This document shows positions 1 to 64,000 of a stretch of 64,000 bases of DNA, in pieces. A program made the translations under genes and the position numbers. The notes beneath the pieces are model-generated. The model had not been told where the DNA came from. It did not search any database and saw nothing but the letters and a program-made list of their open reading frames with translations. Each line of letters begins with the position of its first letter. Positions within the stretch are counted from its first letter, which is position 1. The DNA lies in NCBI GenBank assembly GCA_014859965.1, contig JACZKQ010000175.1:1-64000 (forward strand), read 5' to 3'. The stretch comes from Phycisphaerae bacterium (GTDB lineage: Bacteria; Planctomycetota; Phycisphaerae; Sedimentisphaerales; Anaerohalosphaeraceae).

Positions 1-1
1 G

Positions 2-3000
2 GTAGTCGTGGAGAAGTGCACCATCTGCCGCAACGCGACACAATCAAAAGGGGCCGAGTTTGGGGGCGGCGGCGGGATATGGATACTTGATGCAAAGGAC
101 GTGACATTCGACAACTGTCAGATCAGGGACAACAGCGCGGCATTGGCGGGCGGAGGGGCGATCCGCATGCACGTGTTTGACAAGGGTACAATGAGGAACT
201 GCGTGATAGCCGGTAATAATGCTATCGACGGGGGCGGCGTGTACTTCGAAGGAGCACGAGAAGGACTGAGCATTACAAACTGCACATTTTCCAGCAATAC
301 CGCCGTTGAAAGGGGCGGGGCGATTTATGCGGTAAATGGTGACCTGACTCTCAGCAACACGATCCTGTGGGGAGATAAGGCAGCCACAGGGCCGGAACTT
401 CACGTCATGCGAAAAATATCCATTGACCACTGCGATGTTGAGGGCGGTGAGGCGGCGGTCTCGCGCCGGGGCGATTCGGTGATCAACTGGGGCGGCAATA
501 ACATGAGCATCGATCCTGCCTTTGTCGATGGTGGGGCGGGAGACTATCGTATCGCAGGCGACTCCTGGTGCGTTGACAGAGGAACCAATGCACCGCCCGG
601 CGGGTTGGCGGATGAAGACCTCGACGGAACGTCGCGGCTCAAGGATGGTAATCGCGACGGTAACGCGGTTGTTGATCTTGGGGCGTACGAAGCCGCCGCG
701 CCTGATGAAGTGAGCATTTCTCTGTCGCATTTTGAAATTGTAGTGGAGACGGTTCAGGGGAGCGGACCGGTCGGGGCGGCATTTGATATTTGTAACGCGG
801 GACCGGGTCTGATGAACTGGAGTGCCCAAGCTGATTTGGGCGGGTGGGGCACTTTGAGTTCTTCTGCGGGCCAGTGTGCGGGTACAAGCAGCACAGTTGA
901 TGTGCGTTTTGAAGATACTGCGCGGCCAGTGGGTACATACGTATGGCAGATCACCGTGAGCAGTCATGAGGCAGTAAACAGCCCGCGGATGCTCTCGGTG
1001 GTGCTGAAGGTAAAGGTTGCCGAAGTGAGGGTTCCGGACGATTTGGCAACGCTTCAGGATGCCATTGATCATGTGACAGAGGACGGGTGCGTGATTGTTG
1101 CCGACGGCGTATACCGCGGGGATGGCAACCGCGACCTGGACTTCAGAGGCAAGAATATCATCGTAAGAAGCGAAAATGGGCCGGAAAGCTGCATCATAGA
1201 CTGTCAGGGCAGCCAAGAAGAGCCGCATCGCGCGTTCTATCTGCACACGGGCGAGACGCGGGATTCGGTTATTGAGGGCCTTACGATTATCAACGGGCAC
1301 GGACGGGAAGAAGCCCTTCCCTTGCATTATGCTTCGCGCAAGGGAGGCGCCATCCGATGTGACGGGGCTTCGCCGACGATTGTGAACTGCATCTTTCGAA
1401 GTAATCATGCGGATTCTATGGGCGGCGCGATTCACGTGGCGAATGGCAGTCTGGCGAGAATCGACGCGTGCGTGTTTGAAGGCAACAGTTCAGAATGGGG
1501 CGGGGCCGTAACATGTGTCGACAGTGCGCCAGGGATCATCGACTGCCTGCTGCAGGACAATACGGCCGGGTATGGCGGTGCGATATGGCTGGAAAGGAGC
1601 TCCGCCGAGATTGCGGGCTGCCGTATTCTGGGCAACCGTGCGGATGGCGGGGGTGGTTTACTCCTGCGACGCAGCAGCCCCCGGATCACACATTGCGCGA
1701 TCAATAACAACGTGGCCGAGTCCAGGGGTGGAGGCGCAATCGCGGTAGAGGAAAACGGCGGCATTGTGAGCGGCTGTATTTTTTCGGGAAATTCGGCGAA
1801 CGGATCGAATGCGGGCGGCGGCGGCGCAATCAGCGGTGGGCACGGCGATATGATTATCGAGCATTGTATTATCATCGAGAATTCAGGGACGAAAGGAGGT
1901 GCAGTACGGGCCTTTTACGGCACGATTGTCAATTCTATACTGGCGGGCAATACGGCTTCGACTTACGGCGGGGCGATTGAGACTGGCAACGCCCGTGTTA
2001 TTAACTGTACGGTTGTTGACAACAGCGCGGGGCGGGGCGGCGGCATAATGGGATGGGATGTGGCGGTTATAAATTGTATTGCGTGGGGCAATCGACCGAA
2101 CCAGTTCGAAGGTTCACTTCAGGTTACATATAGTTGCGTCGAAGGCGGCTGGGCGGGCTCGGGGAACATTGGTGTCGCCCCCGAGTTCGTGAGTTGGGAG
2201 AATCGCGATTATCACTTGCGGTCGGAGGCGGGGCATTTCAACGGCAACGGGTGGGTCAGAGATTCGGTTACAAGCCCTTGTATTGATGCGGGGGAGCCGG
2301 TAAGCGACTGGCGCGGCGAGTTATGGCCGCATGGGGACCGAATTAATATGGGGGCGTACGGCGGAACGTCTGAAGCGAGCATGTCCAAATCGTTGATTGG
2401 CAACATCGCTGATCTGAATACAGATGACCGCGTGGATTACGACGACTTCTGCGCCTTAAGCGGCGTGTGGCGGTGCTCATCACCTTTGCTCAAGGAGGAT
2501 GTGAATCGCGACGGTTACATTGACATCGAAGATGTTCTGATTTTTGCGGACAACTGGTTGTGGGGCGCAGGGCACGGTGCAGCTATAGGTCATTGGCCGT
2601 TCGATGAGGGCGCGGGGTTATTGGCGAGTGACACTTCAGGAAACGGGCGCGACGGCACTCTGCGAAACATGGACCCCGGATGGATTGCCGGCAAAGCAGG
2701 CGGGGCTCTGGCGTTTGACGGGGTGGACGATTATGTGGTGATCGAGGATTGGAAGGGGATTGGCGGGGGGCGGTCGCGGAGCTGTTGTGCATGGATCAAG
2801 ACGTTTGACACGGCAGGGGAAATTATTTCATGGGGAATGCCGGCAGCGGGGGCGAGATGGAACCTAGTTACGGAAGGAAACGGACGGTTGCGTCTGGAAG
2901 TCGGGGGCGGGGCAATCGTGGGGAGCACTGTTGTTTGTGACGGACAGTGGCACCACGTGGCGGCGGTGCTTGACAATGATGGGACACCGAACGTGGGTGA

Positions 3001-3226
3001 GGTGCGGCTGTATGTGGATGGGGCCTTCGACTTGCCGAGTTCAGCGGGGAATCAGGTGGTGAACACCGTTACGGGAGCAACAGATTCGAGGGACGTGATG
3101 ATTGGCGCGGGGGCGTCGACGGCGCGGTATTTTGAGGGGGTGATCGATGAAGTGAGGATTTATGATCGGGCGCTGCTCGCGGAGGAGGTGGCGGTACTGG
3201 CGGGGGGCGCGATTTCATCGCGTTAA
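2..3226 (+). CDS. secreted beta-helix / dockerin-like / LamG protein (5' truncated)
   Basis: This is the 3' part of a very large secreted protein. The frame is open to the window edge, so the true start lies upstream, and residue numbers here count from the GTG at 8. Residues about 1-230 and 340-780 are right-handed parallel beta-helix repeats with recurring 'N..F..N.A..GGA' turns. Between them, about 235-335, is a BACON- or Ig-like beta domain. Residues about 797-855 contain two EF-hand-like segments (LNTDDRVDYDDF and DVNRDGYIDIED) typical of planctomycete dockerin-like modules. Residues about 860-1070 form a LamG/concanavalin-like domain ending in 'GVIDEVRIYDRALLAEEV'. The role is probably surface carbohydrate binding or adhesion. 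No catalytic domain is visible in the part seen. Domain assignment is firm, function is inferred. Confidence 0.85.
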   Translation, partial: VVVEKCTICRNATQSKGAEFGGGGGIWILDAKDVTFDNCQIRDNSAALAGGGAIRMHVFDKGTMRNCVIAGNNAIDGGGVYFEGAREGLSITNCTFSSNTAVERGGAIYAVNGDLTLSNTILWGDKAATGPELHVMRKISIDHCDVEGGEAAVSRRGDSVINWGGNNMSIDPAFVDGGAGDYRIAGDSWCVDRGTNAPPGGLADEDLDGTSRLKDGNRDGNAVVDLGAYEAAAPDEVSISLSHFEIVVETVQGSGPVGAAFDICNAGPGLMNWSAQADLGGWGTLSSSAGQCAGTSSTVDVRFEDTARPVGTYVWQITVSSHEAVNSPRMLSVVLKVKVAEVRVPDDLATLQDAIDHVTEDGCVIVADGVYRGDGNRDLDFRGKNIIVRSENGPESCIIDCQGSQEEPHRAFYLHTGETRDSVIEGLTIINGHGREEALPLHYASRKGGAIRCDGASPTIVNCIFRSNHADSMGGAIHVANGSLARIDACVFEGNSSEWGGAVTCVDSAPGIIDCLLQDNTAGYGGAIWLERSSAEIAGCRILGNRADGGGGLLLRRSSPRITHCAINNNVAESRGGGAIAVEENGGIVSGCIFSGNSANGSNAGGGGAISGGHGDMIIEHCIIIENSGTKGGAVRAFYGTIVNSILAGNTASTYGGAIETGNARVINCTVVDNSAGRGGGIMGWDVAVINCIAWGNRPNQFEGSLQVTYSCVEGGWAGSGNIGVAPEFVSWENRDYHLRSEAGHFNGNGWVRDSVTSPCIDAGEPVSDWRGELWPHGDRINMGAYGGTSEASMSKSLIGNIADLNTDDRVDYDDFCALSGVWRCSSPLLKEDVNRDGYIDIEDVLIFADNWLWGAGHGAAIGHWPFDEGAGLLASDTSGNGRDGTLRNMDPGWIAGKAGGALAFDGVDDYVVIEDWKGIGGGRSRSCCAWIKTFDTAGEIISWGMPAAGARWNLVTEGNGRLRLEVGGGAIVGSTVVCDGQWHHVAAVLDNDGTPNVGEVRLYVDGAFDLPSSAGNQVVNTVTGATDSRDVMIGAGASTARYFEGVIDEVRIYDRALLAEEVAVLAGGAISSR

Positions 3227-3273
3227 ATGCAGCAGCCACGCTTCGCGTACTGTTTTTATGGTGGGGAAGAACG

Positions 3274-3360
3274 GCCGCACTTCGTGAGAAAGAACCCTCG
3301 CGCGGGGAAGAACCCTCTCACTTTTGTGAGAAAGAACCCCCGCACTTTTGTGCGGGGGTT
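3274..3360. terminator. tandem hairpins between convergent genes
   Basis: Stem-loops of one design follow each other, separated by AAGAACCC-like spacers. One is CTCAC-TTTT-GTGAG at 3317-3330, and the strongest is an 11-bp perfect stem at 3335-3345/3350-3360 with a TTTT loop. A weaker related unit starts near 3274. They lie between the convergent beta-helix gene (+) and LOG gene (-), so bidirectional termination is the likely role. No long U-tract follows them. Confidence 0.5.
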
Positions 3361-3370
3361 AAGGTGCGTT

Positions 3371-4072
3371 TTATCCGTGCTGATAGACGTTTGTTTTTAG
3401 GCCCGGGGGCTGGGCGAAGCCGCCTCGGCCGTTGGTTTCCCGGAAGTCGACGAGTATTTTGGCGACCTTTGCGGGGTCGTCTTCGACCGTGTAGACATTG
3501 AGGTCGTCGGGGGAGATGTATCCCTCCTGGTCGAGCATGGCATCTTTGACCCAGTCGAGCAGGCCTTTCCAGAAGTCGCTGCCCATGAGGATGACGGGGA
3601 AGTAGACCTGCTTGAGGGTCTGGATGAGCACGAGCGACTCGAAGAGTTCGTCCATGGTTCCGAATCCGCCGGGCATGACGACGAACCCGTTGGCGTATTT
3701 GAGGAACATGACCTTGCGGCAGAAGAAGTATTTGAACTGGAGGGTGAGATTCTGGTAGATGTTGGGCACCTGCTCCATGGGCAGTTCGATGTTGAGGCCG
3801 ATGCTTCGGCCGCCGGCGTCTTTGGCGCCTTTGTTGGCGGCTTCCATGATGCCGCCGCCGCCGCCGGTGATGACCGCGAAGCCCTGCTTGGCGATCTGGT
3901 AGGCGGTTTCGTGGGCCAGGTCGTAGTAGCGATGGCCCTTGGGTGTTCTGGCGGATCCGAAGATCGAGACCGCCGGTCCCACGGAGGAGAGTTCTTCGAA
4001 ACCTTCAACAAATTCGGCCATGATCCGGAAGATACGCCAGGGTTCTTCGGACGGCATGTTAATTGTGCCCAT
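3371..4072 (-). CDS. LOG family protein (TIGR00730-like Rossmann fold)
   Basis: This 233-residue protein belongs to the LOG ('lonely guy') family, often misnamed lysine decarboxylase. Characterised members are cytokinin riboside 5'-monophosphate phosphoribohydrolases that split a nucleoside monophosphate into base and ribose 5-phosphate. The diagnostic motif PGGFGTMDE is at residues 134-142, and a glycine-rich nucleotide loop (TGGGGGIMEAANKGA) is near 69-83. The chosen ATG at 4072 has a GAGG element 7 nt upstream. It is convergent with the beta-helix gene and 64 bp downstream of nth on the same strand. The natural substrate cannot be told from sequence. Confidence 0.88.
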   Translation of the reverse strand: MGTINMPSEEPWRIFRIMAEFVEGFEELSSVGPAVSIFGSARTPKGHRYYDLAHETAYQIAKQGFAVITGGGGGIMEAANKGAKDAGGRSIGLNIELPMEQVPNIYQNLTLQFKYFFCRKVMFLKYANGFVVMPGGFGTMDELFESLVLIQTLKQVYFPVILMGSDFWKGLLDWVKDAMLDQEGYISPDDLNVYTVEDDPAKVAKILVDFRETNGRGGFAQPPGLKTNVYQHG

Positions 4073-4136
4073 AGGTAAACCTCTACAATGAATCCATCAG
4101 TTGACATTATATCGGCCCATTCGGGGGCCGACTTGA

Positions 4137-4820
4137 TTACCACAGCTCTGGGTTGTTCGCCGCCGGGCAGTGCGCCGCAATGGGGCATTTCGGGCAGTCC
4201 GGTTTTCGGGCCTTGCAGATCGTTCGGCCGTGCCAGATGAGCAGGTGACTGAACATGGTCCAGCCGCCCCACTTCTGCTTCGGCACCACCTCCATGAGGT
4301 CGAACTCCAGCTTGACGGGGTCGATGTTATCGGAGAGCCCGAGCCGGCGACTTAGGCGGATGACGTGCGTATCGCAGACTATTCCCTGTTGACCATACGC
4401 GTTTCCGAGAATGACGTTTGCGGTTTTTCGCCCGACACCCGGCAGACGCGTCAATTCTTCCAGTGTGCGGGGGACCTGGCCGTCGAACTCGTCGACGAGC
4501 ATGCGGCAGCAGGCTTTGATGTTTTTGGTTTTGTTCCGATAAAAACCGGTCGAACGGATTTCTTCTTCAATGACGGCGGGGGCAACGTCCAGGAAGTCGG
4601 CGGGGGCGGGGTATTTTTTGAAGATGGGGGGCGTGACCATGTTGACGCGGACATCGGTGCACTGGGCCGATAGAATGGTGGCCAGGAGCAGGTGGAAGGG
4701 GCTGTCGTAGTTGAGGGCGATCTTTGCGTCCGGGTACGTCTTTTTCAGTATGGGAAAGATCGTCTCGATGCGCTGTTTGGCCTCGGCGGGATTTACTTTG
4801 AGCTTCTTCTTTTTAGTCAT
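4137..4820 (-). CDS. nth: endonuclease III (DNA glycosylase / AP lyase)
   Basis: This is a base-excision repair enzyme that removes oxidised pyrimidines and nicks the abasic site by beta-elimination. All hallmarks are present: the helix-hairpin-helix LPGVGRKTA at residues 126-134 with catalytic Lys132, catalytic Asp150 in 'CDTHVIRLSRRLG', and the 4Fe-4S ligands Cys202-X6-Cys209-X2-Cys212-X5-Cys218. I chose the ATG at 4820, giving 227 residues, close to the 211 of the E. coli enzyme, with a basic 'MTKKKKLKVN' N-terminus. The frame is open upstream to 4931, but that extension looks non-homologous. It probably forms its own unit upstream of the LOG gene. Confidence 0.96.
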   Translation of the reverse strand: MTKKKKLKVNPAEAKQRIETIFPILKKTYPDAKIALNYDSPFHLLLATILSAQCTDVRVNMVTPPIFKKYPAPADFLDVAPAVIEEEIRSTGFYRNKTKNIKACCRMLVDEFDGQVPRTLEELTRLPGVGRKTANVILGNAYGQQGIVCDTHVIRLSRRLGLSDNIDPVKLEFDLMEVVPKQKWGGWTMFSHLLIWHGRTICKARKPDCPKCPIAAHCPAANNPELW

Positions 4821-5079
4821 GGTCGCGACGGTCCCTTTATGGGTTACTGAATCTCCCGCGGGCGGGATGTGCGTAATGTATTGCATTTCGGCCGGGATTG
4901 CAAACAAAAGTCGCGCAGTTGAGCGGTTCACGGGGGGCGGCCGCCATTTGCCCGGGGCTTCTTCCTATTTTTCTTGTTGCCGTCTTAAAAAACGGGCATT
5001 AACATTCAGCGTTTTGCCCGCCGTGCCGAACTAATAGAAACGGGGGATATCTCAATTACGGTTAAAAAGAGGTTTCCGT

Positions 5080-6042
5080 ATGAATCCTTTAAGCCGCCAG
5101 AAACTGGCTGCGACATTATTCGAGCGTTTCGAGGGCAATCCGATTCTGACGGCCGAGATGTGGCCTTATCCCATCAACTCGGTTTTCAATCCGGGTGCGA
5201 TCCGGGTCAACGGCGAGGTCCTGCTGCTCAACCGCGTGGAGGACCTTCGCGGGTCGTCGCATCTGACGTGCGCCCGCAGCAAGGACGGGCTGACGAACTG
5301 GGTGGTGGATGAGTCGCCCAGCATGCGGGCCGACCCGAGCAATAAGGAAGAGCTTTACGGGCTCGAAGATCCTCGGATCGTGTGGCTGGAGGAGCAGCGT
5401 CAGTTCGCCATTACTTATGTATCGTTCAGCGAGGGCGGGCCGATTGTGTCGCTGGCGATCACGCGCAACTTCAAGACGTTTGCGCGTCTGGGCGGTCTGC
5501 TGCCGCCGGAGGACAAGGACGCGTGCCTGTTTCCGCGGCGGTTTAACGGACGTTTTGCGCTGATTCACAGGCCGGTCGTTCGCGGCGAGGCGCATATCTG
5601 GCTGAGTCTGTCGCCGGATCTGAAGCACTGGGGCGACCACCGCGTGCTGCTTAAGACGCGGATTGCGTTCTGGGACGGGGCACGTATCGGACTTGCGTGT
5701 CAGCCCATCGAACTGCCGGAGGGCTGGCTGATTCTTTATCACGGCGTTCGGGTCACGACGTCGAGTCAGCTTTATCGCACCGGCATGGCCCTGCTCGACA
5801 AGAACGAGCCGTGGCGTGTGCTTCGGCGGGGCGAGGAGTGGATTCTGGGTCCGAAAGAACCGTACGAACGCATCGGGGACGTAAACGACGTCACGTTTGT
5901 CAGCGGCGGCATCATCATGGAAGAGACGAACTCGCTTTATATTTACTATGGGGCGGCGGACGACAAGGTCGCGGTCGCCGTGGCGGATCTCGACCGGGTG
6001 CGCGAATACATCATGGGGTGCCCGCAGGTTGAGGGACCTTAG
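5080..6042 (+). CDS. GH130-like glycoside phosphorylase / hydrolase
   Basis: This 320-residue five-bladed beta-propeller enzyme resembles glycoside hydrolase family 130, which includes beta-1,4-mannosyl-glucose and mannooligosaccharide phosphorylases. Typical signatures are 'GNPILTAEMWPYPINSVFNPGAI' split over residues 19-41, 'LYGLEDPRI' near 92-100 (the EDPR element is conserved in the family), and later repeats such as 'WLSLSPDLKHWGDH' and 'ILYHGV'. There is no signal peptide, so it should act in the cytoplasm, in line with phosphorolysis of imported beta-mannosides. The start has a good AAGAGGT element 7 nt upstream. The exact substrate is not determinable. Confidence 0.88.
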   Translation: MNPLSRQKLAATLFERFEGNPILTAEMWPYPINSVFNPGAIRVNGEVLLLNRVEDLRGSSHLTCARSKDGLTNWVVDESPSMRADPSNKEELYGLEDPRIVWLEEQRQFAITYVSFSEGGPIVSLAITRNFKTFARLGGLLPPEDKDACLFPRRFNGRFALIHRPVVRGEAHIWLSLSPDLKHWGDHRVLLKTRIAFWDGARIGLACQPIELPEGWLILYHGVRVTTSSQLYRTGMALLDKNEPWRVLRRGEEWILGPKEPYERIGDVNDVTFVSGGIIMEETNSLYIYYGAADDKVAVAVADLDRVREYIMGCPQVEGP

Positions 6043-6164
6043 CGGGCGGGCGCACCCTACGGGTAAACGCATTCTCCTAAGCCCAACCGGCTTTGCTCTC
6101 CAGGGTCGCCGCAGGTGCGGGTTTGAGATACGGACGTCCGGAGAATGCGACAGCCTTGGCATTG

Positions 6165-6539
6165 TCACCAATCTTCGCCGCCGCTGAGGGGCGGGCTGCC
6201 GCTGACGGTCTGGATGCTTAGGGCGCGCTCGATGCGTGCGAGCCGGACGTTGAGGCTGTCGAGTTTGCGGTCGATGCTCGTCAACTGCCTCGCGGACTGC
6301 GACACGTCGCCGCTCACGGCGTTGAGGTTGCTTTGGACAAGTGACATATAATTATCCATCAGGCGCTCGTAGGCATCGAGCACCATGACCGTGTTGCTGG
6401 GGCTTTGATAGGACAGCGGCACGTCGGCATTGATTTCGTACCTGTTGTTGGCGGCGCCGCTCAGCGAGCCGAGCCAGAGCGCGGCCGCACATCCAATCAG
6501 CACCACCACCGCAGTTTTCGTCTTCTTTTTCTTTTCCAT
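6165..6539 (-). CDS. small membrane-anchored or exported protein, unknown
   Basis: This is a 124-residue protein I do not recognise. Its N-terminus is a lysine-rich stretch (MEKKKKTKT) followed by a hydrophobic segment at about residues 9-30, which reads as a signal peptide or anchor. The remainder is hydrophilic with heptad-like leucines ('LTSIDRKLDSLNVRLARIERAL'), suggesting a short C-terminal coiled coil. The ATG at 6539 is supported by an AAGGAG ribosome binding site 8 nt upstream, and the longer upstream reading lacks one. It is divergent from addB. It may be a periplasmic scaffolding component, but that is a guess. Confidence 0.6.
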   Translation of the reverse strand: MEKKKKTKTAVVVLIGCAAALWLGSLSGAANNRYEINADVPLSYQSPSNTVMVLDAYERLMDNYMSLVQSNLNAVSGDVSQSARQLTSIDRKLDSLNVRLARIERALSIQTVSGSPPLSGGEDW

Positions 6540-6697
6540 GTGAATCTCCTTCAATTCCAAACCCGGCGGTCGTGTCCGCCTGCTCACACGCGGCCGTGCG
6601 ATCGACACCTGCCGCTGCTGATGTATCGGCGTTTCGCAAAAAATCGCTCAAATTAAAGGCTCGGGGGTTGCGTGGTTTTCTGTCGGCCGATAATTGC

Positions 6698-6726
6698 TTG
6701 AAAAACAGACAGGGGAGTGGTACATT
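6698..6726 (+). promoter_or_regulatory. sigma-70-type promoter for addBA
   Basis: A TTGAAA -35 box (6698-6703) and a TACATT -10 box (6721-6726) are separated by exactly 17 nt. They lie about 75 nt upstream of the addB start and point towards it. This is a sequence match only. Confidence 0.55.
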
Positions 6727-6800
6727 GATGTCCCTACAACACGGGCAGGATGCCTGTGCCACGGAGGCTGGCGTTTTAGTTTCACATGCAGGCTGGTATT

Positions 6801-9800
6801 ATGGCGGTACAGTTTATTCTTGGCAGAAGCGGGTCGGGCAAGACCGCGTTGTGCATGCGATCCATCACCGACGCCCTGCTCGGCGGGGATGATGATTGCG
6901 GCGGGCCGGGGCTGGCGCTGCTGGTGCCTGAGCAAGCGACGTGGCAGGCCGAGCGGATGATCCTTGCCGATCCCCGGATCAGCGGATTCAGCCGCCTGCG
7001 GGTTTTGTCGTTCAATCGTTTGATGTTTCATTTGCTCGGGGGTTCGGCACAAGGGGTGCGGCCGGAGATTTCGCGGGCGGGCCGGCAGATGGTTGTGCAT
7101 AAGATATTGCGGGAAAATGTCGACCGGCTTAAGACTTTCGGTCCGACGGCCCATGCGCCCGGGCTGGCCGCGGAGCTGACCAAGACGATCATTGAACTCC
7201 ATGAGTACGAACAGCAGCCCGAGGACGTCGCCGGACTTGCCGAAGGCGTTCGCCGCACGCGTCCGGAACATCCCGCGGCCGACAAGTTCGAGGATTTGGC
7301 GCTGGTGTACCGCAGTTATCTCGACTTTCTGGACAGCCGTGCGGACGTGTTCGCAAACGGCGATGCACGTTTGACGGTGGTGCGGCAGCATGTCGGCCGG
7401 GCGGACTGGCTGAAGGGGGGACGCCTGTGGGTCGACGGGTTTTCAAGCTTTACGGTGCAGCAGCGGCAACTGCTCATCGAACTGATGAAGGTTGCCGGGG
7501 AATCGGCGATTGCGCTGTGTGTGGATCCGGCGGGCTTCGACTGGCAACATCCCGAGGCGGACGCAATCGACCCGGCCGACCTCTTTAACAGCACGCAGCG
7601 CACCTACGCCGATCTGTTCGAGGCGGTAACGAAGTCCAAGCTTCAACTGCGTGAGCCCGTGATTCTGGGGACGCCGCTGCGGTTTGCATCGTCGCCGGCG
7701 CTGGGGCATGTCGAGAAGCACCTGTTCGCGTGCGCCGCATCGCAGAAAGCAAGCGCCGCTGACGCCGTCCGGATCGTCGCTGCTCCGAGTGCGCGAACGG
7801 AGATGAACTGGATTGCCGGCGAGATTCAACGACTGGTTCGCCGCGAGAACTGCCGCTTTCGCGACATTGCGGTGGTCGTTTCGGATATCGCCTCGTGTCA
7901 GCATTACATCGAAGCGGCGTTCCGTGAGCAGAGTATTCCTTTTTTCATCGACCGGCCGCGGCCGTTAACCGATCATCCCGTCATCGAGCTGATCACGTCG
8001 GCGTTGCAGGCGGCCCTCGGGGGCTTTGCGGCAGCCGACGTGACGGCGTTTCTCAAGACGCGTCTGACCGGCGTTGCCGCCGAGGAGATTGACCGGCTTG
8101 AAAACTACTGCCTGGCGCACGGCATCAACGGCGAGGACTGGCTCGCCGAAGACATGTGGCGATTCGCCCCGCCGCAGGAGGTTCGGTTCGACGCCGGGGA
8201 CATTGACCGCATTCGACGGCGGGCGGTGGCGCCGCTGATACAGCTCAAAGACGCGCTTTCGCCGAATGGATCGGAGCAAGGGATTACGGCGGCGACGTTC
8301 ACCCGCGCAGTGTGGGAGTGCCTCGAAAGGCTGCAACTGCCTGAGCAAATCGCCCGCTGGTGCGAGGATGATCCGGATGACAGCCAGGGCCATCGGCAGT
8401 TTTATGAGAAACTCGTCAGCCTCTTCGACGAATTGAACGCGGTGTTCGCCGATACACTCATGCCGGGGAAGGATTTCGCCGCCATTCTGACGCAGGCGGT
8501 CGCCGGTCTGGCGTTGAAGTTAATTCCGTCGCGGCTGGACCAGGTGCTGGTGGGGGCCATCGAGCGCAGCCGTCACCCGAACCTGGGCATCGTGTTCATT
8601 GCGGGCGCGACGCAGAAGGCGTTTCCCACGCCGGTTGTGTTTGACGCGATACTCACGGATGACGACCGCCACATTGCCGAAGACCATGATTTTGAACTCG
8701 CCGACCGGCTGTCGCGGCAACTCGCGTGCCGGCAGTACCTGGCGTATATCGCCTTTACGCGGCCGAGCCGCCGGCTGTACGTTAGTTACCCGACGATGGA
8801 CGCCGAGGGCAAGCCGCTCGTGCGGTCGGGCTTTGTCGACCACCTGATGTCGCTGTTTTGCGATTTGCGGCCGGAGAGCTGCCTCGACGGCGGCTCGCAG
8901 ATCGACGGCGTGTACAGTACGCAGCAATTGAAACGCCTGCTCTGTGAGGCGCTCGGCCGGGACGGGCATGAAGGGGGCCGGCGAGACGTCCTGCTGCAAG
9001 TGTATCAGCGGATGTGCAGCCACGGCGACACGCTGCTGGCGGACGCGGCGGGGAGCGTGCGCTTTGCGTTGCAGTACGATAATCGTGCGACACTCGACGC
9101 CGCGGCGTGTGAAAAACTGATCGGCAGGACGTTAGCAGGTTCGGTGACCCGGCTGGGTACGTTCGCCGCCTGTCCGTACAAGCATTTCGTCAGGTATATG
9201 CTGCACATCGACACCCGGACGCTGTTCCGGTTCGAGCCCGTCGATCTGGGCATGTTCTATCATCGCGTTCTGGAACGTCTGCACCGCGCGCTCGATGCGG
9301 CGGGCGAGGATCTGGCGAGCGTCGAGGCGGACGCACTGCTTGCGCTCTGCCGGGCGCAAATCGCCGCGATCGTGCAGGGCGACGCGTTTCTGGCGAACTT
9401 CCGGAGCCGGGGCGCGCACAACGCTTACATTCTCGATTCGGCGGCCCGCACGGTGGAGGCATGTGTCGCGGGACTGGCCGAAATGTCGCGGGCGGGCCGC
9501 TTCCGGCAGAAGGCCTCGGAACTGAGATTCGGTACGGGCGACGGCGACCTGCCGCCGTGCCGATTCGATGTGGCCGACGGGCGGACGGTGATGCTCCGCG
9601 GCAGCATAGATCGCGTCGACATCGCCGAGAGCGACGGCCGACAGATCGCCCTGGTATTCGATTACAAACGCCGCGAACAAGCCGTTTCATGGGCGCGGCT
9701 CTTTCATGGTCTGGATATGCAGCTTGCCGTTTACATGCTTGCACTTCAAGGGGCGTGTGTCGCGGGCCGGACGATCGACGCGGTCGCCGGGGCGTTCTTC

Positions 9801-10247
9801 GTGCCGATCGAGGCTGCACCCGGCGCCGAGGCGATAAGCGGCATTGACGCACAGATGGCGAAGTTCGCGTACAAGGTGAAGGGTATTGTCGACGGCCAAT
9901 TCGCCGCGCTCCTGGACGATGCGCCTGAGCGTAACTGGAACCGCTACTACAATTTCGCATACGATAAGGACGGGGAACCCTACAGCTATTTCGCCAAGAC
10001 CGGGGCATTGAGAACCCAGCAGTTCGACGCCGTGCTGGCGGCGGCAAAAGGCAAAATTCTCGACGTGGCCCAAAGCATCTTTGCAGGCGAGATCGCCATC
10101 CGGCCGTACCGCATGGCGAAGGCGTCGCCGTGCGGCCACTGCGACTACGCGCCGCTGTGCCGATTCGACTGGCAGATCAATACGTATAACGCACTGGAAC
10201 CCCTCGACAAGAATGCATTTCTTGTAAAGATCGGGGGTACGCAATGA
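6801..10247 (+). CDS. addB: ATP-dependent helicase/nuclease subunit AddB
   Basis: This is the AddB subunit of the AddAB (RecBCD-equivalent) complex that resects double-strand breaks for RecA-dependent recombination and degrades foreign linear DNA. A Walker A motif, GRSGSGKT, is at residues 8-15. The iron-sulfur staple that frames the C-terminal nuclease is intact: Cys791 in 'FAACPYKHFVRYM', then Cys1111-X2-Cys1114-X5-Cys1120 in 'CGHCDYAPLC', the same spacing as in Bacillus AddB. The nuclease motif 'LVFDYKRREQ' is near 950. Length (1148 residues) matches the family. The ATG at 6801 starts the conserved 'MAVQFILGRSGSGKT', and an ATG at 6786 is possible. Its stop overlaps the addA start (ATGA), implying translational coupling. 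Confidence 0.95.
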   Translation: MAVQFILGRSGSGKTALCMRSITDALLGGDDDCGGPGLALLVPEQATWQAERMILADPRISGFSRLRVLSFNRLMFHLLGGSAQGVRPEISRAGRQMVVHKILRENVDRLKTFGPTAHAPGLAAELTKTIIELHEYEQQPEDVAGLAEGVRRTRPEHPAADKFEDLALVYRSYLDFLDSRADVFANGDARLTVVRQHVGRADWLKGGRLWVDGFSSFTVQQRQLLIELMKVAGESAIALCVDPAGFDWQHPEADAIDPADLFNSTQRTYADLFEAVTKSKLQLREPVILGTPLRFASSPALGHVEKHLFACAASQKASAADAVRIVAAPSARTEMNWIAGEIQRLVRRENCRFRDIAVVVSDIASCQHYIEAAFREQSIPFFIDRPRPLTDHPVIELITSALQAALGGFAAADVTAFLKTRLTGVAAEEIDRLENYCLAHGINGEDWLAEDMWRFAPPQEVRFDAGDIDRIRRRAVAPLIQLKDALSPNGSEQGITAATFTRAVWECLERLQLPEQIARWCEDDPDDSQGHRQFYEKLVSLFDELNAVFADTLMPGKDFAAILTQAVAGLALKLIPSRLDQVLVGAIERSRHPNLGIVFIAGATQKAFPTPVVFDAILTDDDRHIAEDHDFELADRLSRQLACRQYLAYIAFTRPSRRLYVSYPTMDAEGKPLVRSGFVDHLMSLFCDLRPESCLDGGSQIDGVYSTQQLKRLLCEALGRDGHEGGRRDVLLQVYQRMCSHGDTLLADAAGSVRFALQYDNRATLDAAACEKLIGRTLAGSVTRLGTFAACPYKHFVRYMLHIDTRTLFRFEPVDLGMFYHRVLERLHRALDAAGEDLASVEADALLALCRAQIAAIVQGDAFLANFRSRGAHNAYILDSAARTVEACVAGLAEMSRAGRFRQKASELRFGTGDGDLPPCRFDVADGRTVMLRGSIDRVDIAESDGRQIALVFDYKRREQAVSWARLFHGLDMQLAVYMLALQGACVAGRTIDAVAGAFFVPIEAAPGAEAISGIDAQMAKFAYKVKGIVDGQFAALLDDAPERNWNRYYNFAYDKDGEPYSYFAKTGALRTQQFDAVLAAAKGKILDVAQSIFAGEIAIRPYRMAKASPCGHCDYAPLCRFDWQINTYNALEPLDKNAFLVKIGGTQ

Positions 10248-13200
10248 CGGACGGGGGCCCGCGATGGACGGTGCAGCAGAAACTCGCGATTGAGGCGATG
10301 GATCGCGACGTGCTCGTCACCGCTTCGGCGGGTGCGGGCAAGACCGCCGTGCTGGCGCAGCGGTGCGTTCGCATACTGACGGACCCCGTGGTCGGCGTGG
10401 ACGTTAATCGCATTCTCGTCATGACTTTTACCGAGGCCGCCGCCGAAGAAATGCGTTCGCGGATCGCCGGCAAGCTTCGCGAACGCTTCGCGGTCACGCG
10501 TGATGCGCGACTGCGGCATCAGCTGCTTATGATCGACGCGGCCGACATAAGCACCATCCACGCCTTCTGCAAGCGGCTCATCACGGAGCATTTCTACCGA
10601 CTCGGCATCGACCCGGCGTTTCGCATTCTCGAACCGGACGAGCAGCTTTTGCTCAAATCGGACATACTGCGGCACATCGTCGAACAGGCATGGGCCGACC
10701 CGGTGCTGGCGCCCGGCCTGGCTGCGCTGCTCGACAGACGCAACATCGGCGAGGGCCGCGGCGACTTTTTGAACCATGTCATCTCGATCAGCAATTTTCT
10801 CGACAGCCTGCCCGCACGGAGCACCTTTTTCGAGCGGGCGAGGGCGCTGGCGGACATCGTCTTCTCGGTGTCGGACGAACTGGCCGGGGCCCAGCGGAAG
10901 ATTATTCTCGGCAAGCTCGGCGAGTGCCAATCGATGCTGCGCTATGCGCAGCGGCTCGACCGGCAATTAGCCGGCGGCCACTGGTCGGACCAGATTCAGA
11001 CGGACCTGCTGGGCCCGGTTGCTCTGTGCATCGACCGGCTCGAAGGAGGCGACGTCGCCGCCTGCGCGGACATTCTGCTCGACTTCCAAATGCCCAAGTT
11101 CAAGAACAAGCCGCGCGATCTGGCCGGCGAGACCGCCGACAAGGTCAAAGCCCCCGCGAAGAAGGCAATGGAGGCATTCAAGGACCTCCGGGACCTGGCC
11201 GTGATCAGCCCCGACTATGCGGAGATCGTGTGCGGCGCGTCACACCTTCAGACCAAGGTGCTCATCGAACTCGTCCAGCGGTTCGACCGGAGCTTTGCCG
11301 AGGCGAAGCGGCAGGCCAACTGTCTGGATTTCGCCGACCTGGAGCAACTGGCCCTGCGGCTGCTCACCGAGAACACGGACATCGCCCGCAAAGTGCGCGA
11401 CCGCTTCAAGCATATTTTCGTGGACGAATACCAGGACATCAACGCGCTCCAGCAGGCGGTGATCGACCGAATTGCCTCGGGCGATAATGTTTTTGCCGTG
11501 GGCGATATCAAGCAAAGTATTTACGGATTCCGGCAGTCCAAGCCGGAAATTTTTCTTGCGCGGCTGACCGGGGCCGTCGAGGACCTCGACACGCAAGGCG
11601 GTGCATTTCGCGTGGACCTCGGGCACAACTTCCGTTCGCGCAAGGGCATTCTGGATTTCGCCAACGCGCTGTTTTCGCGCATCATGAAGTCCTCGATCGC
11701 GGCCATCGACTACGATGAGCGGGCGCTGCTCATGCCCGGTTTCGAATACCGGCCGCTTGATGCGGCGGCAGGCAGCCTCGTTGAAATGGCGATTCTCGAC
11801 GAGGACGGCGGCGAGGAGGAAGGCGACACAGATACGGACAGCCTGACGCAGATCATCACCGCCTCGCAGAGGCAGGCGGCCTTCATTGCTTCGCGGATCC
11901 GAAGTATGGTCGGGGCCAATACGGGCGTAGCGGAATTTGAAATCTACGACCGGGCCGCCGACGCGTATCGGCCGGTGCAGTACGGCGATATCGTCATCCT
12001 CATGCGCAGCCTTGCCCACACGGCGAACGATTACGTCGAGATTCTGCGGCTCGCCGGCGTGCCCGTGAACAGCCAAAGCTGCGCGGGCTATTTTGCGGCG
12101 ACCGAGATCACCGACTGCATCTGCCTGTTGAAGATCTTAGATAATCCGCGGCAGGACATAGAATTCGCCGCGGTTCTCAGGAGTCCTTTATTCAGGATCA
12201 CCGACAGCCAGCTTGCGGAAATCAGTGCGCACACGGGCGTCGAGGACCGCACGGCGGGCTTCTGCGACCGCGTGACCCGGTACGCCGACGACGGGCCGGA
12301 CGCGTCGCTTCGCCGGACGCTTCGCGAAACGCTGGATTGCCTCGCTCGATGGCGGATCGTCATCGCCCGGCAGAGCCTTGCCGACCTGTTCCAGGCTATT
12401 TTCGCCGAAACGGATTACGTGGCGTTCGTGTCGGCCCTGCCCAACGGCAAGCAGCGAAAAGCCAACCTCTACAAGCTTCACGACAGGGCTATCCAGTTCG
12501 CCGGTTTCGCCGCGAGCCGCACCGCGTCGCCGGGGCGTTTCGTGGAGTACATCGAGAAACTTTTGGAGCGGGGCGAAGACTGGGCTCCGGCGGCGGCGGA
12601 AACCTCCGCCGACAATGCCGTTCGGCTGATGAGCATCCACAAGAGCAAGGGGCTTGAATTTCCGGTGGTCTTCCTCGCTGAGACCAACCGCCGATTCAAC
12701 CACAGGGACGCCTGGAGCGACTGTCTCGTGGACGATCCTGAAACGATCGGCCTGCGTATTATCGAGCCGCATTCCAAGGTGAAGCTCAGCAGCCTGGCCC
12801 ACCAGGTGATCAGCGAGAAGAAGCACGCTATGACGATCGCCGAGGAAATGCGTCTGCTCTATGTTGCCGTCACCCGCGCTCGCGAAAGGCTGGTCGTGAC
12901 GGCGTCGAGAACGGCCCGCCAATGCACGGGCATCCTGACCGACTGCGCGATCATGGGCGATGAGCCGCTCTGCGACTGGCAGATAAAATCCGCGCAGTGC
13001 CATTTTGACTGGCTGCTGTACGCCTTTGGGGGGCACCGTCGGCTGCTCGCACCCTTTGCAATCGAGGGCGGCGACGGTGAGATGTACGGCGATCTGTTCC
13101 GTGTCGCCGTTGTGGACCGTGATCGGCTCGACAGGCTCTCGACGGCAATCATTACGAAGAAACAGCATGCGGGCCAGACTTCGGCGGCGGACGTCCTGGG

Positions 13201-13933
13201 GCCTGTATCCGAAGAGGCGGCAGGCCTCGTCGAACAGATAACGGCCTCGGTTACCTGGAAATATCCGTGGGCGGACGTCACCGGCATTTGCGCCAAACAG
13301 TCGGTCAGCGAACTGACGCACCGCGACGACGAATGGGCGGCTTTGAATCTCTCGGCCGCGTTTCATCGGCGGCCGACGGTGTTGTCGGAGCCGCATAACG
13401 GCGCAAGGGGGGGCGTTGACCCTCGCGTCCTCGGCAGCGCGGCCCATCTGGTGCTGGAGAGCCTCGACCTGTCCGCGCCGGTCACGGTCGATACGATCAG
13501 GCAGACAGCCGCCCGCCTGGTCACCGCAGATCGCATGGCCGCTCACGTTGCGGCGGCGGTCGATCCCGACGCGATCCTGGGGTTCTTCAGCAGCGATCTG
13601 GGTCGGGTCGTCCTCGACAATCCGGCAGGCGTGCTGCGCGAATGGCCCTTTACGATTGCCGTTGACGCCTGCAAACTGGGGGCGGTCAGCACCGGGGAGT
13701 CCGTCATTGTGCAGGGGATTGTCGACATGCTCGTCGGCACGGACGCCGGGCTCATCGTGATCGATTTTAAGACCGACAGCGTGGACGCCGCAGGCATTGA
13801 AGAACGCACGAAACGCTACCGGACTCAGGTGGCATATTACGCCTATGCGGCACGGGCCATTCTCCGTCGGCCGGTCGTGTCGGCGTGGCTTTATTACCTT
13901 GCCTGCGGCCGGGCGGTGGCAATCGCCCTCTGA
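10244..13933 (+). CDS. addA: ATP-dependent helicase/nuclease subunit AddA
   Basis: This is the UvrD/Rep-type motor and nuclease subunit of AddAB. Walker A, ASAGAGKT, is at residues 27-34, followed by the superfamily I motif 'MTFTEAAAEEM' and the Walker B region 'IFVDEYQDIN' near 391-400. The motif 'GDIKQSIYGFRQSKPEIF' and the late motifs 'LMSIHKSKGLEFPVVF' and 'LLYVAVTRARERLVV' are also present. The C-terminal RecB-like nuclease shows 'LGSAAHLVLESL' and 'LIVIDFKTDS' (near residue 1172). Length (1229 residues) fits the family. It overlaps addB by 4 nt and must be expressed with it from the promoter at 6698. Nothing looks damaged. Confidence 0.96.
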   Translation: MTDGGPRWTVQQKLAIEAMDRDVLVTASAGAGKTAVLAQRCVRILTDPVVGVDVNRILVMTFTEAAAEEMRSRIAGKLRERFAVTRDARLRHQLLMIDAADISTIHAFCKRLITEHFYRLGIDPAFRILEPDEQLLLKSDILRHIVEQAWADPVLAPGLAALLDRRNIGEGRGDFLNHVISISNFLDSLPARSTFFERARALADIVFSVSDELAGAQRKIILGKLGECQSMLRYAQRLDRQLAGGHWSDQIQTDLLGPVALCIDRLEGGDVAACADILLDFQMPKFKNKPRDLAGETADKVKAPAKKAMEAFKDLRDLAVISPDYAEIVCGASHLQTKVLIELVQRFDRSFAEAKRQANCLDFADLEQLALRLLTENTDIARKVRDRFKHIFVDEYQDINALQQAVIDRIASGDNVFAVGDIKQSIYGFRQSKPEIFLARLTGAVEDLDTQGGAFRVDLGHNFRSRKGILDFANALFSRIMKSSIAAIDYDERALLMPGFEYRPLDAAAGSLVEMAILDEDGGEEEGDTDTDSLTQIITASQRQAAFIASRIRSMVGANTGVAEFEIYDRAADAYRPVQYGDIVILMRSLAHTANDYVEILRLAGVPVNSQSCAGYFAATEITDCICLLKILDNPRQDIEFAAVLRSPLFRITDSQLAEISAHTGVEDRTAGFCDRVTRYADDGPDASLRRTLRETLDCLARWRIVIARQSLADLFQAIFAETDYVAFVSALPNGKQRKANLYKLHDRAIQFAGFAASRTASPGRFVEYIEKLLERGEDWAPAAAETSADNAVRLMSIHKSKGLEFPVVFLAETNRRFNHRDAWSDCLVDDPETIGLRIIEPHSKVKLSSLAHQVISEKKHAMTIAEEMRLLYVAVTRARERLVVTASRTARQCTGILTDCAIMGDEPLCDWQIKSAQCHFDWLLYAFGGHRRLLAPFAIEGGDGEMYGDLFRVAVVDRDRLDRLSTAIITKKQHAGQTSAADVLGPVSEEAAGLVEQITASVTWKYPWADVTGICAKQSVSELTHRDDEWAALNLSAAFHRRPTVLSEPHNGARGGVDPRVLGSAAHLVLESLDLSAPVTVDTIRQTAARLVTADRMAAHVAAAVDPDAILGFFSSDLGRVVLDNPAGVLREWPFTIAVDACKLGAVSTGESVIVQGIVDMLVGTDAGLIVIDFKTDSVDAAGIEERTKRYRTQVAYYAYAARAILRRPVVSAWLYYLACGRAVAIAL

Positions 13934-13988
13934 GGGGCGGGCGATTGCCGGCTGCGCCTCAATTTGCGTGAATACGTAATCCCTGGAC

Positions 13989-14016
13989 TTGATATTCCCC
14001 GTTTGGCGGGTATAAT
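13989..14016 (+). promoter_or_regulatory. sigma-70-type promoter for the glycolytic cluster
   Basis: TTGATA (13989-13994) and a perfect TATAAT (14011-14016) are separated by 16 nt, with the -10 box 65 nt before the PPi-phosphofructokinase start. This is one of the best promoter matches in the window. Confidence 0.65.
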
Positions 14017-14081
14017 CTGCAGTTCGTGGTATTCACACAATAAGATGTTCAAAGGAACCTATCTCGAAAGGGTGTAGTAAA

Positions 14082-15278
14082 ATGGCCAATGCAATCGTCA
14101 GCCAGTCCGGCGGCCCCACCGGCGTCATCAATGCTTCTCTTGTCGGTGTCATCGAAGAAGCAAGCAAACACAAGGAAATTGACCGGCTGTTCGGCGGCGT
14201 GCATGCCGTCAGCGGGATCGTCAAAGAGCACTTCATCGACCTTAAGAAGCTCTCCATCGGCACGCTCGAACGCGTCGCCGGTTCGCCGTCTTCGGCACTT
14301 GGCTCCAGCCGCGATAAACCGAACGACGAATACTGCGGGCGCATTCTCGAGGTCTTCAAGAAACACGATATCCGCTATTTTTATTACATCGGCGGAAACG
14401 ACTCTGCAAACACCTGCTACATCATCAACAATATGGCTGAGAATCAGGGTTACCAGCTTCGGGCGTTCCACGTGCCCAAGACGGTCGACAACGACCTGCG
14501 CGTGACCGATCACTGTCCGGGGTACGGGACCGCGGCGCGGTTCGTTGCCTGTGCGCTCATGGGCGACGACCTCGACAATCGGGCGCTGCCCGGGGTCAAG
14601 ATCGACGTGATCATGGGCCGGCATGCCGGCTTTTTGACGGGCGCCGCAGCGCTTGGCAAACAGCGCGACGATGACGGCCCGCACCTGGTCTACATTCCCG
14701 AAAGGCCTTTCACGATGGACCAGTTCCTTGGGGACATCGACCGCGTCTATAAGAAGATCGGCCGCTGCGTGATCGCCATCAGCGAGGGCGCTTCCGGGCC
14801 CGACGGGAAGACCTACGCCGAGACTCTTGCGGAAAACGCCGAACGCGACGCCCACGGAAATGTTCAGCTTTCGGGAACCGGCGCGCTGGCCGACTACCTG
14901 GCCGGGCAGATCAAAGGCAAACTGGGCATTAAGCGCGTGCGGGCGGATACCTTCGGCTATCTGCAGCGGAGTTTTGCGGGCTTGCAGTCGCCGACGGACG
15001 TCGACGAGGCGCGGCGGTGCGGGCGGCAGGCGGTGCTTTATTCGATGAAGGAAGATAACGGCTCGGTGGCCATGAAGCGCCTGGGCAACGGGGCGAACTA
15101 TGGCGTCGAACTCTTCCGGACCAATCTCAGCGAGGTCGCCGAGCACACCAAGAGCGTGCCGGACGAGTTCATCAACGCCGAGGGCAACGGGATGACCGAC
15201 GCGTTCGTCGAATACGCAGCGCCGCTGGCCGGCGAGCTGCCGCGGACCGAATATCTGGGCAATTACCCGAAGGCATAA
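14082..15278 (+). CDS. pfp: pyrophosphate-type 6-phosphofructokinase
   Basis: This enzyme phosphorylates fructose 6-phosphate to the 1,6-bisphosphate in the cytoplasm. Two residues point to pyrophosphate rather than ATP as donor: the loop GGNDS at residues 104-108 carries Asp where ATP enzymes have Gly (GGDGS), and PKTVDND at 132-138 has the Lys typical of PPi enzymes in place of Gly. Other family elements are 'QSGGPTGVINASL' at the N-terminus and 'MGRHAGFLT'. Length, 398 residues, matches the long PPi-dependent clade. It is the first gene after the promoter at 13989 and precedes pyk and a second phosphofructokinase. PPi use is inferred from these residues and would be reversible, serving glycolysis and gluconeogenesis. 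Confidence 0.93.
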   Translation: MANAIVSQSGGPTGVINASLVGVIEEASKHKEIDRLFGGVHAVSGIVKEHFIDLKKLSIGTLERVAGSPSSALGSSRDKPNDEYCGRILEVFKKHDIRYFYYIGGNDSANTCYIINNMAENQGYQLRAFHVPKTVDNDLRVTDHCPGYGTAARFVACALMGDDLDNRALPGVKIDVIMGRHAGFLTGAAALGKQRDDDGPHLVYIPERPFTMDQFLGDIDRVYKKIGRCVIAISEGASGPDGKTYAETLAENAERDAHGNVQLSGTGALADYLAGQIKGKLGIKRVRADTFGYLQRSFAGLQSPTDVDEARRCGRQAVLYSMKEDNGSVAMKRLGNGANYGVELFRTNLSEVAEHTKSVPDEFINAEGNGMTDAFVEYAAPLAGELPRTEYLGNYPKA

Positions 15279-15340
15279 ACGTTGGGTCAGGCGTGCCTGA
15301 ACCTCCTGATTACAGGGCGCGGGCTTTGCTCCGCCGCCAT

Positions 15341-15398
15341 CCGGCAAGGGCAGGCGCCGCCGCTGCCCTTGCCGGTTAAGGGTGGGACCGTATCCCAC
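15341..15398. repeat. two intergenic hairpins between pfp and pyk
   Basis: A perfect 13-bp stem (15341-15353 with 15363-15375, 9-nt loop) is followed by a 6-bp hairpin GTGGGA-ccgta-TCCCAC at 15382-15398. Neither has a U-tract, so they may act as an mRNA stability or attenuation element between pfp and pyk. This is inference. Confidence 0.45.
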
Positions 15399-15452
15399 GA
15401 TATAAGGATTGGGCTAACCACGCCCTGCTGATTATGGATGTTGGAGGAGCGC

Positions 15453-16874
15453 ATGATAAAAACCAAAATCATCGCAACCATCGGCCCGGCGTGCAGCGCC
15501 AGCGATATGATCCGCGCGATGATCGACAACGGGGTGGACGTTTTTCGCCTCAACTTTTCGCACGGAACGCTCGACGATCATGACGCATTTCTGGAGGCTT
15601 TGAATGCCGCCCGTGCGGCGCACACCCACACGACCGCCGTTATCGGCGACCTGTGCGGCCCAAAGATCCGAACCGCCGATATCCGCCCGCAGGGGTACGT
15701 GCTTAAGATCGACGACGAAATCACCATTACCGCCGATGCGGCGGGAGAGCATACCCCGACGCACTTCGGCACGAACTATCCCAAATTCATTGATGACATT
15801 GTGGTCGGCCATCGTGTCTTCATCGACGACGGCGCAATTGCGCTGCGGGTCATCGAGAAACATGACGACAGAATCGTTTGCCGGGTGTTGGCCGGCGGGG
15901 CGCTGTACAGCCGCAAGGGCATCAACCTGCCTGACACCGAAATCTCCTCGCCCTCGATCACCGAACGGGACTGGGAATGCGTCCGGTGGGCGGTCGAACG
16001 CAAACTGGAATTTCTGGCGCTGAGTTTCGTCCGCACCGCAGACGAGATTCACCAGCTTAAGGACTATCTGGCCGCCGCCGGCTCCGACATCAAGGTCATC
16101 GCCAAGATCGAAAAGCCCCAGGCCATCGACCAAATCGAGGCCATCGTCAGGGCTTCGGATGTCATCCTCGTGGCGCGCGGCGATCTGGGCGTCGAGATGG
16201 ACCTTGCCGAGGTCCCGCTCATTCAAAAGCGCATCACCCGGCTGTGCCGCCGCTTCGGTACGCCGGTGATTGTGGCGACGCAGATGCTCCAGAGCATGAT
16301 CGACGCCCCTGTGCCCACGCGGGCCGAGGTTTCGGACGTGGCTAATGCGATTATGGACTTCACCGATTCCGTCATGCTCTCCGGCGAAACCGCGATTGGC
16401 AAGTACCCCATAGAGGCCGCCAAGGCCATCCGGCGAATCGCCCGCGTCACCGAAGCATGGCTCGACAGCGCCAACGACATCCGCCCGAAGATAGAAACGG
16501 CGGACGGACTGGCCACCACCGCAGCGATCGCCAGAACCGTCGCCCACCTGGTCGACGACATCGCCCCTCAGCTTGTCGCGGCATGGTCAGAGACCGGCGC
16601 CACCGCCCGGCTCCTCAGCAAGGTCCGCATCGACGTGCCCATCGCAGCCTTCAGCAGCAGCGACCGCGTCTGCAAACAGATGTGCCTCCATTATGGGGTT
16701 GTGCCGCGGCGGGCGCCCGTGCCGGAGAGCTTTGACGCGTTCACCGATGCCGTCGACCATATGGCGCTCGAACGACACTGGGTTCGCGGCGGCGATCGCA
16801 TTGTTCTTGTCGCCGGCAGCCCTCTCAGTCACAGCGGGAATGCAATCATCGTGCACAACGTGCCGGGGCCTTAG
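15453..16874 (+). CDS. pyk: pyruvate kinase
   Basis: This is the final enzyme of glycolysis, converting phosphoenolpyruvate plus ADP to pyruvate plus ATP. The N-terminus 'MIKTKIIATIGPACSA', the substrate segment 'FRLNFSHG', the catalytic region 'VIAKIEKPQAI' and the metal-site region 'ARGDLGVEMDL' are all present. So are 'VIVATQMLQSM' and 'SDVANAIMDFTDSVMLSGETAIGKYP'. A C-terminal allosteric-type domain completes a normal 473-residue length. The ATG at 15453 has a strong GGAGG site 5 nt upstream, so I prefer it to the ATG at 15438. It lies between two phosphofructokinases in one direction. Confidence 0.96.
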   Translation: MIKTKIIATIGPACSASDMIRAMIDNGVDVFRLNFSHGTLDDHDAFLEALNAARAAHTHTTAVIGDLCGPKIRTADIRPQGYVLKIDDEITITADAAGEHTPTHFGTNYPKFIDDIVVGHRVFIDDGAIALRVIEKHDDRIVCRVLAGGALYSRKGINLPDTEISSPSITERDWECVRWAVERKLEFLALSFVRTADEIHQLKDYLAAAGSDIKVIAKIEKPQAIDQIEAIVRASDVILVARGDLGVEMDLAEVPLIQKRITRLCRRFGTPVIVATQMLQSMIDAPVPTRAEVSDVANAIMDFTDSVMLSGETAIGKYPIEAAKAIRRIARVTEAWLDSANDIRPKIETADGLATTAAIARTVAHLVDDIAPQLVAAWSETGATARLLSKVRIDVPIAAFSSSDRVCKQMCLHYGVVPRRAPVPESFDAFTDAVDHMALERHWVRGGDRIVLVAGSPLSHSGNAIIVHNVPGP

Positions 16875-16893
16875 CCCGGCGAAAGGATCGATC

Positions 16894-18225
16894 ATGGCCA
16901 AACCGGATTTCACCATCGCACGCCTCGGGGACATGTCCATTGCCTCGCCCGTGACACTGTCGACGGTCACCGGCGACTACGTCGCCAACTACACCGAGGA
17001 CGACGAACACATTTTATACGACATAAACGCAACCTCTTCGCAGACGTCCGTTGCGTTCGACCGGAGTCAACTGCTCGAAAAAGCCGGGCCGCGCCCGAAG
17101 ATTCATTTCACGCCCGCCGAGACGCATGCGGGCATCGTCACCTGCGGCGGCCTGTGTCCCGGACTCAACGACGTCATTCGCGCGATCGTGATGTGCCTGG
17201 CGTACGATTACGGGGTGAGCAAGATCACGGGGTTTCGGTTCGGCTACCGCGGGCTCCTGCCGGAACTGGGGCATGAACCGGTAGCGCTTGCGCCGCACGT
17301 TGTCAAGGACATCCACAAACTCGGCGGCACGATCCTCGGCGCGGCGCGCGGATACGGGAAGCACACCGCGGAAATGGTGGATACGCTCGTCGCTCGCGGC
17401 GTGAACATCCTTTTCGCCATCGGCGGCGACGGCACACAACGCGGAGCCCTTGAGATCAGCCGCCGCATCAGCGAACGCGGGCTGGACATCGCGGTGATCG
17501 GCCTGCCCAAGACCATCGACAACGACCTGAGTTATGTGCAGCAGTCGTTCGGGTTTCAGACCTCCGTCGAAAAGGCGGTCGACGCCGTGCGGACCGCGCA
17601 CACCGAAGCGTACGACGCCATCAACGGGATCGGTCTTGTGAAGGTCATGGGTCGACAGGCGGGCTTCATCGCCGCCGAGACCACCATGGCGGCAAGCGAC
17701 GTCAACTTCGTTCTCGTGCCGGAGGTTCCGTTCGAGCTCGACGGCGACAACGGCTTTCTCGCCCATCTCGAACACCGTATCCGCCGCAGAGCCCACGCCG
17801 TTGTCCTTGTCTCCGAAGGGGCCGGCCAGGATCTGCTCGACGAGACCAATAAGACCGATGCCTCCGGAAATCTCCTCCTGTCCGACATCGGTCTGTTTCT
17901 TAAACTTCGGATCGGTGAGTTTTTCAGGAAAAAAGAAACCGAGGTCAATCTCAAGTATATCGACCCCAGCTATATCATCCGCGGGGCGCCGGCCAACGCA
18001 TACGATTCGGTGTATTGCCAGCGGCTGGGGACGAACGCCGTGCATGCGGCGATGGCCGGCAAGACCGCCATGGTGATCAGCATGATGCACAACTATCTCG
18101 TGCACGTGCCGATGGCGATGACGGTCTCAACAAAAAACCGTATCGACCCCGACGGGTCACTCTGGCGCGACGTCATCACCGCAACGGGCCAGCCGATGCT
18201 GATGATCAATGGAAACAGCCGCTGA
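16894..18225 (+). CDS. 6-phosphofructokinase, probably ATP-dependent
   Basis: This is a second, divergent phosphofructokinase of 443 residues. The donor loop is GGDGT (residues 177-181, Gly as in ATP enzymes), while PKTIDND (205-211) keeps Lys. That Gly/Lys pairing is known from the ATP-using branch of the PPi-like clade (trypanosomatid and spirochaete types). The motif 'KVMGRQAGFIAAETTMA' follows. The roughly 70-residue N-terminal extension before 'AGIVTCGGLCPGLNDVIRAIV' is also typical of that branch. The ATG at 16894 follows the pyk stop by 19 nt, with a GAAAGGA element upstream. The longer upstream reading of this frame only shadows pyk. The gene is convergent with ftsY. Confidence 0.9.
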   Translation: MAKPDFTIARLGDMSIASPVTLSTVTGDYVANYTEDDEHILYDINATSSQTSVAFDRSQLLEKAGPRPKIHFTPAETHAGIVTCGGLCPGLNDVIRAIVMCLAYDYGVSKITGFRFGYRGLLPELGHEPVALAPHVVKDIHKLGGTILGAARGYGKHTAEMVDTLVARGVNILFAIGGDGTQRGALEISRRISERGLDIAVIGLPKTIDNDLSYVQQSFGFQTSVEKAVDAVRTAHTEAYDAINGIGLVKVMGRQAGFIAAETTMAASDVNFVLVPEVPFELDGDNGFLAHLEHRIRRRAHAVVLVSEGAGQDLLDETNKTDASGNLLLSDIGLFLKLRIGEFFRKKETEVNLKYIDPSYIIRGAPANAYDSVYCQRLGTNAVHAAMAGKTAMVISMMHNYLVHVPMAMTVSTKNRIDPDGSLWRDVITATGQPMLMINGNSR

Positions 18226-18368
18226 TCCTTCGGCCGTATGCCAGCGGTTCCATCGTCGCCGCCGGGTCGCCGCCTTGACACCTCCTTGCCGGCAGAACGT
18301 GATCACCTCGCAATTCAAAACGCACCGTCAGCTGCTGCTCGGATGATTTGTTCAGCAGGCGGCGCGAT

Positions 18369-19292
18369 TCAACTAAACAGCGCCTCGACGAATTCCTCGG
18401 GGTCGAACTCGGCGATGTCTTCGGGTCTTTCACCGAGGCCGATGAATTTAACGGGTATATCCAGCATGTCCTTGATCGCGATGACGATGCCGCCGCGGGC
18501 CGTGCCGTCGAGCTTGGCGAGGAAAATGCCCGTCACGTCGATCGCTTCCAGAAAAGTCTTGGCCTGGATAATCGCATTCTGCCCGGTGGTGGCGTCGAGC
18601 ACGAGCAGCACCTCGTGCGGCGAGCCGGGGATCTTTCTGGCGGCCACGTTTCGGATCTTCGTCAACTGGTCCATCAAGTGCTTTTGGGTGTGGAGGCGCC
18701 CCGCCGTATCCATGATCAGGTAATCCACCTCGCGCGACATCGCCGCTTCGCAGGCATCATAGGCGACGGCTGCCGGGTCGGAGCCCATCTTGTGCTTGAC
18801 GATCTGCACGCCGATGCGCTCGGCCCAGATCGAAAGCTGCTCGACCGCCGCGGCCCGGAACGTATCGCACGCCGCCACGATCACCTTCTTATTATTGCGG
18901 CTCAGCACGTACGCCAGCTTGGCGATGCTCGTCGTCTTGCCGGAGCCATTGATTCCGCCGACCAGAATCACTGTCGGCCCCGACGCCGCCGTCTTCAGGC
19001 GACGATCCTGCTCCGGCCAATATCCCTTCATGTGGTCCTTTAAAAACGGGATGATCTCCTCGCTGGTTGCAATCTTCTTGGCGCGATACGCCTGCCGCAA
19101 GTCCGAAACGAGTTTCTCCGTCGTCTCGACGCCGATGTCGTCGCTGATCAGCGTCTCCTCCAACTCGTCGAGCAGCGCCTCGTCGATCTTGCGCCCCATG
19201 GTCAAAACCGCCGACAGACTGGACGTAATGCGCGCGCGTGTCTTGCCCAGATGCTCTTTAAGGTACTGCACTGTTTTTGTGAAAATGCCCAT
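18369..19292 (-). CDS. ftsY: signal recognition particle receptor FtsY
   Basis: This SRP-type GTPase docks ribosome-SRP complexes at the membrane for co-translational insertion. From the ATG at 19292 it has 307 residues: an NG domain with a helical N part, the P-loop GGINGSGKT at 112-120, 'AACDTFRAAAVEQL' near 140-153, and the G3 motif DTAGR at 195-199 followed by 'LHTQKHLMDQL'. The acidic A domain of E. coli FtsY is absent, as in many short FtsY proteins. A GGAG site lies 5 nt before the chosen ATG. It diverges from dnaA. Confidence 0.95.
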   Translation of the reverse strand: MGIFTKTVQYLKEHLGKTRARITSSLSAVLTMGRKIDEALLDELEETLISDDIGVETTEKLVSDLRQAYRAKKIATSEEIIPFLKDHMKGYWPEQDRRLKTAASGPTVILVGGINGSGKTTSIAKLAYVLSRNNKKVIVAACDTFRAAAVEQLSIWAERIGVQIVKHKMGSDPAAVAYDACEAAMSREVDYLIMDTAGRLHTQKHLMDQLTKIRNVAARKIPGSPHEVLLVLDATTGQNAIIQAKTFLEAIDVTGIFLAKLDGTARGGIVIAIKDMLDIPVKFIGLGERPEDIAEFDPEEFVEALFS

Positions 19293-19487
19293 ATGCACTC
19301 CGCAAACTGTTTTCCTGCCGCCCCATCCGCGGCATGCTTACTTTTCGGCGCATCGAGATCGCCTCCTGCAGAGTTTCCCAGATTATCCCTTCTATTTCAA
19401 GCATGCGGCGGATTTTCGCCGGCGATCATGGCGGCCAGACCTGAATTAGCCGATTCGCCGATTCCCCGCCAACTTTAGGATTTTTCT

Positions 19488-20966
19488 TTGACAAAGCGCG
19501 CCCCCCTGTGTAACCTGACTTCTCGCACAGCCACGGAAGGCATGCCGGATCAGCCCACGCGGCTGGAACAAAAGTTCATGCAGGTTTCTAAGGTTTCTTT
19601 CGGGCTTGACGTACGTTTCATGGTGTTTTCAGGTACTTTGGAGAAGTGGGAGAAGGATTTGGCGCACGACACAGCGGAACTCTTCGTGCGGATTGTCGAA
19701 AGAGTCAGGGCCCTCGACCCGGTACATACCCGTAAATGGTTCGACGACCTGGTAGTCGCTCGCCTCGACGCCGGTATACTCGAAGTCGCCTGCCCTAACG
19801 AGGCTGCCGCGCAGTTTCTCGAAGATAACTGCCTGTCCGTCTTCACCCAGGCGGCCCAGCACGCCACGGGGCACCTGGTCGCGATTCGCTTTGTCGTCAA
19901 TCAGGCCGCCGGGGCCACCCCGTCTTTGGCCGTCGACCCGTCCGCCGTCAGGCTTCATCCGGACTATACCTTCGAAAGCTTCGTCGTCGGCCCCTGCAAC
20001 CGCCTCGCCCATGCAAGCTGCATCGCCGTGAGCCACTCCCCTGGAAATACATACAATCCCCTTTTCGTCTACGGCGCTGTCGGCCTGGGCAAGACTCACC
20101 TTCTTCATGCGGTCTGCCACGGCGTCAGAAAAGATACCCCGGACATCAGAATCCAGTTTCTCAGTTGTGAAGAATTTGTCAACCGCTTCATCACGGCCAT
20201 CGAGCAGGGCCTCCTCGCCGAATTCCAGAGCCAGTTTAGAACTGTCGACGTCCTCGTCATCGATGACGTCCAGTTCCTCAGCGAACGCGAACAAAGCCAG
20301 GAAGAATTCTTTCACACATTCAATGCCATATACAACAACCACCGGCAGATCATTCTCACCGCCGATTGCGCCCCCGGCGAAATCCCCGCTATCGAAGAGC
20401 GGCTCATCAGCCGCTTCAAATGGGGACTCGTCGCGCGACTGGACGCACCCAGCTATGAAACCCGTGTCGCCATTGTCCAGAAGAAAGCACGCCTCCGCGG
20501 CATCGACATCGGCGATGAAGTCGCCGAATATATCGCCGGCAAGGTCATTGCCAACATCCGCGAACTCGAAGGGGCCCTGACCATCATCTACGCCACGGCC
20601 CAGGCCGCCGGCGAACCGATCAACCTGCAACTGGCCCGGCAGGCCCTCGGCCGTCAGCAGGCCGAAACCCGCAAGGGCGTATCGATCACCGAGATCATTG
20701 ACGCGGTCACACGGTTTTACGACGTCCGCCTTGCCGACCTCCAGAGCAAGAGAAGAAGCCAGTCCATCGCATTACCGCGGCAGGTCTGCATGTACCTTGC
20801 CAGGAATCTCACCCGCCACAGCCTCGAAGAAATCGGCGGGCACCTCGGCGGCCGGGATCACTCGACCGTCCTCCACGCCTACGGCAAAATCGACGAACTC
20901 CGTCGGACCGACCCGCAGACCCGCGGCCAGATCGACCAGCTTATCGCCGCCATCCGACCCGAATAG
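19488..20966 (+). CDS. dnaA: chromosomal replication initiator DnaA
   Basis: DnaA binds DnaA boxes at oriC and melts the origin. Domain I ('LFVRIVERVRALDP...KWFDDL') is followed by a short linker and the AAA+ domain starting 'LHPDYTFESFVVGPCNRLAHA'. Walker A, GAVGLGKTH, is at about residues 196-204, and Walker B and neighbours read 'VDVLVIDDVQFLS'. Domain IV carries the DNA-binding signature 'GGRDHSTVLHAYGKI'. The start is uncertain. The longest frame begins at TTG 19488 (492 residues), while TTG 19659, behind GGGAGAAGG, would place domain I at the usual distance from the N-terminus. ATG 19542 and 19620 are other options. No dnaN or recF follows, and I see no cluster of DnaA boxes on either side. 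Confidence 0.94.
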   Translation: MTKRAPLCNLTSRTATEGMPDQPTRLEQKFMQVSKVSFGLDVRFMVFSGTLEKWEKDLAHDTAELFVRIVERVRALDPVHTRKWFDDLVVARLDAGILEVACPNEAAAQFLEDNCLSVFTQAAQHATGHLVAIRFVVNQAAGATPSLAVDPSAVRLHPDYTFESFVVGPCNRLAHASCIAVSHSPGNTYNPLFVYGAVGLGKTHLLHAVCHGVRKDTPDIRIQFLSCEEFVNRFITAIEQGLLAEFQSQFRTVDVLVIDDVQFLSEREQSQEEFFHTFNAIYNNHRQIILTADCAPGEIPAIEERLISRFKWGLVARLDAPSYETRVAIVQKKARLRGIDIGDEVAEYIAGKVIANIRELEGALTIIYATAQAAGEPINLQLARQALGRQQAETRKGVSITEIIDAVTRFYDVRLADLQSKRRSQSIALPRQVCMYLARNLTRHSLEEIGGHLGGRDHSTVLHAYGKIDELRRTDPQTRGQIDQLIAAIRPE

Positions 20967-21049
20967 GCGCTGTCGGAAAATGCCCCCTGATTGATAATCG
21001 CCCTGTGGTGCGCGTATAGGACCGTGCGAACACGCCTCGCGTGGGCTTG

Positions 21050-21055
21050 TATAAT
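21050..21055 (+). promoter_or_regulatory. possible -10 box for the sensor kinase
   Basis: A perfect TATAAT lies 40 nt before the histidine kinase start. The sequence 17 nt upstream (CGAACA) is a poor -35, so this is weak. Confidence 0.3.
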
Positions 21056-21095
21056 ATAGTGGCAAAAGTTCGTTGGCATTAAGTTCGGGGGCGCC

Positions 21096-22505
21096 ATGAA
21101 CACCAGGGAAAAGTTCTTCGCGGCGGGTCTGCTTACCGGCATGGTGATATTGATGGCGGCCGGGATCCTTGCGTTCTTTGAGGAGCGCCGTCTGCTTGAA
21201 ATGCAGCGGATTGCGGAGATCGAAGCCCTTAGCGAGCAACTGCTGGACGACTATGCGACTCATCTGCGGGACCTGCGGCGCGAGGGTTTCAATTTCATTT
21301 TATTGTCGGACGAGAGACGCCTCGATAATTTCAACCTTGCGGCGTCCAAGATAGAGGAAATAGGCGAATCGTTGAGAGGAAGGCCAGACGTTTTCGGCGA
21401 CAAGGCAAGACTGGATGCGATTATAGCGAACGTTAGAACCTATGTAATTCTTTATCGGCAACTTATTGAAACGGCTGTAACCGACGGCTCCGAAGTCGCG
21501 CTGCGGCAGGCAGGAGAAACGATTTCGGCGGCAAGGCTGGACCATATCCTGGAATCGCTCCGCGATCTTGAGCAAGAAAACATCGTTGCGTTTGCAGACC
21601 GCAGCGCCGAGATCAGCAAAGCGGCCAGAACCACGATTTTGGCGATAGGATTTTTTATTATTCTCGCGATGGCCCTCATTGTTGTTTCGGTGGGAGTGAT
21701 GCTGCACTATTATGTCGCCAACAAATCACTTCTGCGGGAAACCACCGCCTTGAACCAGAACCTTCAGGCAAGCCGCAAAGAAATTGAGTCGATCGTCAGC
21801 TTTGTTTCACATGACCTGCGAGCCCCGCTGATCAACGTAAACGGGTTCTCCGCCGCCATTGCCGACGACAACCACCGGCTTGTTGAACTGCTCGACCCGC
21901 TGGAGGCCGCCCCGGCCGCACGCAAAGAACTCGACGCGATACTGCGCGAACGCACGCCGGAAGCGCTCAATTTCATCAAAAACGCCGCCGCTTCGATGGA
22001 GACGCTGATAACGACCATGGTGAAAGTGGCGCGCGCCGGGCAGTTGCCGGTCCACCCCCGGCGGATCGACGTTAATGAGATGCTGCAAGGAATCGTCAGT
22101 ACTTTCGAGTTCCGAATCAAGGAGGTCGGCGCGACCGTACAGATTGACCCGCTGCCGGACTGTACGGCCGATGCGGACCAGGTGCGGCAGGTATTCTCGA
22201 ACCTCTTAGACAATGCCATCAAGTATAGAGCACCCTCAAGAGCCCTGCTGGTGCGCGTCACCGGAAAGATTGATGCGGGGCAGAGCATCTACTGCGTTGA
22301 GGACAACGGCGTCGGGATCGCCGAGGCGGACATCCGGAACGTATCGGAGATGTTCTACCAGGTCAAGAACATGAGCGCCGGCGGCGAAGGCATGGGTCTG
22401 GCGATCGCCAGAAAAATGGTTGAACGGAACGGCGGCGCTCTGGAGGTGCAGTCGGAACTGGAACACGGCAGCAGATTTATTGTGCGTCTTAACGCCGCGG
22501 ATTAA
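21096..22505 (+). CDS. membrane sensor histidine kinase
   Basis: This is a 469-residue transmembrane sensor kinase. A first membrane helix lies at about residues 9-28, an extracytoplasmic helical sensor at about 30-180, and a second membrane helix at about 181-206. The DHp domain has the phosphoacceptor His239 in 'SFVSHDLRAPLINVNGF'. The ATPase domain has an N-box (NLLDNAIKYR), a G1 box (DNGVGIA) and a G2 box (GEGMGLAIARKM). No response regulator gene is adjacent, so it is an orphan kinase here. The nearest neighbours are dnaA upstream and a convergent HtrA protease downstream. The signal sensed is unknown. Confidence 0.93.
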   Translation: MNTREKFFAAGLLTGMVILMAAGILAFFEERRLLEMQRIAEIEALSEQLLDDYATHLRDLRREGFNFILLSDERRLDNFNLAASKIEEIGESLRGRPDVFGDKARLDAIIANVRTYVILYRQLIETAVTDGSEVALRQAGETISAARLDHILESLRDLEQENIVAFADRSAEISKAARTTILAIGFFIILAMALIVVSVGVMLHYYVANKSLLRETTALNQNLQASRKEIESIVSFVSHDLRAPLINVNGFSAAIADDNHRLVELLDPLEAAPAARKELDAILRERTPEALNFIKNAAASMETLITTMVKVARAGQLPVHPRRIDVNEMLQGIVSTFEFRIKEVGATVQIDPLPDCTADADQVRQVFSNLLDNAIKYRAPSRALLVRVTGKIDAGQSIYCVEDNGVGIAEADIRNVSEMFYQVKNMSAGGEGMGLAIARKMVERNGGALEVQSELEHGSRFIVRLNAAD

Positions 22506-22563
22506 AACCCTGTCGCCAGTGGGCCGCGGTCACTCGCCAACCGAACGAAACAAGGTGGGTCTC

Positions 22564-22600
22564 AAAAAAATCCCGGCCGCCGTCGGTCGGCAGCCGGGAC
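22564..22600 (-). terminator. rho-independent terminator of the HtrA gene
   Basis: Read on the minus strand, a GC-rich hairpin (22571-22599) is followed by a run of T (A on the plus strand, 22564-22570). It lies about 30 nt past the protease stop codon. Confidence 0.8.
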
Positions 22601-22630
22601 TGAACCTCTGTCCTATCATTCCTGTCGCCG

Positions 22631-24073
22631 CTATTTCAGATTTACGACAACGTACTGGGCATACCGCTCGTTCCTGACCAGCAGCAGCACCTTGCCCGTC
22701 TTGGCCGATTCCTCTACGGCTTCGCTGAATTCTTTAACCGTAGCAATATCCCGACGGTTCACGCTGACAATCAGAATGCCCGGCGTAATGCCCGCCCGGT
22801 CCGCGGGGCTGCCTTGGCTGACTTCGGTAACGATAACGCCCCTTGCCTTGCCGAACCCCAGTCGCCTGGCAATCTCCTCTGTCAGTTCCTGTACCTGAAC
22901 GCCTAAGGTTTTGGCGGCCTCCGACGAGCCGAGCATCGCCATCTCACCTTCTTCAAGAGAACCGATCTCGACCGTGAAGGCCTTTTCCTTGCCGTCGCGC
23001 AGCACCGTCAGATTAATCTTCGTGCCGGGTTTCAGAAGCGCGACCTCATTGCGGAACGACTGCCAGTCCTCGACGACTTTGCCATTAATCTTGCGAATAA
23101 TGTCGCGCCGCTCCAGACCGGCCTTGTCCGCGGGAGACTCCGGAACAACCTCCGTGATAAGCACCCCCTTGTTGTCCTTCAAGCCGAAGACGTCCGCCAG
23201 TTCGGGCGAGATCTTCTCCGGATGCATGACGATGCCGATGTAGCCGCGTGTCACTTTGCCGGTCGCCTTAAGTTGGTCCTCAATGCTCTTGGCCATATTG
23301 ATGGGAATCGCAAAGCCGATGCCCATGTACCCGCCGCTCTGGCTGAAAATCGCTGTGTTGATTCCCACGGCCTTGCCGTCGATGTTCAAGAGCGGTCCGC
23401 CCGAATTGCCCGGGTTAATCGCCGCATCCGTCTGGATAAAATCTTCGTATTCCGTAATGCCGACGCCCCGGCTCTTGGCACTGACCACCCCGACGGTCAC
23501 CGTGGCCTGCAAACCAAACGGGCTGCCCACCGCGATGACCCACTCTCCGATGTCCAGCGCGTCACTGTCGCCCAGTTCGATTGCCGGAAGTCCCTCACCC
23601 TCGATCTTAATCAGCGCTACGTCAGATTTTGGATCTGTTCCGATAACCTTTGCGGAGTCGTATTCCTTACCGTCCTGAAGCGTTACCACGATCTTGTCGG
23701 CGTCGCCGACCACGTGATTGTTCGTCAGAATATACCCGTCGGGACTGATGATAAACCCGGAACCCTGACCCACTTGCGGACGCGGCCGAGGTGCGGGCTG
23801 GCGGTATCGCGGCCCGAAGAAACGCTCGAAAAACTCGTCGTCAAACGGAGACGGCTGGCCGGGCCGACCCGGTTGGCCGGGCTGGCTAACGGTCTTTTCC
23901 ACACGAATCGATACAACCGCCGGGATCGCCTTTTTGGCGACCTCAGAGAACGCCTTTGACGTCTCACGCAGCGTTGCTATTCCGTCGTCCGCCACCGCGG
24001 GCGCCGCGGTCCACACGATTAGCGCGATACTCAACATTGCGATTGCCGCGTTAGAGCGTACTCTCAAGTTCAT
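22631..24073 (-). CDS. htrA: Do/HtrA-type periplasmic serine protease
   Basis: This is an envelope quality-control protease of the DegP/DegQ family. A signal peptide (about residues 1-28, ending 'APAVADD') directs export. The catalytic triad is His120 in 'LTNNHVVG', Asp151 in 'PKSDVALIKI' and Ser224 in 'NPGNSGGPLLN'. Two PDZ domains follow, at about 275-370 and 395-475. The linker after residue 60 is rich in Pro and Gln (QPGQPGRPGQPSP). Length, 480 residues, matches DegP. It is monocistronic, with its own terminator. Whether it behaves as DegP or DegQ cannot be told. Confidence 0.95.
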   Translation of the reverse strand: MNLRVRSNAAIAMLSIALIVWTAAPAVADDGIATLRETSKAFSEVAKKAIPAVVSIRVEKTVSQPGQPGRPGQPSPFDDEFFERFFGPRYRQPAPRPRPQVGQGSGFIISPDGYILTNNHVVGDADKIVVTLQDGKEYDSAKVIGTDPKSDVALIKIEGEGLPAIELGDSDALDIGEWVIAVGSPFGLQATVTVGVVSAKSRGVGITEYEDFIQTDAAINPGNSGGPLLNIDGKAVGINTAIFSQSGGYMGIGFAIPINMAKSIEDQLKATGKVTRGYIGIVMHPEKISPELADVFGLKDNKGVLITEVVPESPADKAGLERRDIIRKINGKVVEDWQSFRNEVALLKPGTKINLTVLRDGKEKAFTVEIGSLEEGEMAMLGSSEAAKTLGVQVQELTEEIARRLGFGKARGVIVTEVSQGSPADRAGITPGILIVSVNRRDIATVKEFSEAVEESAKTGKVLLLVRNERYAQYVVVNLK

Positions 24074-24405
24074 TTCGCATGCCTTTCACAGAAATTGACA
24101 AACCTGGCGTCGAACGAACTACCCGTCGACCGCTGTCTACTGTATCGTCCGGACGACCTCTTATCTCAAAGGATTTCATAACCCATCAGGATATCCGGTC
24201 TATACGTTACAGTCGCTTTTTTGTGCACTTTACTACACTGCAAATGGAATGCCATAGAGCCGTCTACCCCTAAGATACTGCCGTAAAACGACTTATGATG
24301 TTAATGGCGCACGCAGTTCCTGCTCCGAATGGCCGTTTTGCAGCCCCGAAGTGTCAAAGTGGCAGGATCGCACCCACTCCTGTCGGCTACTAACCCCCCT
24401 TAGGC
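24074..24405. other. intergenic region between htrA and ftsH
   Basis: These 332 bases hold no convincing gene. They should contain the htrA promoter (minus strand) and the 3' end of the ftsH transcript. I found no strong sigma-70 match or hairpin terminator. Confidence 0.5.
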
Positions 24406-26400
24406 TTAGGTCGTGCCCGCAGCCTTCTCAGCCGCGGCACCTGCGGCGGTCTGTTCCTGGCTCTTCTTCTGCTCTAATGCCAGCAGATCCGACACCGTCG
24501 GCTTCTCCAGTTCACGCCCGCTCAGTACGATTTCCACCTCTGCGGCATCCAGTGTCTCATATTTCAGAAGCGCCGCCGCCAGGTTCTGGACCCTTTCACG
24601 GCTGCCTTCAATGAGTTGCCGCGCCTTCAAATACGCTTCGTCGATCAAGCCCTTGATCTCTTTGTCGATCAGCTCCGACGTCTTCTCCGAATAATCTCGG
24701 CTGGTGCCCGGATAGTACATCTCGGTCATGCCGTCGCCGCCGTAGTCGATGGGCCCTAATTCGTCGCCCATGCCCCACGTCAGCACCATCCCACGTGCAA
24801 TCGCCGTGGCCTGTTTAATGTCGGACTGCGCCCCGCTGCTGATATCGTCGCAGAACATCCACTCGGCGATACGGCCTCCGAAGCAGACCTGCAGCTGCGC
24901 CATACAATACCTCTTTGTATAGAACAGCCGATCCTTTTCCGGAAGCGCAAACGTCGCACCGCCCATCGGCCCCCTCGGAATAATACTCACTTTATGAAGC
25001 GGATCCGCCTCTTTCAGCCGCGACTGCACAAACGCGTGCCCCGCCTCGTGAAACGCCGTCAGGCTCCTGTCCTGCTCGTCGATCACGCGGCTCTTTTTGG
25101 CCCGTCCCCAGCGGACTTTATCCCGGGCTTCCTCCATGTCCGCCATTTCGACGTAGTCCTTGTTCGCCATGCTCGCACTGATCGCAGCTTCATTGATCAG
25201 GGCCTCCAACTCGGCGCCGCTGAACATCGGTGTTCCCCGCGCCAGCCGCTCGAAGTCCACATTCGGACCTATGCGAATCGACCGGGCATGTATCTTCAGA
25301 ATCTCCACGCGCCCCTTCAGATCCGGAAGCGGCACGACCACCTGCCGGTCGAAGCGGCCGGGACGCGTCAGCGCATGGTCCAGAATATCCTTGCGGTTGG
25401 TCGCCGCTATCACGATCACCTGGTCGTTCGTATCAAACCCGTCCATTTCCACCAGAATCGCGTTCAGCGTCTGCTCGCGTTCATCATGGCCTCCGCTGAC
25501 AAAACCGGGGCCGCGTTTGCGCCCGATCGCGTCGATTTCGTCGAGGAATATGATGCACGGCGAGTTTTCCTTGGCCTGCTTGAACAGATCGCGCACCCTG
25601 CTGGCGCCGACACCCACGAACATTTCCACGAAATCGCTGCCGGAAATGCTGAAAAACGGCACCTCGGACTCACCGGCGATCGCCTTGGCCAGCAGCGTCT
25701 TGCCGCACCCTGGAGGGCCGACCAGCAGCACGCCCCGGGGTATCCGGCCGCCGATTTTTTTAAATTTCTTCGGGTTCTTCAAAAACTCGATGGTCTCGGC
25801 TACCTCTTCCTTCGCCTCGTCGATGCCTGCAACGTCCGCAAACGTAACCCGCTGCTCGCGACCCTGCACCTTGTGGCGGCTGCGTCCGAAACTCATCAAC
25901 ATACCCCCGCCGCCCGTTCGCATGTTGCGAATGAATATGAAATACACAAACGCCACCAGCAGGACGATCGGAAGCAAATTCCACAGCAGAGGCACCCAGA
26001 ATTCCTGCCGCGCGAAATTCACCTCGATGCCTTTGTCGGCAAGGCGGTTCAGAAAGTCCGCCGGCATCATATCGGGATCATAACTCACCTCGAAGGTCTC
26101 GGGAGCTCCGGCCTCACGGGCCGCCAGGCCCTGCTCGTTAAATTTGCCCAGGATCTGTCCGCGCGAGGGCTGTATGTCCACTCTCTCGACATACCCCTTG
26201 TCCACGAGGTCCATGAACTGCGGCAACAGCGGGATCACCTCCGCCCTGCGCCATTTGTTCATTATCAGCATCGCCGTCATCAGCACCAGACCGATCACAA
26301 GCCAGCCCAACGGGTTCCGGTTGTAACGCGGCATACCTTTTCGCGGGGCGCCCTTGGCGTCTTTTGGAATCTGGGAATTCTGCTTTAAATCATTATTCAT
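24406..26400 (-). CDS. ftsH: ATP-dependent zinc metalloprotease FtsH
   Basis: This membrane-anchored AAA+ protease degrades misassembled membrane proteins and regulatory proteins. Membrane segments lie at about residues 31-47 and 137-157, enclosing a periplasmic domain. Walker A, GPPGCGKT, is at 228-235, and Walker B is IIFLDEID at 283-290. The second region of homology includes '[20 protein letters not shown]'. The zinc site HEAGH is at 451-455. The C-terminus is rich in Ala and Glu. Length (664 residues) is normal. It is downstream of, and co-oriented with, the LptE and BamD-like genes. Confidence 0.96.
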
Positions 26401-26628
26401 AAGTTTCGCTTTGCATTCCAGCGTTTAACAGCTAATCATTACAAACCGGCCCACGGTCAATCGCCGCGAGGACCACAATCAGGAAGCACATTCGAAGAAG
26501 AGGCGGCTACAAACCGTCGCACGAGGTCACCCCACAAACCCGACTCGCCTGCTCCGAACACCGTCCGGAACTGCTGGGTCTTCAGTCACCTCCAAAGTCT
26601 CCTCGCTCATGCCTCATGAGACACAAGG

Positions 26629-27165
26629 CTACCAGGTTTCTTCCATTAACTCGACTACGCGCTGCGCTGCACGGTTGGCCGCCACAGCCGCCGAATAGTC
26701 AAAATCCTGCCCCAGTTCGGGTGAGTACGTCGACGATGCCGCGACCGTTTCGCTGTTAATCAGCAACTCCCCTGTCCTCAGGTTCTTCCAGCTCACAATT
26801 ACGTAAAACTGCACCTCTTGTTCAAGCGGTTTTCCCGTCTCGCGGTCCAGTGCCAGCACACCCGAGCCGATCCCTGTAATCTGCCCGCTGAGCACACTAT
26901 CGGCAAAATCACGGTCCGACACAATCTTATATGGTGTTTCGGCCTCGATCCGCTTGCATACGGCGTCGGTCAGCGTGTATTCGTAGCCCCTGCGGAAACT
27001 GAGTGAGTCGAACATCTCGACATAAACCGTCCCCACGTCCCGTGGATAGAGCCAGTCGTTCGTATAACCCGACAAGCCGCCGCGCCCGCAGCCGATCAGC
27101 GGCATGCAGCACACAGCCGCTAAGAAGACGACGCACAGTCTCGTTTTCGTTACCAATCCCTTCAC
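26629..27165 (-). CDS. lptE: LptE-like LPS-assembly lipoprotein
   Basis: This is a predicted outer-membrane lipoprotein of about 178 residues. From a GTG at 27165, a signal sequence ends in the lipobox Leu23-Ile24-Gly25-Cys26. The mature part follows the LptE pattern: 'VYVEMFDSLSFRRGYEY', 'LTDAVCKRIEA', 'ADSVLSGQITGI' and a C-terminal helix 'AAQRVVELMEETW'. LptE plugs the LptD barrel that inserts lipopolysaccharide into the outer leaflet. The longer reading to 27309 would overlap the upstream gene and puts the lipobox too deep, so GTG is preferred. It lies between a BamD-like gene and ftsH, consistent with an envelope operon. Confidence 0.75.
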   Translation of the reverse strand: MKGLVTKTRLCVVFLAAVCCMPLIGCGRGGLSGYTNDWLYPRDVGTVYVEMFDSLSFRRGYEYTLTDAVCKRIEAETPYKIVSDRDFADSVLSGQITGIGSGVLALDRETGKPLEQEVQFYVIVSWKNLRTGELLINSETVAASSTYSPELGQDFDYSAAVAANRAAQRVVELMEETW

Positions 27166-27253
27166 CTGACTACCCCGATTAGTCCCTCTTGATTTATCGA
27201 CCCGACCGCCGCCGCTTGAGTCCATGCCGGCCGGCAAAAAATCCGGGCCCCGG

Positions 27254-28324
27254 CTATTTGCGATTGCCCGATAAGAACCCAAGGCCGAACCAACTGTCCA
27301 CGACCACATTGCCCGCTTTGAACAGGCGACGCCCCAACTTCTTGCTCTCGCCGGGCACGATCTCGGTCAAACCCGAACCCCAGGCCAGTATGCGCGCCTG
27401 CGCCATTTCCGCCGCCGCGGTGTCCGGCCAATTCCTGATTACCTCATCGTAGTAGAGCTTCGCGGCGTCCACGCTCCCTGTGCGATCGTAATACTCGCCG
27501 ATTGCATACTGTTTATAGGCCAACTGCTCGTCAATCAGCTTGAGTTTCTCTTCGATGTCGTTGTCTACTGCCATTTCCGGATACCGAAGTCTGTAATTTC
27601 TGTAGTACGTCCGGGCGCTGGCCAGACTCGTCGGGTCGTAATCCGGGCTCCGGTACGCCGAGTGCAGCGACTGCGCCATTTCAAGAAGCGCCGTGCGACC
27701 CATCTCGCCCGTTGGCCATCGGCTCGAAATCTCCGACCACACCTCGTATGCGTCCAGGTGATCCCCTTTTTTCGAATAGCCCCGCGCCAATGTCACGAGG
27801 GAACGCTGGGCAATCGGCGCTTCTCCCGCGCGGTCGGCAATCCGCCGCAAAATCGTTTCGCCCTCGTCGAATGCCGACAATTTCAGCACTTTCAGCACCG
27901 GACGCTTTTCACCGTTCACAAAGCTCTGTCCGACCGAAAATTCCCGCTCCATCGCCGTCTCGTAGAGCCAGCTCGACGGATAACCCGTTAACAGCTCCTC
28001 GTATTTGCGGACCGCCTCCACCCATTTGCCTTCAGCATAGAGAAGTTCCGCCGCAACAAACAAGTCGAAATCGCCGCCGGCAAGTTCCGGACGCTCCGCC
28101 TTCAGTCGCCCCAGTTCGGCCATAGCTCCCGCCGAATCGCCCATACCGACGAGCTGCTTGAACCTGGCGACCGCCATGACGTATTGCCCCTCCGGCGATG
28201 CCGACACATTCTGCCAATCGGTCCCATTCTTCAAAATCAGTGTGTCGGCGTGCAGCAGGCCACCGCACAAAACCGCCGCGGCCGCAACCTGCACCAGCAA
28301 ACGCACCTGTCCCATAGACCGCAT
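27254..28324 (-). CDS. BamD-like periplasmic TPR protein
   Basis: This exported tetratricopeptide protein of 356 residues has a signal peptide at about residues 1-26 (ending 'GLLHADT'), then several helical repeats such as 'AGAMAELGRLKAERPEL', 'EAVRKYEELLTGYPSS' and 'AAKLYYDEVIRNWPDT'. Spacing and the C-terminal repeat resemble BamD, the outer-membrane protein assembly factor, but there is no lipobox cysteine at the cleavage site. A generic TPR scaffold is therefore possible. The start may be the ATG at 28324 or 28315. It is first in a run with lptE and ftsH and is preceded by a good promoter. Confidence 0.7.
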   Translation of the reverse strand: MRSMGQVRLLVQVAAAAVLCGGLLHADTLILKNGTDWQNVSASPEGQYVMAVARFKQLVGMGDSAGAMAELGRLKAERPELAGGDFDLFVAAELLYAEGKWVEAVRKYEELLTGYPSSWLYETAMEREFSVGQSFVNGEKRPVLKVLKLSAFDEGETILRRIADRAGEAPIAQRSLVTLARGYSKKGDHLDAYEVWSEISSRWPTGEMGRTALLEMAQSLHSAYRSPDYDPTSLASARTYYRNYRLRYPEMAVDNDIEEKLKLIDEQLAYKQYAIGEYYDRTGSVDAAKLYYDEVIRNWPDTAAAEMAQARILAWGSGLTEIVPGESKKLGRRLFKAGNVVVDSWFGLGFLSGNRK

Positions 28325-28365
28325 CTGTCTACCTCACAATAGAAATATTTTCAGGCCAATGCGGC

Positions 28366-28393
28366 ATTATACCCCATCCGGCGCGCCTTGCAA
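28366..28393 (-). promoter_or_regulatory. sigma-70-type promoter for the BamD-like gene
   Basis: On the minus strand TTGCAA (28393-28388) and a perfect TATAAT (28371-28366) are 16 nt apart. They lie about 40 nt before the start at 28324. Confidence 0.6.
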
Positions 28394-28484
28394 CCTTCCT
28401 TTGGCCCACATTTCTTGCCAATCTGGCATTAGGGCGCATACGAATCGCGTAAAAGTGGAAAAGGAAGGTCATAATATGACTTGC

Positions 28485-28973
28485 TTACTCCGGGCGCATC
28501 TTCTTGAGCAATTCCTTGCGGTGCAGCGCCCGAATCCGCGCATTGGCGAAACGCCGCTGCTCCTCGGCCGTTTCCGGAGTCAGGGGCGGCACGGGCGTCG
28601 GCTCTCTCTGTGCATCCAGCGCCACAAACGTCAGGTGGGCGGATGTAGCTATTACCTGCTCGCCTGTGTAGGGGTTTTCCCGGATCACCTTTACTCCCAC
28701 TTCCATCGACGTACGGCTCACGTAATTGACGCAGGCCTTGACCACGACGTGGTCCCCTACCCGGATCGGCGCTTTGAAGGCGATCGAATCCATGCCGGCC
28801 GTAACCGCCACCGTCCCACAGTGCCGCTGGGCCGCCATACCCGCCACCATGTCCATCCACGAGACGATCACACCGCCGAATGCCGTCCCGTAAGGGTTCG
28901 CTTCGTGCGGCATGAGCAGAAACCGCGACTCCACCGCACTTTCACTCGGTGCCTTGCCCTGTAATGCTTCCAT
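28485..28973 (-). CDS. hotdog-fold acyl-CoA thioesterase
   Basis: This 162-residue protein is of the YciA/BFIT-like hotdog thioesterase family, hydrolysing acyl-CoA to free acid and CoA. The core reads 'MPHEANPYGTAFGGVIVSWMD', split at residues 21-41, with the helix 'GMAAQRHCGTVAVTAGMDSIAF' and the strand 'VGDHVVVKACVNYV'. The ATG at 28973 opens the recognisable domain. The long upstream reading of this frame is a shadow of the neighbouring gene. It overlaps the 3' end of the upstream UGA-containing gene by 32 nt, so the two are likely co-transcribed. The substrate is unknown. Confidence 0.88.
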   Translation of the reverse strand: MEALQGKAPSESAVESRFLLMPHEANPYGTAFGGVIVSWMDMVAGMAAQRHCGTVAVTAGMDSIAFKAPIRVGDHVVVKACVNYVSRTSMEVGVKVIRENPYTGEQVIATSAHLTFVALDAQREPTPVPPLTPETAEEQRRFANARIRALHRKELLKKMRPE

Positions 28974-30360
28974 GTTCAGTCCACTTTGTGTCCATATAGC
29001 CCTCGGGCGTGACACGAAACTTGTACCCGCCCACGTCGCTGAAGTAAATTCTTCCCAAGCTCGCGTCAAGCCAGGCCTGCCACGCCTCCGGCGTCGGGAA
29101 CCGCTCGATCGTGTACCTTTCCAACAGGACCCGCGCCGCGCGTGCCTTGGGCTTGTCCGACAGCATGCCCACCAGCGCCTCCAGGGTCTCCACCCGGCGA
29201 TTGGACGGTAAGCCAAGTGCTTGCAGTTCTTCGTCGACCACGAACGTCTTGTCCTTGTAGATGAACTCGTAGCCGTCGAGATAATACTGCACGAGACCGT
29301 CAGGGTCGCCCTTGAACCGCTCCATGAGAGCCGGGGGAAAGGTCGCGTCGAAAAAGCTCCTGTCCCGAATTTTCGTGATGAGCGCCGCCAACCGCAGCGC
29401 ATCATCCCGATGGCTCGATTCTCGCCGCACCAGGATACCCTTGCCCTCGAAGCGGCTGATGTGGACCACACAATTCAGGAACAGCCTCCGCCCCGCCTCC
29501 GTCATTTTGGACGGCGCTGCCGAATAGCCCCATTGCAGCACATTGCCGTGCCGGCCGATCCCCACCGCTCCGTACTCCTTGCCGAAGTTCAGCCCCTCGA
29601 CAAGCACCTCGGCATCCGGCGAATCCTCAAACCCGTACTTGCGCCCAACCACGCCGCCGGAAGTTTTGCCCGTGTCCTGAACCTTCCATACCGCTATTTG
29701 TGCTGGAATCTCGGGCTCGTTGGCCAGGCGGCGGTCTGCGTAATTATCCGGGGCATCCACCATCTCAGTGTCCGGCTTAACCGGCCATGGTCCATTAAAC
29801 ACCGCATGTTCAAACGACCCAACATGGGCCGCATCACCCATGCAGTTTCACAAGTATCCCGTCTTGAGGTTCAATCGACTGCACAACATCGCACCCGGCA
29901 CGCCGACGGTCACCGTCGCCCGAACATAATCCTGCGGCAGATCGGGCTTCGGCGAACTCAGATCAAGGCCGTCATAGTCGAGAATGACTACGTCATAACC
30001 ATCCGCCTGCTCCGGGCGAAATGCCGCATAGTCCCCGCGTCCTACTTCCGCGAAATGCTCTGCCAGAAAATCGGCAAAGTCCTTCGCCCGGTCTGTTTCC
30101 GGCATTCCCGCATAGAACACCTTCAATGCCATTATTTTCCGGGCCGGTTCGCTTGCAGCAACTTCTGTCGAGTCCGGGCGATCAGCCGGGCCGACGCTCT
30201 CAGCGGCTTCGGCCGCCGTCACGGGCCGACTCGGCACCTCTGCCGAAGCAGGCTGCGGCCGAGACGCCTCGCCGCCGCCATCGCCAACCTTCTTGCGGCA
30301 TCCCAACAGCGCCGCCATACAAACCGCACATAAGAGCGCTGCCGGCAGTATCTTTTTCAT
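28942..30360 (-). CDS. ThuA-like lipoprotein with in-frame UGA; candidate selenoprotein
   Basis: Two open frames, 30360-29851 and 29847-28942, are in the same reading frame and separated only by one UGA codon (29850-29848). Read as one gene it encodes 472 residues with U171. The N-terminus has a lipoprotein signal (Leu18-Leu19-Gly20-Cys21), then a Pro/Ala/Glu-rich linker. From about residue 74 comes a ThuA- or glutamine-amidotransferase-like domain ('VFYAGMPETDRAKDFADFL', 'DVVILDYDGLDL'). The domain appears to run on past the UGA ('GDAAHVGSFEHAVFNGPW', 'VVGRKYGFEDSPDAEVL', 'GRHGNVLQWGYS'). The local sequence is KTGYL-U-N-C, a U-x-C arrangement. A hairpin follows the UGA (see separate entry). 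The ATG at 30360 has GGAG upstream. Alternatives are a nonsense mutation, a sequencing error, or two separate genes. No Sec machinery gene is in this window. Confidence 0.6.
29814..29832 (-). promoter_or_regulatory. candidate bacterial SECIS hairpin after the UGA
   Basis: In the minus-strand mRNA, starting 16 nt after the UGA, GCGGCCCA pairs with UGGGUCGU (8 bp including two G-U pairs) around a UGU loop. The loop begins 23 nt after the UGA and has G at its second position. Published bacterial SECIS rules ask for a loop about 16-37 nt downstream with G in the first two loop positions, so it fits. An overlapping 6-bp alternative (CAUGGG/CCCAUG) competes. No folding energy was computed. Confidence 0.45.
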
Positions 30361-30510
30361 AAATCCTAACTCCAGAGTAACGGAAGAAAGTTCAGACATA
30401 CTCCCCTCTATCGGCCACGGCACGCCCGGCCCGACACAAAAGGCACGTGGAATGAGCCGCCGCCCATGGACAACCTGGAAATTACACACTCTCGCTCACG
30501 CAAGCCCGGC

Positions 30511-31824
30511 TCAAAGCCGCCACGGGCTCCGCATCGGCCGCGACAGCATTCCATTGGCCTCGGCGTCGCCCTTGACCTCCTCGGCCTTGGGGTCCCACAG
30601 AATCCTGCGACCGCCCAACTGCAGCGAGATATTGATCAGGTGGCATATTGTCGCCGTGTGGTGTCCTACTTCCACAGGGGCCATCGGCGCCTGGCGCGTC
30701 TTGATCGCATCCAGGAAGTTGCGATGGTGGCCCACCGTCCGGCCGAGCTGCTTTTCGTCGGGCCCGATCTTTTCCGCCAGGAGCGACTTAGGCTCAGCTT
30801 CGAGGTCGCCGCCGTGGACGTGGATGAAGACCCAGCCCTTGTCGCCGATGAACTTGACGCCGCGCGGCTCGTCGTGCGTGCCGATCATCCTGACGCCGTT
30901 GGCGTAGCGGCACTCGAATGTGTAATCGTAGAACGTGTCATACAGCCGGCTGTTGCCGCGCTTGCCCTGCGCCTGGTATTCGACGGGCGTCGTGTCGTCG
31001 GTGCCGCAGCCCAACTGGGCCTGGTCGATGACGTGGGCGCCGCGGTCGGTCATCTCGCCGCCGCCGTAGTTCATGACGAACCGCCACTTGCCGTGACATC
31101 GCCCGACGGTATACGGCTCGACGGGCGTATGCCCCAGCCACATATCGTAGTCGAAGCCCTCGGGGATCGGCATGGTGGAGTGCATGTTCGTGTCGCGGTC
31201 GTTGAGCGATGCGATCTGCCCCGCGGCGACGGGCAGGTTGATCTGCACCGTGTGCAGCTTGCCGATGCGGCCGTTCTGCACGAGTTCGGCGGCGAATCGC
31301 GCCTTGGCGTTGGACCGCTCGTGGCTGCCCGTCTGCAGGACACGGCCGTAACGCTTGACCGCCTTGACGAGCGCGATGCCTTCGGCCACGGTGTTGACGA
31401 GTGTCTTTTCGCAGTAGATATCCGCCCCGGCCCGCGCCGCGGCGATCGACGTCAGGGCGTGCCAATGGTCGGGCGTGGCGATCATGACGGCGTCGAGCTT
31501 CGCCTTGGCGAGCATCTCGCGGAAATCCGAGTACTCGGCGCAATCGGTGTTGCCGTATTTCTGGTTGACGATGTCCCGAGCCTTGCCGCGACGCGACGCA
31601 TCGACGTCGCACAGGGCGGCCATCTGAACCTCAGCCTCGCCCAGAAACGCCTTCATATTGCCCGTGCCGCGCCCGCCGGTGCCGATGCAGCCCATGACGA
31701 TCCGGTTGCTCGGCGCCAAAGCCCCGAAAACGGTTGACGGGACCACAACTGGAAACGCCAGAGCCCCGCCCGCCAGAACCGAACCCTTCAAAAACTGTCG
31801 CCTGCTCGTCTTGAACTGTGCCAT
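30511..31824 (-). CDS. Tat-exported Gfo/Idh/MocA family oxidoreductase
   Basis: This 437-residue NAD(P)-dependent sugar oxidoreductase-like protein has a twin-arginine signal ('TSRRQFLKGSVLAGGALAF', residues about 6-24). The Rossmann dinucleotide motif is 'VMGCIGTGGRGTGNM', and the family segments 'VMIATPDHWHALTSIAA' and 'DIYCEKTLV' (Glu-Lys catalytic region) follow. It is of the planctomycete type with a long C-terminal substrate domain. The start at 31824 is supported by the Tat signal and an AGGAAAGGG element. Such proteins are numerous in planctomycetes and probably modify sugars in the periplasm. The substrate is unknown. Confidence 0.92.
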   Translation of the reverse strand: MAQFKTSRRQFLKGSVLAGGALAFPVVVPSTVFGALAPSNRIVMGCIGTGGRGTGNMKAFLGEAEVQMAALCDVDASRRGKARDIVNQKYGNTDCAEYSDFREMLAKAKLDAVMIATPDHWHALTSIAAARAGADIYCEKTLVNTVAEGIALVKAVKRYGRVLQTGSHERSNAKARFAAELVQNGRIGKLHTVQINLPVAAGQIASLNDRDTNMHSTMPIPEGFDYDMWLGHTPVEPYTVGRCHGKWRFVMNYGGGEMTDRGAHVIDQAQLGCGTDDTTPVEYQAQGKRGNSRLYDTFYDYTFECRYANGVRMIGTHDEPRGVKFIGDKGWVFIHVHGGDLEAEPKSLLAEKIGPDEKQLGRTVGHHRNFLDAIKTRQAPMAPVEVGHHTATICHLINISLQLGGRRILWDPKAEEVKGDAEANGMLSRPMRSPWRL

Positions 31825-31975
31825 CGGTATGCCCTTTCCTCGCAAAACAGAGTTCCCGCGCGGCCGCCGCCGCACCGTCCCCTTATCATACCACCAATCT
31901 CATCTAAAGGCAACTCTCGTTAAATAGCATAAGGCCGCACTTCGAGGATCCCGGGTCCTCACGCGGACGGCAAGA

Positions 31976-34174
31976 CTACTTCTTTGCTATGTCCAGTTCG
32001 AGGACTGCGTAGCCGTCGATCTCGAAGTGCTCGACTGTGAGTTCGACCTGCTTGTCTTCGGTCAGTGTCAGTGCTGCCGTGTCGCGTGTGGGGACGTGCC
32101 AGGTCCAGTTGTCGATGAGGGGTTTGCCGTCGACGATGACCCGGACGCCGTCGTCGCTGAGGGTTGAGAATTCCCATGTGCCGGCGGTCAGGGGCAGTTC
32201 TGTGCGGGCGATCATGCCGAAGCGGTCGCCGCCGAGGCCGGCGGCCTTGACCGCCTGCTCGACGTTCTGGTCGCCTGGCCCGCCGTAGCCGTAGTTGAAT
32301 CGTAGTTGGTCGACCTTTGTTGCGGCCGCGGTCGGGCCCTGGGCGAGCTTTCGCCATGCGGCCGCATCCTGGCGCGGGTCGGTCGATGCATCCCACTTAA
32401 AGAAGGTCGCCTGCCAAGTTGCGTGGATGAGCATGCCGCGCAGCGTTTCGTTCACGGCTGTGCCGGTTACATGCAGGGTGTAATCGTGTGCGCCGGGGCG
32501 GGTCGCCGAGACGGTGTATGTGGGGACTCCTTCCTTGTTGGCTGTAAGTTTTCCTCTCACCGCTGATCCGTGCACATTGACTTTTACGTCCGCAGGCATC
32601 TTGTGGAACTCGCAAGTGATAGAATCGCCGTGTCGGCTGATCTCGCGGATGAGCGGCGAAGCGTGGTCCCAGGGGCCCCACTCGGTCATAATGATTTTGT
32701 CGCGGCCGCGGAGGTGGGGCCGTGCGCCGACGGGGCGTTTCCTGCCGTAGACGGGGTACTTCGGGGCAGTGATCGCTCCGGCGGCCGAGCTTTGATGGGT
32801 CACGGTCACACTGTCTTCCTTGTCCATTTGGCGTTTGACGTCGATCAGGTGATTATCGGCGATCGTTGCTTCGCTGGGGCCGCGCAGATGAAACGCCAGT
32901 GTGTCGCCTTCGAAGCGATTGCGTGCGATCAGGTTGTCCGTTGAGGCGGTTCCGTTGGCGAGCGCCCAGGGCCGTTTGCCGAAATCACCCTCTTCGTCCC
33001 ACCACAGGTGCACGCCACAGGCGTTATTGCGGAAGGTGTTGTCTGTGATGAGGCTGCCGCGACCGTGCTCGATGTTGACGCCGCCGCGTTCCAGGCCGTA
33101 GGCCATGCCGCCGTTGGCCTCGAAGGTGTTGAATGCAATCGTCGTGTCCTGCGAATAGCCGCCCCAGACGCCGCAGATGGCGTTGTCGACGAGGCGATTG
33201 CCGTAGAACAGGTTGCCGAAAGAGAACGTCATCTCTATGCCGTGGGCGGCGCAGTGAGAGAAGTCGTTGGCGATGAGCCGGTTATCGTTGTTGCCGCGGC
33301 GCTTGTACCATGCGGCGTCGTGCGTGCCCGTTTCGCCCAAGGCTTCGCGGCCGGCGAAGCCGAAGAAGCCGTCGCCGCCGTGCGTGGCGGAGTTCTCGGC
33401 GATGACGTTGCCGATGTTCTGCTCGAACATGAGGATGCCGGCGGAGTCCTGGCCGCGGTTGTAGACGTTGTGGCTGTAGCCGCGGATGCAGAAGTCGCAG
33501 GCGTTGCGCGTGATGATGTTTCGTTCGCAGCGCCACATGGCGATGCCCCAGCCGCTGTTGAAGGAGAAATCATTGTCGTAAACGCGGCTGTCGATCACGC
33601 GGTCGAGGCACAAGGCGTTCTGGCCCTGCCGCACCGTGCAGTCTCGCACCGTAATGCGGCTTGCGTCCTCGATGTAGATCGCGGCGGCATAATTGTTCAG
33701 CCATTCGTTGGCATCATTGTTATGCGGAAACAGCCAGTCGGCCCCATCCTCGGCGGCCGGCGTACTGCGCAAATGTGCTCGGCGATTATCCGACGCGTCG
33801 ATCCCCTCCAACGTCAGCCCATCGGCACCCGTGGCCCACAGTCCGCACCAGTAGCCGCGAATCCGGGCACCTCGAATCGTCACGTTTTTGCCGCCGTCGA
33901 TACGAATGCCGTAACCGCGATACGCATCGGGCCGCACGCCTTCGGCCGCTCCGCATAAGACAGACCCCGGCGCAAACTCCACCTCAATGCCGTCGCCGCG
34001 AACGTGAATCACCCCATTGCCGTTGGCGTCCGTGAGAATCAGTCGCGCCGGAATCACCACCCGGCACGACTTGTCGATGACCGTGTCATCGGCTTGAACG
34101 ACCACCTCCGGTAAACTCGCGGCTGAGACCGCCGCGGATGCCATCACCGCCCATAGCACTGCACATTTCATCAT
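31976..34174 (-). CDS. secreted right-handed beta-helix protein with PA14 domain
   Basis: This 732-residue exported protein has a short signal peptide (about residues 1-18). Residues about 30-440 are a NosD-like right-handed parallel beta-helix ('NVTIRGARIRGYWCGLWATG', 'SRVYDNDFSFNSGWGIAMW', 'NLIARNRFEGDTLAF'). After a linker domain, residues about 585-730 resemble a PA14 carbohydrate-binding module ('LPLTAGTWEFSTLSDDGVRV', 'VDGKPLIDNWTWH', 'VELTVEHFE'). Polysaccharide binding or cleavage is the likely role, but the beta-helix alone does not prove lyase activity. A GAGAGGA element precedes the ATG. It lies 12 nt after a small membrane-protein gene and is probably transcribed with it. Confidence 0.88.
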   Translation of the reverse strand: MMKCAVLWAVMASAAVSAASLPEVVVQADDTVIDKSCRVVIPARLILTDANGNGVIHVRGDGIEVEFAPGSVLCGAAEGVRPDAYRGYGIRIDGGKNVTIRGARIRGYWCGLWATGADGLTLEGIDASDNRRAHLRSTPAAEDGADWLFPHNNDANEWLNNYAAAIYIEDASRITVRDCTVRQGQNALCLDRVIDSRVYDNDFSFNSGWGIAMWRCERNIITRNACDFCIRGYSHNVYNRGQDSAGILMFEQNIGNVIAENSATHGGDGFFGFAGREALGETGTHDAAWYKRRGNNDNRLIANDFSHCAAHGIEMTFSFGNLFYGNRLVDNAICGVWGGYSQDTTIAFNTFEANGGMAYGLERGGVNIEHGRGSLITDNTFRNNACGVHLWWDEEGDFGKRPWALANGTASTDNLIARNRFEGDTLAFHLRGPSEATIADNHLIDVKRQMDKEDSVTVTHQSSAAGAITAPKYPVYGRKRPVGARPHLRGRDKIIMTEWGPWDHASPLIREISRHGDSITCEFHKMPADVKVNVHGSAVRGKLTANKEGVPTYTVSATRPGAHDYTLHVTGTAVNETLRGMLIHATWQATFFKWDASTDPRQDAAAWRKLAQGPTAAATKVDQLRFNYGYGGPGDQNVEQAVKAAGLGGDRFGMIARTELPLTAGTWEFSTLSDDGVRVIVDGKPLIDNWTWHVPTRDTAALTLTEDKQVELTVEHFEIDGYAVLELDIAKK

Positions 34175-34186
34175 CTCGCAATCCTC

Positions 34187-34450
34187 TCAATTTCCGCTTC
34201 CGCGGCGTTTCATCAGGTACTGCACGAAGGACCAGAGGCCTGCGAATTTGTACTGGTCGTCGATGTAGTGCTGGATGACGTAGAATGCAAAGTAGTAGAA
34301 CCGGGCGGCGCACCACATGGCGATCGCCACAAGCAAGGCGACCTTCACAGTCGGCCGTTCAAGAACAATCAACACGGCCGCCAATACGGCCCCCAGCAGG
34401 AACAGAAATCCCTTCAGATAGATCAGCCGGGCGTCCTTCAAATCCGCCAT
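34187..34450 (-). CDS. small two-helix membrane protein, unknown
   Basis: This 87-residue protein has two hydrophobic segments (about residues 10-29 and 35-58) and a basic C-terminus (YLMKRRGSGN). I do not recognise the family. The ATG follows GAGGAAG by 6 nt, and a good promoter lies upstream at 34495. It is directly upstream of the beta-helix/PA14 gene, so it may assist the same surface function, though that is only positional. Confidence 0.65.
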   Translation of the reverse strand: MADLKDARLIYLKGFLFLLGAVLAAVLIVLERPTVKVALLVAIAMWCAARFYYFAFYVIQHYIDDQYKFAGLWSFVQYLMKRRGSGN

Positions 34451-34494
34451 TGTTTACTTCCTCAGTAAGATCTAATGCGACATTGCAGTAGAAT

Positions 34495-34522
34495 ATTATA
34501 CCTGACGTGGGACTAGATACAA
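34495..34522 (-). promoter_or_regulatory. sigma-70-type promoter
   Basis: On the minus strand TTGTAT (34522-34517) and TATAAT (34500-34495) are 16 nt apart, about 45 nt before the small membrane-protein gene. Confidence 0.5.
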
Positions 34523-34534
34523 CGTGCGGGGGAT

Positions 34535-34563
34535 AAAAAAAAGGCCGGAGGGTGGCTCCGGCC
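34535..34563 (-). terminator. rho-independent terminator
   Basis: An 8-bp perfect stem GGCCGGAG/CTCCGGCC (34543-34550 with 34556-34563) is followed on the minus strand by eight T (A at 34535-34542). It lies about 27 nt beyond the stop of the lipoprotein gene. Confidence 0.9.
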
Positions 34564-34589
34564 TTTGGTATTTGCTCTTGTGCAGCGGC

Positions 34590-35825
34590 TTACAGTGCGG
34601 TCTTGATCTCTTCGAGGCTCACACCGAGGAGCGCTTGGGCGATCTTGTCGAGGTCCGCTTCGGCGCCTTGCAGGTGGAACGTGCGATGCACATGCGACAG
34701 CGATTCGCCGGGCTTTAGCGCCGCGGCGGGCGAGGACGTCTCGAGTTCGTAGAAGGGGCCCATCGGCTTTGCGCCGGGCGTGGCGGGGCCGTCGTTGTAG
34801 GAATTGACGACGTCGCCAGCATACGGCGCCTCCTGCATCTCCCACATGGAATTGACGTAGTCGGTTGCGCCTGCGGGCTTGGTGTACTGCACGAGCGTCA
34901 GCACCTTGCCTGCGGCGTCATAGCTGCCGGCGACGGACTTGGCTCTCGCGGGCGACAGGCCGATCTTGCTGCGGTACTTGCCGTCGCCGCTGAAGAAGAG
35001 CACGTCGTCCTTGACAATGAGCCGGTCGGCGGGCACCTTGCCGAAGTAGGCGTCGTTGACCTTGGGGCCCAGTTCGCTGTCCGCCCCGGCCTGGAAGGGA
35101 ATCACAATCGTCGTCGCATCGGACGGAATGAACATGCCCAGGATCCATATCGACAACAGGCCCGTCTCTTTTTTCCAGGCCTCGGTTCCCGTGTTGGTGA
35201 TCTTGTTGTCGGTCTCGTATGCCACGGCCTTCACGGATGCCGGCACCTCCACCCCGAGCGCCGCCGTCATCGCCTTGGCGTCCAGCAGCCTCACCGCCCG
35301 GTCGATCTGCAGGTTGAAGGTCGTCCCCGAATAGTTCGTCAACTGCGTAGTCTTCTTGAACGTCGCCTCGGTCGCGCTCTTCGATGTAACATCGAACGGC
35401 TCGGTGTCGATCACCGCCGGCGTCTGCCAGTCCTCGAACTTGAACTCCTTGCCCTTGGCGAAGAAGATCGCAAACTGCCCGCCCTCGGGCCCCATCCAGA
35501 ACCGGTCTTCACCGCCAAAGGCGTTCATGTGCGGCCCGGTCTCGCCCGACGCGATCAGCTCGCGGTTGATCCATCCGAAGCTTGCCCCCGCGGCGCCGTC
35601 GGCGCTGCTGGTCATCACCCGCCCCTGGTAGGCCGGCACGACCGCAACCTGAGCAGGCCCCGACGAAAGCACCAGCACGTCCGTGTGCGCCTTTAGAAAC
35701 GCCAGATCGTCGCCGAACGTTCCGGAGACCGGCGCCGGCGATGCCGTCTTCTTACTTCGGTTCGCCTCACAGCCCGCCATTGCACCCACCGCCACAAGCG
35801 CGCACACCAGTCCCACGTACCTCAT
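34590..35825 (-). CDS. lipoprotein of unknown function (DUF6786-like)
   Basis: This is a predicted lipoprotein of 411 residues (signal ends Met-Ala-Gly-Cys19). The body is a long beta-rich domain with 'VVPAYQGRVMTSSADG', 'GGEDRFWMGPEGGQFAIFF', 'NKITNTGTEAWKKETGLLSIW' and 'SYNDGPATPGAKPMGPFYELET'. That layout resembles galactose-mutarotase-like folds, and it recalls lipoproteins annotated as DUF6786. The family name is from memory and unverified. The start has AAAGGAG 7 nt upstream, and a terminator follows. It probably belongs with the surface carbohydrate genes next to it. Confidence 0.7.
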   Translation of the reverse strand: MRYVGLVCALVAVGAMAGCEANRSKKTASPAPVSGTFGDDLAFLKAHTDVLVLSSGPAQVAVVPAYQGRVMTSSADGAAGASFGWINRELIASGETGPHMNAFGGEDRFWMGPEGGQFAIFFAKGKEFKFEDWQTPAVIDTEPFDVTSKSATEATFKKTTQLTNYSGTTFNLQIDRAVRLLDAKAMTAALGVEVPASVKAVAYETDNKITNTGTEAWKKETGLLSIWILGMFIPSDATTIVIPFQAGADSELGPKVNDAYFGKVPADRLIVKDDVLFFSGDGKYRSKIGLSPARAKSVAGSYDAAGKVLTLVQYTKPAGATDYVNSMWEMQEAPYAGDVVNSYNDGPATPGAKPMGPFYELETSSPAAALKPGESLSHVHRTFHLQGAEADLDKIAQALLGVSLEEIKTAL

Positions 35826-35933
35826 GATGCGTCTCCTTTCCAGACATGCAATAAAACTCTGTCATTCTCTTCTCCATTGTTGCAGTCGGGCGGCGGCCTG
35901 GCCGCCCTTTAAAAGGCAAGGCATGCCTTGCCC

Positions 35934-36581
35934 CTACAGCGCCCTCTTTTCCTTCAACCACGCATACCACGCATCCATGCCCAGCCCGGTCCGGGCCGAG
36001 ACCTGGAAAATCGCAATGTCCTTGTGCAGCGTGCGCACATGCTCGATCACCCGCTCCAGATCGAAATCCACGTGCTCTTTCAAATCCATCTTATTGATCA
36101 GCAGCACGTCGGCCTTGGCGAATGTCCCCGGGTACTTGATCGGTTTGTCGTCGCCTTCCGGCAGCGACAGCACCACGACCCGCGCCTGCTCGCCGAGGTC
36201 GAACGCCGACGGGCACACGAGATTCCCCACGTTCTCCACGAACAGCACGTCCAGTTCCGCCGTCGCCATCGACCCGAGCGCCCGCGTCACCTGCTCCGCC
36301 GAAAGGTGGCACGCCCCCTGCGTCTCGATCTGCACAGCGGGGGCGCCCGTCTCGCGAATCTTCCTTGCGTCGGTATCCGTTCGAATGTCGCCTTCGATGA
36401 CGCCGATCCGCACCTGTCCCTGCAGGTCGCGAATCGTCCGCGAAAGGAGCGTCGTCTTACCCGAACCCGGCGAGGAAATCACGTTGATGCAGAGCGTCTT
36501 GTGACTGGCGAACAGCGCACGGTTCTGCAGTGCGCACTCTTCGTTCTTGCTCAGAATCTTTTTATTCAGTGAAACCTTCAC
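35934..36581 (-). CDS. hypB: hydrogenase nickel-incorporation GTPase HypB
   Basis: HypB is a GTPase that, with HypA, delivers nickel to the large subunit of [NiFe]-hydrogenase. The P-loop is in 'INVISSPGSGKTTLLSRTI' (about residues 33-51). The metal-site region 'ETQGACHLSAEQV' and the G-motifs 'LFVENVGNLVCPS' and 'LLINKMDL' follow. The protein (215 residues) lacks the N-terminal histidine-rich nickel store seen in some homologues. It is last in a tightly packed hyp operon, 3 nt after hypA. Confidence 0.95.
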   Translation of the reverse strand: MKVSLNKKILSKNEECALQNRALFASHKTLCINVISSPGSGKTTLLSRTIRDLQGQVRIGVIEGDIRTDTDARKIRETGAPAVQIETQGACHLSAEQVTRALGSMATAELDVLFVENVGNLVCPSAFDLGEQARVVVLSLPEGDDKPIKYPGTFAKADVLLINKMDLKEHVDFDLERVIEHVRTLHKDIAIFQVSARTGLGMDAWYAWLKEKRAL

Positions 36582-36584
36582 GCG

Positions 36585-36929
36585 CTACGTGTCCTCGAAT
36601 TCAATCTCTTCCAGCAGCAGCGGCGCATCCGGGTTCATTTTGAAATCCGCACCGCCGCACCCAGGGCACGCTGGAGAGTATATATCAAACTCGAACGTAT
36701 GGCCACAACTTTCGCACGTCGCCCGAAGCGGAACATGCCGCACCTCCAACCGCATCCCCTCGCAGGCAGTGCCCCTGGCCGCGATTTCGAACGCAAAATT
36801 CACTGCCTCGTCGTTAATCGGGTTCAGCTCGCCGCACGAGATGCGCGCCCGCAGCGGCCGAAGGCCCCGCTCCGCCGCTTCCTGGATAATCGCCTCCAGA
36901 ATGCTCTGTGCGATCATGGCCTCATGCAT
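36585..36929 (-). CDS. hypA: hydrogenase nickel chaperone HypA
   Basis: HypA is a 114-residue nickel chaperone. The N-terminus MHE provides the Ni-binding His2, and the zinc ribbon is Cys72-X2-Cys75 and Cys88-X2-Cys91 ('CESCGHTF', 'CPGCGG'). The ATG at 36929 overlaps the hypE stop (TGATG), which fixes the start. The longer upstream reading is only a shadow of hypE. Confidence 0.95.
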   Translation of the reverse strand: MHEAMIAQSILEAIIQEAAERGLRPLRARISCGELNPINDEAVNFAFEIAARGTACEGMRLEVRHVPLRATCESCGHTFEFDIYSPACPGCGGADFKMNPDAPLLLEEIEFEDT

Positions 36930-37948
36930 CAGCAGATCCTCGGCAATTCGCGCCCGTACGGCATCTGCACGACCCGCCGCCCGCCGATTACGGTAGCCAT
37001 CTCCACGATCGCCTCGTCGTCCGCCGCCTCCAGCACCCGGCCGATCACCGCCGCCTGCCGACCCAGCGCATGCGCCCTGCATGTCTCCAGAACCGCCGCG
37101 GCCGATGCCTGCGACACCACGATTATGACCTTGCCTTCGTTGGCGATGTCCAGCACGTCGAAGCCCAACATGTCGGCCGCCGCCTGCACCGCTGCGTTTA
37201 CAGGCAACTGCGTCTCGACCAGTTCGATATCGTGCCGCGCCCCCGCCGCGATCTCATTGAGCACGGCCGCCACGCCGCCGCGCGTCGCATCCCGCATGAA
37301 CCGCACGCCGTCGGTTCCCTCCAGTATCGCACACGTCAAAGGCGACAGCGCCGCACAGTCGCTCTGTATGGGCGAATCGAATTCGATGCCCTTGCGCTGC
37401 GACATGATCGCCATACCGTGATCGCCGATGGCGCCGTTGATAATGATCGCATCCCCCGCCTCAATGTGCTTCATCGACAGGTCCGCAATCCGGGTTCCGA
37501 TCCCGGCCGTATTAATGAAAATGCCGTCCGCCGCCCCGCGCTCCACAACCTTCGTATCGCCGGCGACAATCTCCACCCCCGCTTCTCGCGCCGCTTCGGC
37601 TGCACTGTCGAGGATCTTCTCCAGCAGCGCCATCTCGAAGCCTTCCTCGATGATCAGCGCCAGACTCAGCGCCACCGGACGCGCCCCGGCCACTGCCAGG
37701 TCGTTCACCGTTCCGCAGACGGCGAGTTTGCCGATATCCCCACCGTGAAAAAACAAAGGCTTGACTACGAAACTGTCCGTGGTGAAAAGAACGCTTGTAT
37801 CCCCCACCTTTACTGCCGCCGCATCCGCCAACTGCCCCAGTGTCGCGTTGGCAAACCGCGGCAGGATTTTCGTTGCAATCAGGCTCCCCATCAGCCGCCC
37901 GCCGCCGCCGTGCGCCAGCAGGATCCGTTTGTCCCGCTCCTCATCCAT
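36929..37948 (-). CDS. hypE: hydrogenase maturation protein HypE
   Basis: HypE dehydrates the HypF-made thiocarbamate on its C-terminal cysteine to a thiocyanate, the source of the cyanide ligands of the NiFe centre. It has the PurM/AIR-synthase fold with 'LLAHGGGGRLM', 'FTTDSFVVKPLFFHGGDIG' and 'MRDATRGGVAAVLNEIA', and ends in the diagnostic PRIC with the terminal catalytic Cys. That ending separates it from the related SelD. I prefer the ATG at 37948, which overlaps hypD by 8 nt. A start at 37987 is also open. Confidence 0.95.
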   Translation of the reverse strand: MDEERDKRILLAHGGGGRLMGSLIATKILPRFANATLGQLADAAAVKVGDTSVLFTTDSFVVKPLFFHGGDIGKLAVCGTVNDLAVAGARPVALSLALIIEEGFEMALLEKILDSAAEAAREAGVEIVAGDTKVVERGAADGIFINTAGIGTRIADLSMKHIEAGDAIIINGAIGDHGMAIMSQRKGIEFDSPIQSDCAALSPLTCAILEGTDGVRFMRDATRGGVAAVLNEIAAGARHDIELVETQLPVNAAVQAAADMLGFDVLDIANEGKVIIVVSQASAAAVLETCRAHALGRQAAVIGRVLEAADDEAIVEMATVIGGRRVVQMPYGRELPRIC

Positions 37949-39020
37949 TCCGACGCCTTCGTCGTCCGTATTTATACCAGGCCGCACAGGCCCCCTCGCT
38001 GCTGACCATGCACGGGCCCACCGGCGTATCCGGCGTGCACCGCGTTTCGAACATGCCGCATTCCATCGGCTGCGCCAGGCCGCACAGCACCTCGCCGCAT
38101 CGGCACCCCTGGGGCTCTTCGGCCGGGATCTCCTCGATGCCGAAACGCCGCATCGCGTCGAACTGCTCGTAAGCCTCCTTCAGCCGCAGCGTCCCCCCCG
38201 GAATCCGCCCCAGCCCCCGCCAGAAACCGTCGTACGGCTCGAAGTAGGTATCCATCAGAGCCTGAGCCGTCTTGTTGCCTTCACGACTGACCACCCCCTC
38301 GTAAATGGACACCACCTCCGGCGCATCGTTGGCCACCTGTCGGCAAATCTCGGCGATCCCTTCGATGACCTGCATCGGCTCAAAGCCCGCCACCACGCAC
38401 GGCCGGCCAAACTCCTCCACGATCGGAATATATGCGTCCGACCCGATAATCACACTCACGTGCCCGGGGCACAGAAACGCGTCGATCTGGTTGTTCTTGT
38501 CCGACAGGAGCGCCCGCATCGCCGGGATCACCAGTTTGTGCCCGCTCAGCACACAGAAATTCTTCAGGTCGCGTTTGGCCGCCTCACCCACCGCGACCGC
38601 CGTCGCCGGCGTCGTCGTCTCGAACCCGACCGCCACGAAAACCACCGTCTTGTCCGGGTGCCGCTCGGCCAGCGTCATTGCGTCTTCGCTGCTCAAAACC
38701 ACGCGAACGTCCGCCTCATGCTTCGTCTCCAGAGAGCCCGATTTGCCGGGCACCCGAACCATGTCGCCGTAGGTTGCAATGATGCAATCCTCCCGCTCGG
38801 CTAATTCCAGCACCACGTCGATAAACCCCTGATCCGTCACGCACACCGGGCAGCCCGGCCCGCTCAGAAGCTTCAACCCCTCCGGCAGCGTCGGCCGAAT
38901 CCCATTGCGAAAAATCGACACCGTATGCGTCCCGCAAACCTCCATCACATTGATCGGTCTGCCCAGGCGCAGACACGCTGCATCCATCAATCTTTGGGCT
39001 TTCATTATCCTGTTAAGCAT
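37941..39020 (-). CDS. hypD: hydrogenase maturation protein HypD
   Basis: HypD is the iron-sulfur scaffold on which, with HypC, the Fe(CN)2CO unit is assembled. The 359-residue sequence shows 'NVMEVCGTHTVSIFRNGI', 'LLSGPGCPVCVT', 'VFVAVGFETTTPAT' and the C-terminal cysteine-rich part 'GCRCGEVLCGL'. It lies 6 nt downstream of hypC and slightly overlaps hypE. Confidence 0.96.
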   Translation of the reverse strand: MLNRIMKAQRLMDAACLRLGRPINVMEVCGTHTVSIFRNGIRPTLPEGLKLLSGPGCPVCVTDQGFIDVVLELAEREDCIIATYGDMVRVPGKSGSLETKHEADVRVVLSSEDAMTLAERHPDKTVVFVAVGFETTTPATAVAVGEAAKRDLKNFCVLSGHKLVIPAMRALLSDKNNQIDAFLCPGHVSVIIGSDAYIPIVEEFGRPCVVAGFEPMQVIEGIAEICRQVANDAPEVVSIYEGVVSREGNKTAQALMDTYFEPYDGFWRGLGRIPGGTLRLKEAYEQFDAMRRFGIEEIPAEEPQGCRCGEVLCGLAQPMECGMFETRCTPDTPVGPCMVSSEGACAAWYKYGRRRRRNG

Positions 39021-39026
39021 CGCGGT

Positions 39027-39275
39027 CTAATCTACCTCTGAACCTTTTTCCTGTTCCTTCTGAAACGCATCGAACTCGGCTATAAGCTGCCACGTCTTCT
39101 GGGCCTCCACCTCCTCGATCGTGGCGATTGCAAACCCGGCATGAATCAGAACGATATCCCCCAATTGCACTCCCGGGGTCAGTGTCGTGCGGCACTTCCA
39201 TCGATTGCCCATCGCATCGACAGCCGCCCGGTCGTCTTCCAACTCCACTATTCTCGCAGGCACAGCCAAACACAT
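39027..39275 (-). CDS. hypC: hydrogenase assembly chaperone HypC
   Basis: HypC (82 residues) carries the iron unit between HypD and the hydrogenase large-subunit precursor. The invariant N-terminus MCLAVPARIVE with Cys2, and 'GDIVLIHAGFAIATIEEVEA', identify it. It sits between hypF and hypD. Confidence 0.95.
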   Translation of the reverse strand: MCLAVPARIVELEDDRAAVDAMGNRWKCRTTLTPGVQLGDIVLIHAGFAIATIEEVEAQKTWQLIAEFDAFQKEQEKGSEVD

Positions 39276-39365
39276 GCCTCACACTCCTAACCAAAACATC
39301 AACTCGCAGCTTCATCCGGATTTTCATCCGCGGCCTGCGGATACTGTTCGCTTCACATCCTGAAA

Positions 39366-41702
39366 TCAAACGAGACCGCAGTGCAGCATCCTCGCTGCGA
39401 TCGCGGCCTGTCCCAGAGCGATCCCGCCGTCATTGGCGGGCATAGTGTGCTTGTATAATACGCGAAATCCGCTCGTTTTCAACATACTTATGACGCGATT
39501 CGCCAGATAGCGGTTGCAAAAGACGCCGCCGCTCAGTGCAACCGTACACAAATCGCACTTCTCGCGAGCTGCTATCGCCAATCCCGCCAGCCCTTCCGCC
39601 AAGCCATTGTGGAACTTCACCGAGATAACTCCGGCAGGCGCCGCCCCCCGAACGTCCGCGACCAACTCACATATCATCTTACGAATGTCCAGCACTGAGG
39701 TTCCATCCGAATCCGTCTCCACGGCGGTCGAATACGCGGCCGTCACGGCACAATCGGCCGCGCTTTCAAACCGCATCGGCAATTCCGCCTCGAACCGGTT
39801 GCAGCGACCCATCCCCGCCAAAGCCGCGGCCGCATCGAAAACACGTCCCATACTCGATGTTGCAGCCGTATTGACGCCCAGGGCCAACTGCTGCGCGATC
39901 AGCCGCACCCGCCCGGCGTCCGGCTCGACCCGCGCGATCAGATCTTCGTACTCTTCAAGATAGGACTTCTCCCCTGCAAGCATGCAAAGCAGTCCCATCG
40001 CCGGCCGAATCGCCTCCTTCGCCGCCGAATCGCCGCCCGGCAGCGGGAAATAAGCCAGATGCCCCACCCTCTCGAATTCCGTCAACGAAGCCGTCAGGCA
40101 TTCGCAGCCCCATATCGCCCCGTCCGTGCCCCAGCCGGTCCCGTCGGCCACCAGCCCGATCACCCGCTCCATGCACCCATACTCCGCCAGCGCCGACGCC
40201 ACGTGCGCCCAGTGGTGCTGCACCTCGACCACCGGTTTGCCCATAGCCTTTGCATACTGCGTCGACAAGTAGCCCGGATGCAGGTCGCACGCCACCACCT
40301 TCGGCTCAATCTCGAACAGCCCCGCCAGATGTTTGACCGACGAAATGTAGTGTCGATACACCCGCGCATCGGCAAGATCGCCGATGTGCTCACTCATGAT
40401 CAACTGGCTGCCCTTGGCAAAGCAGAACGTGTTCTTCAAGTCCGCCCCCGCCGCAAACACGTCCTCCGGGCAGACGTCCTCCATCAGAACCGGAGTCGGC
40501 ACATACCCGCGGCTCCTCCGCAGAAACGCCGGCCCGCCGTCGACGATCTGCACCACCGAATCGTCCACCTGCCGATAGATGTCCCTGTCGTGGTTCAGGA
40601 ACGCATCCGCCACGTCGCCCAGCCGCGCGGCCGCCTCCGCATTGTCGCAGATCAGCGGCTCATCCGACAGATTCGCGCTCGTCATCACCAGTACCTCGAT
40701 CCCCTCCTCGGCGAACAACAGGTGATGCAGCGGCGCATAGCAGAGCATGAATCCTAATGTCGCCGTCCCCTCCGCCACCGAAGACGCAATCGCCGGCCCG
40801 CCAGCCTCCGCCGGCCCCTTGCGATCCAGCAGCACAACGGGCGCCTCTGCACTCTTCAGGAGCGCCTCGCCGGCGGCATCCACCCGCACGTACCGGCTGA
40901 TCACCTCCACCGACGCCGCCATCATCGCAAACGGCTTGTGCTCGCGCCGCTTCCGCTGGCGCAGCCGAACTACCGCCTGCTCCTGCAATGCGTCCACCGC
41001 GAGGTGAAACCCGCCCAGGCCTTTGATCGCAACAATCTTCCCCTCCCGCAGCATCGCCGCCGTCCGCGCAATCGCCGCGTTGCCGTCGCCTTCGATCACG
41101 CACCCCGCAGCATCCGCCAGCCACACCCGCGGCCCGCACGTCGGACACGCCACCGGCTGCGCATGGAACCGCCGGTCGCGGACATCCGCGTACTGAGCCG
41201 CACAGCGCTCGCACATCTTAAACGCCGCCATGGTCGTGTTCGGCCGATCGTAAGGAATCGTCCGCACGATCGAATACCGCGGCCCGCAGTTCGTGCAGTT
41301 AATGAACGGATAACGATACCGAAAATCGTCGGGGTTATTCAGTTCCGCCAGACACTCCCGGCAAGTCGCCATGTCCGGCGTCACCTGCGAAGACGCCTGC
41401 CCCCGCGCGTCGCTCGCCTCAATCGCAAAACCCGCCTCACCCTCAACCGCCTCGACGTCGCTCACCTGGCACGACGCAATCGCCATCAGCGGCGGCGGCC
41501 GCAACTCACCTTGCCCGTGCTGAAGACATGCACCGAACCGCTCCACATCCGCCGCCTCCCCCTGCACCTCGATCGTCACGCCGCGGACATCATTGCGGAC
41601 CGTGCCCGACAACCCTAACAAGGAAGCCGCCCGATAGATGAATGGCCGACACCCCACCCCCTGCACGCGGCCCGTTATTTGAATACGCTTTCTCTTCTGC
41701 AT
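39366..41702 (-). CDS. hypF: carbamoyltransferase HypF
   Basis: HypF transfers the carbamoyl group of carbamoyl phosphate to HypE. In 778 residues it has, in order, an acylphosphatase domain ('ITGRVQGVGCRPFIYRAA'), two zinc fingers ('CRECLAEL...CTNCGPRYS' and 'CERCAAQY...CPTCGPRVW'), a YrdC-like nucleotide-binding domain ('AIKGLGGFHLAVDA') and a Kae1-like domain ('VEVQHHWAHVASALAEYG', 'VALSGGVFCNRYL'). The ATG at 41702 directly precedes the acylphosphatase domain. The open frame continues far upstream, antisense to the next gene, but is not coding there. It leads the operon hypFCDEAB. Confidence 0.95.
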   Translation of the reverse strand: MQKRKRIQITGRVQGVGCRPFIYRAASLLGLSGTVRNDVRGVTIEVQGEAADVERFGACLQHGQGELRPPPLMAIASCQVSDVEAVEGEAGFAIEASDARGQASSQVTPDMATCRECLAELNNPDDFRYRYPFINCTNCGPRYSIVRTIPYDRPNTTMAAFKMCERCAAQYADVRDRRFHAQPVACPTCGPRVWLADAAGCVIEGDGNAAIARTAAMLREGKIVAIKGLGGFHLAVDALQEQAVVRLRQRKRREHKPFAMMAASVEVISRYVRVDAAGEALLKSAEAPVVLLDRKGPAEAGGPAIASSVAEGTATLGFMLCYAPLHHLLFAEEGIEVLVMTSANLSDEPLICDNAEAAARLGDVADAFLNHDRDIYRQVDDSVVQIVDGGPAFLRRSRGYVPTPVLMEDVCPEDVFAAGADLKNTFCFAKGSQLIMSEHIGDLADARVYRHYISSVKHLAGLFEIEPKVVACDLHPGYLSTQYAKAMGKPVVEVQHHWAHVASALAEYGCMERVIGLVADGTGWGTDGAIWGCECLTASLTEFERVGHLAYFPLPGGDSAAKEAIRPAMGLLCMLAGEKSYLEEYEDLIARVEPDAGRVRLIAQQLALGVNTAATSSMGRVFDAAAALAGMGRCNRFEAELPMRFESAADCAVTAAYSTAVETDSDGTSVLDIRKMICELVADVRGAAPAGVISVKFHNGLAEGLAGLAIAAREKCDLCTVALSGGVFCNRYLANRVISMLKTSGFRVLYKHTMPANDGGIALGQAAIAARMLHCGLV

Positions 41703-41749
41703 CACTGACCCAAATTGCATACGGAAAACAGCATTAAAGCTGCAAATAG

Positions 41750-41778
41750 AGAATAACCAAATCCACCAACTCCTGCAA
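41750..41778 (-). promoter_or_regulatory. candidate promoter of the hyp operon
   Basis: On the minus strand TTGCAG (41778-41773) and TATTCT (41755-41750) are 17 nt apart, about 50 nt before the hypF start. The match is moderate. Confidence 0.45.
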
Positions 41779-41841
41779 TAGCTATCACGCTCGCCGCCCC
41801 TGACAGTGCGGCCCAAAATGTGCCTGACCGCACTTCCGTGA

Positions 41842-41870
41842 TTGACGCCAGGCGCCGCCGGTGGTATTAT
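41842..41870 (+). promoter_or_regulatory. sigma-70-type promoter for the second Gfo/Idh/MocA gene
   Basis: TTGACG (41842-41847) and TATTAT (41865-41870) are 17 nt apart, 40 nt before the start at 41910. It diverges from the hyp promoter. Confidence 0.6.
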
Positions 41871-41909
41871 CAGTGTGGAAACTAATATTCCTTTGATATG
41901 GAGGAAACC

Positions 41910-43274
41910 ATGAAGACACGCCGCAACGGCAGCACTGCCGCACCCAAATCGTCCTCTCGCCGCACGTTTCTGGCCCAAACCGGCCGCGTCATGGCCGCCG
42001 GCGCCGTCGTTCAGATGCTGTCGCCGCACATCTACGCCGCCGAAAACAATACGATAAAGCTCGCCTTGATAGGCTGCGGCGGCCGAGGCACCGGGGCCGT
42101 CGCCGACGCATTCGCCGCCGCGGGCGGACCCGTCAAACTCCATGCCATGGCTGACGTGTTCCCAGACCGCCTCAGCGGCAGCCACGGCCATCTCGCCGCG
42201 GCATACCCCGACAGGGTCGACGTCCCCGCCGACCGCCGCTTCGTCGGATTCGACGGCTACAAGAAGGCCATCGACACGCTCGGCCCAAACGACATCGCGA
42301 TCCTCGCCACCCACGCCGCCTTTCGCCCCGTCCACTTCGAGCACGCGGTCAATCGCGGCGTCAACGTCTTCATGGAAAAATCCTTCGCCGCCGACTCCCC
42401 GGCCGCCCGCCGACTGCTCAAGAGCGTCGAAGTCTCCGAAAAGAAGAACCTCAAGGTCGGCGTCGGCTTCATGTGGCGCCACTCCGCCGCCCGTCAGCAG
42501 CTCATTCAGCGCATCCACGACGGGGCCATCGGCGACCTGCACACCCTCCGCATCTATCGCGTCCACGGCCCGGCCCATTGCCCGCCGCTGCCCAAAGGCG
42601 CAAATGAAACCGAATTCCAGGTCCGTCACGCCACCAGCTTCAACTGGGCGTCGTCCGGCTTCTTCATCGACTGGCACTGCCACAATGTCGACGTCGCCTG
42701 CTGGACCAAGAACGCCTGGCCCATCTCGGCCCAGGCGATGGGCGGCCGATGCTACCCCGAATCCGGAAGCCAGTTCGACCACTACACGATCGAATACACC
42801 TTTGCCGACGGCGCCAAGCTCTTCTCCTTCTCGCGGCACATGACCGGCTGCTGGGAGACCTACTCCGATTACGCCCACGGCTCAAAAGGCTCCGCCGTCA
42901 TTATGGCCACCCTGGGTGAACCCAAATCCAAACTGTACAAGAGCCAGAGAATGGTCCCGGAGGAGATGATCTGGCAGTATGGCGACCGCGACCCCAACCC
43001 ATACCACGCCGAATGGCAGGTGCTCCTCGACGCCGTCCGCAACAACACCCCCCACAACGAATCGCGCCGCGCCGTCGACGCCAGCATCGCCGCGCTCATG
43101 GGCCGCATGGCCACACACACCGGCCGCTTCGTCACCTGGGACCAGGCCTTCAACTCACAGTTCCAGTTCGTCGCCGACATAGACAGCCTGACCTTCGACA
43201 CCCCGGCGCCCATTAAGGCGGGCCCCGACGGCCGCTACGACCCACCACAACCCGGAATCACCGTCGAAATATAG
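41910..43274 (+). CDS. Tat-exported Gfo/Idh/MocA family oxidoreductase
   Basis: This second exported sugar oxidoreductase-like protein has 454 residues. The Tat signal 'SSRRTFLAQTGRVMAAGAVV' is followed by the Rossmann motif 'IKLALIGCGGRGTGAVADAF' and 'NVFMEKSFAADSPAARRLL' (Glu-Lys region). The active-site segment 'SSGFFIDWHCHNVDVACW' is also present. A GGAGG element 5 nt before the ATG at 41910 makes this start better than the ATG at 41898. The gene differs in sequence from the one at 30511, so it is not a recent duplicate. An exported aldo/keto reductase gene is convergent with it. Confidence 0.92.
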   Translation: MKTRRNGSTAAPKSSSRRTFLAQTGRVMAAGAVVQMLSPHIYAAENNTIKLALIGCGGRGTGAVADAFAAAGGPVKLHAMADVFPDRLSGSHGHLAAAYPDRVDVPADRRFVGFDGYKKAIDTLGPNDIAILATHAAFRPVHFEHAVNRGVNVFMEKSFAADSPAARRLLKSVEVSEKKNLKVGVGFMWRHSAARQQLIQRIHDGAIGDLHTLRIYRVHGPAHCPPLPKGANETEFQVRHATSFNWASSGFFIDWHCHNVDVACWTKNAWPISAQAMGGRCYPESGSQFDHYTIEYTFADGAKLFSFSRHMTGCWETYSDYAHGSKGSAVIMATLGEPKSKLYKSQRMVPEEMIWQYGDRDPNPYHAEWQVLLDAVRNNTPHNESRRAVDASIAALMGRMATHTGRFVTWDQAFNSQFQFVADIDSLTFDTPAPIKAGPDGRYDPPQPGITVEI

Positions 43275-43365
43275 CGGCCCCACGAAAACATGTTTTTCGG
43301 TCTCGCTGTGAGCATGCGCTCTCCCGGACGGCCGCATTGCCGGTGCGCCTCTGCAATCGACTTGT

Positions 43366-44418
43366 TTATGCCAGTCCGCTGCAGCCGTCGTACGGCCCGA
43401 ACGGGTACGGATGCGGCTGGTGCATCGCGTGCTGCTTTTCCTCGCGCTCGAACACCGACAGGGATGCGTCGGCGATGTCCTTGAGCCGCTGCGTCTCGGT
43501 CGCCGTGATCGGCCGGTAGCCCTTGCCCGCCTCGATGCTCTTCTCGAACAGGTCCACAAACGACGGTGAGATCGCCGCAGCCACCTGCGCCTGGGACAGC
43601 GCCCAGCGAACCGCCATATCGATCTCCGCCTGGCTCTCCGTCGGCTGATACCACCATTGCCGCGACCGCTGGGCCCCTTGCGCCCACGACCCGCGCGACA
43701 TCGCCTTCATCGCAAACACGGCCGCCTTCTTTTTGGCCGCCAGTTCCAGCACCGCCTTGCCGAAACCGATCCTGTAGTACTCAACGAAGTTGATTGGAAA
43801 CATGACCGTTTCGAAGTCAAACCCATTCAGCGCGTCCAAAGCCCCGCGCGTCGTATGCGCCGAAAAACCGAACCACCGCACCTTGCCCTCCTCTTTGGCC
43901 TTCAGGAATGTCTCGATTGCTCCGCCCGGCCCCAGCGCCTGCTTGACCTCTTCGGCGCTGCGAAGGTGGTGCATCTGGTACAAGTCGAAATGATCCGTCT
44001 TGAGCCGCTTCAGCGACCGCTCCAACTCCTCCCGCGCCCCGTCCTTGTCGCGCATCTTGGTCTTGCATGCCAGAAAGATACTGTCGCGCGGAACGCCCTC
44101 CAGCGCCACCCCCATGCGCTCTTCGCACTTACCGTTGCCGTAAGCCGGCGCCACGTCGAAGTAATTCACTCCGCGGTCCAGCGCAACCCGCGCCGCCCGC
44201 GTACACGCCGCCTGATCGTCGTGCACCATGCAGAGCCCCGGGAAGCCCACAACCGAAACCTGCACCCCCGTGCGACCGAGCACCCGCCGCGGCAGCCCCG
44301 AGGCGTGCTTGATAATATCCGCTTCTCCCTCCGCTTGCGCCCCAAATGCCGTCCCCGCGCCCAGCGCACACGTGCCCAGAACCGTACCCGTAAGTTTCAA
44401 GAATGAACGTCTTTCCAT
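43366..44418 (-). CDS. Tat-exported aldo/keto reductase
   Basis: This 350-residue NAD(P)H-dependent aldo/keto reductase has a Tat signal ('MERRSFLKLTGTVLGTCALG'). Catalytic elements of the family are visible: 'GVNYFDVAPAYGNGKCEERMG' with the Asp and Tyr of the tetrad, Lys in 'IFLACKTKMR', and His in 'LYQMHHLRS'. The start at 44418 has GGGAGG 6 nt upstream. Export of such enzymes is common in planctomycetes and suggests a periplasmic reaction on sugars. The C-terminus 'PHPYPFGPYDGCSGL' is unusual but intact. Confidence 0.9.
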   Translation of the reverse strand: MERRSFLKLTGTVLGTCALGAGTAFGAQAEGEADIIKHASGLPRRVLGRTGVQVSVVGFPGLCMVHDDQAACTRAARVALDRGVNYFDVAPAYGNGKCEERMGVALEGVPRDSIFLACKTKMRDKDGAREELERSLKRLKTDHFDLYQMHHLRSAEEVKQALGPGGAIETFLKAKEEGKVRWFGFSAHTTRGALDALNGFDFETVMFPINFVEYYRIGFGKAVLELAAKKKAAVFAMKAMSRGSWAQGAQRSRQWWYQPTESQAEIDMAVRWALSQAQVAAAISPSFVDLFEKSIEAGKGYRPITATETQRLKDIADASLSVFEREEKQHAMHQPHPYPFGPYDGCSGLA

Positions 44419-44442
44419 TGAAGGCCTCCCTTTCTGACGCAT

Positions 44443-44846
44443 TTCAAATTACCCGACCGCCTCGTCAACCAACTTCATCATACACCCAACGCCCGCCAAA
44501 ATCAAGCTCCTGAAACCATGCACAGGGCAGGCGCATTCTCCGGACACTGCATCCCAAACCCTGCGTGCGGCGACTTGGGAGAGCAAAACCGTTTGGGCAG
44601 AGGCCAAAATTGGGAGCATCTTTTCGCCGGGGGGGGGAATTTTGGCCTCTGGGGCCCCGAACGGTTTTGCTCGGTCCTGGCGGCGCTGCCTGCGCAGCGA
44701 GTTGGAAGATTGCGTTTGCCCTGGTGCTCGGGCGATGCCGCTTTTGGCTTGCTTTGTCAGCGGATCCGGATATCATGACCCGACAAGCGGCGGCATGGGT
44801 AAGCTGTATGTGGAACATAGTCGCCGCGGTCCTGTAAGGTTTTCTT
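44443..44846. other. 404-bp intergenic region with large inverted repeat
   Basis: I see no convincing gene here. The notable content is the long imperfect inverted repeat at 44581-44672, described separately. The remainder, leading to the GTG start at 44847, shows no clear promoter match. Confidence 0.5.
44581..44672. repeat. long imperfect palindrome
   Basis: The left arm (44581-44611) pairs with the right arm (44638-44672) along essentially its full length: GAGCAAAACCGTT and AGAGGCCAAAATT match exactly on both sides. The only break is an unequal GGGC/GGGCCCC segment between them. The 26-nt loop contains a run of G. It could be a MITE-like remnant or a structured RNA. Confidence 0.75.
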
Positions 44847-46841
44847 GTGATCTCATTCAAAGAACAATCCGGCTTCAGCGTCGACGACGTCCTCGGCCCC
44901 GGCGGCCTTATCGCCGACGCCCGGCCGGACTTCGAAGCGCGCCCCCAGCAGATCCAGATGGCTCAAGCCGTCCACACCGCCCTCGGCGCCCCCCACCACC
45001 TCGCCGTCGAAGCGGGCACCGGCGTCGGCAAGAGCTTCGCCTATCTGGTCCCCGCTATCGACTTCGTTGCCCGCAAACAGGGCAAAGTCCTCATCAGCAC
45101 ATACACCATCACCCTGCAGCAGCAGCTTATCAATAAGGACATCCCCTTCCTCGCCGACGCCGTACGAACGCCCTTCACCGCCCAACTCGCCAAAGGCCGC
45201 GGCAATTATGTCTGCCGCCGCCGGCTCGAATACGCCCTCCGCCGCCAAAAGGGTCTGTTCGGCGAAGACGCGCTCGAACTCCTCCGCATCAGCGAATGGG
45301 CGAGGAATACCGAAGACGGCTCGCTCAGCGATCTCGACTTTCTCCCCTCGCCCGACGTCTGGGACGCCGTGCGAAGCGAACACGGAAACTGCGCCGGCCG
45401 CAAGTGCAAGTTCTTCGGCGACTGCTTCTACTGGCGCGCCCGCCGCGGCCTGCAGACCGCCGACATCATCGTCGCCAATCACGCCCTGCTCTTTAACGAC
45501 CTCATCCTCAAGGAGACCTCTCCCGGCATCCTGCCGCCCTACAACCGCATCGTCATCGACGAAGCCCACAACATCGAACACGTCGCCGAAGAGAACTTCG
45601 GCCTGGACATCAGCAATTTCACGATCACCTATCTCCTCCGCGCCCTCTACAACCCGCGCACCCGCAAAGGCGCGCTCGCCTTCGGCGAGACCGACCGCGC
45701 CCGCGACCTCCTCAAGGCCTCCGACTCCGCCGCCAAGGTCTTCTTCGCCCAGGTCCAGGCATGGTACGACCACGCCAAGGGCGACACCGCCGGCCGGGTC
45801 CAGCCTAATTTCGTCGACGATAACATCAGCGACGCCCTCCGCGCGCTCCGCCTCGAACTGGCCGCACTCGCCAAAAAAACCGACGACGAAGACGACCAGC
45901 TCGAACTCATCCGCTACGCCGACCGCTGCCAGGGCCTCGAAGAAGACCTCAAAGACTTCCTCGCCCAGGAACAGCAAGGCAACGTCTACTGGGTCGAGGT
46001 CTCCGAGGGCCGCCGCCTGCGCACCGCCCTCCGCAGCGCACCGCTGGACGTCGCCCCGCACGTCAAACGCTGCCTCTTCGAGCCGTACGAATCCGTCGTC
46101 ACCACCAGCGCCACCCTCAGCTGCGACGGCCCGGACCCCAAGGCGGGCTTTGCCTTCTTCGCCGAACGCATCGGCCTGGAAACCTTCGAAGCCCTCAAGG
46201 TCGGCTCCCCCTTCGATTACGCCAGCCAGGTCACCCTCTACCTCGAAGCCGACCTGCCCGAACCCAACCATCCCGACTTCGCCCCGCAGGCCGCCGAGGC
46301 CATCAAGAAATATCTGCTCAAAACAGAAGGGCGGGCCTTCGTCCTCTTCACCAGCTACTCCATGCTCAAGAACATGGCCGAGCGGCTCGAAGACTTCCTC
46401 GCCGACAATCGCATGCCGCTCCTCCAGCAGGGCGGCGGCCTCGACCGCTCCGTCCTCCTCGACGAGTTCAAAACGAACGAACGCTGCGTCCTCTTCGGCA
46501 CCGACAGCTTCTGGCAGGGCGTCGACGTCCCCGGCGAGGCCCTCTCCAACGTCATCATCGTCCGACTCCCCTTCGCCGTCCCCAACCACCCCCTCGTCCA
46601 GGGCCGCATCGAACTCCTCCGCGCCCAAGGCAAAAACCCCTTCTTCGACTACCAGCTCCCCACCGCCATCATCAAATTCAAACAAGGCTTCGGCCGACTC
46701 ATCCGGACAAAAACCGACACCGGAATAGTCGCCGTCCTCGACAGCCGAATAGCCCAAAAACGCTACGGCCAACAATTCCTCAACGCCATCCCCAAGTGCA
46801 AAACAGAACTGATCACCGACCGCCCCGACCCCGACCTCTGA
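44847..46841 (+). CDS. dinG: DinG/YoaA-type ATP-dependent DNA helicase
   Basis: This is a superfamily 2, XPD-like helicase of 664 residues. Walker A, EAGTGVGKS, is at residues 55-63. Iron-sulfur ligands are suggested by Cys in 'GNYVCRRRLEYAL' and in 'NCAGRKCKFFGDCFYW'. The DEAH box is in 'VIDEAHNIEHVAEE', and the late motifs are 'GTDSFWQGVDVPG' and 'GFGRLIRTKTDTGIVAVLDSR'. Such enzymes unwind 5'-tailed and R-loop structures during repair. The GTG at 44847 opens the conserved N-terminus. The antisense strand also has a long open frame, but only as a GC-bias artefact. Confidence 0.93.
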   Translation: MISFKEQSGFSVDDVLGPGGLIADARPDFEARPQQIQMAQAVHTALGAPHHLAVEAGTGVGKSFAYLVPAIDFVARKQGKVLISTYTITLQQQLINKDIPFLADAVRTPFTAQLAKGRGNYVCRRRLEYALRRQKGLFGEDALELLRISEWARNTEDGSLSDLDFLPSPDVWDAVRSEHGNCAGRKCKFFGDCFYWRARRGLQTADIIVANHALLFNDLILKETSPGILPPYNRIVIDEAHNIEHVAEENFGLDISNFTITYLLRALYNPRTRKGALAFGETDRARDLLKASDSAAKVFFAQVQAWYDHAKGDTAGRVQPNFVDDNISDALRALRLELAALAKKTDDEDDQLELIRYADRCQGLEEDLKDFLAQEQQGNVYWVEVSEGRRLRTALRSAPLDVAPHVKRCLFEPYESVVTTSATLSCDGPDPKAGFAFFAERIGLETFEALKVGSPFDYASQVTLYLEADLPEPNHPDFAPQAAEAIKKYLLKTEGRAFVLFTSYSMLKNMAERLEDFLADNRMPLLQQGGGLDRSVLLDEFKTNERCVLFGTDSFWQGVDVPGEALSNVIIVRLPFAVPNHPLVQGRIELLRAQGKNPFFDYQLPTAIIKFKQGFGRLIRTKTDTGIVAVLDSRIAQKRYGQQFLNAIPKCKTELITDRPDPDL

Positions 46842-46906
46842 CCTCTGACCCCCAACGGACCATCCGCGCGCCGCAGTGGCCCCCTTGCGGCCGCCCGCCA
46901 ATGATT

Positions 46907-47014
46907 ATGACTGACTACCTTGACAGATTAGCCGACGTTGAGTATCTTAGTAATCAGTTGGACGTGGAACGATTCGTCATGGATAACCTCGGCAACCGGA
47001 CGGGTGATCATACC
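46907..47014 (+). pseudogene. Rhs/YD-repeat fragment A
   Basis: About 36 codons read 'DYLDRLADVEYLSNQLDVE' then 'RFVMDNLGNRTGDH', the classic Rhs/YD-repeat pattern (Y.YDxLDRLxxVxY...F.YDxLGNR). It lacks flanking repeats and is followed at once by an unrelated gene. It marks the left edge of the accessory island. Confidence 0.75.
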
Positions 47015-47050
47015 AGCACCTTAGAAACTACAAGCACGGAAAGGTCATAT

Positions 47051-47899
47051 ATGGATACACGTACTGGTACCTTGATTGCCTTTGGCTTCATTTCTGCATT
47101 GTGTTCGCGGGGTTGTGAGGAGAACGCTGGTGGATTTAAGCACAATGAGGAACCGGCCCAAGACCAATCATTCAGCGGCGAGGGCTGTGACGTCGCAAAT
47201 GGCATTGTTGCACTGACTTATCCTTCAAAGAGAGGACTACGCATAGATTATCAAGGCGCAGGCACAACATACAATATTCGCGGTGACAGCCTTGTAGCTC
47301 CCTTGGATTTGAAGGAGTGGCGAGAGTTTAGGGTGGGCAACGACCGCGGCGCATTGATTATCTTGGATCAAATGACACGTACATCCTTGATTGTCATGTA
47401 CACGGTCTTTGCCGAAAGGGAAAGAACGATTGAACTGAGTGATGCAAACGATGTTGCTACGGCATGGGTATTGCGACATGCTATGGCTGACGATGAAAAC
47501 GTCGTCCATGCCGCTTGGACTGCATTTCTAACTGAGCCCTCAGCATCGACAATCGCGTTCAAGCTTGAGGGTCAATGCAAGCTCACTATGCGCGACGGCT
47601 TGGTCTCAGAGATTGTCTGCAAGGAGCTACAGACCTTTGGTACGGTGCCACCCGATCTTCTGTTGCTTCAAAGACAGAAGGAATGGGCTAAGCGGGATTT
47701 GGTGACTGCAAAGGAAAAACTGGACAAGGATCCAGATTCAAGCATCTACAAATCAAGCGTCGAGCAGGCAAGATCTCGCCTTGAGGCAATTTGCAGCATG
47801 CTGGATTCACCGCAACTTCTTCCCGCAAAATACCTGAACGTTCGTTGTACATTAAAGTTGGTCAGAGAAAAAACTTTTTTTGAAATTGAGCTTATGTAG
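47051..47899 (+). CDS. putative secreted orphan protein in Rhs island
   Basis: This 282-residue protein has no recognised family. The ATG at 47051 has GGAAAGG 7 nt upstream. A hydrophobic N-terminus (TLIAFGFISALC) suggests export, with cysteines nearby but no strict lipobox. The body is mixed alpha/beta, and residues about 200-245 are charged and helical ('RQKEWAKRDLVTAKEKL'). Base composition is clearly AT-richer than in flanking genes, suggesting transfer. The position directly after an Rhs scrap suggests a toxin tip or immunity partner, which is only contextual. Confidence 0.6.
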   Translation: MDTRTGTLIAFGFISALCSRGCEENAGGFKHNEEPAQDQSFSGEGCDVANGIVALTYPSKRGLRIDYQGAGTTYNIRGDSLVAPLDLKEWREFRVGNDRGALIILDQMTRTSLIVMYTVFAERERTIELSDANDVATAWVLRHAMADDENVVHAAWTAFLTEPSASTIAFKLEGQCKLTMRDGLVSEIVCKELQTFGTVPPDLLLLQRQKEWAKRDLVTAKEKLDKDPDSSIYKSSVEQARSRLEAICSMLDSPQLLPAKYLNVRCTLKLVREKTFFEIELM

Positions 47900-47923
47900 C
47901 AGTATCGCATCGTTGCTGGCAAG

Positions 47924-47959
47924 CAGAATTAAAGGTACGCGGTACCTTTTAGCGCCTGT
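47924..47959 (+). repeat. island palindromic repeat, copy 1
   Basis: The core at 47931-47950 is AAAGGTACGCGGTACCTTTT, a perfect 8-bp inverted repeat around GCG, within a roughly 36-nt unit shared with copies near 48380 and 50744. Confidence 0.85.
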
Positions 47960-48050
47960 CATTGGTGAAACAAGTTACAGTGTTCGGTGGAAGTATAAGC
48001 CCAGTGACCCGATCATCTATTCGAAACAATAGCCGAGAAAGGAGTAGCAT

Positions 48051-48359
48051 GTGAGCCATAGCGGTGGGTTGTTAAGAAGAAATGCGCAAAGAACGTTGTA
48101 TATCTCTTTGTTTACTAGCATTTCTGTCTGGGTAGCTGTTTGTTTTGTCCCTACGTTGGTATTTGTAGAAGACAATGTGTATTTGTGTCTCTTGTTTTTC
48201 ATATCCTTGGCTTTGTTTTCAGTTTCGTATCTTTATGCTGAAAATAGGAAATTCCGAGGAGGTATGATTCTAACGTGGGTTACTATCCTAATTTGTGTTT
48301 TTTATGTCATCTACGCAATCTTAGCATTTAGGGGCAAATATTCGAGTGCTCTTTCCTAA
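48051..48359 (+). CDS. small three-helix membrane protein, unknown
   Basis: This 102-residue protein has hydrophobic segments at about residues 18-38, 42-62 and 72-92. The GTG start at 48051 is preceded by AAAGGAG at a suitable distance. It is AT-rich and flanked on both sides by the island palindrome. A membrane immunity protein to an Rhs-type toxin is possible, but there is no direct evidence. Confidence 0.6.
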   Translation: MSHSGGLLRRNAQRTLYISLFTSISVWVAVCFVPTLVFVEDNVYLCLLFFISLALFSVSYLYAENRKFRGGMILTWVTILICVFYVIYAILAFRGKYSSALS

Positions 48360-48379
48360 AGGAGGTGGTACGATAAAAA

Positions 48380-48415
48380 CAGAATTAAAGGTACGCGGTA
48401 CCTTTTAGGGCCGTG
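48380..48415 (+). repeat. island palindromic repeat, copy 2
   Basis: The identical 20-nt core is at 48387-48406, with the same flanks (AGAATT before, TTAGGGCC after). Confidence 0.85.
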
Positions 48416-48450
48416 TCTCACAGATTCGAAGAGAATGAGGAGTACGAATC

Positions 48451-48746
48451 ATGGCCGTAGACTTCGAAAACAAACTTATTCCGTTGTATCGGTGCGCGGT
48501 GACTATGCTCGCGGCAATGGCTGATGCCGTAGGGGGGGATCGCAGGCGGACAGTACAGGTCAAACCTTTTACGTTTACTACGCCAATATCATAATGCATG
48601 AGGTTATGTGGCTTGGTATGCTTGGCAGAGCAGATGACCAGCGTGCAAAGCCGGGAACTCTGCCCAGTAACACAGCTGTTCAGACACAGATGACTCTTAC
48701 CGCGGCGGAGTGCAGTCAGATTAGAGACAAATTAAAGGTTCGGTGA
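48451..48746 (+). pseudogene. frameshifted small gene (7-G run)
   Basis: An ATG at 48451 has an excellent GAGGAG site 8 nt upstream and opens 'MAVDFENKLIPLYRCAVTML', but the frame ends after about 47 codons. Adding one G to the 7-G run at 48532-48538 joins it to a second frame ('GQTFYVYYANIIMHEVMWL...AAECSQIRDKLKVR') that stops at 48746, two bases before the next gene. The restored product would be about 99 residues. Either a real phase-variable or decayed gene, or a sequencing error at the homopolymer. I do not recognise the family. Confidence 0.55.
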
Positions 48747-48747
48747 A

Positions 48748-49032
48748 ATGAGAAAAGCTGTATTGTGGGCGTTAATTGTTCTGTGCGTGTTGGATCTCTA
48801 TGTGCTAAGCTTTTTCTTCTGCTTTCGGAGAATAAGTGTAATGACAGAATTTTACATAGGTCCCTATGTAGGGACAGGACCTACGGGCGTAAGTATCATC
48901 GTGCCTCGCGGCAGTGCGGCGATGAGGTCTATGCTATTCATCTGTTATTACCCTGTTCACTCGTTTTTTAAAGTTAAAGGGTGGCTTTACGCTGTGCCGG
49001 ACATTGAGATATTGATGGGGGGCCGAACATGA
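48748..49032 (+). CDS. small membrane-anchored protein, paralogue 1
   Basis: This 94-residue protein has a membrane helix at about residues 5-26 and a short hydrophobic C-terminal half. It shares 'LYVLSFFF' and 'YYPVHSFFKVKGWLYAV' with 'CYILSFIL' and 'YWPLHSFLSWRELIYFV' in the next gene, so the two look like an old tandem duplication. It begins just after the frameshifted gene and overlaps the next one by 4 nt (ATGA). Function is unknown. An immunity-type role fits the Rhs context, nothing more. Confidence 0.6.
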   Translation: MRKAVLWALIVLCVLDLYVLSFFFCFRRISVMTEFYIGPYVGTGPTGVSIIVPRGSAAMRSMLFICYYPVHSFFKVKGWLYAVPDIEILMGGRT

Positions 49033-49331
49033 AAGCAAGACCTGCTTTAGGCACATATGGTCTTCGTGGGCTGATCCTATTAAACTGTTACATTTTGAGT
49101 TTTATATTGATTAGTGAACCCTCGGAGGACAACAGAGCACGTGATGAGTACTGGGGCACGATTGTGCTTGAGGACAAGGTAGTGTACCCAAGCGGGACCT
49201 TATTATGTTGTTCTCAAAGCTCACGCTTGAATGAATTGTGCTATTGGGTGTATTGGCCCCTCCACAGCTTTCTAAGTTGGAGAGAACTCATATACTTCGT
49301 CAGGCCGTCACCTGGCGATGTCTCGGGGTGA
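49029..49331 (+). CDS. small membrane-anchored protein, paralogue 2
   Basis: This 100-residue protein has a membrane helix at about residues 13-29 and a C-terminal hydrophobic stretch with 'YWVYWPLHSFLSWRELIYFV'. It is related to the gene before it, and its ATGA overlap implies coupled translation. It ends where Rhs-derived sequence begins. Confidence 0.58.
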   Translation: MKARPALGTYGLRGLILLNCYILSFILISEPSEDNRARDEYWGTIVLEDKVVYPSGTLLCCSQSSRLNELCYWVYWPLHSFLSWRELIYFVRPSPGDVSG

Positions 49332-49396
49332 AGTGGTGGTGTCACACAAGCAGGCACGTTTTGGGCGTAGATCAGTCCATGTGGCTCTCGACTCAG

Positions 49397-49670
49397 GACG
49401 ATCTGGATCGTTTGACCGATGTGGAGTATCACGAGACCTTGTGATGGAACGAACAGGTAAAATTGAAGGTGTCCGGTACTTTTTTGAAGAAGAGAAAGGT
49501 AACTGTCTTGTCACCATCGACAAGGACGGCTGCAAGTACTCCAACCAGTATGAGAACCGCGTGGTTCAGATCAAGGATTGGTCAAGCAATGACGTGGCCG
49601 AGTATGCCTGTGACGCCTTAGGCCGGCGGATTCGCATGATTGACAAGGCGGCCGAGCCGTGGAAGCGGGG
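49397..49670 (+). pseudogene. Rhs/YD-repeat core fragment B (frameshifted)
   Basis: The first 15 codons ('DDLDRLTDVEYHETL') are in one frame. After a stop, the rest continues in another: 'VMERTGKIEGVRYFFEEEKG', then 'YENRVVQIKDWSSNDVAEYACDALGRRIRMIDKAA'. This is the end of an Rhs core with YD repeats, broken by a frameshift. The second frame runs on to 49767 and overlaps the next gene start by ATGA. Confidence 0.75.
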
Positions 49671-49680
49671 TCTGACCCCG
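49666..49680. repeat. GGGGTCTGACCCC palindrome, copy 1
   Basis: A perfect CGGGGTC-T-GACCCCG palindrome is followed by TTAATTA. A second copy lies at 63359-63373, also next to an Rhs scrap. Confidence 0.75.
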
Positions 49681-49763
49681 TTAATTACCTTCCGGATTGG
49701 AAAGACAATGCCACCGATAAAGACTTCTGGAAAGATCTGCTTATGTGGCAGTAGGGAGTACAT

Positions 49764-50636
49764 ATGAAGCCAGGGTGTGCTGTTCGCAAGAGGTTGATTC
49801 TATGCATTGTTGCGGCATCGCTGCTAATCACAGTCGTAGCGGGTTGGGGCATGAAGATATTGGTAGGGCATTTTCTGCTAGTATCCAAAAGGATAGATGC
49901 ACTGGTTTTGACGGAGTCCTGTCGCACGCAGTTGGAGCAGCTTGGCAGCTTGTTGGACGATTACGCCATCCTGCATGATGGACAATATCCTGCGGAATTA
50001 TACGCTCCTGTAATTAGTCCCGAGTTGCTTCAGCGGAAGTCACAGCTTCTGAAACTTCTGAGTTGTCCGGCAAAGAAAGCTCCCGACGATTTCGGCGTGA
50101 ACTCGTACTGTTACAGGGGTGAAGGTCTGTCAGTTTCGAGCAACAAGCGGTTGGTACTGGTGCATGACAGACATGGAAATCACGGGCAGAGGCGAAATGT
50201 ACTCTTCACCCAACCAAGGACAGAATACCGAGTGGGAGATCGCCGGGTTGAAGAGCGTGAGTATCTGGCAGCGTGTATCGAGATGCTTCGCAACTTCGAC
50301 AAAACGATTCTTGTAGAATTCGCTGAGTGCCGGGAAGACATAAGCATGCCTGCTGCCCAGCACTGGGGCGATCGGGTACTAGTCCCCCTTGCCGAAAGCA
50401 GCGATGATGAGGTGTGCAGGTTCTGTACGACTCTTATAGAGTTTCTTCATGAAGGCAGACTTAGCCCGCGCAGCATCTCTATATGGAAACTCCTCGATCA
50501 CGACGTTCAAGAGCGCGCATTGGCAGCAATTGAAGTTCGGGTGGAGAGTTACGCAGAGGAGCGATTCCTTCAAGTTATCGCTGTGGACAACCAAGCACGG
50601 GTCACTTTAAACCTCTCCCCTATTGCGGCGGATTAA
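49764..50636 (+). CDS. membrane-anchored protein with pseudopilin-like segment
   Basis: This 290-residue protein has a membrane helix at about residues 9-31. It then shows 'LLDDYAILHDGQYPAEL', like the pseudopilin 'L..Y..DxGxYP' pattern, and 'VHDRHGNHGQRRNVLFTQP', which resembles the H-X9-DG segment of planctomycete prepilin-type proteins. There is no prepilin peptidase site at the N-terminus, so it may be a derivative rather than a working pseudopilin. A GGGAG site precedes the ATG. The composition is intermediate between island and core genome. The role is unknown. Confidence 0.6.
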   Translation: MKPGCAVRKRLILCIVAASLLITVVAGWGMKILVGHFLLVSKRIDALVLTESCRTQLEQLGSLLDDYAILHDGQYPAELYAPVISPELLQRKSQLLKLLSCPAKKAPDDFGVNSYCYRGEGLSVSSNKRLVLVHDRHGNHGQRRNVLFTQPRTEYRVGDRRVEEREYLAACIEMLRNFDKTILVEFAECREDISMPAAQHWGDRVLVPLAESSDDEVCRFCTTLIEFLHEGRLSPRSISIWKLLDHDVQERALAAIEVRVESYAEERFLQVIAVDNQARVTLNLSPIAAD

Positions 50637-50743
50637 GGTAAATGAAGAGACTATGAAAGCCAGATGCCCGGTAGCGAGTGATTGGCTATACTCGCCGTGA
50701 CGAACTTGCCGCGGGGACGGCAGTTACATCGTAAAAGCTTTGG

Positions 50744-50780
50744 CAGAATGAAGGGTACGCGGTACCTTTTAGGGCCTGTG
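50744..50780 (+). repeat. island palindromic repeat, copy 3
   Basis: A slightly diverged copy (AAGGGTACGCGGTACCTTTT at about 50751-50770) is preceded by CAGAATG and followed by AGGGCCTGT. It marks the right edge of the island. Confidence 0.8.
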
Positions 50781-50855
50781 TAATGAGTACACTTAGGATG
50801 ATCAGTCCGGTCACGCATGACCATGCGGAGTCCGGCCCAATGACCGAACCGTCGC

Positions 50856-52319
50856 CTACTTCAGAACCGCCTTGTCGATCTTGAAGTATCCCAGGGCATT
50901 GACCATCCCAAAAAAGTCCGCCGGATCCCCGTTGCCCGTCGCCAGCAGGATATGCCCCACGCCGTATCCGCCCGGCGCCCGCGTCGCGTCCAGCCCGACC
51001 CACTTGTCGCCCACATACGCCTGCGACCAGGCATGCCCGCCGAACACGTTCTTTCGCCCCACAAACTCCTCCACGTACACCAGCCCGAACGCCACCCGCG
51101 CCGGAATCCCCACCGCCCGGCACATCGCCGCCGCCAACACCGCGTGCTCCGTACAGTCGCCCTGCCGGCTCACCGCCACCTCGGCCGCCGACGCATACCC
51201 CACCGACAAATCCTTCGTGCTGATATACCCCGCCACGAACGACTCGATCTTCCGCACCGCCTCCGCCGCATCCTTGCAGTCGCCCACGGCCGCCCGCGCC
51301 AGCTCCACCACCTTCTCGTGGTCGCTTTCCAGGTACCGCGTCGGCTGCATCGCCGCCAGCACCGCCGCATCCGTCCCCGCATACGGGAACGCTACGGCCG
51401 CCGCTGCCGCCGCCGGGGAAACCTCCACCAGCACCTTGCCCCCCGGCCCCGCCTTGACCGTCTGGCTGTCGTCGCCGGCGATCGCCAGCTTCGCCCCGTT
51501 CAGCGGCGAAAGCGTATACTGTGCCCACTTCTTCGACCGAACGTCCTTCAGCTCCGCCGGACTGTCCACCAGCATCTTCTTAAGGAAATCCACCTCGTCG
51601 TTGTCGCTCATCGCAAATTCGCGGTCGCACGCGACGATCTCCATGTTCAACCCCATCGTCGGCACCTGCGTCTTCATCGCCCGAAACGCACTATTCACAT
51701 AGCTCGTCGTCGTCATCGTCCCCGTCGGCATCCCCATCTCCACCTGCACCTTCGTCAGCTTCAGCACCCGCCCGAACAGGTCCACCTCCGCGATGCCCCC
51801 CACCTCCACCGTCGCCTTCATACCCGCCATGATCGACGGGCTGAACACCGTCGCCTGGTACGTCGTCCCCTCCTGCATCCCCTGCTCCATCTGCAAAAGC
51901 CGAAGCCCCTCCGCCATCACCGCCCCCTCCGGCCAGGCAATCGTCTGCTTCTTCGTCGTCCCCATCGCCTCAATCACCACCTCCGCCTGGCCGTCCACGA
52001 CCGTGCCGCGCGTCTTCTGCCCCATCCCGCTGATATTCTGCTCCACCTCGAACCCGATCGGCCTGCCCCCCACCGTCTCGATGCTCTTCTCCAGCGTCGT
52101 CACCGTAATCGATACCGCCCCGCGCGACATCGTCAGCGTCATATCTTCCGTCGTCGTCACAACCCCGTCGGCCACGGCGCGAGTCTGCACCACGTGCCCG
52201 ATCTTCTTGCCGTCGACCAGTATCGCGTAATATTCAACCTCCGCCCCGTCGCCAAACGCCAAACCAGCAGAACAACCCAACAAACAGAACGACAAAAACC
52301 AAATCGAAAAAATCTTCAT
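50856..52319 (-). CDS. secreted transglutaminase-like protein
   Basis: This 487-residue exported protein has a signal sequence at residues about 1-23 ('FCLLGCSAGLAFGDG'). Residues about 25-330 are beta-rich. The C-terminal third is a transglutaminase/protease-like domain with the full triad Cys389 (RQGDCTEHAVL), His429 (GGHAWSQAYV) and Asp444 (WVGLDATRA). Planctomycete homologues are usually uncharacterised. They may cleave or cross-link periplasmic proteins. The ATG at 52319 has GGGATG upstream and fits the promoter at 52373. The gene faces the accessory island and may mark the return to core genome. Confidence 0.88.
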   Translation of the reverse strand: MKIFSIWFLSFCLLGCSAGLAFGDGAEVEYYAILVDGKKIGHVVQTRAVADGVVTTTEDMTLTMSRGAVSITVTTLEKSIETVGGRPIGFEVEQNISGMGQKTRGTVVDGQAEVVIEAMGTTKKQTIAWPEGAVMAEGLRLLQMEQGMQEGTTYQATVFSPSIMAGMKATVEVGGIAEVDLFGRVLKLTKVQVEMGMPTGTMTTTSYVNSAFRAMKTQVPTMGLNMEIVACDREFAMSDNDEVDFLKKMLVDSPAELKDVRSKKWAQYTLSPLNGAKLAIAGDDSQTVKAGPGGKVLVEVSPAAAAAAVAFPYAGTDAAVLAAMQPTRYLESDHEKVVELARAAVGDCKDAAEAVRKIESFVAGYISTKDLSVGYASAAEVAVSRQGDCTEHAVLAAAMCRAVGIPARVAFGLVYVEEFVGRKNVFGGHAWSQAYVGDKWVGLDATRAPGGYGVGHILLATGNGDPADFFGMVNALGYFKIDKAVLK

Positions 52320-52372
52320 GTTACATCCCAATAGAAAACCCCCATAGCAAATCCCATCCATACATTCGGCGC

Positions 52373-52401
52373 ATTATACCCGCCCCGCCACGCAAAGTCA
52401 A
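52373..52401 (-). promoter_or_regulatory. strong sigma-70-type promoter for the transglutaminase gene
   Basis: On the minus strand TTGACT (52401-52396) and a perfect TATAAT (52378-52373) are separated by 17 nt, 54 nt before the start. Confidence 0.7.
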
Positions 52402-52527
52402 AACCCGTCACGACAGAATTGCAGCCATATACGACCCTGTACCCCCACACAACTGCGAAACGCCGTTTTCCCCGCCGTTTTCCAGCAGTCGCCCGCCCCT
52501 CTTTTCAGCAAACAGTAAACCGACCCC

Positions 52528-53181
52528 TCAGTCCAGCGTAAGTTCCGGCAGTTCCACCCGCCCGCTCGCCCGCCAATCCTCGAACCGGTCCCGCAGCCGC
52601 TGGCTCGTCTCCGCCCGCTCCTCATCCCCCATCGCCTCCCATCGCACCCGCATCTCCTGCATCCGGGCCCGCTCGGCCGCCTGGGCCTCCGGCGGCATGG
52701 TCGCCCACCGCGCCATCAGCATCCCAAACCCCTGCCGCAGCCGCCCCTGCTCCTCCGCCGTAAGATTCAAATCCGCCCAGATACGTCGCCATCGCGGCTG
52801 CTCACCGCCCCCGGCCGCCCGCCCAAACAACGCCGACATCTGCTCTGCGTCCATCATCATCGCCGGCGCCTCCTCAACCGGCACGGCCGCAACCTCCGGC
52901 GCCTCTTCGACAAGCATCTCCGCCGCTTCCTCTTTGGCCGCCTCCTCCTCCAGCCAAGCCATAAACGCATCATACTCCGCGTCCGACATCTCCTGCGGCG
53001 CTGCAACGTCCAACGTCTTCACCGCCTCCACCGGCTCAGGCCCCGCTTCAACCGTCACAGCGACCGGCGCCGCAGGCCGATCCTCCACCCCCTCGCCGCC
53101 CAGAATGTAAACACCAACCGCCGCCGCGCCGGCCAAAACAACAACCCCGATCGCCGCAAAAATACGCACTTGCTTGCCCAT
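52528..53181 (-). CDS. single-pass membrane protein with acidic linker, unknown
   Basis: This 217-residue protein has one membrane helix (about residues 7-27), then a long acidic Ala/Glu/Val/Pro-rich linker (about 30-110). The C-terminal helical domain is basic and acidic mixed ('LTAEEQGRLRQGFGMLMARW', 'DRFEDWRASGRVELPEL'), somewhat like Spy/CpxP-type periplasmic helices, though the resemblance is weak. A GGGAG element precedes the ATG. It is upstream of, and co-oriented with, the transglutaminase gene but separated from it by that gene's own promoter. Confidence 0.6.
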   Translation of the reverse strand: MGKQVRIFAAIGVVVLAGAAAVGVYILGGEGVEDRPAAPVAVTVEAGPEPVEAVKTLDVAAPQEMSDAEYDAFMAWLEEEAAKEEAAEMLVEEAPEVAAVPVEEAPAMMMDAEQMSALFGRAAGGGEQPRWRRIWADLNLTAEEQGRLRQGFGMLMARWATMPPEAQAAERARMQEMRVRWEAMGDEERAETSQRLRDRFEDWRASGRVELPELTLD

Positions 53182-54125
53182 CTTAACACTCCCGTAACAT
53201 AGCCGACAAAAAACTCCCCTCCAGTATACACCCGCCCCGCCAAAAAAGTTACACTAACCTGCCGCCCACCCAGATATCTGGACCGCCCGCGCCTGTCTCG
53301 CCTCTGATTTCCATCGGCCGCCGCCCCTTGAACCCGAAAATTAAAAAACACTAAAGATCCCCGCCCCGATGCCGATGTATCCACCGGTTTCAGACTTGGG
53401 GGCAAAGCGAAACACGAAAAAACCGTCCGGCCCGCAAGGTAAGAGAAACAAACGGCTTCAAGCAAACGATAAGAAGCAGCAGGGACGCAAACGAAATGTG
53501 CTGCCCTTGGGATGTGCAGGGGAGACAGGTATGTAATAAGCCGCCGCGTGAGTAACGCCCGAGCCAGTCGGATTTCGGTCCGAAACGCTTCGGCAATACC
53601 CCCGGCGCAGCATACCAAAACAAACCACGCACAAACCCCCCGAGGGCAGCATCTTTTTTCATCTTGCTGCCTCCCCCATTTACCCCCGCTTTCAGCGGGG
53701 GCGTCCCTAGCACCTTCACCGCCGCCCACATACATACCCCCCTTCACACTCTCACCTTTCACTGCACCGGTCCCACCCTCCTCCGAATACTTCCACAACG
53801 CCTTATCCACCGTCCGCAGGTCAAGTCCGTACTTCTCCGCAATCCCCCGCACCCTCGCACAGTATGCCATCCAGAAATCGAACGAATAGTTCGCTGGCTT
53901 CTGCCACCCAAGCGACTCGATCACCCTGAAGTCCATGATCGGATAGCTCTCCGGCAAAGCGAAATGCAGCACCGTCGACGCCACCGGCCATGACACCCCT
54001 CGGAGGACGAATAGCCCGCATATCCGCGATTTCTCGCTCTCCGCCGAAAGGCAGAACCGTGTTATCTCTCTCACCGTCTGCTCGTCGTTATAGTCGCTCT
54101 CATAAAACGACGAGGAAATATGCAA
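53055..54125 (-). CDS. conserved protein with decayed C-terminus, behind CBASS operon
   Basis: Only the first 116 residues (54125-53778) look like a real protein: 'ITRFCLSAESEKSRICGLFV', 'GVSWPVASTVLHFALPESYP', 'IMDFRVIESLGW' and 'YGLDLRTVDKALWKYSEE'. I recall this layout from a common uncharacterised family with a helix-hairpin-helix-like look, but this is unverified. The remaining 240 residues have low-quality composition and run into the next gene, so they are probably read-through after a lost stop or frameshift. It lies 81 nt after the CD-NTase in the same direction and may be a CBASS accessory or simply a neighbour. Confidence 0.45.
   Translation of the reverse strand: MHISSSFYESDYNDEQTVREITRFCLSAESEKSRICGLFVLRGVSWPVASTVLHFALPESYPIMDFRVIESLGWQKPANYSFDFWMAYCARVRGIAEKYGLDLRTVDKALWKYSEEGGTGAVKGESVKGGMYVGGGEGARDAPAESGGKWGRQQDEKRCCPRGVCAWFVLVCCAGGIAEAFRTEIRLARALLTRRLITYLSPLHIPRAAHFVCVPAASYRLLEAVCFSYLAGRTVFSCFALPPSLKPVDTSASGRGSLVFFNFRVQGAAADGNQRRDRRGRSRYLGGRQVSVTFLAGRVYTGGEFFVGYVTGVLRWASKCVFLRRSGLLFWPARRRLVFTFWAARGWRIGLRRRSL
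53182..53777. other. probably non-coding stretch
   Basis: This stretch lies inside the open read-through frame of the gene above. It contains a perfect 8-bp hairpin CCCCCGCT-ttc-AGCGGGGG (53683-53701). A short minus-strand ORF (53662-53390, 90 codons) has a good GGGGAGG site, but its product has no recognisable features. I treat the region as decayed or non-coding. Confidence 0.4.
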
Positions 54126-54206
54126 CTTCTCCGTTTTTCTACAGCCACCTACATCGACCCACCTCCCCAGCGACCGCCACGCCCTCTACACAGCTATACG
54201 AAAATC

Positions 54207-55829
54207 CTATTGAATACGTACTACAAACTCACCGCTACGGGCCACACATACATCATTCTTTACGATGAAGCATTCAATCCACTGCAAACCTGTATATGTG
54301 GTTGACTCCATGCGTACGTTGCTTCCTGCGAAAATCTGACCACGTAGCTGTCCCACGCTTTCTGCTTCATATCCAGTGTTAACAACTTGCCAGTAGATAT
54401 CATAGGGATACGGCGCATTGGTCTTAGCTTCAAATTTCAAAGAGTATTTCTTCCCAATATTATGGAACCCATTTCGGGAACTTAGCGTCCTGAAGCCGCT
54501 TCTCGTGGCTTCGCCATCAATTGTCACAGTGTAACAATTCTCAATCGGCCATATGGGGCGCTCTCGGTGTGGGACATTAAAACAACTAATAGCAGCTGCC
54601 TTGGGTATCGGTTGTGATTTGGGTTTTATCTTTGTAATCTTAAAGTTCTTCTCTAACATACCGGGGATTTCTTCGGGGGTTGCCTTTTGGAAAACGTACC
54701 CGAAGGTACTATCAAGATTTCCAGCCCACTCAAAAAACGCCTTGGCACCAACGTCTTCATCTTCATTCCAGCGGTCAGCGAAATTCTCTCCTTTTTCCTC
54801 TGGGTCTCCTGGATTGTGCGGATTGACTGGATTTGGAATATACCATTTATTACCAACTCGCTGAATGAGTTCTAGCTTGGACATGTCTTTGCTGAGAAAT
54901 TGTATCGGCTCAAGTAATACAGCATGTGCAGTGAACCGGCTAATAACATAATCCAGAGTTGAATACACACTTCTAAGGCGGTCCGCATTACCCATGTATA
55001 ACTTGGCTGCCAATGTAGTAATAATCATTGAAATTGGTTTATGCGGCTCCCATTTGTGGCCAGCAAAATATATATCTCGATGTCGTTTTAAGATTTGAAT
55101 GACCCGCTGTAGCGGGGTACGAATTAATTCATCTGGGACATTTTCATTCGAGGCATATATGTCCCTGTTTTTCTCATATAACGCTTGTTTCTGCTCTTTT
55201 TCCACAAAAACAAAGCCGGGCCGATTTATATCCAGAAACCATTTCGCATAGCCTTTCGGATTGCCCGACCTCCAGTTATATTGGGAAGTCTTACCATCTT
55301 CATCGCGGTTCGTGATTGCGATAGTTGTATTGGCATATTGTTCGACATAGGGATTCTCGCGTGAGATATATTCAGCCATTAGCTGATCATGCAAACAAGG
55401 CAAAACGTCCATATGAAAACCGATATCATTTGAATCGGGAGCATACTTAAGTACCCAGCAACGACGTTTATCATCCGCCTCTTGCATACTATGTTTCTTG
55501 GCGTAACTTTTAACTTCACCGCCGATATCATTTTTAAGCTCACTTGGCTCGGTGCGTTCTTTTTGCTGCTCTAATCTACAAACAACATCAATATCATAAT
55601 CACTGTCTTTTCCTTCTGCATAAGGCCGAATAACGGTTCCTAAACTGAACGAACCTTGGATATAAACATCGGGTAGCAGGTTAGTACCTGGGTAATTGCC
55701 ATCTTCGAGGTGTTCTTTTAACGAATTGAATCGATCCATTGCTTCTTTATATTTGCTTGGAGGTATGTCAAGCTCTTTTATGTTATCAATAACTAGCCCG
55801 TTGATGTCTCGTTGTCTTTCGGTCAGCAA
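54207..55829 (-). CDS. CBASS CD-NTase with C-terminal AGS-C-like domain
   Basis: This is a cGAS/DncV-like nucleotidyltransferase of 540 residues that makes a cyclic oligonucleotide alarm signal on phage infection. The nucleotidyltransferase signature is complete: GSFSLGT at residues 59-65, Asp79 and Asp81 in 'DSDYDIDVV', and the third catalytic Asp141 in 'GFHMDVLP'. Residues about 410-540 ('IWPIENCYTVTIDGEATRSG', 'YPYDIYWQVVNTG', 'SGEFVVRI') match the layout of the AGS-C sensor domain known from SMODS nucleotidyltransferases. The start is a TTG overlapping the capV stop by 7 nt, showing coupling. The nucleotide product cannot be predicted. No Cap2/Cap3 genes are present, so it is a type I system. 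Confidence 0.9.
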   Translation of the reverse strand: MLTERQRDINGLVIDNIKELDIPPSKYKEAMDRFNSLKEHLEDGNYPGTNLLPDVYIQGSFSLGTVIRPYAEGKDSDYDIDVVCRLEQQKERTEPSELKNDIGGEVKSYAKKHSMQEADDKRRCWVLKYAPDSNDIGFHMDVLPCLHDQLMAEYISRENPYVEQYANTTIAITNRDEDGKTSQYNWRSGNPKGYAKWFLDINRPGFVFVEKEQKQALYEKNRDIYASNENVPDELIRTPLQRVIQILKRHRDIYFAGHKWEPHKPISMIITTLAAKLYMGNADRLRSVYSTLDYVISRFTAHAVLLEPIQFLSKDMSKLELIQRVGNKWYIPNPVNPHNPGDPEEKGENFADRWNEDEDVGAKAFFEWAGNLDSTFGYVFQKATPEEIPGMLEKNFKITKIKPKSQPIPKAAAISCFNVPHRERPIWPIENCYTVTIDGEATRSGFRTLSSRNGFHNIGKKYSLKFEAKTNAPYPYDIYWQVVNTGYEAESVGQLRGQIFAGSNVRMESTTYTGLQWIECFIVKNDVCVARSGEFVVRIQ

Positions 55830-56779
55830 GTCTCTTCTCCCATGTATTGATAGCTCGGTATATATTTAGGAGCGACATGTCCCCCAAAAAGTTCTTTGAA
55901 TCGTGGACAGAAGTGGCGACTTTCGTGTGCGGCCTTGCCGAGCAGAGCTTCTGTCGACAGTTTGTCCAAAGCAAACAGTCCATCTGGAACTTTGGGGTCA
56001 AGCCGTTCCACTCGGTCTCTACCGATAAGATGCTGTGCCTGAGTATAAGCCCCGACACTCTGCCCGCGCATTATAATATTCACCGCCGCTCTACACCATT
56101 TCAAGCAGCCAGCCGTATCAAGCTGCGAGGGATACGCTTTGACTTCATTTGTAGTGCCCAGATTCAGAAGATAAATGTGTTCTAATGGGACATCAAGTAG
56201 GCTTACCGCTTCGGTGATTCCCACAATGCTCGGGTTGTTGGCCCAAACTCCACCGTCAATCAACCTAACATTATCAACGCCGGCAAATGCCGGGAAATAA
56301 GTAGGTGCGGCACAGGTTGCCCTGGCGACTTTCCAAACTGGCACTTTGTAATCCCGTCTTAGTCTCTCATGGTGAGGTGTCTTAAAAAGATAAACTGAAT
56401 CATCGCCAATATTGTATGAGGGTATTACAAGCCGTTTTTGGCTATCTGCAAGGCGCTTATTTTTAAAGCATTCCTGCAAAGCACTTTCCAAGGGTGCAGA
56501 TCCATATTTACTTTTGATCAGATGCTTCACCGAGGACAGGCAACTAGGACTGAAGATCTCCGGACCTTTGCAAACATAAAACTCTACGAGTTCTCGCGCT
56601 TTCATGCCTAATGCGAGGCCAAGAGCGATTATACCTCCCGTTGAAGTGCCGGTTATGAGATCAAAGTGATCGCTGATATTAACGTGCAGGTCTTCTTCTA
56701 GAAATGCTAAAACCGCAGCGGAGAACAATCCTTTAATCCCGCCGCCATCCAACGCCAGTATTTGAAAGCGATTATTCAT
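55823..56779 (-). CDS. capV: CBASS effector, patatin-like phospholipase CapV
   Basis: This 318-residue patatin-family phospholipase degrades the host membrane when activated by the cyclic nucleotide from its partner enzyme. The oxyanion loop DGGGIKG is at residues 11-17, nucleophile Ser46 is in GTSTGG, and catalytic Asp175 is in 'LIDGGVWANNP'. The ATG at 56779 has AAAGGA upstream. It is first in the operon and overlaps the CD-NTase gene. The pair forms the minimal type I CBASS layout: abortive defence by membrane destruction. The order effector-cyclase is common. Confidence 0.92.
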   Translation of the reverse strand: MNNRFQILALDGGGIKGLFSAAVLAFLEEDLHVNISDHFDLITGTSTGGIIALGLALGMKARELVEFYVCKGPEIFSPSCLSSVKHLIKSKYGSAPLESALQECFKNKRLADSQKRLVIPSYNIGDDSVYLFKTPHHERLRRDYKVPVWKVARATCAAPTYFPAFAGVDNVRLIDGGVWANNPSIVGITEAVSLLDVPLEHIYLLNLGTTNEVKAYPSQLDTAGCLKWCRAAVNIIMRGQSVGAYTQAQHLIGRDRVERLDPKVPDGLFALDKLSTEALLGKAAHESRHFCPRFKELFGGHVAPKYIPSYQYMGEETC

Positions 56780-57463
56780 AAATCCTTTTTCCGCCCACAC
56801 ACAGTTCCCATCGCCAGCACTTCAAATTGTAGTTTCGACGTTTTCCATTCATACACCGCCTTGCACCAAGACCTTCTCAAATTCTCTCTCGCGCAGCGTC
56901 GCGGAGCCCCCCACCGCACAACCTCACAGCTAATCCGCTTCTTGCGGCCGCCTGTAATTGGTGTATTTTCAAAAACTGGAAGCAAAGGGTTAACTGGCGG
57001 GGGTCTCACTGTTAGTAGATTTTCCCATGCGTGATTAAAAAAGAGCAACTACACGGCTCAACTTTCATGTTGCCTCACCGCCTCCGCCACGCGATTCTCC
57101 CGCTCATACAAACGTCTGCAACTGCCCTCATCCAACCTTCGACTTACCCGCATCATCGCACTTAATCGAATTGCCGAGTCGACGTCTGCCCATAACCGAC
57201 GAATAAAAGCAAATCCGACTTCCGAGTCCCGCGGTCACTATCATACCCCCCGCCCGAACATTGTGCAAGCCTTTTCCGAGTAACATATACCCTAAAAGAT
57301 TACGCGCAGCGCGGTTGCTATATATAGCACCTACTGCAGCGACCTGGCGCCGCCTGCCCCGCGCCCTATTAACAGAACGTTTTGCTTGGCAATCGCCAAC
57401 CCCCCCCTTGACAATGCGCCCGAAGAGTATAAGAATACAATAAGTGTAGCATCCGGAGTGCAG
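56780..57463. other. intergenic region upstream of CBASS
   Basis: These 684 bases hold no gene I can support. They should contain the capV promoter, but no clear sigma-70 match was found. A dispersed repeat lies at 57096-57156. A possible promoter for the next plus-strand gene begins TTGACA at 57408. Confidence 0.5.
57096..57156 (+). repeat. dispersed 60-nt repeat, copy 1
   Basis: The sequence starting TCTCCCGCTCATACAAACG aligns with the reverse complement of 63936-63995, with long identical blocks (CATACAAACGTCT, CAACTGCCC, CCCGCATCA). Read on the opposite strand it gives a basic/acidic peptide 'YERENRVAEAVRQHES'. Confidence 0.65.
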
Positions 57464-57655
57464 ATGCAAAAAGACAAGAAACCAGCCCGATCCCGATACG
57501 AAGGCAAGTACGTCGCCACCGCCTCGTTCAACGACCGCAAAGTCCTCGCCTGCGGCCGCGACCCTGTCGCCGTCCGCGCCCGCGCCCAAGGCAAAGGCAT
57601 CGCCTCACCCGTGATCACCTACGTGCCAAGAGGGGACGCCTTCAACATCTTCTGA
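57464..57655 (+). CDS. DUF5678-like small protein
   Basis: This is a 63-residue protein. 'RYEGKYVATASFNDRKVLA' then 'GRDPVAVRARAQGKGIASPV' matches the DUF5678 pattern (GKYVA...V.A.G.....V..A...G...PV...VP). Function is unknown for the family. The ATG at 57464 has GGAG 5 nt upstream, and the longer reading to 57386 lacks a site. It may have a promoter starting at TTGACA 57408. It is the first of two small plus-strand genes opposite the CBASS operon. Confidence 0.7.
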   Translation: MQKDKKPARSRYEGKYVATASFNDRKVLACGRDPVAVRARAQGKGIASPVITYVPRGDAFNIF

Positions 57656-57986
57656 TGCCCAACCCCGGATTTACGACATTCCCCGCCTGAACAACCGATG
57701 CAAAACGGTGTCGTTTCGCGTCGTTTCTGCCCCAAAGTGCCCCCCTTTTTGCTCCAAAACGCACACTTTTTCGCCGTGTTTTGCACCGTTTTGCATGGTT
57801 TCTTCCCGTTCTAAGCCAAATTCACGTCTCCAAAAGCCAATAAAACCGCCGCCGCTCACCCCCCCCCGCAAAAAAAACCTTCAAAAAACCCAGCCCGCGA
57901 TTTGACAAACGCCGAACAATGGTGTATTATATACATACCTAACATGGAGTAGCCAAACGTTAACTATTTATCAGGAGGGAAAACCC
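57656..57986. other. intergenic region with inverted repeat
   Basis: There is no gene. It contains a perfect 13-bp inverted repeat, ATGCAAAACGGTG at 57698-57710 and CACCGTTTTGCAT at 57784-57796, and the promoter of the next gene. Confidence 0.6.
57902..57930 (+). promoter_or_regulatory. near-consensus sigma-70 promoter
   Basis: A perfect TTGACA (57902-57907), a 17-nt spacer and TATTAT (57925-57930) lie 57 nt before the start at 57987. It is the closest match to consensus in the window. Confidence 0.75.
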
Positions 57987-58628
57987 ATGGCAACCGAAAA
58001 ACAGATCCTCGCCAACCGCCGAAACGCCCAGAAGTCCACCGGCCCGCGCACCCGGAAAGGCAAGGCCGCCGTCGCCCAAAACGCCTTCAAACACGGCCTT
58101 TTCACCGAAAAAGTGCTCATCAAAGGAGAAGACCCCGCCGATTTCGACCGTCACCGCCGCACCCTCCTCGCCGGCCTAAAGCCCCTCGGCCCGCTCGAAA
58201 CCCTCCTCGCCGAACGCGTCGTCGCCCTCTCCTGGCGCCTCCTCCGCACCGGCCGCATCCAGGCCGAAGCCATTGACACCCTCAACCCGGACCTCAACCC
58301 CCCAATCCCTTGCTACGCCCCCGGCAGATACCCCATACCCGAATTCGACCCCGCAAAGGCCCCGCCGCTCGGCCGCACCATAGTCAGAGACTTCATGCGC
58401 GACAACGTCCTCGACCGCCTCCTCGCCTACGAACACAAAATGGAGCAAAGCCTCTACAAAGCCTGCGTCGAACTCGAAAAGCTCCAGCTCCGTCGAGACC
58501 GTCAAACCGCCGCCCCCGGCGAAACCTACCGAAAAACCCTCCCCCTCCACATCGAAAGGATCTGCGAAGACCCCCATTTGGAAAAACAAACCCAATTCCA
58601 GCAATCGCCCGAAGCAGTAAGTGCTTGA
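57987..58628 (+). CDS. conserved planctomycete 'QKSTGPRT' protein, unknown
   Basis: This 213-residue protein has the N-terminal signature 'ILANRRNAQKSTGPRTRKGK' then 'NAFKHGLFTEKVL', found in multicopy uncharacterised proteins of planctomycetes and acidobacteria. The middle is helical with many Arg and Glu. The C-terminus ends in 'EKQTQFQQSPEAVSA', encoded by the start of a short AAAACAAACCCAAT repeat. AGGAGGG lies 7 nt before the ATG, and a strong promoter is at 57902. No catalytic motif is seen. Codon use is very rich in C at the third position, like the core genome. Confidence 0.7.
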   Translation: MATEKQILANRRNAQKSTGPRTRKGKAAVAQNAFKHGLFTEKVLIKGEDPADFDRHRRTLLAGLKPLGPLETLLAERVVALSWRLLRTGRIQAEAIDTLNPDLNPPIPCYAPGRYPIPEFDPAKAPPLGRTIVRDFMRDNVLDRLLAYEHKMEQSLYKACVELEKLQLRRDRQTAAPGETYRKTLPLHIERICEDPHLEKQTQFQQSPEAVSA

Positions 58629-58712
58629 AATTAAAAGACTTCAGAGGATAAATGGGAGGGAATGGCAGCACAAGAACCCAAAAACAAACCCAATCAAACC
58701 CAATAAACCCAA
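58582..58712 (+). repeat. AAACAAACCCAAT short repeats
   Basis: The 15-nt word AAAAACAAACCCAAT occurs at 58582-58596, at the end of the preceding gene, and again at 58679-58693. The second copy is followed by two partial copies (AAACCCAAT). It looks like a short low-complexity interspersed element. Confidence 0.6.
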
Positions 58713-58778
58713 TCCCGCACCGCAAGCGAACGTCGGGAGACCGTATACAGGCATGATGACATCCGCTTTCAGGGTGAC

Positions 58779-60863
58779 CTACGCAATATCCACCAGCCCC
58801 AGCTTGCCCCCAAATTTCCGCACCAGCGCCCTCCGGATATTCCCATGTTCCGGCCGAGTCAGCAGCGGATCCTTTTTCACCAAAGCAAACGCATCCCGCC
58901 GCGCCAGCGAAAGCAAATCGAAATCCTCGACAATATTGGCGATTTTCAGGTCCGGCAGCCCATGCTGGCGAGTACTGAAAAGCTCCCCCGGCCCCCGAAG
59001 CTTCAAATCGTGCTCGGCAATCTTAAAACCGTCATTGCTCCGCGTCATAATCTCCAAACGACTCCTGGCCGTCTCATCCTCAGTTTCCGAAAACAAGAGG
59101 CAATACGACTTGCTCTGCCCGCGCCCGATCCGCCCCCGCAGCTGGTGCAGTTGCGCCAGCCCAAAATTGTTAGCATTCTCGATCACCATGATCGTCGCGT
59201 TCGGCACATCCACACCCACCTCGATCACCACCGTCGAAACCAGCGCATCGACCTTTCCAGCCCGAAACGCCGTCATTACCGCCTCTTTTTCCTCCGAAGA
59301 CATCTGCCCGTGCAGCAATGCGACGCGAAATTCGCTGAAAACCGCCGAAAGTCGCACAAATTCCGTCGTCGCGGCCTTAATTTCGCCGTTTCCGGGGTCC
59401 GTATCGATACGCGGATACACAAAATACGCCTGTTTTTTCGCCCGCAGCCGCTGCCGGATAAACTCCAGCGCCGCCCCCCGATCATGCGGCTGCACCCACC
59501 GAGTAACCACATCGCCCCGCCCCGGCGGACTGTGCCGAATAATCGAAGCGTCCAAATCTCCAAAAGCCGTCATCGCCAGCGTCCGCGGAATCGGCGTCGC
59601 CGTCATTACAAGGCAATGCGGGCTCTTTTCCTTGCGCAACTGGGCCCGCTGGTGGACGCCGAATTTGTGCTGCTCGTCAATGATCACCACACCCAGATTG
59701 GCAAAATCGATGTCCCCCTGCAAAAGCGCCACCGTCCCCACGACGATGGCGACCTCGCCCGTCTTAATGCGATCCAGCACCTCCGTGCGTTTCTTGCCCG
59801 TCAGCCCGCCGGTAATCAGGACCCGCTCGACCCGGCTGCCGCGCAGAAACCGCTCGATGCTGAGCATGTGCTGGTTGGCGAGGATTTCCGTCGGCGCCAT
59901 GATGGCCGCCTGGGTCTTGTTGGCGACCGCCAGAAGCGCCGCGTACAAAGCCACGACCGTTTTGCCGGAACCGACGTCGCCCTGCAGGAGCCGGTTCATC
60001 GGGATCGGCCGGGCCATATCGGCGGCGATCTCGGCGATCACCTTGTCCTGGTCGCCGGTCAGCAGGAACGGAAACCGCTTGCGAATGCGGCTGTCGATGG
60101 CGTCTGTGCAGGCCATCGGCGTGGCCGGGGCGGCGTGCTGCACGTGGTGGCGTTTCACGGCGAGGCCCAACTGCATCAGGAAGAGCTCATCGTATTTGAG
60201 CGTCCTTTTAGCCGCGGCAAGCGCCTTTTCGTCGTCGGGCCCGTGGATCTGTGCAAACGCCTTGGCTCGCGGCAGGAGCTCATTCTTTTTTAGGAACGGC
60301 TCATCGAAGAATTCGTCCACAAGCTGAGAGGCCTCGCCGACGATCGGCTGAACGATTCTCTTGATCTGGCCGCTGGAAAGCTGCGCCGTGGCCGGGTAGA
60401 CGGGTCCGCTGAAATACTCCGCCCCGGCCTCGCTTTCGGCCTCCAGGATCGTGAACTTCGGGTTGGCCATCTGCCGATGGTGCTTGTATTCGTTCAGCCT
60501 GCCGGAGACCATGATCACCTTGCCCGGTTCGAGCTGGCCCTGCAGATATCCGCCGTGGAACCAGACCGCCTCCCACATGCCGGTTTCGTCGGCGAGCGCG
60601 GCCTTGAAGACAGGCGTCTTGCGAAACTTCTGGAAGTCGGTCTGCTGTATGATTCCGACCAGGCACACGTCCTGGCCGACCTGCGCATCGGCGACCTTGA
60701 CGGGATCGGGCATGAAGACCCAGTTGCGCGGGAAATACTCCAGCAGGTCGCCCAGCGTTTCCACGCCCAGTTTGGCGAACGCCTCGGCCCGGGCGGGCCC
60801 GACGCCCTTGACGAATTGCACCGGCGTCGACAAATCCAGATTGTTCTGTTGCTCGGCAGACAT
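58779..60863 (-). CDS. recG: ATP-dependent DNA helicase RecG
   Basis: RecG is a branch-migration helicase that remodels stalled forks and Holliday junctions. The N-terminal wedge/OB domain starts near 'VQFVKGVGPARAEAFAKLGV'. Walker A, GDVGSGKT, is at residues 295-302, and the DEQH box is in 'VVIIDEQHKFGVHQRAQL'. The motifs 'VMTATPIPRTLAM', 'STVVIEVGVDVPNATIMV' and 'QLHQLRGRIGRGQ' follow. Length, 694 residues, is normal. I chose the ATG at 60863, with GGGTG upstream. A GTG two codons earlier is possible. Confidence 0.96.
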   Translation of the reverse strand: MSAEQQNNLDLSTPVQFVKGVGPARAEAFAKLGVETLGDLLEYFPRNWVFMPDPVKVADAQVGQDVCLVGIIQQTDFQKFRKTPVFKAALADETGMWEAVWFHGGYLQGQLEPGKVIMVSGRLNEYKHHRQMANPKFTILEAESEAGAEYFSGPVYPATAQLSSGQIKRIVQPIVGEASQLVDEFFDEPFLKKNELLPRAKAFAQIHGPDDEKALAAAKRTLKYDELFLMQLGLAVKRHHVQHAAPATPMACTDAIDSRIRKRFPFLLTGDQDKVIAEIAADMARPIPMNRLLQGDVGSGKTVVALYAALLAVANKTQAAIMAPTEILANQHMLSIERFLRGSRVERVLITGGLTGKKRTEVLDRIKTGEVAIVVGTVALLQGDIDFANLGVVIIDEQHKFGVHQRAQLRKEKSPHCLVMTATPIPRTLAMTAFGDLDASIIRHSPPGRGDVVTRWVQPHDRGAALEFIRQRLRAKKQAYFVYPRIDTDPGNGEIKAATTEFVRLSAVFSEFRVALLHGQMSSEEKEAVMTAFRAGKVDALVSTVVIEVGVDVPNATIMVIENANNFGLAQLHQLRGRIGRGQSKSYCLLFSETEDETARSRLEIMTRSNDGFKIAEHDLKLRGPGELFSTRQHGLPDLKIANIVEDFDLLSLARRDAFALVKKDPLLTRPEHGNIRRALVRKFGGKLGLVDIA

Positions 60864-60945
60864 AAACACCCATCACGGCATGAAAACTCATGTTAGCGAG
60901 CCGGCATGATCGCCTCGCGGCCGGCATTTTTCAAGAGAAAAGCCG

Positions 60946-60962
60946 CCAGGACGCCGTTTGCG
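60946..60962 (+). repeat. 17-bp direct repeat, left copy
   Basis: CCAGGACGCCGTTTGCG here is identical to 63101-63117, and both are followed within about 15 nt by GCTGCGG. The two copies flank the sigma/anti-sigma-like gene pair. Confidence 0.6.
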
Positions 60963-61100
60963 ATTCTTTCGCTGCGGATTTTGATTGTTTGCGGGTTTTG
61001 ATGGTGTTTACTTTAGACTAAAATCGCTGCATGCTGCGTCCTATTGTCGTGTTGATCGCAGGCGAAGCAGGCGGCCGGGAAGGCCGGGAAAGTGCACTGA

Positions 61101-61634
61101 ATGTCGGAAGATCGACAACTGGTTAAGGATCTCAAGCGCGGGCAGGCCGCGGCGCTGCGGCGGATCTATCTGAAGTACAAGGATGATCTGCTCACCGTCG
61201 CGCGGTCGCTGGTCGGCGATGTCAATACGGCCGAAGACTGCCTGCAGGACGTCTTCGTGTCGCTGGCCTCAGACGGCTGCCGGATCCGCAGCAATCTGAA
61301 AGGCTACCTGCTCACTTCTGTGGTCAACCGGGCCCGGGATCATCTGCGGAGACGGGCGGCGGCGTTCACGCTGCAGAGTAACATGCAAAGCCAGCGTCCG
61401 GCCGCAAGGGACCGCTTGCACACGGCGTCGGACGAGCGGATCGACGCCGCGATGCGGGCGCTGGAGGTGCTGCCCTCCGAGCAGCGGGAAGTCATCGTTC
61501 TGCACCTGCAGGGCGAGATGAAGTTTCGGCAAATCGCCGCGATGCTGCACCTGTCGATCAACACCGTGCAAAGCCGGTATCGGTACGGCATGGAAAGACT
61601 GCGGCAGCTTATGACGCAGAAGGAGGCGATATGA
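61101..61634 (+). CDS. ECF-type RNA polymerase sigma factor
   Basis: This 177-residue sigma-70 family protein contains only regions 2 and 4. Region 2 reads 'YLKYKDDLLTVARSLVGD', 'AEDCLQDVFVSL' and 'NLKGYLLTSVVNRARDHLRR'. Region 4 has the helix-turn-helix 'LPSEQREVIVLHLQGEMKFR' then 'IAAMLHLSINTVQSRYRYGM'. Its stop overlaps the next start (ATGA), as expected for a sigma factor and its membrane partner. Targets are unknown, and autoregulation is common in such pairs. Confidence 0.92.
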   Translation: MSEDRQLVKDLKRGQAAALRRIYLKYKDDLLTVARSLVGDVNTAEDCLQDVFVSLASDGCRIRSNLKGYLLTSVVNRARDHLRRRAAAFTLQSNMQSQRPAARDRLHTASDERIDAAMRALEVLPSEQREVIVLHLQGEMKFRQIAAMLHLSINTVQSRYRYGMERLRQLMTQKEAI

Positions 61635-62956
61635 CGCCCTCGGAAATTGAAAATGCGATTCGCAGTGCACGAGCGACGACCCGCGCGGAAACCGACGCGC
61701 GTATAATCGCCGCGGCCGAAGCGGCAATGGAAAACTTAAATCAACAAGAATCCACATCTGTTCGCAGGCGTGGAATACTAAGGAGACTAATCATGAACCA
61801 CAGAATTACCAAACTCGCCGTCGCGGCAGGCGTTACGGCCGCGGCCATGTTGTGCATTCATCATTTCGGCGGCTCGATCGACGGGACAAGCGTCGCCTGG
61901 TCGCAGGTGGTCGAAGAGATGAACCAGTATACACGGTACAAATGCCGCCAGCGCGTGGTGCGTAAAGAAGGCCCGCACATACCGGCCATGCAGGTTTATC
62001 ATCTTAACCTTCAGCAGCGGCGGCAGGAGGTCGAGGACGGGTCGATTCATGTCATCGACATGCGCGGCGCCGATGCGATCACCGTGGAGCTTTACCCGGA
62101 CAAGAAGAAGGCGACGGTGACGAGACTGGTCGGGTTCGGGCCGCGAAGCGACCCGCACATCATCGAGATGGTCAAGCGATTCGAGCAGGAATCGACCGAA
62201 CGGCTGGGCACGAAGGAATTGAACGGCAAGACCCTGCAGGGCTTTCGGCACCAGCCGAATGAACACAATGATTTCACCGTGTGGGTCGATCCGGTGACGA
62301 AGCTGCCAGTCGAGATCGAGCTGAGGCACACGAATCGCGGGCAGACTATTTACCTGGACCAGTTCGGGTTCGATTTCGAGCTGCCGCCGGGTGCGTTCAG
62401 CACGGACGTGCCGGAGGGATATGAGGTGAAGACCATTCTTCAGGATTACCGGCCGGTCGAGACTAAAACGATCACCGCCCAGGACATGCGCACCGGCCTC
62501 AACCATGCGGCCTACACCGTCGGCGATCTCGCATGGGCGAAGGAGGTTCGCCTGCTGCAGACTACCGACCCGCTCACGCGGCAGGGCGCCGTCTACCTGA
62601 CAGCCATCGCCACCGACGACGGCAACCTCATCATCCTTGATCAATCGAACACCCAAATCGACTTTAAAGAAGCTTTGATGGCATGGATCAACAAGGAAAG
62701 ACTCACCCTCGCAGCACCCAACGGCACAAAACTCTACACCCACCCCAACGGCGCCGAGTACGCCCGCCTCTACCTCGAAAGCCTCGCCAAGGCATCGCCC
62801 GACATGTTCGACACAAAGGACCTCAGCAAGGAACGCTTCACCCGAATGATCCTAATGCCGGACGAAACCATTCTGGGCCTTGCAGCCAACAAACATATGA
62901 GCGATGAGCGCCTGCAGGAACTTGTGGAGGCGCTGAAGGAGATCAGGGAGAAGTGA
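61631..62956 (+). CDS. membrane-bound LolA-like partner of the sigma factor
   Basis: This 441-residue protein has a cytosolic N-terminus of about 65 residues, a membrane helix at about 62-78 and a large extracytoplasmic part. The N-terminus is where an anti-sigma domain would sit, though no ZAS zinc motif (HxxxCxxC) is visible. The periplasmic part (about 90-265) resembles LolA-like lipoprotein-sorting domains ('WSQVVEEMNQYTRYKCRQ', 'VELYPDKKKATVTRLVGF', 'VWVDPVTKLPVEIEL'). A C-terminal domain of about 160 residues is unassigned. AGGAGG lies just before the ATG. Coupled translation suggests it controls the sigma factor. A terminator follows. Confidence 0.8.
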   Translation: MTPSEIENAIRSARATTRAETDARIIAAAEAAMENLNQQESTSVRRRGILRRLIMNHRITKLAVAAGVTAAAMLCIHHFGGSIDGTSVAWSQVVEEMNQYTRYKCRQRVVRKEGPHIPAMQVYHLNLQQRRQEVEDGSIHVIDMRGADAITVELYPDKKKATVTRLVGFGPRSDPHIIEMVKRFEQESTERLGTKELNGKTLQGFRHQPNEHNDFTVWVDPVTKLPVEIELRHTNRGQTIYLDQFGFDFELPPGAFSTDVPEGYEVKTILQDYRPVETKTITAQDMRTGLNHAAYTVGDLAWAKEVRLLQTTDPLTRQGAVYLTAIATDDGNLIILDQSNTQIDFKEALMAWINKERLTLAAPNGTKLYTHPNGAEYARLYLESLAKASPDMFDTKDLSKERFTRMILMPDETILGLAANKHMSDERLQELVEALKEIREK

Positions 62957-63010
62957 TCCTGCACCGCGGGCATCGCGACAGCGGCACATGCAGATCGTGC
63001 CAAATCGATA

Positions 63011-63043
63011 GACCCTCGGATCGCCGTCCGGGGGTCTTTTTTG
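63011..63043 (+). terminator. rho-independent terminator
   Basis: A 10-bp stem (GACCCTCGGA with TCCGGGGGTC, one G-T pair, 6-nt loop) is followed by six T. It lies 55 nt after the LolA-like gene. Confidence 0.88.
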
Positions 63044-63100
63044 TTTTGAGGGGGCAAATGACACAGCGGTGATGCCGACGGCAAGCTTCGTGGAGAGGGT

Positions 63101-63117
63101 CCAGGACGCCGTTTGCG
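63101..63117 (+). repeat. 17-bp direct repeat, right copy
   Basis: Identical to 60946-60962. It marks the other side of the sigma-factor pair, just past its terminator. Confidence 0.6.
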
Positions 63118-63220
63118 GGGTATTACGCTGCGGGTGCTGATAGAGGCGGCTATATTTGCCTATACGTGTCGGGCCAATGAGAATAATATGCATCGAAAAC
63201 TGTTTGCATCTCGCTTCGGC

Positions 63221-63295
63221 TCTCCTTATAATGAGTATACTTACGATGATCTGGACCGTTTGAACAGGCGCGGCCGGATACTGAGGCGTTTGTGA
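63221..63295 (+). pseudogene. Rhs/YD-repeat fragment C
   Basis: About 25 codons contain 'SPYNEYTYDDLDRLNRRGR', a clear YD-repeat (YTYDDLDRL) cut off by a stop. There is no other Rhs sequence around it. The arrangement of scrap, palindrome and small lipoprotein gene repeats that of the island at 46.9-50.8 kb. Confidence 0.7.
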
Positions 63296-63358
63296 TAAAT
63301 ATGTGTGGCAACAGACCGGCATTCAGACGTTGCAGGAGGAGAGTCATATGTCGAAGGC

Positions 63359-63373
63359 CGGGGTCTGACCCCT
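63359..63373. repeat. GGGGTCTGACCCC palindrome, copy 2
   Basis: CGGGGTCTGACCCCT is followed by TTGATTA, closely matching 49666-49680 and its flank. Confidence 0.75.
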
Positions 63374-63421
63374 TTGATTATAATGACCTTTTAATTTGCT
63401 TCTGTTTGAAAGGTTCAGTTA

Positions 63422-63892
63422 ATGATAGACGTTTTTGGAAAGAGAATGATCGCCATGCGGTGGTTGGGCGTGATCTGTTTTATGCTTGTATGTACAGGGT
63501 GCCGCAAGGACAAAACGCCTGAAGAGTCGCGAAAAGAAATGATTGAGAAATGGGGCGGCTATGCGAATGCGGGCCAGTGTTGGTTTTTGTTTAAGTTTCA
63601 AGAACCTGTGAATGGTGAGATTGCATATGCGTTTCAGTCTGCGGTCGGTAACCCTCCCCCTGGGAACTCTTATAACAAGTACGTCGGACTGGAAAGTTTA
63701 CTCAGTGGTCTTGATGCAATCCAGAAGCCTTGTACGTTGGTTCTAAATCACTTCTTAGCATCTCAATACCCCCGAGGAACTGACGAACTGGCTGAGCTTT
63801 CTCAGGCGGAAGTGGATGAATTGGAAGCACTGCTGAAAGCCAAGAAAATTGATGATGTCAACGTGCAGTATTGGGTTGTTGGAGAAAGATGA
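63422..63892 (+). CDS. small lipoprotein, unknown
   Basis: This predicted lipoprotein has up to 156 residues. The signal is 'MRWLGVICFMLVCTGCRKD', with a slightly atypical lipobox (Cys-Thr-Gly-Cys). Starts at 63422, 63446 (GGAAAG upstream) or 63455 are possible. The mature part has 'WGGYANAGQCWFLFKFQEP', an Asn/Pro/Gly loop and a C-terminal acidic helix ('LAELSQAEVDELEALLKAKK'). It is AT-richer than the core genes. I do not recognise the family. An immunity lipoprotein is possible from context. Confidence 0.6.
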   Translation: MIDVFGKRMIAMRWLGVICFMLVCTGCRKDKTPEESRKEMIEKWGGYANAGQCWFLFKFQEPVNGEIAYAFQSAVGNPPPGNSYNKYVGLESLLSGLDAIQKPCTLVLNHFLASQYPRGTDELAELSQAEVDELEALLKAKKIDDVNVQYWVVGER

Positions 63893-63935
63893 GGGGGACA
63901 CAGAACGCGAGGGTGCTTTTGTGATGGACGGGTGG

Positions 63936-63995
63936 TGATGCGGGCGACTTGAAGTGTGGGTGCGGGCAGTTGGAGACGTTTGTATGGGCGGGAGA
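63936..63995 (-). repeat. dispersed 60-nt repeat, copy 2 (inverted)
   Basis: The reverse complement aligns with 57096-57156, with about four fifths of positions matching by eye. It lies at the very end of the window in a stretch without a gene. Confidence 0.6.
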
Positions 63996-64000
63996 GTGTG

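Follow-up and report, generated by a model that had tools for sequence, protein, structure and literature searches.

Positions 28942-30360 on the minus strand of the window (the whole 64,000-nucleotide stretch of DNA analysed here), read as a whole, very probably constitute a single gene for an exported, lipid-anchored selenoprotein, in which the in-frame UGA at codon 171 is almost certainly a site of selenocysteine (Sec) insertion. Sequence comparison puts this reading on a firm footing, namely through a recoded UGA, a Cys substitute, a covarying SECIS element, the presence of the Sec machinery, selection on the codons past the UGA, and selA-selB linkage in relatives.

Gene structure and reading frame

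The features of the gene, all on the minus strand, are as follows.

30370-30373, minus strand: putative Shine-Dalgarno sequence GGAG of the selenoprotein gene, read from the sequence
28942-30360, minus strand: selenoprotein gene, 472 residues plus stop, with Sec at position 171 and a terminal TGA at 28942-28944
30298-30360, minus strand: predicted signal peptide with lipobox LLGC (Cys21), read from the sequence; homologues have signal-like N-termini
29848-29850, minus strand: UGA codon read as Sec, residue 171, in the motif KTGYL-U-N-C; TGA fills this column at 44 distinct loci and TGC at two
29814-29832, minus strand: bacterial SECIS-type hairpin with an 8-bp stem, the loop UGU at 29822-29824, and a UGA-to-loop distance of 23 nt
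29443-30129, minus strand: predicted GATase1/ThuA-like domain, residues about 78-306, containing Sec171 and Cys173 (AlphaFold2; VIA-align Z 12.3-12.5)
29026-29373, minus strand: C-terminal HEAT-like tail, residues about 330-445 (weak profile matches; absent in some homologues)

When the TGA is taken as Sec (U), the gene forms one open frame in which codon 171 is the single internal TGA. Re-reading this frame confirmed the starting observation of the first-pass annotation, namely that two open stretches share one minus-strand frame and are split by a single TGA (29850-29848). The lipoprotein signal that had been assigned to the upstream half is indeed present: the N-terminus, MKKILPAALLCAVCMAALLGC, comprises a lipoprotein signal with the lipobox LLGC, and a GGAG (30373-30370) lies upstream of it. 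From this signal and lipobox, we infer an exported, lipid-anchored precursor; the N-termini of the family members are lipoprotein- or signal-peptide-like. The downstream half, which had been described as lacking a good start of its own, does have an ATG in the window, 9 nt beyond the UGA, but no Shine-Dalgarno sequence is visible ahead of it, and homologues carry CTG, TTG, CTC, or TTA at this codon, so that the start is not conserved. On the same strand, the selenoprotein gene overlaps at its end with the ATG of a 4HBT thioesterase (28485-28973), and a very similar thioesterase comes after the C-terminal fragment in a near relative (L022 in G019).

Conservation of the UGA column

Homologues were gathered by comparing the joined protein with near relatives, by profile searches of the class, the order, and the phylum, and by a scan of public genomes; residues at the column were called from a profile alignment of every translated frame, and the sequence after the UGA was extracted. 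In each of the near relatives G002, G019, and G043, the homologue has an in-frame TGA in the corresponding column, the near-relative contexts being KTGYL-U-NC, ATGYM-U-RC, and NGWPYT-U-QC. Overall, 44 distinct homologous loci, drawn from about 42 planctomycete genomes, have TGA at exactly the codon-171 column, and two further homologues, L037 (in G182) and L082 (in G802), have TGC (Cys) there. Among clear homologues that span the column, Cys is the only sense residue found, never Trp or Gly, and the stop is never TAA or TAG. The alignment with planctomycete homologues that had been proposed as a check thus yielded UGA or Cys at the column, with conservation on both sides of it, and the outcome that had been named as refuting the proposal, an unrelated residue such as Trp, is absent from clear homologues. 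The column therefore presents the pattern expected of a bacterial selenoprotein, an in-frame UGA that is either conserved or replaced by Cys.

The family motif is [U/C]-x-C, in which [U/C]171 and C173 are unvaried in the profile alignment, distant members included. In a 20-sequence alignment, position 171 (U/C, with the Cys homologue counted), C173, G153, G156, H185, and a few other residues are invariant. As a rule, a family gene contains one TGA. Some genomes contain several UGA-containing paralogues, namely L083 and L109 in G657, L031 and L039 in G297, and L089 in G566. Several sequences were rejected as orthologs: the G037 protein (AAT at the column; E 7e-4) is a 1026-residue distant domain relative without U-x-C, and the large open frames L145-L150 are likewise distant domain relatives in which U-x-C is missing. 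One domain of these last proteins, which are 690-1000 residues long, is a distant relative of the family's N-terminal part.

Predicted fold and possible role of Sec171

An AlphaFold2 model built from 11 sequences had a mean pLDDT of 68.5, with residues 78-306 mostly over 70. The model matched the ThuA-like structures 4jqs (Z 12.5) and 1t0b (Z 12.3) over 179-197 residues and the planctomycete GATase1-like structure 3rht (Z 11.5), and the ThuA-like matches were tied with glutamine amidotransferase domains. The fold predicted by this model is class I amidotransferase-like (GATase1/ThuA-like). None of 20 members matched the Pfam ThuA profile at E 0.1, and a PDB sequence search with the family profile returned nothing meaningful. 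True glutamine amidotransferases carry a Cys at the nucleophile elbow. The elbow of the present family is G153-V-P-G156, with no conserved Cys, which argues that the protein is not a glutaminase of the class I amidotransferase type. Of the ThuA/amidotransferase-like domain originally proposed, then, the predicted fold stands, whereas a Pfam ThuA match and a nucleophile-elbow Cys do not. In the model, the loop that carries Sec171 connects the elbow helix (153-162) to the strand that follows it (174-179), and the TGA cuts one predicted domain mid-way. Residues 330-445 weakly resemble, by profile, the W..W...NR HEAT-like tail of many planctomycete proteins, and this tail is absent from the short forms L020 and L034.

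In the exported protein, Sec171 and Cys173 would most likely form a selenenylsulfide pair and work as an extracytoplasmic selenol/thiol redox couple. The U-x-C motif is the one feature that points to this redox chemistry, whose chances we judge to be about even. Alternatively, the protein could be a selenoprotein in which Sec171 and Cys173, together with the nearby His179 and His185, make up a binding site for a metal or some other ligand, or in which Sec acts as a catalytic nucleophile, a possibility that we regard as real but distinctly the less probable. In keeping with a metal site, His179 and His185 are conserved in most members, and the spacing U-x-C-x5-H-x5-H could form one; however, Tyr takes the place of His179 in L037, L089, L092, L093, and L094, Gln does so in L029, and L093 and L094 have Asn instead of His185. 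Residues U/C171 and C173, in contrast, remain constant. The invariance of the U/C171-C173 pair, set against the variability of the histidines, therefore favours the redox role over metal binding, moderately only.

Evidence for translation beyond the UGA

When the codons 3' of the UGA in the window were compared with those of six relatives, dN came to 0.32-0.44, with dS at 1.8 or more or saturated, and the changes were commonest at the third codon position. By this comparison, the downstream codons are under purifying selection. Because selection extends past the UGA while the downstream start is not conserved, the family needs the UGA to be decoded.

These observations bear on a reading in which the TGA parts two independent genes, or in which the short product is functional and the rest is reinitiated. 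The ATG that closely follows the TGA in the window would suit such a reading, which is nonetheless very improbable: that start is not conserved, the TGA falls inside one predicted domain, the column is never TAA or TAG and is followed by a covarying hairpin, and two homologues are continuous, with Cys at this position. A pseudogene, a frameshift artefact, or a sequencing error, although the usual source of lone in-frame stops in draft genomes, is refuted by the conservation of the same TGA in 44 distinct loci, as well as by the purifying selection on the downstream codons, and deserves next to no weight.

SECIS-type hairpin

The hairpin begins 15 nt after the UGA; numbered from the UGA, nucleotides 19-26 pair with 30-37 around a 3-nt loop, which is mostly UGN in 19 sequences. 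In these 19 sequences, aligned gap-free from the UGA, the stem is standard-paired in 98.7% of cells, as compared with 32-50% in slid controls, and four stem pairs show both-sided changes (17 cells), with the proviso that the cells are not independent, because closely related rows count several times. RNAalifold recovers the same stem as the pairing count. In the distant rows L049, L050, and L051, several pairs are replaced and the stem is kept, and most of the more distant members also form a strong hairpin there, with its register slightly shifted. The bSECIS model of PMC13188914 constrains the stem length, a loop G in the first two positions, the spacing, and the folding energy, and the window hairpin, with its 8-bp stem, 23-nt spacing, and -11.7 kcal/mol, falls within all of these constraints. 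No such hairpin follows the column in the Cys homologue L037.

The 42 nt of the window, folded alone, prefer another hairpin (-15.8 kcal/mol), and the SECIS hairpin is the best window fold only when the nucleotides nearest the UGA, which would be covered by the ribosome, are held unpaired. This minimum-energy hairpin (CAUGGG...CCCAUG) was rejected as the SECIS element, since, unlike the nt 19-37 hairpin, it is not conserved in relatives. The Rfam model SECIS_1 (RF00031) had no match in the source genome or in any control genome, and its silence in the control genomes makes it uninformative on bacterial SECIS elements.

Sec machinery and genomic linkage

The presence of selA, selB, selC, and selD, which the first-pass annotation had set as a check on its proposal, was borne out: all four are found on contig C167 of the same genome, where tRNA-Sec (anticodon TCA), selD, selA, and selB lie at 30.5, 31.1, 40.5, and 42.7 kb, respectively. 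The Sec genes of the source genome are thus grouped within 14 kb (G000 C167, 30-45 kb, L131).

Within the order of the source genome, selA is present in 20 of 25 genomes that bear the gene versus 22 of 136 that do not (p = 7e-10, a value that is only indicative, because the genomes share ancestry). Of the five gene-bearing genomes without selA, three have selB above the cut-off, all at contig ends; in the gene-bearing MAGs G381 and G446 (87% and 78% complete, respectively), neither selA nor selB was found above the cut-offs used. Outside the order, selA occurs in all 16 gene-bearing genomes tested and in none of 11 near-complete genomes without the gene. As for the two genomes with the Cys form, G182 has no selA and no selB above the cut-off, and G802 seems to keep selB along with a partial selA, which suggests that Cys took the place of Sec while the machinery was retained, or that the exchange ran in the opposite direction.

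In G376, G362, and G424, the gene and selB are adjacent and convergent, with selA next to selB in the first two; in G297, the gene adjoins selB-selA, and in G442 and G441, a few kb separate it from selA. This placement beside selA or selB in relatives supports a Sec-dependent gene. For the gene in the window's own genome, selA-selB linkage was not found. Apart from selA, selB, and a small number of minor or antisense open frames, neighbourhood clustering of 35 loci gave no conserved partner. Elsewhere in the window (35934-42878, minus strand), frames that by eye resemble hypB, hypA, hypE, hypD, hypC, and hypF lie in a row, and the HypE-like frame is a weak match to the selD profile.

In the mechanism that we propose, the hairpin (29832-29814) would recruit SelB at the UGA of codon 171, and SelB would deliver selenocysteyl-tRNA, such that translation would continue into a 472-residue protein, the precursor of which would be exported and lipid-anchored. 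The original suggestion that Sec insertion would give one intact 472-residue lipoprotein is thus supported by the conserved UGA/Cys column, the SECIS-type hairpin, and the sel genes. Lineages with a reassigned UGA exist, but decoding of this UGA as some other amino acid, through a changed genetic code or unspecific read-through, is barely conceivable, given that Cys is the only sense residue at the column in clear homologues, that there is as a rule one TGA per gene and the window gene itself terminates in TGA, and that the gene has a SECIS-type hairpin and the genome the full Sec machinery.

Significance

We consider it probable that the gene represents a phylum-wide selenoprotein family of the Planctomycetota, in which a GATase1-like scaffold, unrelated to thioredoxin, has acquired Sec at a new position, the loop after the vestigial nucleophile elbow, within an exported lipoprotein of putative selenol activity whose gene travels with selA-selB in some lineages. 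Annotation routinely breaks selenoprotein genes into two pieces, as a result of which families with few Cys homologues escape notice, and nearly all members of the present family have the Sec form. An exported selenoprotein this widespread would mean that much of planctomycete selenium use is uncharted. The family offers biochemistry a non-thioredoxin Sec scaffold, and its alignment and SECIS pattern are usable by annotation pipelines for joining the halves.

Comparison with known selenoproteins

The family is new and previously uncatalogued within bacterial selenoproteins. A 2026 catalogue (PMC13188914) lists 119 prokaryotic selenoprotein families or subfamilies and takes in the families of Haft and Tolstoy 2025; none of the 119 fits by name or motif, the comparison being by name or motif only for families that have no NCBIfam or Pfam model. 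NCBIfam release 20.0 gave no match at any meaningful score, and no Pfam family matches the protein. Searches of the literature on ThuA or Planctomycetes together with selenoproteins, including the main text of PMC4807772, yielded no such family; that text, from a study of planctomycete selenoproteins, names formate dehydrogenase and formylmethanofuran dehydrogenase. The earlier remark that the protein could be new therefore holds with respect to Pfam, NCBIfam, and the 119-family catalogue.

With bacterial selenoproteins in general, the window family shares the standard decoding signals, SelA/SelB/SelC/SelD, and the existence of Cys homologues, and it differs from them in falling outside the 119 catalogued families (PMC13188914), Pfam, and NCBIfam. 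The predicted fold of residues 78-306 is like that of ThuA-like/GATase1-like proteins (1t0b, 4jqs, and 3rht; Z 11.5-12.5), although a Pfam ThuA sequence match is lacking, and no paper describing a ThuA-like selenoprotein was found in the literature. The U-x-C spacing is the same as in two entries of PMC13188914, namely thioredoxin-like Sec.2 and the SO_0444 family transporter; these are, however, separate families, and the window protein has no such Pfam or NCBIfam match. The nearest entry of PMC13188914 by fold is the CTP synthase C-terminal-region-related selenoprotein (NF004836), the other catalogued amidotransferase-type selenoprotein, which, judging from its name there, would share the class I amidotransferase-like fold. 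While the Sec motif of NF004836 is GxUxG, the window family has an elbow without Sec or Cys and instead places its U-x-C beyond the elbow helix, in the loop that follows.
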